64,000 nucleotides of DNA from Siphonodentalium dalli. Taxonomy: Eukaryota; Mollusca; Scaphopoda; Gadilida; Siphonodentaliidae. Within the stretch, counting starts at the first letter, position 1. Every line of letters begins with the position of its first letter. The notes under the pieces were generated by a model, which made no database searches, was not told the origin of the DNA, and saw nothing but the letters and a program-made list of their open reading frames with translations. Position numbers and translations under genes: made by a program. The stretch spans positions 19,347,739 through 19,411,738 of the forward strand of contig CP136062.1 in NCBI GenBank assembly GCA_032622095.1. The letters are read 5' to 3'. Below are positions 1-64,000 of this stretch, piece after piece.

Positions 1-380
1 TTTGCATCAGATACCAACACCTCGACCGATCGGGACGAAACTTGGTACGTGAGTGTAGTTTGACCAGGTGGTCGTCGCTGTCGTATTGACGAGCCCGTGC
101 GACGCCCGTGCAGCGCATGCGCAGACGAGATATCGGAAACGGGTGGAGCTATCGACTTGAAATTTGGTATGTGAATGTATCTTGCGCCGGGTACAAATTT
201 TATCGGGTCGCCGAGCCCGTGCGACGCCCGTGCAGCGCATGCGCAGACCAGATCTCGGAAACGGGTGGAGCTACCGGGTACAAATTTTTCTTATTGAAAC
301 GCGTGGAGCTAAAAATTAAAAAAAATATTTAAAAAATGTCATGTTTCGGACAAGCCGCCGGTGGCGGGCTAACCTGCTAG
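1..380 (+). mobile_element. 3' part of a Helitron-like element (5' end outside window)
   Basis: The segment ends with a GC hairpin (gccgccggtggcgggc, 354-369) followed closely by ctaacctgCTAG and T. This fits the Helitron 3' terminus of hairpin plus CTRR-T. Upstream are two copies of a 122-bp module (cggaaacgggtggagct ... gcgcatgcgcagac) that recurs in the neighbouring elements. No Rep/helicase coding is seen, so it is non-autonomous. Confidence 0.6.
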
Positions 381-2058
381 TCTATACTATATATTTTGAG
401 ACTTCGTATATATGTGTGTATATATGTGTGTGTGTACTTCATAGAATCCAAAACGACTGATCCGATCGAGCTAAAATTTCGTATGTAAGTGTAAAATACC
501 ACCGACACCGCCGTAGTCTGGTTTACGAGAAGCCCTGAGCACCCTTTATCCACTCCCAAATCACCGCAAAGGCACGGCGGGGGTTAATCAAGTGATTATT
601 TAATGAGCGTTTGTTTTTTACGCATCGCTATAAAGAGCGTCTGTTTGCCATTCAACGTTATTTGCATCTGCAGAGAGATATACGGAACACACATTAAATT
701 TAAAAAACATTTGTTTCTGACCAACCCTGCGAGCACGGATGGCTCGCTTTGTTTTTACAGTATATACTTATATACCGAAATCATCCGAGATAATCACGAA
801 TATAGCATCAGATTTCGCCCCAGATATACCGTTATGAAGCTACTGGAATTATATTAATCTGCCAATCTACGGGAAATTCCAGGGAATGCCGATTGAGCTC
901 AAACTTAAGTGCTTTCCTATTTTTAGAACGTAACACATGTTTACGTCGTGTTGGTGATTGAGGTTCACAACGGGGTTAATTGACTGTCCGCTCTTTGCGA
1001 CGATGAGGTTCACGGCGGGGACTATTGACCAACACTCACAATTTCGTCTTTTGCATCAGATACCAACACCTCGACCGATCGGATATATGTGTGTATGTGT
1101 GTATATATGTGGGTACTTCATAGAATCGAAAACGCGTGTAGGAACGGGCATCCCCACGGCAATGTCGGCTTATAAGACATCTTTACTACACATGAAAGCC
1201 GATGGAATTTACATTTTCTGATGTACACATTTTTTGTTACGGCTGAAAATCTTAGTCTATTTCCGAAACATTCATATAAACAAGCTCTAAACTTACACCC
1301 CTCGATTCCTGCTAACTCACGCAGCTATACACACTGCCCCAAACCGTGAACGCCAACGACATTGTTGGCGAGAAAATAGCCCCCAAGTCGTAAATATCAA
1401 CAACAACGATATTACTAAATACACGTTTTCGGCAATGTGAGAGTTTTCGGGGAGCCGTGATGCCAACAACAACGGCCCGAAGCCCTGAATGCCAACAACA
1501 GATTCAATGCAATGTTATATATTATGCAGTCGAGATTTCACGACATTACGACGGGTACGGCAGACTCGAAATATTATGCAGACAGATTTCCCGACGGGAA
1601 GCGTTTGTTTTAAATTCAATGCAATGTTATCGTAGAGAGATTTCACGAAACAAAGAATGCGTTGTCTGTCGTTCCTACGAAGGGGGGATTTCTACGGGTA
1701 AATTTTTCCGCCAGAAACAAAAAATTAAATTTTAAAAACATTAAATTCATATTAAAAAATAAAAAACAAAAATAAATAAAAACAAAATAATTACAAAAAT
1801 GTCATGTTTCTGAAACAAAGCCATGGGACGAAAACAATTTACAATTTAATTAACTTTTGTACTTGAATTGTTATTGGTCCATGGTGAGACCATAATTTCT
1901 CTTGATATAAAGGCAGAATTAACTCATTGATTGTCTCCTCACGTTTTCAATTCTGTATTCTGACCATTCAGTTCAATTAACGAATCAATCGTTAAAAAAT
2001 GTATTTAAAAAATGTCATGTTTCTGACCAAGCACGCCAGTGGCGGGCTAACCTGCTAG
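381..2058 (+). mobile_element. Helitron-like non-autonomous element, head-to-tail with neighbours
   Basis: It starts TCTATACTATATATTTTGAG directly after the preceding CTAG terminus and ends with the same hairpin and CTAG at 2055-2058 (hairpin copy gcacgccagtggcgggc). A 5'-TC start and hairpin plus CTAG end are the Helitron signature. The inside is A/T rich with no convincing coding. A tract at 490-590 (accgacaccgccgtagtc...) recurs at 2889-2980 in a later element. Confidence 0.55.
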
Positions 2059-2779
2059 TCTCTTCTATATATTTTGAGAACTCCTTGTATTCGAGAGATA
2101 GCTCACACCCTCCGGACCTCAATGATATGATCGTGAATGAGTATTGATATACCCCACTAAACTTTGACAAACACCAGTAATGGTGTGTAGATCATTTACA
2201 TATCTCTCCTATATATTTTGATACAATCTATCTAATTTACATATCTCTCTTATATATTTATGTTTGTGTGTGTTGTACTTCATACAAATCTACGATTCTC
2301 GACCGATCGGGACGAAACTTGGTACGTGTGTGTAGTTTGACCAGGCGGTGGTCGTTGTCGTATTGGCGAGCCCGTGCGACGCCCGTGCAGCGCATGCGCA
2401 GACGAGATCTCGGAAACGGGTGGAGCTATCGACTTGAAATTTGCTATGTGAAAGTATCTTGCGCCGGGTACAAATTTTATCGGGTCGCCGAGCCCGTGCG
2501 ACGCCCGTGCAGCGCATGCGCAGACGAGATCTCGGAAACGGGTTGAGCTATCGACTTGAAATTTGCTATGTGAATGTATCTTGCGCCGGGTACAAATTTT
2601 ATCGGGTCGCCGAGCCCGTGCGACGCCAGCTTCGCGCATGCGCAGACAAGATCTCGGAAACGGGTGGAGCTACCGGGTACAAATTTTTCTTATTGAAACG
2701 CGTTGAGCTAAAATTAAAAAAAATATATAAAAAAATGTCATGTTTCGGACAAGCCGCCGGTGGCGGGCTAACCTGCTAG
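2059..2779 (+). mobile_element. Helitron-like element(s) with three 122-bp internal modules
   Basis: Candidate TC-starts lie at 2059, 2203 and 2244 (TCTCTnnTATATATTTnTG), suggesting nested or truncated 5' ends. One 3' terminus lies at 2776-2779 (hairpin plus CTAG). The 122-bp module beginning cggaaacggg repeats at 2411, 2533 and 2655. Confidence 0.55.
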
Positions 2780-3660
2780 TCTTACTATATATTTTGAGAC
2801 TTCGTATATATGTGTGTGTGTGTGTACTTCATAGAATCCAAAACGCGTGTACAGATTGAGATAAAATTTCGTATGTAAGTGTACAATCCCACCGACACCG
2901 CCGTAGTCGTGTTTTCGAGAAGCTCTGAGCACCCTTTATCCACTCCCAAATCACCGCAAAGGCACGGCGGGGGTTAAGGCAATAACGCTCTTTATCTATA
3001 CCTTATACGGAGGTTTTAACAATTAACGCTCTTTATTGCAATGGACGTGGCTAAACGATACCCCATGCGTCTGATGCGGATTCCAATGGACGTGGCTAAA
3101 CGACTGACCCCATGCGTCCGAAATACGGATGCGGACCAAATGCAACTAAAAAGGCAGAATTGATCTAAGAGCTCGAAATATTATGCAGAGGGATTTCACG
3201 ACGGGATTAATTGACTGTCCGCTCTGAAGTTTAGGACGGGGAGGACGGGTACCATGAATTAACTCATTGAAAAACAAAGAATGCGTTATCTCGCAAACGG
3301 GTGGAGCTATCGACTTGAAATTTGCTATGTGAATGTATCTTGCCCCGGATACAAATTTTATCGGGTCGCCGAGTCCGTGCGACGCAAGCTTCGCGCATGC
3401 GCAGACGAGATCTCGGAAACGGGTGGAGCTATCGACTTGAAATTTGGCATGTGAATGTATCTTGCGCCGGGTACACATTTTATCGGGTCGCCGAGCCCGT
3501 GCGACACCAGCTTCGCGCATGCGCAGACCAGATCTCGGAAACTGGTGGAGCTACCGGGTACAATTTTTTCTTATTGAAACGCGTGGAGCTAAAAATTTAA
3601 AATATATATAACAAAATCTCACGTTTCGGACAAGCCGCCGGTGGCGGGCTAACCTGCTAG
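2780..3660 (+). mobile_element. Helitron-like non-autonomous element
   Basis: It starts TCTTACTATATATTTTGAG just after the previous CTAG and ends with the gccgccggtggcgggc hairpin and CTAG at 3657-3660. It contains 122-bp modules at about 3290-3560. It is the fourth 3' terminus of the same family in 3.7 kb. Confidence 0.6.
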
Positions 3661-3779
3661 TATCATATATATTCATAAACCATGGTTCTATAGTTCCGTT
3701 ATGAGAACATTCAGATATTTTGACCTGAAAATTACATGAATCCTAACATCTAGTGGTGTAACTCCAGACAAACAAATGC

Positions 3780-4330
3780 ACACGGCGACGGGCTACAGGG
3801 CATACCGAGCCGATAGGACACACCGGGCCGACCATGGTTGTTCGGCCCGGTGTGAGAACAATTTTAAAACTCTACAGGAATCAATAGCAAATCATAGCAT
3901 CTAGACTGGCCTCGACTGAAGCTTTCTTAGTGTTGGAAATTTCAAACCTCATACTTCCCCTCAAGTTGGAAAATATTGTTTTGCTAAATTTATTTGCAGT
4001 TTTGTATTGGCCACTGGGAGGGACAATGGCACACCGGGCCGACCATGGTTCGGGCCGGTGTGCGAAAATATTGAAATATGAACAAGAAAATCGCAAAATC
4101 CTAGCATCTAGACTATAGCCTCAAGACTTCCTCGAGTTGGAAATTTCAAACCTGACACCCCACTTAGGTTGGAAAAATCCATCTGATGGACAATTCCAAT
4201 GACAATGTTGACCAAATGTATGAAAATATTGTTTTCTTAAATTAACTAGCATTTTCTGACTGGCCATGGGGGAGGGACCAGGACACAAAGTTTCTAAGTG
4301 TTGGAAATTTCAAACCTAGCTGTCAGCCCC
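3780..4330. repeat. Degenerate direct repeats of about 200 bp
   Basis: The blocks share cacaccgggccgaccatgg, cctagcatctagact and gttggaaatttcaaacct. They occur near 3815-3950, 4030-4160 and 4290-4320. No coding is recognised. From 4330 to 5480 the sequence is A/T rich, with a run of near-identical taatcgattac words around 5160-5340, and holds no gene I can support. Confidence 0.5.
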
Positions 4331-5484
4331 CTAAGGTTTATTTTTATTTATTATTTATTCATCTTGTTGGTACAATTTGCGATATGTTATTACATACATT
4401 CAGGTACATGCATAACTTGTATAATAATAAAGATATGTGCTTACTTTTTCCAATGCATTTTTTATTTATATTATGGCACAGTGTCAAATATCGTTCAATT
4501 TGAAATGAAATCCGTGTCATTAAAATATTTGGTCAGGTCTTCATTAAACAGTCATTCTCTGATTTTACTAGTGATTGACTTTTCTATGGTATATGGTGAT
4601 TTTTTGGGATGATTAAAAGTCAAACTGCGAGCTGGAGGCCCAGTCTCGTAAAAGGTGTAGTTGGGGAATTTCAATTTTGTTTATTGTCGTTAATCAATGT
4701 TGATTAATGTTGATTTTTGGTTTGTGATAAACTATATGTCAATTACAAATAAAAGAATTTTATGCAGCCCACTGGGGGTTGTGGTCGGAGATGGTCGAGT
4801 CGGCCGCCGGTTCGTTAATTAGGTGCTGGTTGTTATTGTTATTTTAACGGAATTCTGAGTTGGTCATTCGTAAAACCAATATATTTTATATTCTACAATT
4901 ATATTCTTGGGTTTATAATATATGATCTTGAGCGCGTTACCATTTCTGACATTGATTTTCTTGTAAGTTTATTGCCATTCAACATTTCAGCAATTGTGTG
5001 TTATCTGTGTCCACTGTCAGAATTCACACAGTGTAGCACTAACAACACACATGAAACAATCGTTCTAATTTTCTGATATGTGTTTTGTATCTGTGCACAC
5101 TCCATAGTACTACAGTATGATACTATGAGTATCCAATAGCCATATATATGAATATTTTAGTAAAAGTAATCATAAAGTAATCAAAATGTAATCATGAGTA
5201 CAGGTACTTTTGAAAGTAATCGATTACGATTACGATTACTTGTAATCAAAAAGTGTCATGATTACTGATTACAGACGATTATTCCAAATTTTGTAATCGA
5301 TTACTTTGATTACGATTACTGATTACGATTAACCCAACCCTGCAATCGATCAATATATCATAGTAGATTACTGAACAGTCTCTTTGAAAAACCGATGATA
5401 AACTTATCAGATTTACGTCTCGTGTTGAGATTTCATTTCTAACACGACCCGACTTTCCTCAAGATGACGTAATAAATTGTTTCC

Positions 5485-5785
5485 AAATATGGAGTGGATG
5501 CCTAATATGGAGTGGATGCCGAATATGGAGTGGATGCCTAATATGGAGTGGATGCCTAATGTGGAGTGGATGTCTAATATGGATTGGATGCCTAATATGG
5601 AGTGGATGCATAATATGGAGTGGATGCCTAATATGGAGTGGATGCATAATATGGAGTGGATGCCTAATATGGAGTGGATGCCTGCTGTAATATGGAGTGG
5701 ATGCCTAATATGGAGTGGATGCCTAATATGGAGTGGATGCCTAATATGGAGTGGATGCCTAATATGGAGTGGATGCCTGCTGTAG
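5485..5785. repeat. 18-bp minisatellite, about 16 copies
   Basis: The unit is atggagtggatgcctaat, with single-base variants and two ctgctgta interruptions. Because 18 is a multiple of three it stays open in several frames, but the translations are pure six-residue repeats with no gene context. Confidence 0.9.
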
Positions 5786-5897
5786 TCAATGTTTGATAAG
5801 TTTGTGCCAGGTACCGTTAACACAACACGATGGTGTGAGGGTGATTGTTCATTCTGAATTATATACCCAATTATATATAGAAACGCCGTTGTTGTTT

Positions 5898-5903
5898 TTT
5901 ATT
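5898..5903 (-). terminator. Polyadenylation signal AATAAA of the receptor gene
   Basis: On the minus strand AATAAA occurs 37 bases after the receptor stop codon, inside an A-rich stretch. Position and sequence fit the 3' end of the CTLD-SRCR transcript. No cleavage-site data are available. Confidence 0.5.
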
Positions 5904-5939
5904 TATGTAAAATCACCTTTGTGGAAGTCTGCCTGATGA

Positions 5940-6337
5940 TTATATTCGGGTATTTAGCGGTAAAACTGTGATCTCTCTGGCAGCGATAGAAGCATTCGTT
6001 GCCATGGGCACGTTGTCGTTGTTGTCACCGTTTTCGGTATTGCTGCCTTCGGACCCATCGTGATCTGACCCTGAGCCGTCATTATTCTCGTCCTTGTCAT
6101 TGTTTCGTGGCTTTTTGCGGGGATCGGGAATAAGATCGACAATCAGGAGAAAAGTAAAGACGAAGCTGAAGCTTCCGATTGTTAAAGCAAGGCCCATAAC
6201 CTGCGCAGACTTCCTGTCGTCTGACGCGGTGGTCGCTTTCTTGGCTACGTATTTCTCCATGGTGATGTTGACGTATGTCGGTGGTGGTCCGGTTGTGGTT
6301 GTCGGTTCAGTCGTAGTCGGTGGTATGTACGGTGGCA
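5940..6337 (-). CDS. Receptor exon 6: Thr/Pro stalk, transmembrane segment, cytoplasmic tail, stop
   Basis: The exon begins after acceptor gtcttaacag in phase 1 and ends at TAA (5942-5940), giving about 131 residues. Residues 1-20 are Thr/Pro rich (PTTTEPTTTTGPPP), a mucin-like stalk. Residues 23-25 (NIT) are a potential N-glycosylation site. Residues 46-66 (VMGLALTIGSFSFVFTFLLIV) form one hydrophobic membrane helix. The stop-transfer PRKKPRN follows, then an Asp/Asn/Ser/Gly-rich tail of about 55 residues (DKDENNDGSGSDHDG). I see no obvious ITAM or tyrosine motif, so any signalling would need other partners. Placed after the signal peptide, CTLD and SRCR exons, this makes a type I single-pass receptor. 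The pyrimidine tract of the acceptor overlaps the edge of a dispersed repeat at 6345-6830. Confidence 0.82.
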
Positions 6338-6344
6338 CTGTTAA

Positions 6345-6830
6345 GACAAGACAACCATAGTCAGAAATGGTAACGCCACGAAGATCATATTATTAGCCAT
6401 AAATATAAATTATAATATAAAATATATCGGTTACACGAGTGCACCGCCTCAGATTCAGTTAAAACAACTAATCCTTCAAATTATTACAAAAAACTACGGC
6501 TTATTACTGCATGTTTCTCATTCACCACACCAGAAAGCTTCTAAATGCGGATAAACAATCGGAGGTATTGTGTTCCCGCCAAGAGTGTATGGCCCAGCCA
6601 TTGTTCATACCTAAACGTTGAAATCAATTGACGCGGTCATAATGGTTACATATTGCAACTATAAGACATCCAACAAAAACCAGAAATGTGTTGTCCTGCG
6701 AGATATCCCATCGCTATAGCTCAATTTGACACGGCCAGATTAGCCTTTCTACAATATCCAAAAACAATAAAGCTTCTCAAATCATCGGCATAGTCAATAG
6801 AACTTTCACGAACTTGTACATTCCAACTAC
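6345..6830. repeat. Dispersed ~480-bp repeat, copy abutting receptor exon 6
   Basis: Nearly the same sequence occurs at 31229-31728, and its first ~110 bp at 10745-10860. Shared landmarks are ccatagtcagaaatg at the left, ctaatccttcaaattatta, tgtcctgcgagatatccc and cttctcaaatcatcggcat. Its left edge supplies part of the pyrimidine tract of the exon 6 acceptor. Confidence 0.8.
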
Positions 6831-7101
6831 AGCTTTTACCAGACTCAGGGTCGCAGTATATTTGTAACGCGTCCCAAAATAACCTCATTCTGTGTAGCAC
6901 TACAGCTTTTAAAGCGACCCAATCTATTTATAAAACCTACATCGGCCTACGTCTTTCTAATATTTGGCCAACAATATACACCGGTGGCGTTAACGAAGAA
7001 ACCAGAAACGTTACAAGAAAACAGGGACGTAACTACGAGACGAAATACTTGAACTACCTATCTAGGAGCATTATATATATAGGTTATTGGTATTTTTATT
7101 T

Positions 7102-7500
7102 TAAAGGTACTTAATCCGATTAGACGGTCCCCATACCATCAAGATACAACAACAACATTTCTTCAAAATACGCTTTATATGTCAGAATATTGTAACAAAA
7201 TAATGTTATCCACAGTTATTGACTGTCAATTTTGGTATCCAATATTCCAAAACTTGTTATTTATCAACATCTTGTTTAAAAAAGTATGGCCGTAATGGCA
7301 CTAAATTATCAAGAAATGTGACCGTATTGCCACTTGATTTTAGAGTGAGCCATTTTTATCCGCAATTTTGTCCGAGACCCTCCGTTTGACCACGTATTTC
7401 TGGGCCACATATTATTACACGTCTCGAGAAATAAAACAAACTTCAAAAATCGACATCTGATCACTCTGAGCTTACAGAGTTGACTCAACGTCGCACATGA
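7102..7500. repeat. Truncated MITE of the ttaaaggtactcaatccgat family
   Basis: Its left end (tttaaaggtacttaatccgat, then ggtccccat...) and interior (cacttgattttagagt, ctgatcactctgagc) match the intact copy at 62793-63229. The right terminal repeat is missing. Confidence 0.6.
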
Positions 7501-7591
7501 TCCCGATATGATTTACTTGTGACCACGTGACACGGGTATCAATATAGGCATGTGACCACGTGACGCTGGTATCAGTACAGGGTTAGCTCAC

Positions 7592-7744
7592 CTTCGCACA
7601 TGATCCCGATATCATCGGCGTGTGAGCACGTGACACTCGTATTTATTGTCCAGCATCGTGGAGTTGTCTCCACAAAAGATCCCTTCAGAGTTAATACGAC
7701 CCGATCCCGTGGTGTATTCTGTACCATTCAGCATACGGACGAAT
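7592..7744 (-). pseudogene. Receptor exon 5: second half of the SRCR domain, frame disrupted
   Basis: Starting after the acceptor ...cactttaag (AG at 7746-7745) in phase 2, as exon 4 needs, the frame reads FVRMLNGTEYTTGSGRI, then FCGDNSTMLDNKYEC. This matches the SRCR order F.G.GPI...V.C.GNE..L..C. It then runs into a stop (TGA) a few codons later. The domain's expected ending, TCSHADDIGIMCE (compare CSHSEDAGVVC), lies immediately after in a different frame, followed by a good donor, GAAG|GTGAGC (GT at 7591-7590). Read in that second frame the exon ends in phase 1, which is what exon 6 requires. The exon is 153 nt, where 152 or 155 would keep frame. This is either a real inactivating indel, an allele, or a sequencing or assembly error. 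The loop before the CSH motif is also shorter than usual. Confidence 0.75.
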
Positions 7745-8236
7745 CTTAAAGTGATATGAAACACTCTAAATCAAAATATCTAATGTAATACAATTAAATC
7801 TGATCTGTACCATTCAGCATACGGACGAATCTTAAAGTGATATGAAACACTCTAAATCAAAATATCTAATGTAATACAATTAAATCTGATCTGTACCATT
7901 CAGCATACGGACGAATCTTAAAGTGATATGAAACACTCTAAATCAAAATATCTAATGTAATACAATTAAATCTGATCTGTACCATTCAGCATACGGACGA
8001 ATCTTAAAGTGATATGAAACACTCTAAATCAAAATATCTAATGTAATGCAATTAAATCTGATCTGTACCATTCAGCATACGGACGAATCTTAAAGTGATA
8101 TGAAACACTCTAAATCAAAATATCTAATGTAATACAATTAAATCTGATCTGTACCATTCAGCATACGGACGAATCTTAAAGTGATATGAAACCCTCTAAA
8201 TCAAAATCTCTAATATAATACAATTAAATCTGATTG
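7721..8236. repeat. 86-bp tandem repeat, six copies, carrying a splice acceptor
   Basis: The phrase gtaccattcagcatacgg recurs at exactly 86-bp spacing (7721, 7807, 7893, 7979, 8065, 8151), with only a few differences and a slightly diverged last copy. On the minus strand each unit holds the end of the intron (cactttaag) plus the first ~27 bases of receptor exon 5. The copy nearest the exon is the functional junction. Confidence 0.92.
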
Positions 8237-8313
8237 AACGAGTACGTGTATTGTTTACTGTATCGTCCCTCTACATCACAGCCCTGTTTGTCCCTCAAGT
8301 ACATCTCTATGGC

Positions 8314-8317
<4 letters not shown>

Positions 8318-8352
<35 letters not shown>
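8318..8352. repeat. (AT)n microsatellite
   Basis: An uninterrupted run of AT dinucleotides lies between the 86-bp array and the foldback element. Confidence 0.95.
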
Positions 8353-8354
<2 letters not shown>

Positions 8355-8445
8355 TTATTGTCCTCCATTGATGGAGAGTTGTTATATAACATAAATACAG
8401 TTTATCACAGTAGCATCACAAAAGCAAACATTTATACAAATACTA

Positions 8446-10053
8446 ACAGACATGACAATTGGAACTTATTCCCTATTCCTTATTCCTTATTTTCAAAAAT
8501 GTCCTTTTCGACCGATTTGACGGCATGGTTGGGTGGCCCGCCCCAAATACCGCCTAGAAACACTCCGATCCCCCTCCCATCACCCCCGGGGGGTGCCACC
8601 CCGAGGACGTGAAAATGGGGTATGGACCATTTTCGAGAACGGTAAGGATTTCGACCGATTTGACGGCATGGGTGGGTGGCCCGCCCCAAATACCACCTAG
8701 AAACACCCCCACCCCCACCCATCACCCCCGGAGGGTGCCACCCCGAGGGGGTGAAAATGGGGTATGGACCATTTTCGAGAACGGTACGGATTTCGACCGA
8801 TTTGACGGCATGGGTGGGTGGCCCGCCCCAAATACCACCTAGAAACACCCCCACCCCCACCCATCACCCCCGGAGGGTGCCACCCGAGGGGGTGAAAATG
8901 AGGTATGGACCATTTTCGAGAACGGTAAGGATTTCGACCGATTTGACGGCATGGGTGGGTGGCCCGCCCCAAATACCACCTAGAAAGACCCCCATCCCCC
9001 ACCATCACCCCCGGAGGGTGCCACCCCGAAGGGGTGAAAATGGGGTATGGACCATTTTCGAGAACGGTAAGGGTGATGGGTGGGGGTGTTTCTAGGTAGT
9101 ATTTGGGGCGGGCCACCCACCCATGCCGTCAAATCGGTCGAAATCCTTACCGTTCTCGAAAATGGTCCATACCCCATTTTCACCCCCTCGGGTGGCACCC
9201 TCCGGGGGTGATGGGTGGGGGTGTTTCTAGGTGGTATTTGGGGCGGGCCACCCACCCATGCCGTCAAATCGGTCGAAATCCTTACCGTTCTCGAAAATGG
9301 TCCATACCCCATTTTCACCCCCACGGGGTAGCACCCTCCGGGGGTGATGGGTGGGGGTGGGGGTGTTTCTAGGTGGTATTTGGGGCGGGCCACCCACCCA
9401 TGCCGTTAAATCGGTCGAAATCCTTACCGTTCTCGAAAATGGTCCATACCCTATTTTCACCCCCTCGGGGTGGCACCCTCCGGGGGTGATGGGTGGGGGT
9501 GGGGGTGTTTCTAGGTAGTATTTGGGGCGGGCCACCCACCCATGCCGTCAAATCGGTCGAAATCCTTACCGTTCTCGAAAATGGTCCATACCCCATTTTC
9601 ACCTCCTCGGGGTGGCACCCTCCGGGGGTGATGGGTGGGGGTGGGGGTGGGGGTGTTTCTAGGTGGTATTTGGGGCGGGCCACCCACCCATGCCGTCAAA
9701 TCGGTCGAAATCCCTACCGTTCTCGAAAATGGTCCATACCCCATTTTCACCCCGTCGGGGTGGCACCCTCCGGGGGTGATGGGTGGGGGTGGGGTGTTTC
9801 TAGGTGGTATTTGGGGCGGGCCACCCACCCATGCCGTCAAATCGGTCGAAATTCTTACCGTTCTCGAAAATGGTCCATACCCCATTTCACCCCCTCGGGG
9901 TGGCACCCCCCGGGGGTGATGGGTGGGGGGTCGGGGTGTTTCTAGGCGGTATTTGGGGCGGGCCACCCAACCATGCCGTCAAATCGGTCGAAAAGGACAT
10001 TTTTGAAAATAAGGAATAAGGAATAGGGAATAAGTTCCAATTGTCATGTCTGT
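8446..10053. mobile_element. Large foldback DNA transposon with long tandem-structured arms
   Basis: The ends are inverted repeats (ACAGACATGACAATTGG left, its complement right) flanked by an exact 9-bp direct repeat, caaatacta, at 8437-8445 and 10054-10062. The inner ~60 bp beside each end (gaacttattccctattcc, ttattttcaaaaatgtcc) also mirror each other. The arms are built of ~142-bp units (cgaccgatttgacggcatgg ... accattttcgagaacg): four units in one orientation, then about six reversed, with the switch near 9066. Long TIRs with a 9-bp duplication resemble Mutator-like elements. No transposase is present. The open frames seen inside are shadows of the repeat. Confidence 0.82.
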
Positions 10054-10352
10054 CAAATACTAACATGGACAAAATGTTACATAATAACAAGGAACTATCC
10101 AAAATATTTACAGTTAGTTTTGGCACGCACATAATGCAAAGTCACACATGTACACCGCAGTCACACAGAGACATCCACTAACATTGACATATATACACCT
10201 GTTATACCCAGCATCACACATATTCTCTCACACTCTCCCACACACAAGCGCACTCACTCACGCACGCACACGCATGTTAACCACTCAGACAAACATTCAC
10301 AAAAAATAACAGATGAGAGAATACTACATGCACTAGCTGCTTCTATTGGTGG

Positions 10353-10740
10353 TTATACATAAATTGGTTGTTGATCGGGTATAATGGTATCCACCGTATC
10401 CGAATAGCGGCTATCATGTTGAAGGTGGAAGCAATACCACAGCGTTATGCTCGCTTTTGCAAAGAATCGTAAGACGAAATGAAAAGAGTTATTTCCATCT
10501 TCAAGAACTTCACAGGGAACTTTCCCCAAAAATACTGCTAGTTGTGAGCACTTAGGTAGAGAATCTAGGAATATGAAGACGTTTATTCCGAATGTGTTGA
10601 TGATATCATACCAGATTACGTTGCGTGAATTTGCAATAGATGCACATTCTATTAATACATGATTAATTAAGCACCGGTATGGCTTGTTACAGAATTTACA
10701 ACACCCACTATCACCATAAGCTGTGTGAGCTATCAACCGG
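10353..10740 (-). pseudogene. C-terminal fragment of a LINE ORF2 protein
   Basis: About 127 codons include CCKFCNKPY followed by HVLIECA. This is the CxxC...HxxxxC pattern found near the end of many non-LTR retrotransposon ORF2 proteins, where a zinc-knuckle-like motif follows the reverse transcriptase. Nothing upstream in frame shows RT motifs. The fragment ends next to a copy of the dispersed repeat at 10745. It is a 5'-truncated insertion inside receptor intron 4. The assignment rests on this motif spacing only. Confidence 0.45.
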
Positions 10741-10899
10741 ACAAGAAAGAGACAAGAAAACCATAGTCAGAAATGGTAACGCCACCAAGATTATAGTATT
10801 ACATATAAATAGAAATTATAAAAAATACATAAAATATTTTGATAACAATTGCGTTTAAACAAGTAATCCTTCAAATTATTACTAACAAAGCAAGTAAAC

Positions 10900-11780
10900 G
10901 ACTGTGGGGTCACTCAACAGATTATAAAGACTTGGACTTAGTATGCTGTAAATACTAAAATTTAAATTAAATAATTAAAAGATAAAATTTAGCAAGTAGT
11001 AAAAGTTAATTTTCTCTTCTTTTTTTTTTTTTTTTGGTTAAATAAAGCAATAATTTAAATGTAGCATTTGGTTTTAAAAAAATGATTGACCGTGGCTCTT
11101 CCAATAATTGCGCGACTGACCTGGTCAATTGTTCTTAAGAAGTTGTTTTGAGAATTACTATGGAGGGAAATAGTTATGGCTGTGGCTTCGCAAGTAATTA
11201 ACTTGGTGACGTGGTGTTAACAAATCTGAACTCCAGTAAACCAAGGACGCTCCATACCAAATATAAGGTAAATTAATAATTCTTTAGAAGTTGTTTTAAG
11301 ATTTACTATGGAGGGAAATAATCGTGGCGCTGGCTTCGCAACTATTTGACCTCATTGTAACAAATATAAATATTAGTCACTCAGGCAATAGATGTATCTA
11401 TTCTGTATATTAAGTTATTGGGTCTTACGTGTCTTGAGATGTCTAAATAATTTTCGATGGACAGATCGCACAAGGGACCCACGCCAATATTCTGTTGGGA
11501 TTCCAATTGTTGGCTTATTAAATATGCACATATGCTTAAGATACAGTCGCGCGCGAAGCACGCTCCCGTAAGTCAGGTTTTGGATCCCAGTTAATGAAAA
11601 TATCATTGAAATAATCGGTTTCCCCCAATAAACATCCATATATTCAATATACATGTTTTGGAGCAGAATTAGGCAGTCCATATTGGACGCCATCATGGAA
11701 TTTATTTTGTTTTGTTTTAATTTTCACACATATTTATTAGTTATGTGGATGGAGTTCTCATTAAACCTCACATCCTTATA
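10900..11780. other. No gene seen; T-tract and an imperfect direct repeat
   Basis: This is A/T-rich intronic sequence with a T run at about 11017-11036. Two diverged copies of agaagttgtttt...actatggagggaaata lie at about 11139-11201 and 11286-11348. No coding is supported. Confidence 0.5.
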
Positions 11781-11787
11781 TTGGTTA

Positions 11788-12266
11788 CAGTAATGCCCAA
11801 AGTAATTGACCACTTAACCAGATCAGACTTATTGGTAATTTTTCAGGATTTAAAATCCTGAAAAATTACAAATAATTCTGCTCTGGTTAAGTGGTCAATT
11901 ACATTGAACATTACTGTATGAGGATTGAGTTATCATTAAACCTCAAATCCTTATATTGGTTATAGTAATGCCCAAAGTAATTGACCACTTAACCACAGCA
12001 GAATCATGGGTATTTTTTCAGCATTTAAAATCCTGATAAATTACCCATTATTCTGCTGTGCTTAAGTGGTCAATTACTTTGAACATTACTGTATGAGGAT
12101 TGAGTTATCATTAAACCTCAAATCCTTATATTGGTTACAGTAATGCCCAAAGTAATTGACCACTTAACCACAGCATAATTATGGGTAATTTTTCAGGATT
12201 TAAAATCATGAAAAAATACCCATAATTTTGCTGTGGTTAAGTGATCAATTACTTTGGACATTACTG
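11788..12266. mobile_element. Three tandem copies of a hairpin MITE with TA flanks
   Basis: Palindromes of about 129 bp lie at 11788-11916, 11963-12091 and 12138-12266. Each runs from (c/t)agtaatgcccaaagtaattg to its complement ...cattactg and is flanked by TA at most ends. The 175-bp period includes the 46-bp spacer (tatgaggattgagttatc...), so the MITE was amplified together with its flank. TA duplication and CAGTAATG ends fit Tc1/mariner-type elements. Confidence 0.75.
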
Positions 12267-12289
12267 TTTGTAGATGGAGTTAAACCTCA

Positions 12290-13330
12290 CAACAGTGTGT
12301 TGGGGATTTGGACCTTGACTTGGGACCTTTGGTTTTTAACTCAACAAATGCGCGTACACCATATACACAAATTTCTTATGTAACCAGAGTTTTTCTTGGA
12401 TAAGATGAGTTTGAAGCCTGCTAACATTTCAAAATGTTGTCAGTTTTGTATTCCCTGCAGCGGAACTCGACGCATTGAAGCAAAAGTTACAAGAGATAAA
12501 ATGTGTACGTAACGAGACTATAATACAAATGAAAAAATAAATTCAGGGAGGGGTGGGCGATACAGGGAACTAAGGGTTGAACCGATATAAATTTATAGAG
12601 CGATAATGACCAATGTTGACATATTATGCATCTCAACTCTACTGAACATTGCAACAAGGCTGTAAAATAGGGGGTGTCAGAATTTTAGTCATCTCTATAT
12701 AGTGCCATAATAGTTATTTATGGACTTCTATAAGATGTTGGGTTGGTTATATGGACTCGGAGAAAAAGGGGTTTGTACCGATGAACTGACATAAATTAGT
12801 GGAGCGATGTTGCCATGTAATATATCGCGACTGTACTAAAGCAGCAATGATATAAAATGGGGGGGGGGGTCTGAAATTATCTCTATGTCTATAGATGGCA
12901 CCAGGATTATATATAAAGGAATAACAATTGATATACGTATACGGTATACTATAGTAATACCATAGACATATAAGTACAAGTATCACGTGATACAATATTA
13001 CGTAACGTGACTATACCGATGAAAGAATGAAATAAATTGGACCGGGATTAGAGGTTGGGTTGGTTATATGTGGATAATTGGATATGGAATTCATACCGAT
13101 GAAACGATACAAATTAGTGGAGAGATAAAGACCAATGTTGACACTTAGTCAGGCTATGCGGGAGAAAATAGGGGTTGATACGATAGACCAAAATAAAATT
13201 GTCGGGTGATAATGACCAATGTTGATAAAGTAACGCGACTGTACTGTCGCACAATTATCAGGTGTAACCGGTCAAATATGGACTCTAGTGCCAATATGGA
13301 ACAGCTCAGAAAATATTTGCAGGGCCCAAA
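12290..13330. other. No gene seen; degenerate repeats
   Basis: A loose motif set (accgatgaa..a.aaattagtgga, gaccaatgttgaca, gggggtgt) recurs near 12560-12680, 12775-12890, 13085-13150 and 13160-13240. This suggests a decayed ~200-300 bp tandem repeat. No coding is supported. Confidence 0.4.
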
Positions 13331-13334
13331 AATT

Positions 13335-13695
13335 TATTTAACATGGCATTTGCCATTAAAATCGATTTATGTCAATAAAACTGTCATTTTTCAAAATTTT
13401 AAGCTGAGACTTGGTGTTTGTGCGTGGGATAGTTATATATTCCTAAAATTACAGAGTACAGCACGTAATTATGTTTTAGATGGAAGAAATGAATTGTTTT
13501 CAATGATAAAATTTAATTTTAACATGGCATTTGCCATTAAAATCGATTTATGTCAATAAAACTGTCATTTTTCAAAATTTTAAGCTGAAACTTGGTGTAT
13601 GTGCGTGGGATACATATATATTCCTAAAATGACCAGTCCAGCGCGTAATTATGTTTTAGATGGAAGAAATTTAATTTGTTTTCGATAATAAATTT
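13335..13695. repeat. Two-copy tandem duplication, 181-bp period
   Basis: The phrase acatggcatttgccattaaa recurs at 13341 and 13522 with long matching downstream sequence (ctgtcatttttcaaaatttt, agatggaagaaat). Confidence 0.85.
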
Positions 13696-13977
13696 GCAGC
13701 GTGAACGGGTCATTCCGGTCAACCCGGTCATCGAGTGCGCTCAATTTGTAAACAAAGTTTTGGTCAATAGTCGTTTTGGTCAAACTATCCCTTTTTAGAC
13801 CGGGACAGCAGATCCCAATAGTAGCTAAGATGTATTTAGATAGAATTATCAAAAGAATTTGACCGATTCGGGTGTAGTTTAAGAGAATAGAGTGGAGAAA
13901 TCTTGGTGATAATTCCAGAAAATAAAGATGGCGGAGAATATTCACAATGAAACTACCCACAATTCACTTCACTACAC

Positions 13978-14440
13978 CGGGGGGGGGGGGTCGCAATGGG
14001 TTACACATTATTTTCAGTCTATCAAATTATTTATATTTTCAACAACAAGTGACTTTCAGTTTACAATTTCAGCCTATCCTGACTCTATCGATACGATTTA
14101 TCATATTTTAATAAACATATTATACACCGGTGGCGTTAACTTTACAATTTCGGCATCTACGTGATTCTATCGGTACGATTGAGTAATGGTACAAAACAAA
14201 ATGTTCAAGAATACATTAGGGGCTCCCAATGGGTTATATATTATTTTCAGTCTATCAAATTATTTATATTTTCAACAACATATTATTACACCGGTGACTT
14301 TAAGTTTACAATTTCAGCCTGTCCTGACTCTATCGATACGATTTATTATAGTTTCATAAACATATTATACACCGGTGACGTTAACTTTACAATTTCGGCA
14401 TCTACGTGATTCTATCGGTACGATTGAGTAAGGTACATAA
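13978..14440. repeat. Two-copy tandem duplication, ~233-bp period
   Basis: The phrase gggttayayattattttcag recurs at 13998 and 14231. Both copies end with caccggtg(g/a)cgttaacttt and cggcatctacgtgattctat. The second copy runs into the 3' end of the minus-strand LINE, so the duplication may belong to its 3' untranslated region. Confidence 0.8.
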
Positions 14441-15081
14441 AATCTCCGAGAATACATTCGCCCTGTCCACCACACAATATCAAACTCACAGAAGCTAGAA
14501 ACACCACAGGTGGCGTAATAAGTAAATTTCTCCTCCGGATATAGCCTACACGTTCGCCATATGAGCGAAGATGTCAGAGAGGCTTGCATTAGCCCATATT
14601 GTCTTAAGTTATTTTCAGCAGTTATGGAAGATCTCCACCGTTCGTCGTCTGATTTGTGTACTTCAGTTTTCACAGTATGTTTCCAGGACTCTTTAGAGGG
14701 AAAGGTACCAGTCTGTGCAAAGACTGCGAGGTACTCGTATAAGTTGTATTTATGTAAAACTTAAACTATATCTGCATTGAATGATTTCTGATTAGAACAT
14801 AATTCAATAATATAACTGTGCAATCTCATCAGAAATAACATTTTGGCAGTTTTGCAAACATCAAGCCTACACAATGTAGCAAATAGACTCAGCTTTCTTT
14901 TGTCGATGAATGATGTAAGTTCACTGCAACCAACGAGACCCTGTACAATACATGTGCGAGTATGCGCCGGAAAACCTTGCATATTTTTGAGACAGAAGCG
15001 GTGAGCCTTTTCGAGAAAGGTATAATCAGTATTAGACAAGCCCCATATTAGCTCGCTACCGTACAGGGCCTTGGGGATCAC
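14365..15081 (-). pseudogene. LINE ORF2: post-RT region and C-terminus
   Basis: Two open stretches, 15081-14761 and 14673-14365, read as the region after RT: IPKALYGSELIWGL (the V.P...YG.E.W pattern typical after RT) and a distal WRTCRLYPEEKFTYYATCG. A frame change separates them. Together they complete the ORF2 remnant. Confidence 0.65.
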
Positions 15082-15217
15082 AATTGACTTATATATTTTA
15101 AGACAGCTGTCTGGAGTTATGCTCCAGCATAAACGCCTGCATTCGTCAATGATAGATAGGTCCCTCTAAGTTTTGTGCAAACACTGTTGACCAGTTTAGA
15201 ATTGAAGCTAATTTTTT

Positions 15218-15811
15218 CTATATTGTTGCCCAAGTGTTTTCCAGATGAGACTTCTTCCATAATGGTATTGCCAAATTGCCATGAACGCTGGGCTTTCGCA
15301 AATTCTTTTTTTGCGATTCATTAAATACTATTACAAAAGTTTTCGACGAGTTATATAAGTATCTCCATTTTGTACTATACTTCAGACATATAGAACATAG
15401 TGTGGTAAGTCCTGTTTCAGATAATGACAGCAAGGCCATGTCATCTGCCTGTACTGGCGATGTGCAGTTTATTTCATTCAGACGAAGTCCACAGGAGGAA
15501 TTTGCAAGATCTTCAATTAGATCGTCCACATATATCATATACAAAAGAAGCGATAGAATGTACCCCTGTCTGGCTCCCTGCAGGATATCGAACCAGTCGG
15601 ATGTAGATTGCCTATATTTCACACAACATTTTATACCAGATAAGAGCGATTTGAATACATGCCACATTTGGCCATCAAAGCCCCTCTTGTGCAATTTCAA
15701 CATCAATCCATTTAGCCACACAGAATCAAAAGCTTTACGTACGTCTAAAAAACAAGAGAATAATTTACTATGCGATTCTTTGGTATATGTTATGCACTCC
15801 TGTAATAAATA
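15218..15811 (-). pseudogene. LINE ORF2: reverse transcriptase palm, continued in another frame
   Basis: In this frame the RT continues with motif A, CFLDVRKAFDSVW (first catalytic Asp), then GARQGYILSLLLYMIYVDD (motif B) and PVQADDMALL (motif C with both Asp residues). The catalytic triad is therefore present, even though the copy is split by frameshifts. The frame ends at a stop near 15218; similarity appears to continue in a different frame (CTKLRGTYLSLTNAGV). Confidence 0.82.
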
Positions 15812-17683
15812 TTATGTTGCCATGCAACTAACACCCCGTTGGAATCCATGCTGTAGTGAACTGACTATTATTAGAGTTGGTGTGTATGTTTGCATGCGCA
15901 CAAGAAGGACTTTTTCAAATAATTTATATAATGAAGGCATAAAGGTGATAGGTCTGTAACTATCAAATGCATGCATGGGCTTTTTGCCACCTGTGTGCAA
16001 AGAAATCATTACTCCTTTCTTTGCACTCTCAGGTACATGTGCATATTGTAGCATTTTACTGTACATATAACTTAGCCTATGCATGAGTGGCGAGCCACTA
16101 TATATGATGTGCTCATTGGCTATTAAGTCATATCCCATTGCCTTATTTTTATTGAGCTTTGGGATAATATTGGTCAGCTCCGATTCAGTAATGGGATTGC
16201 AAAGAACTTCGTCTACAGTATTTGTTGAGTTTGATTTTTCCCGCGAAGATACGAAATTGTTCACAAATTCAAAGTGGATTGAGTCAAAACTCTCATCTTG
16301 CATGGGCAGAAACAAGTTTGCGTAATATGAGCCCCATGCCTTTGATATGTCGCAATTGCTGCGGAGCGTTTCTCCATTATGTATGAAATGCGGCGATGAA
16401 AGAGTATTACGAATTTTGCGTTTTGCATTAAAAATGCGGAAAAATGAATCCTGATCAACTTCTGCGCATTTGTCAATTTCTGCATCACGTTCGCGCATGA
16501 ATTTTTCTGACTGTTTACGATGTTCTCGTCTGAATTCGCGCTTGGCCTCTTTATAGTGAATGAACGAATGAGAGGTTTCGTCACGAGGCCGACCTTCAGC
16601 TATCCACGCTCGGCGATAAGAGCGCATACTGTAGGGAGACGCTTTCAATGTATCGTTCCAGTATGGTTTCACGTGACTTCTGAATTTTATTTTTGGGGCA
16701 ATATTTGAGGCGTTATTAAGGGAAGAGATTATTGCGTCATAATAGTGATCCAGAGAAGTTATATCAGTGATTTTAAATTTAGGGCAGTTATTTTCAACTT
16801 CGGTTGAAAATGTTTCTGCTAGGGATGAATTTGAACACAGAGCTGACCATTTCATTTTGAATGAACACATATTATATGACGAATAGCTCACTGGAGCATC
16901 CACCGATTCATCCATACACAATACAATTGGTCGGTGTGTAGATACATCAATACTTTCATCAATTAGGATGTCTACCATTTGTATCTTATATTCCATTGAC
17001 TTATGCATGAGGAAATGATCAATTATTGACCCAGAGTCGGGTGACATAGGAGGAACGAAGGTTTTCACAGAAGTTGATTTGAACGTGTTTTCAATCGGAG
17101 ATAAGACACCTTTTTCGTTACAGAGGTCTGAGAGAGTGACACTTCGGGGATTTGCTCTTAGTGAGTTAGTATTGAAATCACCCATAACAACAACAGTTCC
17201 AAGTGGGCGATACGAGTCAAATATATTGGTAACTTTCTGCATATAATTGGAAAAGAGATCATGTGAATGGTTGGAAGAGGGAAGATATACTTGGAAAATA
17301 TAATAAAAATTCCTATCACCAGCATGCATCTGAATGCCAATTATACGGTCGTCGGATGTATCTATAATTGAGACAACATTGTTCCAGCGCTTGTGCCAAA
17401 ATAAAGCGACTCCTGCTTTCGGTCGACCTCTTTTATTTACACCGACCATGGACGCATCACACACTGTGTGAGAAATGTAATATTGGGATATGTACTGCAT
17501 AAATGATGAGTTTGAATCTCGCAGCCAGTGTTCTGATACACCACATATATCAATGTTCTGGCTGTCCAAGATCTTTGATAGATATGATGAAGAAGAGAAA
17601 ATACCAGTAGCATTCCACGACATGAGCGTGATCATGATGAAAATAGTTAGTGAACTGAGAAACTTCATACTGTTGATGACCAA
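15812..17683 (-). pseudogene. LINE ORF2: endonuclease and N-terminal reverse transcriptase
   Basis: The 623-codon frame starts near the end of ORF1. The early part is an AP-type endonuclease: MSWNATGI, CGVSEHWL, then VVVMGDFNTN. The last catalytic pair, normally S-D-H, reads STHRPI, so the aspartate is lost. The later part is the start of a reverse transcriptase: NKAMGYD, SYRPITFMPSLYKLFEKV and HGFQRG. The frame breaks at about 15.81 kb in a region where the neighbouring frame continues the RT. In active elements ORF2 nicks target DNA and copies the RNA there. Here the lost endonuclease residue and the frame break indicate a dead copy. Confidence 0.85.
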
Positions 17684-17707
17684 ACGCTTGTTTGAGAGGG
17701 ACTTAAA

Positions 17708-17985
17708 TTATCCCCAGTGAGATCTGACACTATCATTATGTCCAGATCGGGAAACATCCAGGCTGGGAGTGTCCAGACGAACACAAATAGCTCCATCAGG
17801 CCAGAAATCTCTGTCAAGTACAATTGATGAATGCTCATGGAAAATATTCAATCTAGCGTATGAATCTTCACCATCTCTGGAGAACAGTCTAACTACTGAG
17901 AAATTTATCCTACTGTCGTATAAATATTTTTCGATGCTAGATTGAGTGATGTCATTATATAGGTTTTCCTGTTGACCGGACCCGG
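17708..17985 (-). pseudogene. LINE ORF1 C-terminal fragment
   Basis: The frame ends at a TAA (17710-17708) and includes YARLNIF...DFWPDGAICVRL. This matches the C-terminal pattern of non-LTR ORF1 nucleic-acid-binding proteins (Y..F.......L....WP.G..VR.). It lies just upstream of ORF2, as expected for an ORF1-ORF2 element. The N-terminal part is not recognisable above 18.0 kb. In intact elements this protein binds the RNA and helps deliver it to the target. Confidence 0.5.
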
Positions 17986-18480
17986 TGCTCTGTTATTATG
18001 ACACTTATGCACAAATATACTATAGGAATCAGGGAGCTAAATGTGTTCCGGGGTCGGGGAGCGAGTACATCGTGGAAGGTAACTGAAGATTGACCTTCAC
18101 CTAATACATATGAAGCGTTATTAAAGGATGACATCGTGTTTATTTAATTTCTACATCATATCTGAATAATTTAAACTGGTGAATTAATGGGGGAATGGAT
18201 TTTTGTGAGTGGGAAATTAATTAAACTAGCTGCTGTGTGATAGGCCTGTCGTACAAATGGGGATTTATTTTTAAATGTAAACACATGACCTGTGATTTTT
18301 CTTGCATGTTCGTGATCAACTGGTGTCAACCTTGCTGGGTAAACACCACTGGAATAGCCTGCCGGCTTAAATTAAGAGAATTCGGTCAACGTTAACAATG
18401 TCGCCTATGGGAAACCATATTCCTATTCGTGCACGTATAGACTACAAGTGTGCGTCATACTGTTATAAAAATCAGAACCT

Positions 18481-19320
18481 AGTTCAAGCATTCTCCCTGT
18501 ATTGCCTCAATATTTTGATAAACTTCTAAGTATGTATGTTCTACCTACATGTACGAATCTGAGGTCAAAGGCACAAGCTCTAATGGATATTCCATCAAAA
18601 AATTTGAAAACTTATGGCGATAGAGCATTTGATTCGTATGCGCCAAATGTTTGGAACTCACTGAGACACGACGCAAGATTTGCAAACTCTCTGACCGAAT
18701 TCAAAACTTTGTTAAAAAGTTAATTATTCTGTGCTGAATATGGGGAAGTTACCTCAGATATTGTTTAATTATTTTGATGTATGTGTATATAGGTATGTGG
18801 TGTGTATAGATGTATGTATATCACGTGTGATAGAGGGTATGGCACTAGTAGGAATGTAAGCGCTCTGGGCCATCTGGGATTAACCCTTTACCCAACAAAC
18901 CGGCCAAAACCGGCCAAATAAAGCTTCAACAGCCTAAATTATCTTGGGTCTGTCTCAATAAAACCATACAAATATGGATATCATTGGAATCGGCTCCTTG
19001 ACCACATTGTGATAGTTACAGTTATGCCCTGTGCCAATGCATTCTCTTATATATGCGAGTCGACCATAGGTCGCCTCGCATATATAAGAGAATGCATTGG
19101 CCTAAAAAAAATCTTTTTTTAACACTTTTTACCATTTTTTCTTACATTCTTTAACAATTTTATAATTTTTAATGTGTTAAGCCAATGCATTCTCTTATAT
19201 ATGCGAGGCGACCTATGGTCGACTCGCATATATAAGAGAATGCATTGGCACAGGGTCCTTCTGTTGGGTAAAGGGTTAAGCGCTATATACAAACAATTTA
19301 TTATTATTATTATTTAGTTC
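18481..19320 (+). mobile_element. CR1/L2-type LINE 3' end, interrupted by a piggyBac-like MITE
   Basis: The plus-strand frame 18502-18723 encodes the C-terminal tail of a CR1/L2 ORF2 (KTYGDRAFDSYAPNVWNSL...EFKTLLKS). Its 3' untranslated region follows (taagcgctctgggccatc...) and it ends in a (tta)n tail at 19300-19316. The insertion at 18884-19275 splits the 3' UTR at a TTAA. The LINE is 5' truncated. Confidence 0.82.
18884..19275. mobile_element. 392-bp piggyBac-like MITE with twin internal palindromes
   Basis: The ends are CCCTTTACCCAACA and its complement, flanked on both sides by TTAA (18880-18883, 19276-19279). CCCTTT-type ends with a TTAA duplication are typical of piggyBac-like elements. 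Inside lie two near-perfect ~67-bp palindromes (ccaatgcattctcttata...), at about 19037-19103 and 19183-19249, each the reverse complement of the other. A copy of the same length is at 63328-63719. Confidence 0.85.
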
Positions 19321-19439
19321 AGTGATTCCTCTATTTACAAATATAAAACAGGTGATCAAATCGAAATTGAGCATAATTTTGCTCAAAGTAGTTATTTGTT
19401 ACGAATATTAATCCAAATTGACTATACACACCGTCATCT

Positions 19440-19985
19440 TATATAATATATTAAATGCAATGACTCTATGTGGCGAATTGTGTTAGGTCAGCGCCGATAG
19501 TTGCGTCCCGAATCTAGATGTTGATATTTATAATTGGGCGTAGTTCAGACGATGTTTTCTATGGAATGATATGGTCGATTTCTTTGAAATTTTCGGCGAT
19601 TTTAGTATAATTCTACATTCGCCAGGTTGGCATAGCGCCTGAGTACTAACTTATCAATTTCACGCATCTGAACAAGTCCATAATATGTCTTTAAATGACA
19701 TAATTATTCATGTATATAACTTTTAGTTTAATATTATGGACCTATTCGGATGCGCGAAATTGATAAGTTAGTACAACCTGGTAAATGTAGCATTCTACTA
19801 ACATTGGCGACATTTTCAAAAAAGAAATCGACAATACCACTCCATAGAAAACATCGTCTGAAATATACTCATTATAATGTATTCACATCTCGATTCAGGA
19901 CGAAACTAACGCCGATATTGAAACTAATATAAATGATTTCGCCATCGCGAGACATTGATTTTAATTAATACACAACCACCCAATT
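19440..19985. mobile_element. Hairpin element of about 545 bp
   Basis: The left half (…gacgatgttttctatgga…tactaacttatcaatttc) is the approximate reverse complement of the right half (…gaaattgataagttagtac…tccatagaaaacatcgtc). A spacer around 19690-19735 separates them. Single arms of the same family lie at 20815-21150 and 59822-60170. No coding. Confidence 0.7.
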
Positions 19986-20352
19986 AGTGCCCCAGTCGAT
20001 ATGCAACTGGTGTCCTAACCCACATATAGTCTCACAAAGTTCCAAACCATGCACCTGGTTTCCCAACTCACTGAATGATTATCCCAAACCACCAAATAAG
20101 TGTCTCAATACACCATGTTACCCATTTACCCATTCAACGAATGTGTCCACCCACATTGGTGGTGCCCTAAACTATGCAAATGGTGTTCCAAACCACATAA
20201 ATATTGTTACAGAATGTAAGAAAAAAAAGATAAAAGTTGTTAAAGAATATAAGAAAAATTGATAAAATAATAAATAATTATTAGGCCATTGCATTCTCGT
20301 ATATATGCGAGGCGACCTATTGTCGACTCGCAAATATAAGAGAATGAACTGG
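19985..20352. repeat. Degenerate short repeats and a lone diverged palindrome
   Basis: From 19985 to 20200 diverged ~28-bp units recur (cc.aaaccac..aa.tggtgt). From 20281 to 20352 lies a single decayed copy of the ccaatgcattctc palindrome found in pairs elsewhere. Confidence 0.55.
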
Positions 20353-20601
20353 TACAAAAGCAAGAAATCATTTTGTGCCGAAAAGTCCAAAACGTGTCGA
20401 AAATAGTCTTAAAATGAACGGATATTGTCCCAAATGAGTTGAAAATCTTAAGTGGCAACCTGGGCCGAACGCTTTTGGGGCCTTCGGGCCAAATTGAATT
20501 GTCTATACCGAAATTCAAAAGTATAGTTGGTAAATTGGGGAGTGAATTAACCTACCCTAAACGGGTTGCTGACTGAGCGGATATGAGATTCAATATTATA
20601 C

Positions 20602-20767
20602 CTCAGTCCAAGTATATTGCACACGCCCTCTAACCCGTCGGTGAAGTTGTGTGGTCCGACGTCACAAACAGAACCCCATCGATTGTCTCGATAGACGTCC
20701 ACTCGCCCCAGTAAAGTGTTATTCAGCCAGTATGTTCCATCTAGTATCGCTACGTGTCCTGTTTCAG
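20602..20767 (-). CDS. Receptor exon 4: first half of an SRCR domain
   Basis: The acceptor is tgtttcttacag (AG at 20769-20768), and the preferred donor is CTGAG|GTATAA (GT at 20601-20600). The exon starts in phase 1, matching exon 3, and ends in phase 2. It encodes the first half of a scavenger receptor cysteine-rich domain: VAILDG, then GRVDVYRDNRWGSVCD (the G.VEV...WG.VCD signature), and GVCNILGLR (the VCRQLGF signature). Class A SRCR domains are classically split over two exons, and the second half is found at 7.59-7.74 kb. A second possible donor at 20555-20554 (TTTAGG|GTAGGT) would give phase 0 but adds residues that do not look like SRCR sequence. Such domains act outside the cell in pathogen or protein binding; the role here is inferred only from family. 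Confidence 0.86.
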
Positions 20768-20814
20768 CTGTAAGAAACATGTGATAATAGAATAATTTTA
20801 AAGACATTTATGTA

Positions 20815-21150
20815 CATGTTCGGGTGCGTGAAACTGATAAGTTAGTAATCAGGCACTATGTCAATTGGAGGAATGCAACATTCTACTAACACCGCCGAAA
20901 ATCTTAAGCAAATTGACCGTACCTCTCCATAGAAAACATTGTCTGAACTGCGTTCAAATGTAAATATTTACTTCCCGATTCGGGACGCTTCTATCGGCAA
21001 TAAACTAATGAAAACGATTTCACCATCGAGAGTCACTGCATTTAATTAATAATTAGAATGATGTGTGTGTTGTCAATTTAGATATACTATTGTAAAAATA
21101 ACTCCTTTGAACAAGATTATTTTCCATTTCTATATTTGATCACCCTACCG
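20815..21150. repeat. Dispersed repeat, single arm of the 19.4-kb hairpin family
   Basis: Landmarks are gtgaaactgataagttagta, tccatagaaaacattgtctg, gggacgcttct and gaacaagattattttcc. A close copy is at 59822-60170. Confidence 0.75.
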
Positions 21151-22320
21151 GAGTGTTTCACATCACTTAAATCGTAGATTGTGCATAGCACCAGGTCCAG
21201 GTAACAGGCAAGCCTATATAACCCCGGACTCATCAACAGAACATAACAAAACATTACATTAGTTGACCAACGCAAAAGTGCAAACACCGACACTCAGGTG
21301 ATACATAGGCTTGTCTGTCTATGTCATCTGAAAAGGGGCGTTTCAGATGGTGTTGGGGGATATGAGCAGTAAAGGTGGACTCGAAGATAAAGATGTCACA
21401 TTAAGTCATATGACACGACGTATTTAGAATGAACTCATATTCTCATATTGCATATAGTGTTGGATATTAAATATTCGTGGACTATCTTACAAATGTCACC
21501 TTATGACAAATTATTGCTCGAAAATATTTATTTATAACTAGGTCAAAGGCGTCTGAGCAGACAGGGAGACTGACGACACGATTTCTTCGATATATTTCGC
21601 TTGTTTGAGATAGGATATCCCGACTTCGATTCGTTTAATGTCGCCGAGTTATTTGTCAAATGAAAGGAAATTTTATTGCCAATAAGACATTCCCGATGAT
21701 ATTTTGACTGCAATTCTCGATTTCTAGAATTTAGTAGGGTTGTTATAGTTGTTGTGGTTTTAGCCAAGATCGATCATTGGAACCTTTATACTGGTATAGT
21801 ATATATTGGTATTTTATTAATTGCCCCCAGGGTCCTGTGGTTTACTGTATAAAGTTGTACTTTGATTTATTCGTTATCTACATTCACAGACTTCGAGAGC
21901 CCCACGCATGTGTTCATGTCCGTCATCCGCACTTCCAGACAGCCCTGGCGGCATCCGTGAATTTTCAAATTGAACTGTTATATTTGGTTGATAAATAACA
22001 GGTTTTGGCCAATTGTGTACTATAGTTGACTGGTTAGCATTATTTGTTGGGCAATAAATCGATTCTGAAAACAGCATTTAAAAAACACTTTAAGCTCAAC
22101 TAGAGATGGGGCCTGTCCCATATGGGACTGAGGTATACCCCCGTATTCAACATGTTATTTGAATGTAGTAGCCATTACTGTATATTGGGCACTGAAGTTA
22201 TGTGAACAGGTAACACTAAATCCCATAAGCCCTAACACTAATCTTGAACCTCTTAACCCTTAATCCCTTAATCAAACTATTGACTGAAAAATGTAGGAAT
22301 AAAATTATGCATGTTGCGAA
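21150..22320. other. No gene seen
   Basis: This is intronic A/T-rich sequence. The stretch near 21970-22075 resembles interior parts of the ttaaaggtactcaatcc MITE family (gttgactggttagcatta). No supported coding. Confidence 0.4.
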
Positions 22321-22670
22321 AATGTTCTAAGTCGAAAAAGGGGAACAAATCCACAAACAAAGTCGGACAGACTTCATAATCGTAGGTGCACAGGCTCCCA
22401 TGGCACTAAATATCAGTGCCAAGTTTTTAAATAATTGACATAAAAATGTAGGAATAAAAGCTCGGACAAAATTATACATGTTGCGAAAATTTTCTAAGTC
22501 GAAAAAGGGGGATAACTCCACCAAAAAAACTCCGACAAACGTCATAATCGGATGTGCACAGGTATACCCATGGTGGTTGACTGAGAAAAACTCCGGACAA
22601 ATTTGTGTCTACGGACGGACGGCCGGACGGATGGACAGGCAGACGGACAAGCTGATTACAATTATTTATT
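22310..22670. repeat. Two-copy repeat ending in ggacgg-type run
   Basis: The phrase gttgcgaaaa(t)gttctaagtcgaaaaaggggaacaa recurs at about 22313 and 22481. The second copy ends in a run of acggacgg words (22605-22650). The layout resembles a common bivalve-type interspersed repeat; that attribution is from memory of such genomes and not checked. Confidence 0.5.
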
Positions 22671-22842
22671 AAAAATGTCAATCTGGCTTCTCATACACAT
22701 GTACATGTATGGTTGGTCTTTTTATTAGAGTACCTCAAGATATTATAGGAAAATAAAAACAAAACATCGCATCAAAATCAACACCAGTGACGTTGTAGAT
22801 CTGTTGAAGTATAAGACACTAATTCGCTATACTTAGTTATGC

Positions 22843-23062
22843 CCTGTGCCAATGCATTCTCTTATATATGCGAGTCGACCATAGGTCGCCTCGCATATAT
22901 AAGAGAATGCATTGGCCTAAAAAAAATCTTTTTTTAACATTTTTTCTTACATTCTTTAACAATTTTATAATTTTTAATGTGTTAAACCAATGCATTCTCT
23001 TATATATGCGAGGCGACCTATGGTCGACTCGCATATATAAGAGAATGCATTGGCACAGGGCC
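22843..23062. mobile_element. Truncated twin-palindrome MITE
   Basis: A pair of ~67-bp palindromes and the same A/T-rich middle as the 392-bp piggyBac-like element occur here. The flanking similarity stops just outside (agttatgccctgtgcc left, cattggcacagggcc right), so the terminal CCCTTTACCC repeats are missing. Confidence 0.8.
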
Positions 23063-23064
23063 GT

Positions 23065-24590
23065 TCTAGGACAATTTACGGTAATATAGAACGGCCGTGG
23101 AGCCAGCAAAATGAAGCAATTAATTGGATTACGGGAAACATTTATCCATGTCAGTATTCGGAACGCTGAACATGTGTGTGTCGTGAATCGGAACACTCCG
23201 AAAACAGAATGGTATTGTTACTTTTGAGGCATCATGCATGTCAAGCTAAGATAGCGTATTTTGATCACAACTGTATTTTTAAAGTAATGATGGGTTGTTT
23301 GCGGATACACGTACGCAATTTGTTCTACAAAACATGATCTTTCTCGCTTCGAAAATCACATTTGTACACCATACTTTTCTTCTCTGTGTGTCGATTTGAG
23401 TCACGTTTGTAATTTATTTCAGCGTGCCATATATAGGACTAAAAAATAAGTAAGTGAAGAGTAGAATACCTTAGAAAAAAGTCCTATAATTCGAATGTGT
23501 TATCCACGAGTTGCTCCCTCGATATACACCAATTAGTAAACGTGGTCGTGGAAAATCGAGCAAATCTTTCGCGGAATCGGATCTTCTACCGCTCGGAATG
23601 GGAACAATTTGTATGCATGGGAACATTGAACATTGAACACAATTCCAACCGATGTACCATATCAATACACAACTGTTATATACTCTACATAATATTAAAG
23701 AGCGTTCACCATGTCATATGTATAGGTTTGTAATTTAATTACTTACTAACAACAGCCCTATATATCAATTATCATGACAAGTGTAGGATGGACATGTTGT
23801 CGTGTGATGCGTGGATGCTTGCTGCATGTTTGTCCTTTGGACTGGGCTGCTTTTTGCATGAGGATTTGTTTATCTATTATTTAATTTTAATACGGAATTA
23901 TGGTTGCCGATGATCAAACAACGGGACCTCCCTTGATCAAGTAAAACATTTTCAGTGTTGGTATCTTTTAATAAGTATATAAATATTATGGTTTACATAT
24001 GCATATACATGTTAAGCGCAATTATCTTACAAAGACGGGGGATCCGGACTGGGAAACTCGTGGTTAATAAATGTACAGTAACGACATGGAGACCTCACGG
24101 GTACTAAATTTACAGAAATGACCAGGGGGCCTCGCTTTTTTGATTATTTCTTTTTCACATAACTTTGATCATACAATGATTAAATTAAATATTATTATGA
24201 AATATAAATCATAACACGAAATTTGTATGTGTTCTCTGGGTTTCTGCTATCTTTTATTTTCCTACTCTTTATGACTATATCAGAAACTGCCTATACAGCA
24301 GAGTGCTCTACCTATCATTAGCTTATGTCAGCTTCCGGTGGGTAAGACATGGTACCTCTAATTGTGGACTCTTCTGCTATAGGGCATCCCCCCTTTACTC
24401 GCATAATGTGGGTCACACAAAGCTATGATATATCCTCCACAGTGGAACGAGCATAAGAACGGCGCAAGGATACAGTTCACTAAAGTAGAGCTTGAGTGTA
24501 ATTTGACAATTGACATGTATATGCCACACCATTGCGTCGGACAAGTTTAATCAATGAACGTGACCACCAATGATACTCATAATACCATTA
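23065..24590. other. No gene seen
   Basis: This is intron 3 sequence without recognisable coding, terminal repeats or tandem structure. Confidence 0.4.
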
Positions 24591-24599
24591 ATGTGACTA

Positions 24600-25155
24600 G
24601 CGCACGTAGTTTGAACTAGCTGATATAATTTGGACTAGCTGACATAGTTTGGACTAGCTGACATAGTTAGGACTAGCTGACATAGTTAGGACTAGCTGAC
24701 ATAGTTTGGATGGGTGACATAGTTTCTAATAGGTGAAGTAGTTTTGACTAGCTGAAATAGTTTGGACAAGGCGAGACAATTTGTACTAGCTGACATAGTA
24801 TGGACTAGGTGAAATAGTTTGGACTTGATGACATAGTTTGGATTAGCTAACATATTTTGGACTAGCTGACATAGTTTGGACCAGCTGATATAGTTTGGAC
24901 CAGCTGATGTAGATTGTACTAGCTGACATAGTTTGTATTAGCTGACATAGTTTTGACTAGTCGACACAGTTCGGACTAACTGACAAAGTTTTGACTAGCG
25001 GACATAGTTTATACTAGCTGAAATAGATTGGACTAGATGACATAGTTTGAACCAGCGAACATGGTTTGGACGAGACACATAGTTTGGACGTAGTTTGGAC
25101 TAGCTGCCATAGTTTGGACTAGCTGCCATAGTTTGGACTAGCTGATATAGTTTGG
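24600..25155. repeat. 19-bp minisatellite, about 28 degenerate copies
   Basis: The consensus is tagtttggactagctgaca with frequent substitutions and some short or long units, indicating an old array. Confidence 0.88.
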
Positions 25156-25208
25156 GCACACACCAATCCGCTGAGAGGACGATTTTAGTTTATACCGTGT
25201 GCATATAT

Positions 25209-25240
25209 GTGACCCGCCATATCAAATCCAGTCATGTGGT
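25209..25240. repeat. Fragment of the gtgacccgccatatc terminal repeat
   Basis: The phrase tgacccgccatatcaaatcc matches the end of the element at 59229-59688. No partner end is nearby. Confidence 0.6.
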
Positions 25241-25365
25241 ATACGTGAATATCACGTAGTACACAGTTACCAAGGATACGGACGTTGAAACCATCAATAT
25301 ACCCTGAACAATCGCCAGAAGCGGAGTCTCTCTATTATAACAGATATAGAGTATCTCCAACGAGT

Positions 25366-25497
25366 TATGTTGGGATATAAGATTTTATGAAACGAGTTTG
25401 ATGAATTTGATTCACAACGAGTCGTAGACGAGTTGTGAATCAAATTTATCAAACAAGTTTCATAAAATCATATATCCCAAACATAACGAGTTGAAGA
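25366..25497. mobile_element. Palindromic MITE of about 130 bp
   Basis: The left arm (aacgagttatgttgggatat...gaatttgattcacaac) mirrors the right arm (gttgtgaatcaaatttatc...atatcccaaacataac). The loop is a few bases around cgtagac. From 25500 to 25915 nothing is recognised. Confidence 0.75.
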
Positions 25498-25917
25498 TCT
25501 TGTATATCACATGGAAAAAAAACTAAAGTTTTATGCCTTTTTAACAACATCAGCTCTGTGGAGAACACACAAACTATATACAAGTCTTGTGTTGGCTCAG
25601 ACGCTTCAACACTATACGTCAGTACTGCGCTACGCGCGCAACGAAATATAGTCCCTTTTAGTTATTTCTTTATTTGACGTCTATTGGGTTATTTATTGGT
25701 AACATTTGTCAATACTATGATTTTAATAAAAATAAATAATCGGTTTTCAATAGTAATTCACAGAATGGTACGGAATCAAAATTACATCACGCGCGCAGGT
25801 ATACAATGAAAGTGATTACCGCTTGGACTATTTGCTATTAGCCACTAGTGACAGATACCACAATATGTAATGAATTTTCCAGTGATATTATATGGGTTTC
25901 ATGTGATATATATCTTT

Positions 25918-28437
25918 ATGTTCATTGTGATTTAAATATTTCCTATTAAAGATGGCATATCTCTTCCGATTATCGTTATGTTCATTGTGATTTGAATATT
26001 TCCTATTAAAGATGGTCTATCTCTTCCGATTATAGTTATGTTCATTGTGATTTAAATATTTCCTATTAAAGATGGCATATCTCTTCCGATTATCGTTATG
26101 TTCATTGTGATTTGAATATTTCCTATTACAGATGGTCTATCTCTCCCGATTATAGTTATGTTCATTGTGATTTGAATATTTCCTATTAAAGAGGGCATAT
26201 CTCTTCCGATTATAATTATGTTCATTGTGATTTGAATATTTCATATTAAAGATGGTCTATCTCTTCCGATTATAGTTATGTTCATTGTGATTTGAATATT
26301 TCCTATTAAAGATGGCATATCTCTTCCGATTATCGTTATGTTCATTGTGATTTGAATATTTCCTATTACAGATGGTCTATCTCTTCCGATTATCGTTATG
26401 TTCATTGTGATTTGAATATTTCCTATTAAAGAGGGCATATCTCTTCCGATTATAATTATGTTCATTGTGATTTGAATATTTCATATTAAAGATGGCCTAT
26501 CTCTTCCGATTGTCGTTATGTTCATTGTGATTTGAATATGTGCATTTAAAGATGGTCTATCTTTTCCGATTGTCGTTATGTTCATTGTGATTTGAATATA
26601 TCTTATTAAAGATGGCCTATCTCTTCCGATTATCATTATGTTCATTGTGATTTGGATATTTCCTATTAAAGACGGCCTATCTCTTCCGATTATCGTTATG
26701 TTCATTGTTATTTGGATATTTCCTATTAAAAATGGCCTATCTCTTCCGATTATCATTATGTTCATTGTGATTTGAATATGTGCATTTAAAGATGGCCTAT
26801 CTCATCCGATTATCATTATGTTCATTGTGATTTGGATATTTCCTATTAAAGATGGCATATCTCTTCCGATTATAATTATGTTCATTCTGATTTGAATATT
26901 TCCTATTAAAGATGGCCTATCTCTTCCGATTGTCGTTATGTTCATTGTGATTTGAATATGTGCATTTAAAGATGGTCTATCTCTTCCGATTATCATTATG
27001 TTCATTGTGATTTGAATATGTGCATTTAAAGATGGTCTATCTCTTCCGATTATCGTTATGTTCATTGTGATTTGAATATGTGCATTTAAAGATGGTCTAT
27101 CTCTTCCGATTATCGTTATGTTCATTGTGATTTGAATATTTCCTATTAAAGATAGCCTATCTCTTCCGATTATCGTTATGTTCATTGTGATTTGAATATA
27201 TCTTATTAAAGATGGCCTATCTCTTCCGATTATCGTTATGTTCATTGTGATTTGAATATATCTTATTAAAGATGGCCTATCTCTTCCGATTATCGTTATG
27301 TTCATTGTGATTTGAATATTTCCTATTAAAGATAGCCTATCTCTTCCGATTGTCGTTATGTTCATTGTGATTTGAATATTTCCTCTTAAAGATGGTCTAT
27401 CTCTTCCGATTATCGTTATGTTCATTGTGATTTGAATATTTCCTATTACAGATGGTCTATCTCTTCCGATTATCGTTATGTTCATTGTGATTTGAATATT
27501 TCCTATTAAAGATAGCCTATCTCTTCCGATTATCGTTATGTTCATTGTGATTTGAATATTTCCTATTAAAGATAGCCTATCTCTTCCGATTATCGTTATG
27601 TTAATTGTGATTTGAATATTTCCTATTAAAGATAGCCTATCTCTTCCGATTATCGTTATGTTCATTGTGATTTGAATATTTCCTATTAAAGATAGCCTAT
27701 CTCTTCCGATTATCGTTATGTTCATTGTGATTTGAATATTTCCTATTAAAGATGGCCTCTCTCTTCCGATTATCGTTATGTTCATTGTGATTTGAATATT
27801 TCCTATTACAGATGGTCTATCTCTTCCGATTATCGTTATGTTCATTGTGATTTGAATATTTCCTATTAAAGATGGCCTCTCTCTTCCGATTATCGTTATG
27901 TTCATTGTGATTTGAATATTTCCTATTAAAGATAGCCTATCTCTTCCGATTATCGTTATGTTCATTGTGATTTGAATATTTCCTATTAAAGATGGCCTCT
28001 CTCTTCCGATTATCGTTATGTTCATTGTGATTTGAATATTTTCTATTACAGATGGTCTATCTCTTCCGATTATCGTTATGTTCATTGTGATTTGAATATT
28101 TCCTATTAAAGATGGCCTCTCTCTTCCGATTATCGTTATGTTCATTGTGATTTGAATATTTCCTATTAAAGATAGCCTATCTCTTCCGATTATCGTTATG
28201 TTCATTGTGATTTGAATATTTCCTATTAAAGATAGCCTATCTCTTCCGATTATCGTTATGTTCATTGTGATTTGAATATTTCCTATTAAAGATGGCCTCT
28301 CTCTTCCGATTATCGTTATGTTCATTGTGATTTGAATATTTCCTATTAAAGATGGCCTCTCTCTTCCGATTATCGTTATGTTCATTGTGATTTTAATATT
28401 CCATATTAAAGATGGTATATCTCTTGCGGGTCGTACA
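25918..28437. repeat. 60-bp tandem array, 42 copies
   Basis: The unit is ttatgttcattgtgatttg...cttccgattatcg, exactly 60 bp with no indels over 2.5 kb. Substitution variants cluster at a few sites (gatggcctat, gatagcctat, tgcatttaaag, tcttattaaag). Blocks of neighbouring units repeat in order, so there is higher-order amplification. The minus strand stays open for 555 codons (28469-26802) only because 60 is divisible by three. Confidence 0.95.
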
Positions 28438-28552
28438 TGCAATAACATAATTATAAACCCCGATTTCACGACTACAAATAGCTATTTTGTGAATAAAATA
28501 CAAGATGTAGAGTATTTTGTAAATGTCTGTAAATGCACCAGTCTAGCAATAA

Positions 28553-28867
28553 CTAGACCAAGGTTTCCTTACAGTCAACTTTCAGTCTAGAGACACTGGT
28601 ACTAAAATTCATTTCCGCGAAGAACGACAGCTCATTAATATTCATGTTTCCAAATATAGCACTGTTTACTTTTTTGATTGGAGTTATTTGATGCGGCAGA
28701 CCTTTCCCGTAACCGGTAGGAAGAATAGCTATCATATCTTTTTTTCTGGTTATTAGTAAACTCCTCAGAATAAGCTCCTGTTCTTGCTTCAGTGAATCAA
28801 TACCAATTTTCTTCAAACCATTCTTAATTACAATTTCGAGAATTTGTATTTCGTCAAAGTCTGCCAT
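28553..28867 (-). pseudogene. N-terminal fragment of a RecQ-like DNA helicase
   Basis: The 104-codon frame begins at an ATG and reads LKQEQELILRSLL, then DMIAILPTGYGKGL. The arrangement K.EQ...L.....KD.IA.LPTGYGKS is the Q-motif and Walker A start of RecQ-like ATP-dependent helicases. The P-loop is altered: GKS is replaced by GKG, which should impair nucleotide binding. Similarity fades after GLPHQ, and no other helicase motifs (DEAH, motif VI) are seen nearby, so this is a fragment, perhaps carried by a transposon or a partial gene copy in receptor intron 3. An exon of a working gene is less likely given the altered P-loop. Confidence 0.6.
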
Positions 28868-29194
28868 TGTTTTAGCGTAGCCTCGCTTTCATCTAGAATT
28901 TCCGCATTCGGTAATACTTAATTTTAGAACTCTTGGGCGGTGCTTGTATGAATAATTACTATTGAGTGCAGCATATGAATAGGTAATGGGATTTGCAGGC
29001 AGTTATTGATTGGTCGAGCAACTAATTGCCCGGTGCCTATTGGTTGGATTTCTCCCGTTTGAAATAAGTTATTCCATGAATGTCTCAAGACCGTTAGTTG
29101 AAAGTAATGAAAATTAGGTCTAGATTTAATAAGACTGTAAATGCACATAAAGTGGTTCATTTCGTTCGTAATTCGCGGTTAATCTCTTAGCTGA

Positions 29195-29492
29195 TCTGCA
29201 ATGTCCTTGATTAAGGGTGCTAACAATATAGAGTTATCCCTCTTGATTAAGGGTGCTAACAATATAGAGTTATCCCTCTTGATTAAGGGTGCTATATAAC
29301 AATATAGAGTTATCCCTCTTGATTAAGGGTGCTAACAATATATAGTTATCCCTCTTGATTAAGGGTGCTAACAATATAGAGTTATCCCTCTTGATTAAGG
29401 GTGCTAACAATATAGAGTTATCCCTCTTGATTAAGGGTGCTAACAATATAGAGGTATCCCTCTTGATTAAGGGTGCTAACAATATAGAGTGT
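29195..29492. repeat. 36-bp minisatellite, about 8 copies
   Basis: The unit is ttgattaagggtgctaacaatatagagttatccctc, with one 4-bp insertion (ctatataac). It stays open as a 12-residue repeat on the minus strand, with no sign of a gene. Confidence 0.92.
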
Positions 29493-29494
29493 AT

Positions 29495-30270
29495 ATGATA
29501 AATCTGGGTATCTCTGAAAGTGGATACATAAAACTATATTTGGGGTTCTTCCAGCAAACGAAATCATGTAAGCACATTGTTGACAACTTGTTTAAAATTC
29601 CAAATCTTTCAATAGCCATAGCCCTTAGTCTTCGCACTTTGAGGGATGGCACATTGGCTTTGGTGGGGAGGTCTTCATATGGTGAAATGCAGTAATTATA
29701 TAAAAAGCGTAATGCTCGATGTTTTCAAGTTTCTTGTCACTTTCCTCAGGAATGTAACTTTCCTGAGGAATGTAACAAGAAAATTGAAACTTCCGAGCTG
29801 CAAAAAACACCAAATTGGAGCCTGTGCGGAGAAAAATTAGTCAGCTATGTCAGATATGCCCCAACATCCATATTATATGCCAAGAATTCAAAGGTATAGG
29901 TCAACACACATGTTCTAAGTTAAAAGTTTGAACCCTTAAGTCAGCTTTTCCAGACTCATGTCAAGATGCTGGAGGTCAAGATAGGCCCCAACATCCATAT
30001 TAAATGCGCATAATCCAAAGGTGTTAGCCCATACACATTTTCTATGATGTAAAAAGATTATGTAAGCTTCGGTAACGCTTGTAAGCTCTATGCCAAGACT
30101 TTCTACGGGGGACCTAAACTTGCCCCTTTTGCTCATGTTTCTTGCCATATATGATGGAGACGATTGGCCACTTAGATGGATTTAGATAAATTTCCATCAT
30201 AATGCATTCATGCAGTCTTGTGAAACCTCTCCAAATGAATAATATACTATTCCAATATATATTTGTACTA
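29495..30270. other. No gene seen; ~127-bp duplication
   Basis: The phrase gccccaacatccatatta recurs at 29858 and 29985 with similar sequence after it. A short direct repeat, tcctcaggaatgtaac, lies at about 29751-29780. No coding is supported. Confidence 0.45.
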
Positions 30271-30792
30271 GCTGGTGGGCCCGACTTCGTCCGGGCTGTT
30301 CCCCTCTCTGCTTTCATCCGGATCTAACATCGAAATCCGTCGAAAGGCGCGATTTGACCTTGAATTGACCATTTTGAAGGTCAAGGTCGGGATCACGATT
30401 TGACCCGTCCAAAACACTCCCAGGTCAAAAATAACCCTAGGTATCGAATTTCGTCGAAATCCATCCGTTTTACCCGATTTGACCTTGAATTGACAATTTC
30501 GAGTGTCAAGGTCAGGTTGGGGTCACGATTTTGCCCGTCCAAAACACTCCCCGGACAAACTTATCCCTAGGTATTAAATTTCGTCGAAATCCGTCCGTTT
30601 TACCCGATTTGACCTTCAATTGACGATTTTTAAGGTCAAGGTCATGTCGGGGTGACGATTTGACCAGTCCAAAACACTCCCCGGACAAAGGTACTTCTAT
30701 GTATCAAATTTCGTCGAAATCCGTCAGGCAGTTTTCCCGGCCATTGCTAACAAAAAGACAGACATACATAAGTCACAAAATATATAGATAAC
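30271..30792 (+). repeat. Dispersed element with three ~120-bp internal units
   Basis: It begins actagctggtgggcccgac ttcgtccggg and ends with agacagacatacataagtca...atatatagat, a layout seen in many invertebrate interspersed repeats. Inside, gatttgaccttgaattgac and aaatttcgtcgaaatccgtc recur three to four times. No coding. It ends about 45 bp from the receptor exon 3 donor. Confidence 0.6.
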
Positions 30793-30837
30793 TGAATGGG
30801 ACAATTCATTTAGTAAATAACATGTTAAGCCACTTAC

Positions 30838-31079
30838 TTGGGTCGGTAAACTCGCAGAACAATGAGTTACTTTTCTTGTTGCATTTTTGTTGCTTCATTT
30901 CAAGATTACAAGCGAAATCTAATTTGGCGCATTCTTTTCTAGCATTTACGTTTTTGCCAGATTCGTCCTTGGGTTCGCCGGAAGTCCAAGGGGCCCAGTC
31001 TATCAGTGAATTGTCATTCCATTGGAACAAACCACTTCCATCTGTTTGTATCATACCCGCATATACCTCAGCATCCCAT
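30838..31079 (-). CDS. Receptor exon 3: C-terminal half of the C-type lectin domain
   Basis: An acceptor (tttcgcag, AG at 31081-31080) and a donor (CCAA|GTAAGT) bound the exon, which starts in phase 2 as exon 2 requires and ends in phase 1. The 80 full codons hold the CTLD core: a Y-A-G-M strand, FQWNDNSLIDW, then the long loop WTSGEPKDE, a cysteine in ARKECAKLDF, and the closing pair KCNKKSNSLFCEF. Family CTLDs that bind sugar through calcium carry EPN or QPD in the long loop and WND before the last cysteines. Here the loop reads EPK, and the WND position is replaced by a segment with extra cysteine (FACNLEMKQQKC). Classical calcium-dependent sugar binding is therefore unlikely. A dispersed repeat begins about 150 bp upstream of the acceptor. 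The CTLD call is secure. Confidence 0.88.
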
Positions 31080-31228
31080 CTGCGAAATATACACATGTAT
31101 AGATAAGTGTTTAGTGTTCAAAGTGGCACCATTAATGTTTCAAACATTACTAAGTTAACATTGGTTACTTATTCGAAATTCGACACATTCATTACTTATT
31201 CGCATATTCGCTACATTGGGTGGCTACA

Positions 31229-31728
31229 CAACGAATAACAAGAAAACCATAGTCAGAAATGTTACGCCATCAAGATCATAGTATTAGCCATAAATATAAA
31301 TTATAATATAAAATATATTGGTTACATGAATGCACCGACTCAGAATTTCGTTAAAACAACTAATCCTTCAAATTATTACAAAAAATACGGCTTATTACTG
31401 CAGGTTTCTCATTCACCAAACCAGAAAGCTTCTAAAGGCGGATCAAAAATTGTGTTCCCGCCATAAAATATTCAAGTGTGCATGGCCCAGCCATTGTTCA
31501 TACCTGAACATCGAACACAATTAACACGGTCATTATAGTTACATACTGCAACTATAAGCACCCAGCGAATACACACCCCACGAAAACCCGAAATATGTTG
31601 TCCTGCGAGATATCCCATCGCTATAGGTGAATTTGACACGGCCAGATTAGCCTACCTACAATATCCTAAAACAATAAAGCTTCTCAAATCATCGGCATAG
31701 TCAATAGAACTTTCACGAACTTGGACAT
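31229..31728. repeat. Dispersed ~480-bp repeat, second long copy
   Basis: It matches 6345-6830 almost throughout, from ccatagtcagaaatg to caatagaactttcacgaac. It begins 150 bp upstream of the exon 3 acceptor and ends where the LINE tail at 31731 begins. Confidence 0.8.
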
Positions 31729-31730
31729 CG

Positions 31731-32222
31731 ACACTTTCTAATCGCTCTACATAAGCATGGTGAGACGTATCATCGAATATTGTAACTCTGCATGGAGCCC
31801 ACATCACAAATATCAAAGCATTGTGTTAGAGAAATACAAAGAAAAGCAACGAACTAGTTCGTCAAATCAAACTCTGTGCTACCGAGACCGAATCATAAGA
31901 CTCAATCTGAGGTCTTTAAAATATCGAAGATTTAGAGGAGATCTAATCGAGGTATATAAACTGTTGAGTCGTCATTACAATATCAATGCCTGTGACCTAT
32001 TAGAAAGACATTCATCAGGAAGAACAAGATGACATAATATAAAGCTACAGATGCCCATTGTTAACAAGGCCATAGAAAAATATTTCTCCATGCAGAGGGT
32101 GATAAATAGCTGGAATTCTCTGCCACACTTCGTTGTAGAGGCTCCAACACTCGATCAATTCAAAATATACATAGACTCATTCTTTTATTATATAAAATAC
32201 GAGTTCGACTACAATAATTAGT
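31731..32222 (+). pseudogene. CR1/L2-type LINE ORF2 C-terminal tail, one internal stop
   Basis: The plus-strand reading runs MVRRIIEYCNSAWSPH, then RDRIIRLNLRSLKYRRFRGD and LIEVYKLL, an in-frame TGA near 32030, then KAIEKYFSMQRVINSWNSLP and a terminal FK. This is the conserved region after RT in CR1/L2 ORF2 proteins (LVRP.LEY...VW, L.LR.L..RR.RGDL, RV.N.WN.LP..VV.A). The RT itself is absent, the usual outcome of 5' truncation. The internal stop marks it as a dead copy. Confidence 0.85.
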
Positions 32223-32454
32223 TGGTAATATGTTCAAGTGACTCACAAGTAAATATTGAATGACGATACATATATTTGTAAACAAACATTGCAAATAATA
32301 TTATTGGACGAAAAGTCGCAAGACTTGTTCCGTATTATGATGATGATGATGAAGATGATGATATGATTGATAGAACAAACCACTATTATGATAATCGTGT
32401 CGTTATTTGTTTAAAATACGTATCAATTGACATATAGGCACCCGTTCCCGCACC

Positions 32455-32945
32455 CGTTGCCAAACATTTGTCAAAATTTCGACAAAATTAGGGGCCAAAA
32501 ATTGAATTTTCCAGTTTTCGTAGTTTTGGTCCAATTTTGACGGGATAATGACTATCGTGGGGTGGCCCCCAACAATGGTCAGGACCATACAATCAAAATG
32601 ACACCAAAAAGTTACAAAAAATTTGTCAAAATGTCGACAAAATTAGGGGCCAAAAGTTGAATTTCCAGTTTTCGTAGTTTTGGTCCGATTTTGACGGGAT
32701 AAAGACTATCGTGTGGTAGCCCCCCAACAATACTATCAAAATTGCACCAAAAAGTTCGACAAAATTTCGAAGTTTTGTTCCGATTTTGACAGGATAAAGA
32801 CTTGTGGGTGGCCCCGACCATACAAGCTAAATGACACCAAATAGATGCCAAACATTTGCCGAAATTTTGACAAAATTAGGGGTAAAAAATAAAGTGTTCC
32901 AGTTTTCAAAGTTGTACTTATTCGTATATTCGCCACATTCGCCAC
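32455..32945. repeat. Left flanking repeat of the 40-bp minisatellite
   Basis: Three to four imperfect units of 100-160 bp share gacaaaattaggggccaaaa, ccagttttcgtagttttggt and gactatcgtggggtggcccc. Related units follow the array on its right side (38320-38830). The last phrase resembles the start of the 40-bp minisatellite unit. A short (gat)n run is at 32338-32365. Confidence 0.8.
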
Positions 32946-32960
32946 CGGGTTAAAAACCAG

Positions 32961-35900
32961 AATGGGGTGGCCCCGACCCCGTACAACGAATACAAACTAC
33001 CATGGGGTGGCCCCGACGCCGTACAACGAATACAAACTACCGTGGGGCGGCCCCGACCCCGTACAACGAATACAAACTACCGTGGAGCGGCCACGACCCC
33101 GTACAACGAATACAAACAACCGTGGGGCGGCCCCGACCCCGTACAACGAATACAAACTACCGTGGGGCGGCCCCGACCCGTACAACGAATACAAACTACC
33201 GTGGGGCGGCCCCGACCCCGTACAACGAATACAAACTACCGTGGGGGGGGCCCGACCCCGTACAACGAATACAAACTACCGTGGGGGGGGCCGACCCCGT
33301 ACAACGAATACAAACTACCGTGGGGCGGCCCCGACCCCGTACAACGAATACAAACTACCGTGGGGCGGCCCCGACCCCGTACAACGAATACACACTACCG
33401 TGGGGCGGCCCCTACCCCGTACAACCAATACAAACTACCGTGGGGCGGCCCCGACCCCGTACAACGAATACAAACTACCGTGGGGCGGCCCCGACCACAT
33501 ACAACGAATACAAACTACCGTGGGGCGGCCCCGACCCCGTACAACGAATACAAACTACCGTGGGGGGGCGACCCCGTACAACGAATACAAACTACCGTGG
33601 GGCGGCCCCGACCCCGTACAACGAATACAAACTACCGTGGGGCGGCCCCGACCCCGTACAACGAATACAAACTACCGTGGGGCGGCCCCGACCCCGTACA
33701 ACGAATACAAACTACCGTGGAGCGGCCACGACCCCGTATAACGAATACAAACTACCGTGGGGCGGCCCCGACCCCGTACAACGAATACAAACTACCGTGG
33801 GGCGGCCCCGACCACATACAACGAATACAAACTACCGTGGGGCGGCCCCGACCCGTACAACGAATACAAACTACCGTGGAGCGGCCACGACCCCGTACAA
33901 CGAATACAAACTACCGTGTGGTTGCCCCGACCCCGTACAACGAATACAAACTACCGTGGGGCGGCCCCGACCCCGTACAACGCATACAAACTACCGTGGG
34001 GCGGCCCCGACCCCGTACAACGAATACAAACTACCGTGGGGCGGCTCCGACCCCGTACAACGAATACAAACTACCGTGGGGGGGGGGGGGGCCCGACCCC
34101 GTACAACGAATACAAACTACCGTGGGGCGGCCCCGACACCGAACAACGAATACAAACTACCGTGGGGTGGCCACGACCACGTACAACGAATACAAACAAC
34201 CGTGGGGCGGCCCCGACCCCGTACAACGAATACAAACTACCGTGGAGCGGCCGCGACCCCGTACAACGAATACAAACTACCGTGGAGCGGCCCGACCCCG
34301 TACAACGAATACAAACTACCGTGGAGCGGCCCCGACCCCGTACAACGAATACAAACTACCGTGGGGCGGCCCCGACCCGTACAACGAATACAAACTACCG
34401 TGGAGCGGCCACGACCCCGTACAACGAATACAAACTACCGTGGGGCGGCCCCGACCCCGTACAACGAATACAAACTACCGTGGGGCGGCCACGACCCCGT
34501 ACAACGATTACATACTACCGTGGGGCGGCCCTGACCCCGTACAACGAATACAAACTACCGTGTGGTGGCCCCGACCCCGTACAACGAATACAAACTACCG
34601 TGGGGTGGCCCCGACCACGTACAACGAATACAAACTACCGTGGGCGGCCCCGACCCCGTACAACGAATACAAACTACCGTGGGGCGGCCCCGACCCCGTA
34701 CAACGAATACAAACTACCGTGGGGCGGCCCCGACCCCGTACAACGAATACAAACTACCGTGGGGCGGCCCCGACCCCGTACAACGAATACAAACTACCGT
34801 GGGGTGGCCCCGACCCCGTACAACGAATACAAACTACCGTGTGGTGGCCCCGACCCCGTACAACGAATACAAACTACCGTGGGGTGGCCCGACCCCGTAC
34901 AACGAATACAAACTACCGTGGGGTGGCCCCGACCACGTACAACGAATACAAACTACCGTGGGGCGGCCCCGACCCCGTACAACGAATACAAACTACCGTG
35001 GGGTGGCCCGACCCCGTACAACGAATACAAACTACCGTGGGGCGGCCCCGACCCCGTACAACGAATACAAACTACCGTGGGGCGGCCCCGACCCCGTACA
35101 ACGAATACACACTACCGTGGGGTGGCCCCCGACCCCGTATAACGAATACAAACTACCGTGGGGCGGCCCCGACCCCGTACAACGAATACAAACTACCATG
35201 GGGCGGCCCCGACCCCGTACAACGAATACAAACTACCGTGGAGCGGCCACGACCCCGTACAACGAATACAAACTACCGTGGGGCGGCCCCGACCCCGTAC
35301 AACGAATACAAACTACCGTGGAGCGGCCCCGACCACATACAACGTATACAAACAACCGTGGGGCGGCCCCGACACTGTACAACGAATACAAACTACCGTG
35401 GAGCGGCCACGACCCGGTACAACGAATACAAACTACCGTGTGGTGGCCCCGACCCCGTACAACGAATACAAACTACCGTGGGGCGGCCCCGACCCCGTAC
35501 AACGAATACAAACTACCGTGGGGCGGCCCCGACACCGTACAACGAATACAAACTACCGTGGGGCGGCTCCGACCCCATACAACGAATACAAACTACCGTG
35601 GGGGGGGCCGAATCCGTACAACGAATACAAACTACCGTGGGGCGGCCCCGACCCCGAACAACGAATACAAACTACCGTGGGGTGGCCCCGACCACGTACA
35701 ACGAATACAAAATACCGTGGGGCGGCCCCGACTCCGTACAACGAATACAAACTACCGTGGAGCGGCCGCGACCCCGTACAACGAATACAAACTACCGTGG
35801 AGCGGCCCGACCCCGTACAACGAATACAAACTACCGTGGAGCGGCCCCGACCCCGTACAACGAATACAAACTACCGTGGGGCGGCCCCGACCCGTACAAC

Positions 35901-38318
35901 GAATACAAACTACCGTGGAGCGGCCACGACCCCGTACAACGAATACAAACTACCGTGGGGCGGCCCCGCCCCGTACAAAGAATACAAACTACCGTGGGGC
36001 GGCCCCGACCCCGTACAACGAATACAAACTACCGTGGGGCGGCCCCGACCCCGTACAACGAATACAAACTACCGTGTGGTGGCCCCGACCCCGTACAACG
36101 AATACAAACTACCGTGGGGTGGCCCGACCCCGTACAACGAATACAAACTACCGTGGGGTAGCCCCGACCACGTACAACGAATACAAACTACCGTGGGGCG
36201 GCCCCGACCCCGTACAACGAATACAAACTACCGTGGGGTGGCCCGACCCCGTACAACGAATACAAACTACCGTGGGGCGGCCCCGACCCCGTACAACGAA
36301 TACAAACTACCGTGGGGTGGCCCGACCCCGTACAACGAATACAAACTACCGTGGGGCGGCCCCGACCCCGTACAACGAATACAAACTACCGTGGGGTGGC
36401 CCGACCCCGTACAACGAATACAAACTACCGTGGGGCGGCCCCGACCCCGTACAACGAATACAAACTACCGTGGAGCGGCCCCGACCCCGTACAACGAATA
36501 CAAACTACCGTGTGGCGGCCCCGACCCCGTACAACGAATACAAACTACCGTGGGCGGCCCCGACACCGTACAACGAATACAAACTACCGTGGGGTGGCCC
36601 CGACACCGTACAACGAATACAAACTACCGTGGGGTGGCCCCGACCCCGTACAACGAATACAAACTACCGGGGGGCGGCCCCGACCCCGTACAACGAATAC
36701 AAACTACCGTGGGGCGGCCCCGACACCGTACAACGAATACAAACTACCGTGGGGCGGCCCCGACACCGTACAACGAATACAAACTACCGTGGGGCGGCCC
36801 CGACCCCGTACAACCAATACAAACTACCGTGGGGCGGCCCCGACCCCGTACAACGAATACAAACTTCCGTGGGCGGCCCCGATCCCGTACAACGAATACA
36901 AACTACCGTGGGGCGGCCCCGACCCTGTACAACGAATACAAACTACCGTGGGGCGGCCCCGCCCCGTACAACGAATACAAACTACCGTTGGGCGGCCCCG
37001 ACCACGTACAACGAATACAAACTACCGTGGGGCGGCCCCGACCCCGTACAACGAATACAAACTACCATGGGGCGGCCCCGACCCCGTACAACGAATACAA
37101 TCTACCGTGGGGCGGCCCCGACCCCGTACAACCAATACAAACTACCGTGGGGCGGCCCCGACCCCGTACAACCAATACAAACTACCGTGGGGCGGCCCCG
37201 ACCCCGTACAACGAATACAAACTACCGTGGGGCGGCCCCGAACCCGTACAACGAATACAAATTACCGTGGGGCGGCCCCGACCCCGTACAACGAATACAA
37301 ACTACCGTGGGGCGGCCCCGACCCCGTACAACGAATACAAACTACCGTTTGGCGGCCCCGACCCCGTACAACGAATACAAACTACCGTGGGGCGGCCCCG
37401 ACCCCGTACAACGAATACAAACTACCGTGGGGCGGCCCCGACCCCGTACAACGAATACAAACTACCGTTTGGCGGCCCCGACCCCGTACAACGAATACAA
37501 ACTACCGTGGGGCGGCCCCGACCCCGTACAACGAATACATACTACCGTGGGGCGGCCCCGACCCCGTACAACGAATAGAAACTACCGTGGGGCGGCTCCG
37601 ACCCCGTACAACGAATACAAACTACCGTGGGGCGGCCCCGACCCCGTACAACGAATACAAACTACCGTGGGGCGGCCCCGACCCCGTACAACGAATACAA
37701 ACTACCGTGGGCGGCCCCGACCCCGTACAACGAATACAAACTACCGTGGGGCGGCCCCGACCCCGTACAACGAATACATACTACCGTGGGGCGGCCCCGA
37801 CCCCGTACAACGAATAGAAACTACCGTGGGGCGGCTCCGACCCCGTACAACGAATACAAACTACTGTGGGGCGGCCCCGACCCCGTACAACGAATACAAA
37901 CTACCGTGGGGCGGCCCCGACCCCGTACAACGAATACAAACTACCGTGGGGCGGCCCCGACACCGTACAACGAATACAAACTACCGTGGGGCGGCCCCGA
38001 CCCCGTACAACGAATACAAACTACCGTGGGGCGGCCCCGACCCCGTACAACGAATACAAACTACCGTGGGTGGCCCCGACCCCGTACAACGAATACAAAC
38101 TACCGTGGGGGGCCCCGACCCCGTACAACGAATACAAACTACCGTGGGGCGGCCCCGACCCCGTACAACGAATACAAACTACCGTGGGGTGGCCCGACCC
38201 CGTACAACGAATACAAACTACCGTGGGGCGGTCCCGACCACGTACAACGAATACAAACTACCGTGGGGTAGCCCCGACCCCGTACAACGAATACAAACAA
38301 CCGTGGGGCGGCCCCGAT
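32961..38318. repeat. 40-bp minisatellite, about 134 copies over 5.4 kb
   Basis: The consensus is cgtggggcggccccgacccc followed by gtacaacgaatacaaactac. Common variants are ggagcgg, ggtgg, gtggtgg and one-base length changes in the C or G runs. None of the three plus-strand frames of the unit contains a stop. Because 40 leaves remainder 1 on division by three, each frame cycles through all three, giving open stretches of up to 1259 codons. These are repeat artefacts. The array lies in receptor intron 2. Confidence 0.97.
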
Positions 38319-38319
38319 C

Positions 38320-38880
38320 ATACAATAAAAATGACACCTAAAAGTTACCAAAAATTTCGACCAATTTAGGGGCCAAAATCGATTTTGACCGGATAAACAC
38401 AACCGTGGGGTGGCCCCCGACCATACATGCAAAATGACACCAAAACAACATTTTGCCAAAATTGCGACCAAAATGGGGGGGGGGGGGATCGAATTTTCCA
38501 GTTTTCGTAGTTTGGGCCCGATTTTAAACAGATAAAGACTATGGGACTAGTGAGCCACCCCTCTGTAGTCTTTATCCGGTCAAAATCGGGTGAAAAACTA
38601 CTAAAAAATTCTATTTTTGGTCGAAATTTTTGGCCAACTTTTTGGTGTCATTTTGTTGGTATGGTCGGGGGTCACTCACGGTAGTCTTTATCCTCTCAAA
38701 ATCGGGTCATAACAATGAAAACTGGAAAATTAGATTATTGACCCTAATTTGATCGAAATGTTGGCAATTTTTTGGCAACTTTCTAGTGTCTGTTTGATTT
38801 AATTAGTCACAAGCCACCACATGATTGTCTTTATTCTTTGTGCAACGTTATAATGACAAATGTGCGAATAAAATGGATGT
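38320..38880. repeat. Right flanking repeat of the 40-bp minisatellite
   Basis: Units related to the left flank occur (atgacacc.aaaagttacc, aattttccagttttcgtag, aaccgtggggtggcccccgacc), and an inverted unit follows from about 38545 (tagtctttatccggtcaaaa, tttggtgtcattttg). A run of 13 G lies near 38475. Confidence 0.75.
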
Positions 38881-38949
38881 AGCGAGTATGCGGATATGAG
38901 AATAAGTAATGAATGTGTCGAATTTAGAATAAGTGATGAATGTCACATT

Positions 38950-39226
38950 AGTCATAGTTTACAAACCATAGTTAATTTACATGGGCCTTTTGGGGATAAA
39001 ATTATGGTAAGTACTAGGGTAATATAACGATAATTTATCACAGTAAAATATACCATAGTTAACTTACAACGGTATTTTTGGGTGGTAAATTAATATGGTA
39101 AAAAAGCAATATCTTTACCCCAGTAAAATTGCCATCTAAAAGACCGTTGTGAATTATTGTAATAACCATAGTATCATAAACTATAGTTAATATAGAACGG
39201 TTCTTTGTGTGGTACATTTACTCTGC
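38950..39226. repeat. Degenerate A/T-rich repeat (catagttaa...)
   Basis: The words accatagttaa, ttaccatag and ggtaaa recur in both orientations over about 280 bp, suggesting a decayed small inverted-repeat element. An 18-base C run follows at about 39229-39246. Confidence 0.4.
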
Positions 39227-39329
39227 ACCCCCCCCCCCCCCCCCCAGGGCTCAACTTCACCCCACTCATTTTCTTTCTTAATGTCTCCTCTAATTTGTTT
39301 CGGTTGTTAACAAGAAAAAAAGTGGCCGC

Positions 39330-40500
39330 AGAGACTCCAGACAAGATGGCGTCCATCATGGCGGCCATTTTTGTTATATGCACCAGGTCTCTTTGATCGC
39401 CGTTGTAGTAAAGATGATGTCACACGCGGTCTTGTTTTCCGTACGATTCATTATGGTAATATACAACCCTTACAAAGTAGACAAAAATCCGAAACAAAAA
39501 TCAAATATGGCGGCCAAGATGGCCGCGGAAATGTGAACACTTCCTATTTTTCGGACATTTCACCACATATCGTTTGTCTCTGTGGGAAAATCTTGACGCG
39601 ATTTTATAAATTTATTATCTATAAGAATCATTGGTGAACACATGGGGACCATAATATACATTCCTTGTCGGACATTTTTGTCAGATATCACGTTTTCCCA
39701 AATGCCGGTATAATCCGTTCAAAGCCAAAACGACGCTAATAACGCAATGTCTGTTTCGAATAAATGAGTGTTAGTACTACAGCCATGATTATATATGTGC
39801 AGAAGATACCCGGGCTATGATCATTCTTTCACCTGAGTTGAGGAATAATCATCCTAATCCGAGATGACGGCCAAAATGGCCACCAGAAATAGAAAAATCG
39901 CTGAAAATCGCTGATTTTAACATCAGTGAGAGTTATTGTCACGACAACTCAACACCTGCTTACTATTGTGAGCTGAGAACACTGAGTCGAAGAACTATCC
40001 TTATATTGCATCCAATTAAAAGTCTCCCGAATCCAAAATGGTGCCCATAATAGCAAAATCACCGAAAATCCCTCATATTCACATCATTGGGAATTATTTT
40101 CGGGACAACTCCACCCATGCTTACAGCTGACTTGGAAATACTGTGGTGAAGTAATTACCTTACATCCCATGCAAGAAATGGTTTTCCAAATCTAAAATGG
40201 CGGCCAAAATGGCGACCGATATTTGAAAACACTCCTACATTCCTTTACTTTCTTACTATGAGCGTTATTGTTTAGCGTATTCTACCCACCATTACATGTT
40301 GGTATGGAATATTGATATGAAGTATTCATTTGAGTTTGGCAATTAATACGCAAGGTCAAGATGCCAGCTAATCTGGAGGCCAGAAATTCAAAGAAATCGA
40401 TATTTTCACATACAAATTTCAACCTTTTGTCATGATATCGATATGTATGGACGAAACTATACACAAACCATATATTAGTTCAACTTAAAACGTTTCAGAA
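39330..40500. repeat. Block A: diverged ~170-200-bp tandem units (aagatggcggccaaaatgg)
   Basis: Units containing (c)aa.atggcggccaaaatggc and cgaaaat.gc recur near 39340, 39515, 39865, 40035, 40195 and 40370. The part at 39540-39915 has an inverted match at 47700-48090. Confidence 0.75.
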
Positions 40501-40509
40501 CACATAACA

Positions 40510-42960
40510 TTGCTCGTATCCTTCTTGGAGTACGAAAACCCACAATTAATATCGCGATGTGGCATTTCGAAATCCATTCGACACTTCGCTCCGATAATGG
40601 CCGTAACCGTAGGTGCGCCGAATAGCCATATTAGAACAATTACCTGATAACAGATTCGGATTTGTCACGTTCTTAATGATCTGTACCAGTTTCCATTTCT
40701 TTGCCTGATAAATCTAGGTCGCTCACACCGACAGAGTATTCAACACTTCCTGGGAGAACGGTCCCTCTACTGATAACGTTTTTATGATCCTCGGTAACAT
40801 CACCATGTCGAGCTTAAGATTTTAAATACTTGCTAAATATGGAATGTGTTCGTTATATTGAACTAGAAAGGCATATGGTCCATAAGTATACAAGCTTACA
40901 GAAGGTCACCTCCATGTATGTCTTTATCATACCCCATGGGGACAACGACATGTACACCTGGCGAACTTCCCAGTTAACTAGTCACTTCTCAATAGATGGT
41001 TCAACTCACAAACTTAGGGAACGTATTGGCATACGTGGACAACTTCGGCAGTGTTTTGAAGGTAGCTAGTTGTCTCATTCCCTTGGACAGATGCCTATCT
41101 GCTAAGGAGAGGACCATAATGTACCCGCACTTCTTAACCACGATCCTAAGCAAACTGTGTGATGTCCCGCGGTCGTCTCGTCGAATAGCTCACAGCAGAG
41201 AAGAACAATACTCGCGGTGCTAGTTTGTGGACAAGCGTCATGACAGTGGGAATGAAATGGGCTACGGTATACACCCCTACACCAGGTGCATGTTTCAGAT
41301 ATAGAATGTCATGCGTGTTGGTGCTTTTCTGTGTGGTAAGATTGTATTTCCACATCCTTTTCAGGCCGTTCTGAATCAACATGACCAGACGTATAATATT
41401 GTTTGGATAATACTGTCCTAGCCTCCCCAGAATAGTCGGATGTGCTAGAGGATAATGTCTTAATGGAATGAAGGTAAGCGTTGTTGTTATCCTCTCTCAG
41501 GGTTAGTGTCAGTATGTGGGCGGTATTATTAAAGAAAACGTCAGGAAATGTGATGCATCTAGTTCACTGTGTGTTTAAAGAACAATTTATAGTATAGGTG
41601 GCCATGGATGTGGACGTTGGTGAACGTGAGCTTTATGATCATATAGCTTTATATTATAGAACTCTAGAATATAGTAGTTAATATGTTTCATTCAGGACAA
41701 TAGTTTTGAATGGTGATGTTACCGAGAAATTACTTGGTGTACCCAACATAGGTTAAACTGAATGCAAGATCTCATCAACGTAACATGCCTCTAGATGTTC
41801 TTCGCGTTGACCAGTTCACCCTTGTGTTAATGACATTGTACTCTCTTGAACCATACCGACCACCACCCAGCGTGAGTATGACATATCAACTATCAAATGC
41901 ATCGTCCTTAAGACTACATCCCAGTCTGATGGGGCTTATTTAGTAGTAGCCAATGGTACACGCCTGGTCCAGTTGATTAAGATCGGCTTCCAAAGGTATT
42001 GGAAGATACAATCTTAGCATACAAGGAAAGCAAAGCCACGTGAGATCATGTCTGAATCTAAAACATACACAAAGAAGGGGCGGTGCAGCCAAGGACCAAT
42101 TTCATGTCCACTACCATGACATATGCCCACAAACTAGCACCGCATGTATTCTTATTATCAGCTTGGATCTGTACGGTGAGACGATTGTTGGACGCCACCA
42201 AGACTGTTCTTATGATTATGGTCAAGAAGTGTGGGTATGTTATGCATTATGGTCTTCTATGCCTTAGCAGAAAGGCATCCGTCAAATGTTAGGCTTTCAA
42301 CATTCGAGGCCATATAGAGAAGTTGTCCGGCTACGTCAGTACATGAGTATGTGAATTGATGAACCATAATTATATTGAGAAGTGGCTGGATGGGAGGATC
42401 ACCAGATGTACATTTTGTTATCACATTATGTAACCAAATCTGAAAAAATACGCAGATAGAGAGGTCCTTCAAAAAGCTTGTATACGTATCGACCGCAGAC
42501 CTTTCTAGTTTATCACGCAAGATGACGCTCAGATCCCATGGCATAATATATGAATTATACCATAAGCTACCACGAATGAAACTCGCCAAGAATAAGGATA
42601 AGAATTCCCAGCTTTCGAGACAAACACGTGAGCTTGACACCGACATATCTGTTGTTTGAAACATTCCGATTAGTGGGACTCTTCTACCAAGAAGTGTAGA
42701 AAACTGTGTCGGTGTGAGCGATATAGATTAATGTGACGAGGAGACGGATGCTGGTCCAGATAATGCTGAATGTAGCAAACCAGAATGAGCTCAGCTACTG
42801 TTGTTTTGATTCTTGGAAGTCATAATATGACTATTCGGCGCACACATATACGGTTACGGCCATTATGGGCGCTTAGTGGAGAATGGATTTCGAAATGCCA
42901 CATCGCTATTATTGTGGGTTTTCATCCTTCCAGAAGGCGACGACATATGTTGGAACTAAT
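40510..42960. mobile_element. Foldback element of about 2.4 kb
   Basis: The left arm mirrors the right arm with divergence. 40545-40640 (gatgtggcatttcgaaatcc...gccgaatag) pairs with 42790-42920. 40705-40765 (gctcacaccgacag) pairs with 42675-42720. 41055-41095 pairs with 42250-42300. 41200-41300 (cggtgctagtttgtgg) pairs with 42110-42150. The centre lies near 41.7 kb. No intact coding; the open frames on the two arms are mirror images of each other. Confidence 0.7.
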
Positions 42961-43019
42961 AGATGGCTTATGTACCGTTTCGTCTAATCTAGTACTGGCC
43001 CCACCATAGACCTCCGTGG

Positions 43020-44800
43020 GATTTTCATGTGGAGAACTGACCATATGTGCACTTCAATCAGTAGGTTATATGCTTTCAAACAAAATTGGGTAGACATCAC
43101 ACAAAGTTGCTCGGTTGCCATGGCAAAGGCTTAAATACACATGCCAAATGTTGAGGTTTCAACAACTGGAATGCTTACATTTAACCACTTATTTCGCATT
43201 GGATTCGTTAAAACTGCGTGCACTATCTATGTTTGCTATATAAACATATTTAACTTGTCTAGATATGCCAGGCACAAGTAGACTGGCCATATATATCTCC
43301 GCTGTCATGGTAACGATCGAATACCACTTCATATGGTGGATGCAGATGGGGTAACTATACATGGTCTGTTATCGCAGGCTACCATGCAGATATCGAAAAT
43401 AACATTATATTGCAGAGAACTGACTATATATATTTCAATTAGTGAGTCATATGCTTTCAAAAAATAATTGGGTAGACATCACACAAATTTGCTCGGTTGC
43501 CATTGCAACGGCTTAAATATACATGCCAAATATTGAAGCTTCCGACAATTGGAAAGCTTATATTTAACCAATTATTTCGCATCGGTTTCGTTAAAACTGC
43601 GTGCACGCATCTAAATTTGCTACATAAACATATTTAACTTGTCGGGAAATGCAAGGCGCAAGTTGACAAGCCATATATCTCTCCGTTGTCATGGTAACGA
43701 TCGAATACCATTTCATATAGTGGACACAGATGGGGTACCTACTTGGCTGGTTATCACAAGCTGAAAAGCAGATATAACAAACAACATTATATTGTAGAGA
43801 ACTAACTATATATATTTCAATTAGTGAGTCACATGTTTTCAAAAATAATTAGGTTGACTTCACACAAGTTTGATCGGTTGCCATGGCAACGGCGTAAAAA
43901 GGCATGTCATATATTGAAGCTTCCGACAATTGGAAAACTTACATTTAACCAATTATTTCGCGTTGGATTCGTTAAAACTGCGTGCAAACATCTAAGTTTG
44001 CTATATAAGCATATTTAACTTGTCGGGAAATGCAAGGCACAAGTTGACTGGCCATATATATCTCCGTTGTCGTGGTAACAATCGAATACCACTTCATATG
44101 GTGAATGCAGATTGGGTAACTACATGGCCGGTTAGCGCAGGCTGACATACATATATCGCAAACAACATTATATTATAGAGAACTAACTATATTTATTTCA
44201 ATCTGTGAGTCATATGCTTTCAAACATAATTGGATAGACAGCACACAAATTTGCTTAGATGCCATGGCAACGGCTTAAAAATACATGTCAAATATTGAAG
44301 CTTCCGACAATTGGAAAGCTTACATTTAACCAATTATTTCGCGATCGCTAAGTTTGCTATATAAGCGTATTTAACTTGTCGGGAAATGTAAGGCACAAGT
44401 TGAATGACCATGTATATCTCCGTTTTCATGGTAACGATTGAATACCACTACATATGGTGGATGCAGATGTGGTAGCTTCATTTCTGGTTAACATATGCTG
44501 ACAAGCAGATGTCGCAAACATTATATTGTAGAGTACATATTATATGTATATCAATAAGTTAGTCATGCTTTCAAAAACAATTGGGTAGACATCACACCAA
44601 TTCGCTCGTTTGCCATCTCAACGGCTCCAATATTGAGGCTTCCGACAATTGGTAAATCATACAGTTAACCACCTATTGCACCTATTCATGTTTTCTATAT
44701 AAACATATATCACTTGTCAGGAAATTCAAGATTACAGATGAGGGATGTTATAGGGTAAGTATAATTTCCGGATAGCATTAGTAAACAAACAGATAGCACA
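43020..44800. repeat. Block B: ~380-bp tandem array, about five copies
   Basis: The phrase gtcatatgctttcaaa recurs at about 43066, 43447, 43827, 44212 and 44563. Shared interior words include ggttgccatggcaacgg, cttccgacaattgg and ttgtcgggaaatgcaaggc. Inverted copies lie at 47020-47700. Confidence 0.88.
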
Positions 44801-44907
44801 CACAAGTTGATATTATGAGACTGACTTTTTCGGACAAAGACAGACATTGCCTTCTATACCACAGACTGAGTGTCCTCTAACTGACATACGAAATGACGTG
44901 CTTTTAG

Positions 44908-45065
44908 AGACGTGTGGACGATGAATAGACCTTGGTTGACGTATGACAATGGGAAGGGTGTGATGTTCTGTAGTGTGTGCATTCAGGTTGGCGTGAGTAA
45001 TCTTTTCGTGGCTGGCTGCACAACATTGAAACTGCACTTGATCAAACTTCACGAGACAGCAAAAG
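44908..45065 (+). CDS. Exon with a C17orf113-type zinc-finger domain
   Basis: On the plus strand, between an acceptor (acgtgcttttag, AG at 44906-44907) and a strong donor (GCAAAAG|GTAAGC, GT at 45066-45067), the frame reads RPWLTYDNGKG, MFCSVCIQ, LFVAGCTTLKLHLIKLHE. This matches the RPWL.YD....MFC..C.......F..GC..FK...L..HE pattern of the putative zinc-binding domain shared by C17orf113, KIAA1586-like and some hAT-transposon-derived proteins. Only this exon is visible; partners may lie in the surrounding repeats or be lost. It lies opposite in strand to the broken gene at 46.1-46.8 kb and between inverted repeat blocks, so a transposon origin is plausible. Confidence 0.55.
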
Positions 45066-45069
45066 GTAA

Positions 45070-46120
45070 GCTCTAACATTTAGTGTAAACATGTTTTTAT
45101 TTCCAAATCTAACATAATATACAGATGATTCAAATATATATAGAAGAGATAATGTATGGAAATGAGGATCAGACATTTAACATTTAGCCTAATCATCAAA
45201 ACGTATAGCTGTATACTGGTTATGTAATTAATTAAGCCGTCTGCTTTGTTCGTGATAGAAGAGCAGTTCTTAACTCAGTGGTTACGCAATGTGTGTCATT
45301 AAATGTATCCTGGCTTAACTTCATAAAAGATTTGAATACAATAGATATTCACCAGTTAACACCTTACTATAATAAGCCATTGTTAGCGGCCGTCATGCCA
45401 TGGTGTCAATAATGTCGACATAGGGTTATTACAATTAGTTTGGCGGATTTATGTGATTATAATTATGTTTTCATTCTGAGTATAACAAATATTTAAAAAA
45501 AATATTTTAGTCATTAATTGTGAACCGACCAGAAAACGATGATTTAATTTGGCTAAAGTTTTTTTCATTTGGCTAATAAAATTTTCATTTGGCTAAACGT
45601 TTGGCTAAAGTTTTTTTCGGTCCAGCGTGAACACTGATTATGACGAAAATTGGCTTTGTCATCAGAGTCCATATTTACTATCGTGTTTCCATTTGATGAA
45701 TAAGAAGCGTATTATGTGTGGCTTCTTGTCACTATGCCAAAAACCTCCCCCCATTTACCTTCCACTTAGAATATTATATAGTATATTAGAGAGGTTTAGA
45801 TTGAATACTGCTAACTTCGGTCGTGAAGAAATATTAGGCTATTCGTCGCGGCGTGGCGGGAAATCGTGACCATACATATAACGACTTTAGTGTTTTATGA
45901 TTAATATGGTACAATATCGAATGTGAATGTTGCATTAGTTGATGCTGACTAACTATATTGGATAATACTTTCCCGCCCCAGTCAAGGATAATTAATTATA
46001 GTTTTGTGCTTGAAGGGCGACGTTAGCAGTTTTAACAATATAATCATACCCGTTGGAACAGACATAGGCATTATCATGTGATGTAGTCGATAGCAAACTT
46101 TGTTTCACCTTCTGGAGTGT
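45070..46120. other. No gene seen; short atttggctaaa repeats
   Basis: The phrase atttggctaaa/aaa(g)tttttt recurs four times at 45545-45620. No coding is supported elsewhere in the stretch. Confidence 0.4.
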
Positions 46121-46123
46121 TGT

Positions 46124-46840
46124 CTATTCCTTTTTGCATACCAGTTTTGTGCATTTACAAAATTCGGTGCATCCGACACTGTTTCGCCGACAAGAACATT
46201 GTCCTGTGCAGATACGACAGCCACAAATAACGTGGTTTTCAATGGGGAGCATAGATTTAAATTTGATAGGCAACAGCAAGTCATCTGTTTTATGCCAGCC
46301 AAAATGTTCTGGGTCCAAGTTTGATAAAGGGTGCAAAAAATTAATGAAAGATCTTATGACAAAGTAACATCTGCCCAAGTGTCCACGAAGCGCATATGAT
46401 GTTGGGGGAAGCTCGTGGTCCCTTTTTTCACAAACATGTCACAGCGCAACTCATCAAATGTGTTGAGTTGATTTCCCTTAAACAGTTATAAGATATTTCT
46501 CTGCCTTCTCATTGGAAGCAGTATCTGGGGATGACATAGTCCCGAAGTCAGACAAGAAATTTTCAGGTTCAGCTCGTATAGCAGACAGTTTTGTGCCCAG
46601 TTTGCTTGTCGAATCGCAACCAGTTAAGACATGTGCCTTGGTCAGAACGGCACAGTACTCGGGTCCCAATTTGAGTCCAAGTAAGTGAAGTGGTATGTAA
46701 CGGGTGCATTGTTTGGTATTACCATATTTCACACAAAGTTCTTCGAGGCCTGTCTTGGAAAATTTAAACAAATAAAATAGCAACAGCACAACAACGTCAG
46801 TATCAATTCGTTGAGTTGGTTCGGTTAGATGCCGAAACAT
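46124..46840 (-). pseudogene. Transposon-type protein with TD-V...TGCDSTS nuclease-like domain and Cys-rich C-terminus, two frameshifts
   Basis: Three overlapping minus-strand frames make one protein. At 46840-46485: IDTDVVVLLLFYLF, RYIPLHLLGLKLGPEYCAVL, HVLTGCDSTSKLG and EKAEKYL. At about 46484-46410, another frame: NTFDELRCDMFV. At about 46408-46124, a third: PPTSYALRGHLGR, HFGWHKTDDLLLPI, then a cysteine cluster (CGCRICTGQCSCRR, CTEFCKCTKLVC). This order is familiar from a widespread family in cnidarians, insects and marine invertebrates. The DTDV and GCDSTS motifs recall the Asp-based active site of FEN1/PIN-type nucleases, which is my inference. Two frameshifts make it non-functional. 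It sits between inverted repeat blocks and is probably mobile-element cargo. Confidence 0.75.
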
Positions 46841-46989
46841 ATTTCCTGTTGAGCCTAATGGATTATGGTAATCAAGTGTAAATAAATCGCCTTTACAGCA
46901 AGCTGCAAGAGATCACTTCATATGCTCGCAAAGAATTCCACCAATAATAGTCATAAGCGGGTCGATCATAGATTCAATTTTCAAAGAAA

Positions 46990-47700
46990 GGCTTCGAATA
47001 ACTTTGAGTGAAATATGGTAATACCAAACAATTTTCCAATTGTCGGAGGCCTCAACATTTGAGCCGTTGACATGGCAAACGAGCGACTTGGTGTGATGTC
47101 TACCCATTTTTTTTGAAAGCTTGACTAACTTATTGATATACATATAGTGTGTGCTCTACAATATAATGTTTGCGACATCGGCTTGTCAGCATATCTTAAC
47201 CAGGAATGAAGCTACCCCAACTGCATCCACCATATCTAGTGGTATTATATCGTTATCAAAACAACGGATATATACATGGTCAGTCAACTTGTGCCTTGCA
47301 TTTCTCGACAAGTTAAACATGCAAAGATATCTGCACATAGTTTTAACGAATCCAACGCGAAACAATTTGTTAAATGTAAGCTTTCCAATTGTCGGAAGCT
47401 TCAATATTTGACACGTATTCTTAAGCCGCTGCCATGGCAACTAGGCAAAATGTGTGTGTGCTGTCTACCCTCATTATTTTTGAAAGCATATGACTCACTA
47501 ATTGAAATATATAATTATTTCTCTACAATATAATGTTGCTTGTAATATTTGCTTGTCAGCTTGTGCTAACCAGCCAAGTAGGTACCCCATCTGCATCCAC
47601 CATGTGAAGTGGTATTCGATCGTTACCATGACAACTGAGATATATATGGCCGCCAGTCAACTTGTGCCTTGCATTTCCCGACAACTTAGATGTTTGCACG
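46990..47700. repeat. Block B': inverted copies of the 380-bp repeat
   Basis: Two units run in reverse orientation to 43020-44800 (for example tccaattgtcgg, gccatggcaa, ggtattcgatcgttaccatg). The left edge (46993-47030) also contains an inverted copy of ~37 bp of the neighbouring broken gene. Confidence 0.85.
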
Positions 47701-48090
47701 CATTTTCGGCGATTTTTCTATTTCTGGTGGCCATTCTGGCTGCCATCTTGAATATGGTGAATATTCCTCAACTCAGGTATAAGAGGAATCCTAGCTCGAG
47801 TATCTCCTGCATATATATACGCATGGGTTTTGTTATGATAGCAATAACATCCATTGATTCGAAACAGACATTGCGTTATTAGCGTCGATTTGGCTTTGAA
47901 CGGATTATACCGGCATTTGGGAAAACGTGATATCGGACAAAAATATCCAGCAAGAAATGTATATTATGGTCCCCATGTGTTCTTCGATGACTTTTACATA
48001 CGATTCATGTATAAAATCGCGTCAAGATGTCAATATTTTCCAACAGACAAACGATATGTGGTGAAATGTCCGAAAAATAGCAAAAAAATT
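47700..48090. repeat. Block A': inverted copy of block A
   Basis: It mirrors 39540-39915. Shared words (complemented) include ccaccagaaatagaaaaatc, tcggacatttcaccacatat and acatggggaccataatatac. It joins block B' within a B unit. Confidence 0.82.
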
Positions 48091-48104
48091 CAAATCGCCT
48101 TTAA

Positions 48105-49292
48105 GGGTCAATCCACACCGGGTGCGGTTGCGCGATTTTTACAGCCGTTTTCTGTCTTCCGCAGCGGTTCAAAGCGGTTTTTATATTCACACCGAAAGCG
48201 ACTGGATCGCTTCGTCGCGCGCGATGGTTTGGGTAGATAATTGTTTTGAGTGCATCATTTACAGGCAGGTCACAAATACAATGTATATATGGACATTTTA
48301 ATCAGAATTTGCTAAACATATACAGGTAAGAGTTTTTCAAACTCATTTAATTGTCAAATATAGTATGTCAAGTGGAATGGTGCACGGGCTTCCTAAATTC
48401 TCACAGAAATTGCGTTTAATTGAATTCCAGTATGTGAGTTACTTTATGGGGGGGGGGGGCAAATTGTGGGCAAAGTGACTTCACAAAGTTGGAATGGATG
48501 GGACCGCAAATTAACAAGACGATCATGTTATTTAATCGATTTTTTTACCCTGTGCCAATGCATTCTCTTATATATGCGAGTCGACCACAGGTCGCCTCGC
48601 ATATATAAGAGAATGCATTGGCCTAACAATTTTTTATCATTTTTTTTAATAAATGTTTCTTACAATTTTTAAGACATAAAAAACATCTATTACCCTGCAG
48701 GGAACCCCACACATATATAGAAGCATATAGAAGAGTGTCTTCTGCTCACGTTTGTCTGGGGCTCTGTATGGGTGAAATTATAAAATTGTTAAAGAATACA
48801 AGAAAAAATTATTAAAATTGTAAAAAGGCCAATGCATTCTCTTATATATGCGAGGCGACCTATGGTCGACTCGCATATATAAGAGAATGCATTGGCACAG
48901 GGTAAACAAATCCCGACTTACGACTGGATTTGATATGGCGGGTCACATATTTTATCGAGCTCTTGCCAGGCATTTTCTCATGTCATTTATCCTTACCAGA
49001 ATGTCGCTAAAGTCATCCACCACCTTTTTATCGCGACGACGAATGAATGTGTCGCATTCAAAGAGGAGGAATACGTACGTATAAATATCCAATTTGACAG
49101 CGACTCAATTATCTCGCAGGTTTGCCACAAAGCGTTAAATCGACGAAGCACAGAATCACTGCTGTGATCGCATCGTGGTCAGCGATTCAATCGCTTGCGG
49201 TTGTGAATATAAAAAGTCGCGCGCTTTGAACTGCTATGGACGACATAAAACGGCCGTTATAATCGCGCGCTCGCGTCCGGTGTGGATTGACC
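48105..49292. mobile_element. DNA transposon relic with ~120-bp inverted ends and TTAA flanks
   Basis: The left end GGGTCAATCCACACCGG and the right end CCGGTGTGGATTGACC are flanked by TTAA (48101-48104, 49293-49296). Similarity of the arms continues inward (gcgcgattt...ccgttttntgtc, ttcaaagcg, ttatattcaca). TTAA duplication suggests piggyBac or Kolobok relatives. No transposase. A second element (48549-48940) is nested inside. It ends 40 bp from the receptor exon 2 donor. Confidence 0.75.
48549..48940. mobile_element. Twin-palindrome element, right end of the gtgacccgccatatc family
   Basis: A pair of ccaatgcattctc palindromes (48556-48622 and 48831-48897) surrounds a middle containing ccctgcagggaaccccacac. 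On the right it continues into aaatcccgacttacgactgg and gatatggcgggtcaca. The matching left end is missing, unlike the copy at 59229-59688. Its middle is in opposite orientation to that copy. Confidence 0.8.
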
Positions 49293-49332
49293 TTAAATCG
49301 TTACCATTCAGCCGCTTCCTTAGTGTACTCAC

Positions 49333-49537
49333 CCACATGTTGTAATATTGCGGACGTAGCTGCCTAGAAAACTCACGATGTTGGCATTATACAACCGAAT
49401 CAGTTTGCCACCCACATTTGCACACTGAGTAATTTGTTCTGTGTTACCATCCATCTGTGGTATGGACCCGAGAGCGAGGTAATAACACATGTTGGAATAG
49501 TGTTGGTGCTGTATCCACCCATCAGCGCACACTGATT
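49333..49537 (-). CDS. Receptor exon 2: N-terminal half of a C-type lectin domain
   Basis: The exon is bounded by an acceptor (ttctttcag, AG at 49539-49538) and a donor (GG|GTGAGT, GT at 49332-49331). It starts in phase 1, matching the signal-peptide exon, and ends in phase 2. The 68 residues read as the first half of a long-form CTLD: an N-terminal CADGWI, then MCYYLA, a central cysteine in QCANVGGKLIRL (the C..xGG.L region of the first helix), and FLGSYV leading into the core. In this family the fold binds sugars or proteins outside the cell. The second half is on the exon at 30.8-31.1 kb, joined across an 18-kb intron. NIT in YVRNITTC is a potential N-glycosylation site. The CTLD assignment rests on motif order; the ligand is unknown. 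Confidence 0.85.
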
Positions 49538-49955
49538 CTGAAAGAATATTTAGCTTCTACTGAGAAAAAAATAAACTTAGGGATAGTAACAAACATATAT
49601 ATGGAGTCTGACCCACATCGTTCAGCGATGACTAAATATGGCCTTAATCATAGTGACTAAGTTATACACGAAGAATAATTATAATTGCAACGCTGCCTTA
49701 AAAGGGATACTGTACTCAATTGATGTTGTTGGTTTCCATCGTCTCTGAGTCGTAGAATAAGGTAACCAGATTTCCATTATTTGAAATTCTGTTGAGTACG
49801 AAGTAATGTTGTGGATGGCAGATCAGCCGGAATGCGAAAATACCAATTGTTGTTGTCGAGTAATATTTGTACAGTTTTCAAGAAAATGTATCAAATAAAT
49901 GTTATACTATATGTATACTGGTCACATATAGTCATTTAAGTTATTGTATAGTCAC

Positions 49956-52211
49956 CAGGGGCCTATACTATAGAATACAATTTTTGTAATATCAGCGTTA
50001 ATTTGTGATTTACTAATTTTGTAATACATATTTTGTGTTCTATAGTATTTGACTGTATTTCTATCAGTGTATTTCTTTCATTGTAGATTGAAACTAAACA
50101 TATGCCCAAAACTCTTTATATGCCAAATATATTGACATGTAATGACTTATATGATCTTTTTTGGCGAACCATCTATATACCGGGATTCACTTGACCGGAA
50201 AATCTTTGCATTTGGTGGAGAAAAAGGGGGCCTGAAATTTTCATCTTTGCATGTTTCCATAGTACTCGAACGCTACAGCTTTGTAATATGTAAAAAATCG
50301 CAATACGGAAAGATAAAGTACTGACTAAGCGGGTTCTATAGTACAGCAATAATACCATTTTTGTAAAAAATCATTATTAGATTACAACTGCATAGGCTAC
50401 ATTATTGATTTTTCACGTCGTGTTCACGACGAATATCCGTGCGGATAATGGTGAGTGCGATTAGCTGGGTACATATGTTCTTTGTAATGCGGTCACCGAA
50501 TCTCAATTGTTAACCCATTGAGATGGTTTACGCTCAATGGAGTTGAAAGGAGATAGCCATGTCAGCGGCCTAGATTTTAATTATGAATGGAATTAAAGAG
50601 TTACAGTAAATTGTCGGGCTTGGACTCTTTGTGTGAAGGTACACGGATAGGGTGAATCGGGGGTGGTGGCATTTCGTGTTGAAACAGTCACTAATAATTT
50701 CAGGCTAAGTTGCGTTAAGAATCAGTAGACCCCAAATATTTACCATGACATTATGCAACCTATTTGAACCGCATGGCATTTGTGGGCTCAAGAAGTTTGC
50801 GTTCACCTTGTGGTCTAAACAATTTAATTTGGCCAATAGTGCCGCACATAATATTCCATGAGTGAATTCTTAGAAAAAATCGGGATCCCCTGATCCTTAA
50901 AGGCCCACTTAATTTGCTAATCACCAGATTACATTATACACAACATATTCCATAGTATATACCATTTGAAAGAGGAAGCTCCAACACATTGTATTATTAA
51001 CAGATCAGGTCAAATAAACTGGGAACATATTGTTTCTGTTGAGGTACCAAGGTGTGTCCTGTATTTAATTTTGATCCGGACTGTACTATAAAGTCTATTA
51101 TACTCAATGGAAGGGGAATAACTCTATCTCTTAGTTTGAATTCTGATGATTCTGGGTTGACAATGGGGGGGGGGTGTTGGAATGAATCTCTATCACTTGG
51201 TGGACAGTCCTAGGCCACAGCTGCTTCTTATCCTGGTGGAATTTATATTTTTTTGGTTCCTCTTCCAAATGGTATATAATATGGAATAATGTTATCTGGA
51301 TATTCGAAAATTAAGTGGGTCTTTAACTTACCAATGTAGTAGTGCGTGTTGGTTATAAACCAAATGTCATTATTATGTTTACATAAATTCAGCCGCTTAG
51401 TTGGGTATACATTAAGTATAGGTATAGTTTAAGTAGATGGTGCTATATATAGGCCTATGTTTTAAAATCGAGGTTGGATTTCCCCGGAGACCCTGGACAA
51501 GGAAGTGTTAGTCCACATTGGAATTTCCAAATGAATACCCATCCTTGACACAGGTCGAAAATACCAAATCCGAGAACAGCCATCGCACCCCATCACCGGT
51601 TGAAGTTTTCCAGCTGCATGGTACCTCAAACTTGTCAACTATTAAGGTCTAGATGTTCCAACTAATATTTCAGCCGCTGTCCATGCCCAAACCTTGCTAG
51701 ACAAATCAGGTTCCACCCGTGGTAATATTGCTATATAAAGTTGATGTGGCCATTTGAAGGGCAACCGATATGTGTGTTTGCCGACCATTTTCGACAAACC
51801 GCTAAGAAACATGTAACATAAAACATCTGAAAATGGTAAGTATATATTCCACATGATACCGAAGGTATTACATTTCACCGTGTGCAATTGTGGTCAAAAT
51901 AACCCAAGTGTCGGAAATTAGTCACACATAATGTACCTTTATTCATCAACTAAATCACTCACCAACTGACACAAATAGGCATTGCCATATCATTCGCATA
52001 TATCATTAGAGTAATTTCCCTTCACAAAATCACAAATGTTCAGATGTGCGTTTAACGAACGGTGGTCGATAGTACTCGATTTGCCGTCTTTTTGTGATTT
52101 ACAAGAAATCGCGTTCGCTGTTAAATTACAGTGGTCTATAGTACTCGACACCTGTGCGGCTCAAATAAGCCTGCTATTACAAAAATTGTATTCTATAGTA
52201 TAGGCCCCTGG
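49956..52211. mobile_element. 2.26-kb element with ~37-bp inverted ends
   Basis: The left end CCAGGGGCCTATACTATAGA... and the right end ...TCTATAGTATAGGCCCCTGG match over about 37 bp (continuing atacaatttttgtaata). Subterminal words (tctatagtactcgac, tgtgatttac) recur at both sides. I see no clear target duplication and no transposase. A smaller MITE is nested at 50897-51328. Confidence 0.75.
50897..51328. mobile_element. Nested MITE, ~430 bp
   Basis: The inverted ends ttaaaggcccacttaattt / aaattaagtgggtctttaa continue inward for ~80 bp with divergence (atattccatagtatatacca, tttgnaagaggaa). The outer TTAA may be the target duplication. Confidence 0.72.
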
Positions 52212-53020
52212 AGAGTGAGTGGCTTAATTTACGCCTCGCGTCAATATAATTGTTTACACGACCATGTGTGCCACGCGTTACCCAATCCACTATCGTGAAT
52301 TAATTTGATTATGTCCTGTACACCGAAATTCGTAATTTATTTTATGGCTCCAGCCATAAATTAACTTATATTAAACTTTTATTTTAAGATAACCTATTAA
52401 CCTGATCGTTTACATAATACATTATCGACTCAAACTACTTATTTTTCTATATAATATCGATGTTTGATCGTTGTTATTACCGGGAATTTATTGAAAGTGG
52501 CGTACACTACCCCTTAATTTATGTTTAATAACGAACCAAAGTCGGACGATTTGGGTCGTACATGTATCTACATGTAGACTATATCAGATTGTGTGACGTC
52601 ACCAAGTATTATCTAATACGACACTGCTGTTTTGAATTTTAGCGAGCACTTTTGTCGCACAGTAGATTGGTGGGCTTAACTCATTAATGTCGTAATCGGA
52701 AATAATTGTGTGTGTCTTTCAATTGCCGGAATTCTAAAATGAGGGGAATTATCCACAGTTAAGTTCATTCGTAGCAGCGGTTTACATTTTATTGAGAACG
52801 TATGACATTAGCGATAGCACTGTCAAATATTTGCATTGGAGTGACCTAAAATATAAATCGCGCATTCGATGGGAATATCTCAATCACTCTGGCAGGGCGG
52901 GAGACAATACTGGAATCGAAATTGAAATTCGTGATTCATTTCAGTAAGATACTCCCCTCTAAACAAAAACTGACAGTCCTGACCTTTGAATGCTTTCAGT
53001 TTGATGTTGGTAGTTTATAT
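52212..53020. other. No gene seen
   Basis: A/T-rich intron 1 sequence with no recognisable coding or repeat structure. Confidence 0.4.
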
Positions 53021-53025
53021 TATAT

Positions 53026-53166
53026 AGATAATGAATGGCTTGGAGTTGACTATGCCAAAATAGTGGTCCTCGATGAGGAATAGTCCACGAGCCGCAGGCG
53101 AGGGGACTATTCCTCCTCGAGGACCACTATTTTGGCATAGTCAACGACAAGACATTCATTATTTAT
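53026..53166. mobile_element. Palindromic MITE of about 140 bp
   Basis: The arms are gttgactatgccaaaatagt...gaggaatagtcc and its near-perfect complement. Weaker symmetry extends to ataatgaatg / cattcattat. The loop is about acgagccgcaggcgag. Confidence 0.82.
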
Positions 53167-53711
53167 TATATTATATCGAACATTTGTGCCAATTCTCACA
53201 CAATTTCTGAGTCTGATTTTGTCACATTTTTATTTACCTTGAATTTTGGAAATCGGTCTCAGATTTTACAATTTACGGCAATATTTTGACGATGGCAGGG
53301 GAGCACATCTATGTTATTAGTTACATCTAACAGCATTTCTTCATGATTCATTTCTATAAATACGTCATTAGCAAAGACATTTTGGCGAAATTTTAGAAGT
53401 CAACTTGTTTAACTTCGATTAACCGGAAAAGGAAATTATAAATAACGTCCACTGGCATTGCAAAATTAGGACTAGCCGCTTGCCAACTAAACGGACAAAC
53501 TATGAAATACATTGGCTTGATATCATCGGACATTTGTAAGATCATTGGAATTCATCAATAAATCTAATGATATACCGATATTGCAACAAATATCACCCAA
53601 GGTATAGTTTAAGATTGGCCGTATCTTCAGGCAGCAGCCCGATTTCGCGAAATGAGTTTGTTACTATAAATATAAAAAGAATAGTAGGCATGTAGGAATC
53701 CTACTGGGGTA

Positions 53712-53840
53712 CTATCGTAAAATAGTATAGCAGTGTGCAGCCAATCAGAATGCGAGAAAGTCACGTGAGGTATAATATCGTAAAATAGTATAGCAGTGTG
53801 CAGCCAATCAGAATGCGAGAAAGTCACGTGAGATATAATA
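53712..53840. repeat. 63-bp duplication
   Basis: Two nearly identical copies of tatcgtaaaatagtatagca...gaaagtcacgtgag lie side by side. From 53170 to 53710, and from 53840 to 54340, nothing else is recognised. Confidence 0.9.
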
Positions 53841-54344
53841 TTCTATAATAATTTGTACAAAGGGAAGGACTTTTAAAAGATTTTTATTTAGGTTTTAAGT
53901 CTGAGTCGGTGAGCTCGTTTGCATTGTGAATCTCTTATTTCTCAATATCAATATCAAATGCGTTTATTTCTCATCACCATTTTTTAACGGTATTTCAAGA
54001 AAAGTACAAAATGATTTATACACTGGCTGCCCTTCCCAATAATAACAAAAAAACAAACAAAATAACAATAGATATGAAATGGCAACATTATGAATGTGAT
54101 ACAAAAAGAGCGAATATATGGTTCGTGCCACCTGCCAGGGGTGAGGTTTGGACTACCAGTGTATATACAATAAATGTATGCATACGCCAAACGGGCACGC
54201 ACCGCTACAAGTTCATCGATTTCAGACGTGTAATAACGTATTGTTAAACAATTATATGGACACATTACTTTATTAACTGTTTGTTGCTCCTATTCGACCT
54301 GGTTTGAATCGGTGGGAGTTGACACATCTGAAAAGGGATATTGT

Positions 54345-54395
54345 ATTGGGGGGGGGTATGTTTACGGTGGGAGGGGGGGGGGGGGGGGGTGGAGA
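54345..54395 (+). other. G-run cluster, possible G-quadruplex
   Basis: Runs of 9, 3 and 17 G within about 50 bases on the plus strand. It could fold as a G-quadruplex or be a sequencing-length artefact. Confidence 0.5.
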
Positions 54396-54440
54396 GGAAT
54401 TCATTTATGGTTCATTTCGTATATATTCATTGTGTTTATA

Positions 54441-56420
54441 TTATTTATTATAGTACAGCTTGTTTATTTGAGTTATCAGTTTGCAAATTCCACGCATTAC
54501 CTTCGCTTTTGGGTTGTTAAATAGTTGCGCTAATTTCCAGTTACTCGGGTGTGTGTAGTAATATTTTGCTATATAGTTTCGCCTTAAATCGTTCAAGGCA
54601 TCGCATTCAAGAAGTGTATGTAGTTCATTACCTGGCGCGTCTTTGTCGCACAATTTGCAGTTTTTTTCATCATCGGGTAAGTTCATCCAGTCTCCTGTTT
54701 CTATTGGTAAGCGATGATTTCGAGTACGGAATTTAAAAATTAAAATAGAATCGTTTGTATGCAATTTCGAAAAATATACCTCTTCTCTGTAGATTGTTTT
54801 GATATATCGATACGTAATATACTTGTCAGAAGAATACAATGTTTGCCACCAACTTTGAATATAAAGATCTTGAAGTTGCTGTTTTGTAGCCTCGCGGAAT
54901 AGTTTCAGGGGATTGGGAGCGTGTGTAGCCCATGTGCCACTGAGCCCAAGTTCATTTAATAAAGAGTAAATATAATTGATCCATTTGGATTTGTTATTAA
55001 CATATCTGTCCCTTTGGTTGTATCTACTACACAGTGTCCAGTATAGAATATACGCGATCTTGTTTCTACTTCCGCTCACTAAGTGACCCCAATAATTCAA
55101 CATCTGATGTTTGATTTTCATCGTGACTGGGAATATCCCAAGTTCACCGTATATCATAGCATTTGGCGTGGACCGTTTTGCTTTGAGTATATATTTAAGG
55201 AACCATAATTCCAATCGCTGTATAATATTGTTGTTCCCAAAACCCCAAACTTCTGCTCCATAAGTCAATATCGGGACAATCGATATTTGATAGAGTTCGA
55301 GAACGCATTTTAAAGGGAGATTCATGGTTCGCATCTTTGATATAAGGCTGAACATTGCGCGCTTTGCTTGTTTACATCGTATTTTATTTTCTTCGACGAA
55401 AGAGCCGTTACTACTAAATGTCGTTCCAAGGTACTTATACGTTTTCGTTACTTCAATCTGCTCACTATTCAGCATAAAATGCCCATCTTTTTTCCTTTTG
55501 TTTCCAAATATAACTACATTACTTTTTGCATTATTGATTTCCAATTTCCAGATACGGCAATATTCGGCATAATCATTTAACATGCATTGTAGCCCTTCCG
55601 CAGAATACGATAAAAGAACGGTATCGTCAGCATACAGGAGGCAGAACAATTTCAAGTAATGAAGGCTCGAACCACAAGGCACGTCTGTTAGAACTATACT
55701 GCAATTTTCGTTTTTGCGTAAATACATTTCTAAGTCGTTTGTGTATATGGAAAAAAGGAGAGGGGAAAAATTTTTACCCTGTCGGACGCCCGTTTCGCAT
55801 GGAAATAATGCTGATATAACACCATTATGTGCAACACAAGACTTTATGTTCTTATACATATTTATTATCACGTTTAGAATCCTACCTTCTATTCCAATAT
55901 GAAAGAGTTTTCTCCACAGTCCTACACGCCAGACCCGATCGAAAGCCTTCGATAAATCGATGAAAGCACAATATAAGCTACGCTTGCGGGCTTTAACAAG
56001 GTCAATAAGACTATTTAATGAGACTATATGATCCAGTGTCGAATAATTTTTTCTAAATCCAGCTTGATTTTCTTCTAATAGTTTGTTGGTTTCTAGGAAG
56101 CTTTGGATACGTTCGCTCAAAATAGATGTGAACACCTTTGATATACAACTTACTAGAGTGATTGGTCGATAGGTATTTGGCTTTTTCGGGTCATTTGATT
56201 TAAGTGTCGGCTGAATAATACCAATTCCCCAGTCGTCTGGTACAATACCGCTTTTTAGAATCAGGTTAAAATATGTCTGAAGATGAGTCCTTAGTTTTCC
56301 AGAAGCCATTTTAATGTATTCATTTTTAATTTCATCTATTCCACTGGCCTTACCGAATTTCAAGCTGCGTAGCGCGTTATCGATCTCTTGGAGTTCAATG
56401 TCACGGTCCAGATGAGACAT
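54441..56420 (-). pseudogene. LINE ORF2: reverse transcriptase and C-terminal region, 659 codons open
   Basis: The uninterrupted frame carries the RT: NTYRPITLVSCISKVFTSIL, NQAGFRKNYST, motif A CAFIDLSKAFDRVW, motif B GVRQGKNFSPLLFSIYTND and motif C LLYADDTVLL with the catalytic Asp pair intact. After RT come YKYLGTTFSSNG, VPILTYGAEVWGF, then FKFRTRNHRLPIETGDW and a zinc-knuckle-like CKLCDKD...ELHTLLEC. The enzyme copies element RNA at the nicked target. The annotated ATG is internal; the frame continues upstream (FNKVDHSYDEYLPCTWY) to a one-base shift near 56.47 kb, so the copy as a whole is broken although this part could still fold. Confidence 0.93.
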
Positions 56421-56458
56421 ATACCATGTGCACGGGAGATATTCATCATAACTGTGAT

Positions 56459-57223
56459 CTACTTTGTTGAATTTGTTTCTGCAAAATGATTATAAAATTG
56501 GTTAATTGTGGGCGATTCCACAGGTTGAGTATTTGCGCGCTTCTTTCCAACTAACTTCCAGTAGTCGCGAGCGTTCGTGCGTTTCAAATTTAAAATATTG
56601 TCCTGCAATGTCATAATATAGTTTGCTCTGCACCTTTTTATTTTATTTTTATATGCATTTCGTATGTTGGTCAGATCTATTCTGTTCGCTTCTGTGCGGC
56701 TACGCTGATAACGTTTCAGTGTGGTGCGATATTGTTTTCTGATATTATTACAATCTTTCGAGAACCACGGTGTCGTATTCGATTTGTTTTTCGGTTTGAT
56801 TTGTTTCCTTGGCCGGGTACCCAACGCGGAAATTGCGGCATTTCGATAAATTTGTTTCAGGTTGCAATTGGCATCTGTTATATCGTTCTCAGTTATAGTA
56901 GCCTTGACTTTAAGTGTCTCAATGTGTTCGGCAAACTGAGTTACGCGCGATTCATCTATGTTTTGTACAAAGTGTATTTCCTTGTCACTGCTCCAGCTAT
57001 TGATGGGAAATACACGATTTGTAGACATGCTATGAGATACGTTGGGAACATTTATATTGTTCTCTAGATTTATATGATGATAGTTTTTTGGCCCATCTCC
57101 CATTAAGAGTTCAAAATACAGAGCACAGTGGACATCACTGGTTAGCGTATTTTGGTCTCTCACTTGAAAATTTACAATATGTGTCATCATCGTGTAATTA
57201 AATAGCAGATAATCAACTAGCAT
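56459..57223 (-). pseudogene. LINE ORF2: end of endonuclease and linker
   Basis: The frame contains LTSDVHCALYFEL, resembling the SDHxxL/I end motif of AP-type endonucleases but with an extra residue between Asp and His. It also contains NTTPWFSKDCNNIRKQYR, the W(F/W)...C...R.. pattern that leads into RT in these proteins. It ends at TAG near 56459, where the next frame takes over. Confidence 0.75.
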
Positions 57224-57497
57224 TCTTGCATGTCAGACGACCAATCCCTTTGTCGAAGCCTAATCTGCCATTAGCAATCAAAATCTCGGCTTGTCTACAT
57301 AGATCAATTAATTTATAGCCAAAATTGTTCGTTCGTCTATCTAGAGATGCACGCGGTGGTATATCTGAAACATCCAAAACAGAGTCATCATTTATGTCTC
57401 CCGGAGAGAAGTCACGAAACTTGGCAGTTCGTGCGTTGAAATCCCCGAGAAGTAAGATGTTACAACCATGTCCCTTTATTATTGCAATAGAGCCCAT
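57213..57497 (-). pseudogene. LINE ORF2: endonuclease middle
   Basis: This contains ILLLGDFNARTAKF, the GDFN catalytic motif of AP-type endonucleases, and TNNFGYKLIDLC, typical of the segment that follows. It overlaps the next frame by a few bases, consistent with a frameshift. Confidence 0.78.
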
Positions 57498-57647
57498 AAT
57501 TTCATCGAAGCAGTTTTTTTACGCGTATTTTGATCCCTCTGGTGGTATGTATATATACATTTCCGACAAAGGTTGGGCCACATGGGGTTTTAATTTTAAA
57601 CCAGATAATAAAATCATTTCGGAGCTTCAATACTTCAACATAATTTG

Positions 57648-57872
57648 TCATATTTTCTCGCACGAGCACACATAGACCCCAGACCTATATCTTGACACAG
57701 TTTGTCTATTTTGAAATATTAGAACTTTGAAACCTGTAATATCAATTGTGTCTAGATTGTCGGTTTTGGTTTCTTGAAGACAAATAATATCGTAATTGGA
57801 CATAACGTTTACGAATTCCGGGTCGTCAAGACGACTCAAAATACCACCGACATTTAGTGAACAGATTTTCAT
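57648..57872 (-). pseudogene. LINE ORF2: endonuclease N-terminus
   Basis: It starts MKICSLNVGGI (the S.N..G start motif) and continues YDIICLQETKT (the Q-E-T catalytic motif), then DITGFKVLIFQNR. The frame is lost before the GDFN segment. Confidence 0.8.
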
Positions 57873-57902
57873 ATTTGAGGAAGGCCTCTCGTCCCCACAC
57901 CC

Positions 57903-58410
57903 CTAGCAGGTGGTGACTGAACTAACTGGTTCGACATTTTCATCTGCAAAAACAGATGCCCGTGTCATACACGGTATACCATTTAGGGTTTCTAATCCAC
58001 TCTGTGCAGTAACAGTAACTATCTGACTACTAATAGAATAACCCATAGGCCCAGTGGAACACGCACCGCCCGCACATGGTACACTGGGACAAGATGATAC
58101 AGGTAGTGGCGTTGCACACCGCGTTCCATAGTTATGCATACCACCACCGAAGCGATAGATGGGGTAGGCACCACCGGGGCCTCCGAACCTACATCTATCG
58201 CGGCAGGCACAAGTGGTGACGCCCCACCCATCATTTGTGTTGGACTGGTAATTTTGTTAATAGACCGTCCACCGCATGGGTTATCTCACGAACAATTATT
58301 TTAAGTGGCCTGGCGACTCGGTCCAAGATAGCGGATTCTCTACACTCCGACTTAATTGGAACTAGAACTCAGTGCGTTCAGCACGTCGGCAATGATTGGG
58401 CTATCAGTGC
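57903..58410 (-). pseudogene. Possible LINE ORF1 remnant
   Basis: Short minus-strand frames lie just upstream of ORF2, in the ORF1 position. One reads ILDRVARPLKIIVREI (near 58330-58270), helical in character; another ends TTC then a stop 30 bases before the ORF2 start. No zinc knuckle or RRM motif is seen, so the call rests on position. Confidence 0.3.
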
Positions 58411-58419
58411 GCACATATT

Positions 58420-59220
58420 ACAGTGTCTGTATGAACACGCCAAATACACGATAATTTCAGAGATTACATGCATGTGTGTATCCAACCTTAGACTTTTGTG
58501 TTGATAAAATAATCGGAGAACCAAATCACACCGTTTTGCATTATAGTTATTTGGGTCTAGAGGGTATTTGTGATGGTTAGAGCACAATAATTGTTCTTTA
58601 ACATAATCAATTGAGTCGAAGGCGAGATTTGTTCTGGTAAAGAACTATTCGCGTGTTCCGACCGACTTAGAGCACAATTAATCCCACATAATGCAAACAA
58701 CTGGAAATGTGCCGTTGAGCGTATTTTGACCACGACGCATAATCCGTGCGCTGGCCGCGATTGGACACAATAGCGGGTTAGCCACGCCCATCAACGTAAT
58801 TAACATGATCTGATACACGTTGAATGTGAATAGATATGTCCGAAACAACACGGACTGGTCCCACTTTGAAGCGCCCGTACGATTTGTCTGTTATGAGTCA
58901 CGTGTACCTAACAATATGATAACACTGAACTATTCCTTCGCCAGCCTTGGGAATTGGTGTGCTTTACCAAAAATCAGGTAACCATTGCAACGATGGGATT
59001 GTGCTCTAACTAAACTTAAGATACGAAATAACACAAATTGTTTCGATATTTTTATATCTGTTCGGTTAGTATTTATATTAATAGCGCAGAAGTCCACGAA
59101 ATGTGGGTAAAATGTCGCCGGTAGCAAATTATTCCGATTCTATCCGTATTTTAAAATAAGGACGTTTCATGTTGGGTTAGTTTTTTAGACAGTTCACAGA
59201 TAACCATGCAGGTATACTAA
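58420..59220. other. No gene seen
   Basis: Intron 1 sequence with no supported coding or repeat structure. Confidence 0.4.
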
Positions 59221-59228
59221 AATTGTGA

Positions 59229-59688
59229 CCCGCCATATCAAATCCAGTCGGAAGTCGGGATTTTTTTTTACCCTGTGACAATGCATTCTCTTATATATGC
59301 GAGTCGACCATAGGTCGCCTCGCATATATAAGAGAATGCATTGGACTAACAATTTTTTACACTTTTAATAATTTTTTCTTGTATTCTTTAACAATTTTAT
59401 AATTTCACCCATACAGAGCCCCAGACAAACATGAGCAGACGACACTCTTCTATATGCTTCTATATATGTGTGGGGCTCCCTGCAGGGTAATGGATGTTTT
59501 TTATTTTATGTCCTAAAAATTGTCAGAAACATTTATTTAAAAAAAATTATAAAAAATTGTTAGGCCAATGCATTCTCTTATATATGCGAGGCGACCTATG
59601 GTCGACTCGCATATATAAGAGAATGCATTGGCACAAGGTAAAAAAAAATCCCGACTTCCGACTGGATTTTATATGGCGGGTCACAATT
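59229..59688. mobile_element. Twin-palindrome element with gtgacccgccatatc terminal repeats
   Basis: Inverted ends of about 40 bp (gtgacccgccatatcaaatc ... and its complement) are flanked by aatt on both sides. Directly inside each end sits a ccaatgcattctc palindrome of about 67 bp. The middle contains ccctgcaggg and ccccagacaaac. These ends differ from the CCCTTTACCC ends of the 392-bp elements that carry the same palindromes. Confidence 0.85.
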
Positions 59689-59821
59689 GTGTTAGTTGCC
59701 CAGTAGAACATTTCCATTGACATTTTACGAGTTTAACAAAGGAATATACATATTATTTGGCTAAAAGACACATAAACTGAATTAACGACCATAAATTACT
59801 ATTTCCTTGACTTAAAGGCAC

Positions 59822-60170
59822 ATGTACGTGCGTGCGTGAAACTGATAAGTTAGTATGCAGGTGCTATGCCAACAGGGGAATGTATCATTCTACTAACATC
59901 ATCGAAAATCTCAAGCAAATCGACCGTACCACTCCATAGAAAACGTTGTCTGAACTACACTAAATTGTAAATATTTGCTACTCTAATCGGGACGCTTCTG
60001 TCGGCGATAAACTAACGAAAACGATTTCGCAATCGGCAGTCACTGTAGTTAATTAATATATAAGAATGACGGTGTATGTTATAAATTTAGATATAATATT
60101 TGTACAAATAAATACTTTGAACAAGATTATCTCCATTTCTATTTGATCACCGTTCCGATCACATCACTTT
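59822..60170. repeat. Dispersed repeat (second single arm of the 19.4-kb hairpin family)
   Basis: It matches 20815-21150 closely, from gtgaaactgataagttagta through gggacgcttct to gatcaccgttccg. Confidence 0.8.
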
Positions 60171-60440
60171 AAAGATACATAAGTCGAATTAACGCTCTTA
60201 ACATTTACACTAAATACTATTTCTTTGGCTTAAAGACACGTAACCCGAATTAACGCTCCTAAATTGTTATTTATTTGGCTTAAAGATACATAACCCAAAT
60301 TAACGCTCGTAAATTATCGTATTTCTTTGGCGTTGTGGGTATAAACATATTTCATTCGAGTGGAGCAACCCACCCAATGAAGTTCAGAGTTATCAGATAT
60401 CGATTTTTGAAATCGTTTATTTTTTACCACCTGGAATATT
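60170..60440. repeat. ~60-bp tandem repeat grading into a MITE fragment
   Basis: The phrase ttggcttaaagayacataac..gaattaacgctc recurs three times (about 60180-60330). It is followed by a right-hand fragment of the ttaaaggtactcaatcc MITE family (gttcagagttatcagatatc). Confidence 0.7.
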
Positions 60441-60713
60441 TGGTGGCCAAGCAAATATTCGACGAGCCGACCGATACACTCTCGATACCAAATTGCGTTG
60501 AACAAAATGTTGATATATAACATGTTTTGGAAATGTTATACTAAAGTTGACAGTGGTTAGCATTATATTTTGTTAATTAACCGATTCTGACAACTAAAGA
60601 GTCTTTTGAAGAAATGTTGTTGTCGTTGTTGGAAGCTGGTGATACGGGGACCATATATAGTCGAAGTGTGTACCTTTAAATTAATTATTATAAAGCAATA
60701 CGATTTTTCTTAC

Positions 60714-60783
60714 CACTTTTCTTCAGAAGAAAACTGACGAGCACACCATACAGAATCAAACACTTTCCTCTTGGATACGCCAT
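60714..60783 (-). CDS. Receptor exon 1: start codon and signal peptide
   Basis: This short exon begins at ATG (60783-60781) and encodes 23 residues plus one base. It has a basic N-terminus (MAYPRGK) followed by a hydrophobic core (CLILYGVLVSFLL), the layout of a secretory signal peptide. It ends at a strong donor, G|GTAAG, with the GT at 60713-60712, leaving a phase 1 intron. The next supported exon, at 49.5 kb, starts in phase 1 and opens with the N-terminal cysteine of a C-type lectin domain, so the two can join directly. I infer this is the first coding exon of the CTLD-SRCR membrane receptor ending at 5940. No promoter is recognised upstream, and an untranslated 5' exon could exist. The exon is too short to be certain without RNA data, but start, signal peptide, donor and phase all agree. 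Confidence 0.72.
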
Positions 60784-61690
60784 CACCGCTCAAGTTTAAC
60801 AATCGGCTTAAATTTTGTTCAAGAAATAACAGAAACAAACTTGTTTTAAATGATAGAACATATCTGTCCTTAGCTAACCGCAACACTAGTACTGGCGGAG
60901 TGTTATCGCGTGATTAAACACGACCGGTCACACCACGCTCTTGTCCCTGTGTTCTGTTAATATATAAATAATTTTCATCTGTGTCATACCCTTATACTCT
61001 TTGTAATGAAGTCTTAATTGCCCCTAATTATTTCTCACAAACTTCGACGATGGGAAGGCAGCGGGAAAACTGAATCGATGATCGGAAGGAAGCGGGATAA
61101 ACTCATTTCGTTTCACTAAAATGGGCGATTGTTCAATAATAGACATTAAGTATAATAATAGGCATTTGAATTAGCAACAGGCATCAGGCGAGATAGATCA
61201 TGCCATGAATCTCTATTCTGGCTAACGCCCGTAGAGATCATATTTCACCAGTACAAAACCTTGGAACTTTTTGAAGTTTTGACAGGGAACCTTATGAAGT
61301 CGAAAAATAACGCGGGGAATATATTTCCTAGTTATTATCTGTTCCTTAATAAGCAATGTACGTCACTGCTGGTGAACACTGCTGGTGAACACTGCTGGTG
61401 AAGGTCCCAACTCGAACTTTAAGCGATTTTACTTTGCGTCGCTTGCAATTATGGAATTTCTCCTGGTTAATTAATTCATTGTCTATCGATATCGGCTCAC
61501 AAATACCACGGAAAAGCATGCACTTTTGAATTGGGACATTCACCTACCTTACTCGTATTTAAATTCGCGCAATACTATTTTTCGCTCAGTTTTGAATTCG
61601 CGCACTTTGAATTCGCGCACATGCTGCGCAAATTCAAAACTGACAAAAATATTTTCGTAAAATGCTTGGATTTGATGACAGTTTCATATC
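60784..61690. other. Upstream of receptor exon 1; no promoter recognised
   Basis: This contains the presumed 5' flank of the receptor gene on the minus strand. I see no clear TATA box or initiator that decides a start site. At 61369-61402 a short direct repeat, gctggtgaacact, occurs three times. At 61575-61640 gaattcgcgca words recur in both orientations. Confidence 0.35.
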
Positions 61691-62156
61691 TTAAAGGTAC
61701 TCAATCCGATCAGAGGGTCCCCATCTCAAAAGATTCCAACAACAACAATCCGATCAGAGGGTCCTATATTACTATTTCTTTGGCTTTTGGGGTAAAAAAT
61801 ATTTGATTCGAGTCGAGGAACCCATCAAACAAAGCTCAGAGTTATTAGATATTGATTTTTGAAATTTGTTATTTTCTCGAGATGAGTACTAATAATTGCC
61901 TTCAACTTCGTTATATGCTCGAGATGTGTACACCAAAACACTATTCAAACAGACAAGGATGGATAACTCTAAAATTTTGACTGTGTTCTGGGACAGAAAG
62001 TATTCCCGATAATGAAAAATAATAGATTTCTAAAATCGATATCTAAAATATCTGAGCTTTGATGGGTGGCTTCCTCGACTCGAATCAAATATTTTTTCCC
62101 CCCGAAGCCATTGAAATAGTAATTGAGAGGAGTTTTATCGGATTGAGTACCTTTAA
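61691..62156. mobile_element. MITE, ttaaaggtactcaatccgat family
   Basis: The ends ttaaaggtactcaatccgat / atcggattgagtacctttaa include TTAA at both borders. The arms also mirror inward (gattcgagtcgaggaaccca, gctcagagttattagatatt and their complements). No coding. Confidence 0.82.
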
Positions 62157-62700
62157 TGGTTAATGAAGATACGTATGCACATTAAACACCATCACGGTGG
62201 CTTTACATCATGTATAATTTAACATAACTGCATCATCAATGTCTTGTGAAGACGGATGTTTATACGCTCCAAATAATTATTCTGATATTGAAATAGTTAT
62301 AAACATAATTGAAATGAACTCGAAAAAAGTAAAACCACAACGGCGAATAGAAGGCTTACATAAGAAAAAAATAAAAACTTGGCTATGGGTTGTGTTGACA
62401 TAACCAACTCAGAATGTTCGGTGATGGTGTAGTACCAGTATTGTGAATAGGGGGACGTGCTTTCGTGCATCTTCAGTCTGCAATATTTATTACAAGTATT
62501 TCAACAGCAATTCTGTCACCATGATTTGTTGCTATATACTTATGGCATACATATCAGTAATGGTTTTGGTTGGTTGCCCGCATGTAAATAATAGTCATAC
62601 AAGCCTAATATTTGGTCCAACCTTCCGTAAAGTATATAAATGTACACGTAACCCGTGAACATATAGCCATCTTGATTCATGGTGGTTTGGTATAGACTTA
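62157..62700. other. No gene seen
   Basis: A/T-rich sequence without supported coding, lying between two MITEs of one family. Confidence 0.4.
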
Positions 62701-62704
62701 GGAG

Positions 62705-62760
62705 TCGTACTATTTTTCGCTCAGTTTTAAATTTGCGAAAAATAGTACTGCGCGAATTTA
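62705..62760. repeat. Short palindrome (actatttttcgctcag...)
   Basis: The phrase gtactatttttcgc is mirrored by gcgaaaaatagtac around tcagttttaaattt. Related words are at 61572-61600. Confidence 0.7.
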
Positions 62761-62792
62761 AATACAAGTAACGTATATAGTGAAGTACATTA

Positions 62793-63229
62793 TTAAAGGT
62801 ACTCAATCCAATTCGATGGTCCCCATATCATCAGATTCCAACAACAACATTTTTTTAAATGCCGCTTCAGTTATCAGAATCGATTAATTGCCAAAAATAA
62901 TTATAACCACATTCAACTATAGTAAAAAATTGCCCAAACCCTGTTAGTTATCAACATTTTGGTCAACGAAAAATTTTGCCGGTTTGTCTGACAAAAAAGC
63001 CACTTGATTTTAGAGTTATCCATCTTCATCCGTAATTTTGTCAGAGAAATTCCTCTAGTCGACTGTTTACAGGGCCACTTTAAATTAAAATAATATATTC
63101 CAAATATACCGATATCTGATCACTCTGAGCTTTGATGGTTGGGTTCCTCGACTCGATTCAAATATTTGTTAACCCCGAAGCCAAGGAAATACTATTTTGC
63201 GAGCGTTAATTCGGATTGAGTACCTTTAA
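62793..63229. mobile_element. MITE, ttaaaggtactcaatccgat family, second copy
   Basis: The ends ttaaaggtactcaatcc / ggattgagtacctttaa carry TTAA borders. The interior matches the truncated copy at 7102-7500 (cacttgattttagagt) and the right half of 61691-62156. Confidence 0.82.
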
Positions 63230-63327
63230 GGAACAGGTAAGAACTAAGAAATATATTACCTGCGTTGTTTTTCGACTTTATATGGCAACCCACGTTTATA
63301 CACGTACGTGTGACTGAACCGCGTTAA

Positions 63328-63719
63328 CCCTTTACCCAACAAACCGGCCAAAACCGGCCAAATAAAGATTCAACAGCCTAAAATATCTTCGGTCTGTCTC
63401 AATAGAACCATACACATATGGATATCATTGGAACCGGCTTCTTGACCAAATTGTGATAGTTACAGTTATGCCCTGTGCCAATGCATTCTCTTATATATGC
63501 GAGTCGACCATAGGTCGCCTCGCATATATAAGAGAATGCATTGGCCTAAAAAAAATCTTTTTTTAACACTTTTTACCATTTTTTCTTACATTCTTTAACA
63601 ATTTTATAATTTTTAATGTGTTAAGCCAATGCATTCTCTTATATATGCGAGGCGACCTATGGTCGACTCGCATATATAAGAGAATGCATTGGCACAGGGC
63701 CCTTCTGTTGGGTAAAGGG
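63328..63719. mobile_element. 392-bp piggyBac-like MITE, second copy
   Basis: It has the same ends (CCCTTTACCCAACA and complement), the same TTAA flanks (63324-63327, 63720-63723), the same length and only a few differences from 18884-19275, which implies fairly recent spread. Confidence 0.88.
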
Positions 63720-63862
63720 TTAATGTTACAGGATGATGTGCAGTAAATTCTACTAAATTAAATTGGACACAAATCTATTTTATGTCACGGAGACAGCTCC
63801 AAGATTTTAATAGTGAATTAGAACTGCCGCGAGCATGACGGTCCGGTTATAAATCGGGGGAA

Positions 63863-64000
63863 AATACCAAGTATGTGTTCAAATAAATCGGGTGGGGAGT
63901 GAATACCAAGTATGTGTTCAAATAAATCGGGTGGGGTGAATACCAAGTATGTGTTCAAATAAATCGGGTGGGGGTGAATACCAAGTATGTGTTCAAATAA
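63863..64000. repeat. ~39-bp minisatellite running off the window
   Basis: The phrase gaataccaagtatgtgttca followed by aataaatcgggtgggg recurs four times, with length changes in the G run, and continues past the last base. Confidence 0.92.

Follow-up and report, generated by a model that had tools for sequence, protein, structure and literature searches.

A minisatellite-like array of an acceptor and exon start in a putative SRCR receptor gene of Siphonodentalium dalli

Duplicated intron-exon boundaries in other genes

Minisatellite-like duplications of intron-exon boundaries were described in lancelet genes under the name of "mirages" (PMC3087553). According to the parts of that paper used here, the units of BflGb6 consist of an intron end and an exon start and number six and three in two haplotypes, BflGb9 has a donor-side duplicate, and RT-PCR suggests that the globin genes with mirages are spliced regularly. 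TnC and PGBD5 were added as lancelet cases in the corresponding part of PMC3902484, and Adh3 is also counted among them, for which the original paper (Canestro 2002) is quoted here through papers citing it. Boundary repeats were also reported in human segmental duplications, where they create novel introns (PMC2812944, in the part used). Group A SRCR domains are described as having six cysteines and being encoded by two exons (PMC3100851, likewise in part).

The window analysed in this study, a stretch of 64,000 nucleotides (G000:C2:19347739-19411738) within a genome of 2.23 Gb in 9 contigs, carries an array of the same kind. It is like the lancelet mirages, as far as these are described in the sources above, in being a minisatellite of intron end plus exon start, in carrying splice signals in its units and in having donor-side cases too, and the count of six units compares with the six and three of the BflGb6 haplotypes. 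The unit size is different, 86 bp against 150-160 bp in BflGb6 and 10-72 bp in Adh3. The gene family is also different, and the acceptor here appears to be taken from a transposon end. Length instability is typical of lancelet mirages, whereas six units were found in both copies compared here. The human internal tandem repeats (PMC2812944) are likewise repeats of exon-intron boundaries in recently duplicated genes, but there the unit number varies between paralogues and the novel introns are supported by RNA, while here the count is equal. The SRCR domain of the duplicate locus described below matches group A, with six cysteines and a split over two exons. The array is an instance of an already described phenomenon and an uncommon kind of repeat, which an earlier sequence-only reading placed well and partly misread.

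The array and its gene

TRF reported a period of 86, 6.0 copies, 98% matches and a score of 1006 for the array, and the same acceptor was present in all six units, so the array noticed in the sequence-only reading is real. In 6/6 units CACTTTAAG was followed directly by ATTCGTCCGTATGCTGAATGGTACAG, with a spacing of exactly 86 bp. The intron part of each unit closes with GTTTCATATCACTTTAAG, and ATTCGTCCGTATGCTGAATGGTACAG then begins the putative exon; beyond the last unit ATTCGTCCGTATGCTGAATGGTACAG runs into AATACACCACGGGATCGGG, which is an SRCR-coding stretch. The junction of CACTTTAAG with ATTC was found in 6/6 units, which means that the splice signals are carried by the units as in mirages. 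The putative first exon bases were 7744, 7830, 7916, 8002, 8088 and 8174. The acceptors had been placed 86 bp apart before, which was correct, but the positions then given (7745 and onwards) are the last intron bases, and the exon starts lie one lower. The most distal unit differed from the common form at 3 positions and one other unit at 1, and the remaining four were identical.

Table 1. Features of the locus, in positions of the window
Feature	Position	Strand	Basis
Array of six 86-bp units, each 59-60 nt of intron end and 26-27 nt of exon start	7718..8234	-	TRF and unit comparison
Final 22 nt of MITE-like element, which supply the pyrimidine stretch of the acceptor closest to the exon and recur in the units	7746..7767	-	
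Full-length copy of MITE-like element, present on the coding strand as its reverse complement and stopping 29 nt upstream of exon A	20797..21171	-	
Exon A, coding for the first SRCR half (inferred donor)	20602..20767	-	
Exon B, coding for the second SRCR half, 153 nt long, with an 8-bp deletion against the duplicate (161 nt) that causes a frameshift	7592..7744	-	
Exon B donor GTGAGC, then decayed copies of the exon B 3' end	7463..7591	-	
Last exon, with the Thr/Pro stalk, a segment hydrophobic by eye, the tail and the stop	5940..6337	-	

By translation, exon A ends in phase 2 and the split codon is completed by exon B. The two halves of the SRCR domain, about 12.9 kb apart in the window, would thus join in phase, which is congruent with the two-exon structure of group A. 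The joined halves of the duplicate scored 44.3 bits with PF00530, and six Cys were counted in its SRCR translation, the number belonging to group A. The reading of the duplicate continues past the Thr/Pro stalk and the hydrophobic segment (by eye) to the stop in the last exon. The window copy read with the normal acceptor ends in ...LTRR and a stop owing to the 8-bp deletion. Because this deletion shifts the frame, the window copy is probably a pseudogene or a broken allele, and an intact copy exists in the duplicate. The frameshift, the duplicate and the transposon end within the acceptor had all been overlooked in the sequence-only reading.

The window also contained a 40-bp minisatellite of about 134 copies (32963-38317) and a 60-bp minisatellite of about 42 copies (25911-28425), the latter being found in the duplicate too. 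Two long reading frames on the minus strand (17707-15815 and 56489-54444) have the look of LINE-type reverse transcriptase by eye, and the former sits in the intron between exons A and B. An exon at 31117-30809 was suspected by eye to be lectin-like from a motif, and a Pfam search of this exon matched no family.

Copies, paralogues and the transposon end

A DNA search with window positions 7590-7850, in which 6 candidate places were scored, found the array units at two places only, the window locus and G000:C2:19145770-19146382, about 210 kb away. The second place has six units and an intact exon B of 161 nt. The main aligned pieces between the window and the duplicate were 98-99.6% identical over more than 25 kb in total, and there was a further copy of the window segment 41.3-42.7 kb with 98% identity. 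The two arrays differed at 2/516 positions and the flanking introns at 13/1254 and 57/5881 (about 1%). The window carried an insertion of 1.6 kb (8449-10053) that the duplicate lacks. It is built from 142-bp repeats running in either direction, its ends are inverted, and a short direct repeat (AAATACTAAC) flanks it. From the sequence, the second place may be a segmental duplicate or an unmerged haplotype, since both are compatible with it.

Two older paralogues at C2:56.158 and 56.459 Mb showed 81% and 79% protein identity over exon B, and have one acceptor of this kind without an array. Downstream of the start of exon B they contained 8 and 7 donor-like sites GTGAG(C/T), the true donor counted, the last at 728 nt, and several of these sit in degenerate copies of the exon B 3' end. 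On this side, all that the window shows is the donor plus a decayed remnant. We rejected these donor-side repeats as a coding extension, as read-through hits a stop before the second donor. Judged by these comparisons, both edges of one exon are amplified, each in a different paralogue lineage. Because the 56-Mb paralogues lack the array, it would have arisen after the split from them, and because six units are common to both copies, it would predate their separation. So the array is probably younger than the one event and older than the other.

Sequence of a MITE-like element lies within the acceptor (Table 1). Its end motif GTGTTTCAYRYCACTTTAA occurred 20,819 times in the genome (10,941 + 9,878), and the reversed control 0 times. 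Among 14 loci fetched around the motif, 13 shared a body of up to about 375 bp which stops at CACTTTAA, some with only the last 160-225 bp. This is a short high-copy element with constant ends, as is proper to a MITE-like element. A 5' end fitting TTAA(A)GA(C/T)AT was found in 5/14 fetched loci, the TTAA at the 3' end belongs to the search motif itself, and no long inverted repeat was seen in the element. The copy at locus L032 was identical to the 22 intron bases that precede the final G in the acceptor; its match to 19 of them, the motif bases, is by selection, as this locus was fetched through the motif search. When the intron part of the array unit was compared with the MITE end, 0/300 shuffles scored as high or higher; without its last 21 nt, 183/300 shuffles did, so that the remaining part has no likeness to the MITE end. 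The whole unit was also considered as a dispersed repeat and rejected, because the units were present only at the window locus and the duplicate and the dispersed part is the terminal 22 nt or so.

By this comparison, part of the array acceptor is the end of a MITE-like element, which is the least expected detail of the locus. In the paralogue, exon B is preceded by a nearly full-length MITE-like copy of opposite orientation, which ends one base ahead of it. Our best guess is that two opposite insertions at one acceptor might be due to a shared TTAA target in CTTTAAG/ATTC (the slash marks the boundary). We further speculate, with more doubt than confidence, that TTAA-flanked MITE ends could serve as ready-made 3' splice sites, and that opposite insertions remade the acceptor of the same exon in two paralogue lineages, after which the boundary became six-fold in one and the donor end seven- to eight-fold in the other.

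The frequency of boundary arrays was estimated from 80 other exons, 60 hand-chosen among 150 SRCR matches listed, many of them closely related, and 20 among 135 kinase matches listed. TRF arrays overlapping both the coding match and its flank were found in 2/80 exons. One (L085, G000:C2:20785967-20786842, array 575-876) is an SRCR exon with an overlap of only 2 nt. Its donor stands where a 25-bp array begins, and 5 of about 12 units contain a donor-like GTACGT. The other (L113, G000:C9:73010857-73011720, array 1-361) has about 13 units of 28 bp that extend up to where a PAS-kinase-like exon starts, and is ambiguous because homology to PDB 3dls sets in no earlier than the last array codons, possibly a pyrimidine tract. 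The exact MITE end motif was found in 0/80 of these loci and MITE sequence in 2/80, both well away from the coding match. The earlier claim that such a boundary is rare is partly right, given these counts and the name that the phenomenon already has in lancelets. Separately, at least 87 full-length single-frame kinase matches of near-equal score, often 2,359 or 2,889 bp apart, stood in tandem at G000:C2:149826753-150592734. Searches with PF14830 (molluscan haemocyanin) and PF01353 (GFP) found no match, a result that does not imply absence of these genes.

Splicing of the repeated acceptor

We consider it likely that the array is a mirage of an SRCR-transmembrane receptor gene, a minisatellite which would have come from tandem duplication across the intron-exon boundary, with the extra acceptor copies as bystanders and splicing probably undisturbed. 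Six exact units, an intact duplicate with the same array, paralogues without it, the exon start favoured by most SRCR domains and the parallel of the lancelet globins all point to this reading. In exon definition, donor proximity and exon content favour the last acceptor. Splicing would most likely use the exon-proximal acceptor at 7744, the only one to lead into the exon body, at a distance of 153-161 nt from the donor.

Exon B might instead begin at 7718 (…ggtacag/AATACACC) with a longer exon A, and the array would then be purely intronic and merely abut the exon. The CAG at 7718 is frame-compatible in the window and in the paralogue, and Pfam (PF00530) gave nearly equal scores, 44.3 bits for start 7744 and 43.1 bits for start 7718, a gap of only 1.2 bits. 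The two starts were compared by alignment to SRCR domains read in a single frame, of which 60 fetched loci yielded 58 distinct ones. Start 7744 was better in 48/58, with a gap-free linker in the example shown, and start 7718 in 4/58, with a tie in 6/58. By eye, the donor that the longer exon A would need in this phase, GTTAAT, is also the weaker one. The start at 7718 is therefore unlikely, and from the alignments the exon likely starts at 7744, which upholds the sequence-only reading that the acceptor and the first 27 or so bases of the SRCR exon lie inside the array. The array reaches the acceptor under either start. An assembly effect, either in the array or in one of its two places, through an unmerged haplotype or a collapsed or expanded repeat, is very improbable. 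Identity between the two places is 98-99% across more than 25 kb and also in the segment at 41.3-42.7 kb, and heterozygosity in some invertebrates reaches this level. However, the copies are set apart by the 1.6-kb insertion, other indels, the 8-bp deletion and unit variants, and two alleles would still be two readings of one six-unit array. The assembly artefact named beforehand as a way to overturn the finding is not borne out, as six units at the second place argue against a local error.

The boundary mirage remains our preferred reading, and the upstream acceptors bear on what it does to the transcript. By translation, any of the five leads in both copies to one truncated reading, ...GLRFVRMLNGTDQI and a stop, which ends NGTDQI. 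They reach an in-frame TAA as the 12th codon after the split codon at any unit number. It had been proposed that the insertion would be out of frame because 86 is not divisible by three, which is irrelevant when the same TAA follows from every upstream acceptor. Because each leads to the same stop, the unit number is unable to switch frames, and a frame-based switch was rejected. The proposed variable switch is also unsupported, with six units in both copies though the flanking introns differ by about 1%. Occasional use of an upstream acceptor would give the truncated reading, which would probably be removed by nonsense-mediated decay. It could be supposed that the array tunes receptor dose, the upstream acceptors competing and diverting some transcripts to this decay-prone form, as all six acceptors share their local sequence across the unit and the upstream ones have one early stop in common. 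We hold this to be quite unlikely, since both copies have six units, the frame of the window copy is shifted in any case, and lancelet mirages are reported without splicing disturbance in the parts used of PMC3087553 and PMC3902484.

Acceptors were scored with a home-made matrix from 51 distinct putative SRCR acceptors, which were chosen by rule for pyrimidine content from 60 loci, so the scores are partly circular. For the array acceptor, five units gave a score of 2.2 and the distal one 1.0. Of the 51 putative SRCR acceptors, 94% exceed 2.2, a value that falls slightly short of the 90th percentile among 2,835 minus-strand AGs of the window. Elsewhere exon A scored 6.7, the last exon 1.5 and exon B of the paralogue 4.4. 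Four other AGs per common unit scored 2.6-5.2, and as the array acceptor is weak, use of another AG may be possible. The local acceptor score does not discriminate which site is used.

Few such cases are published, and the locus is a clean further one, in which sister paralogues have arrays at the acceptor side and at the donor side of the same exon. Six locally identical acceptors, one of them with a real exon, make a natural test of donor proximity and exon content against the splice site itself. The transposon end within the acceptor ties insertion to splice-site turnover, and if our speculation is true, splice sites of this genome would turn over recurrently by way of MITE capture together with boundary repeats.
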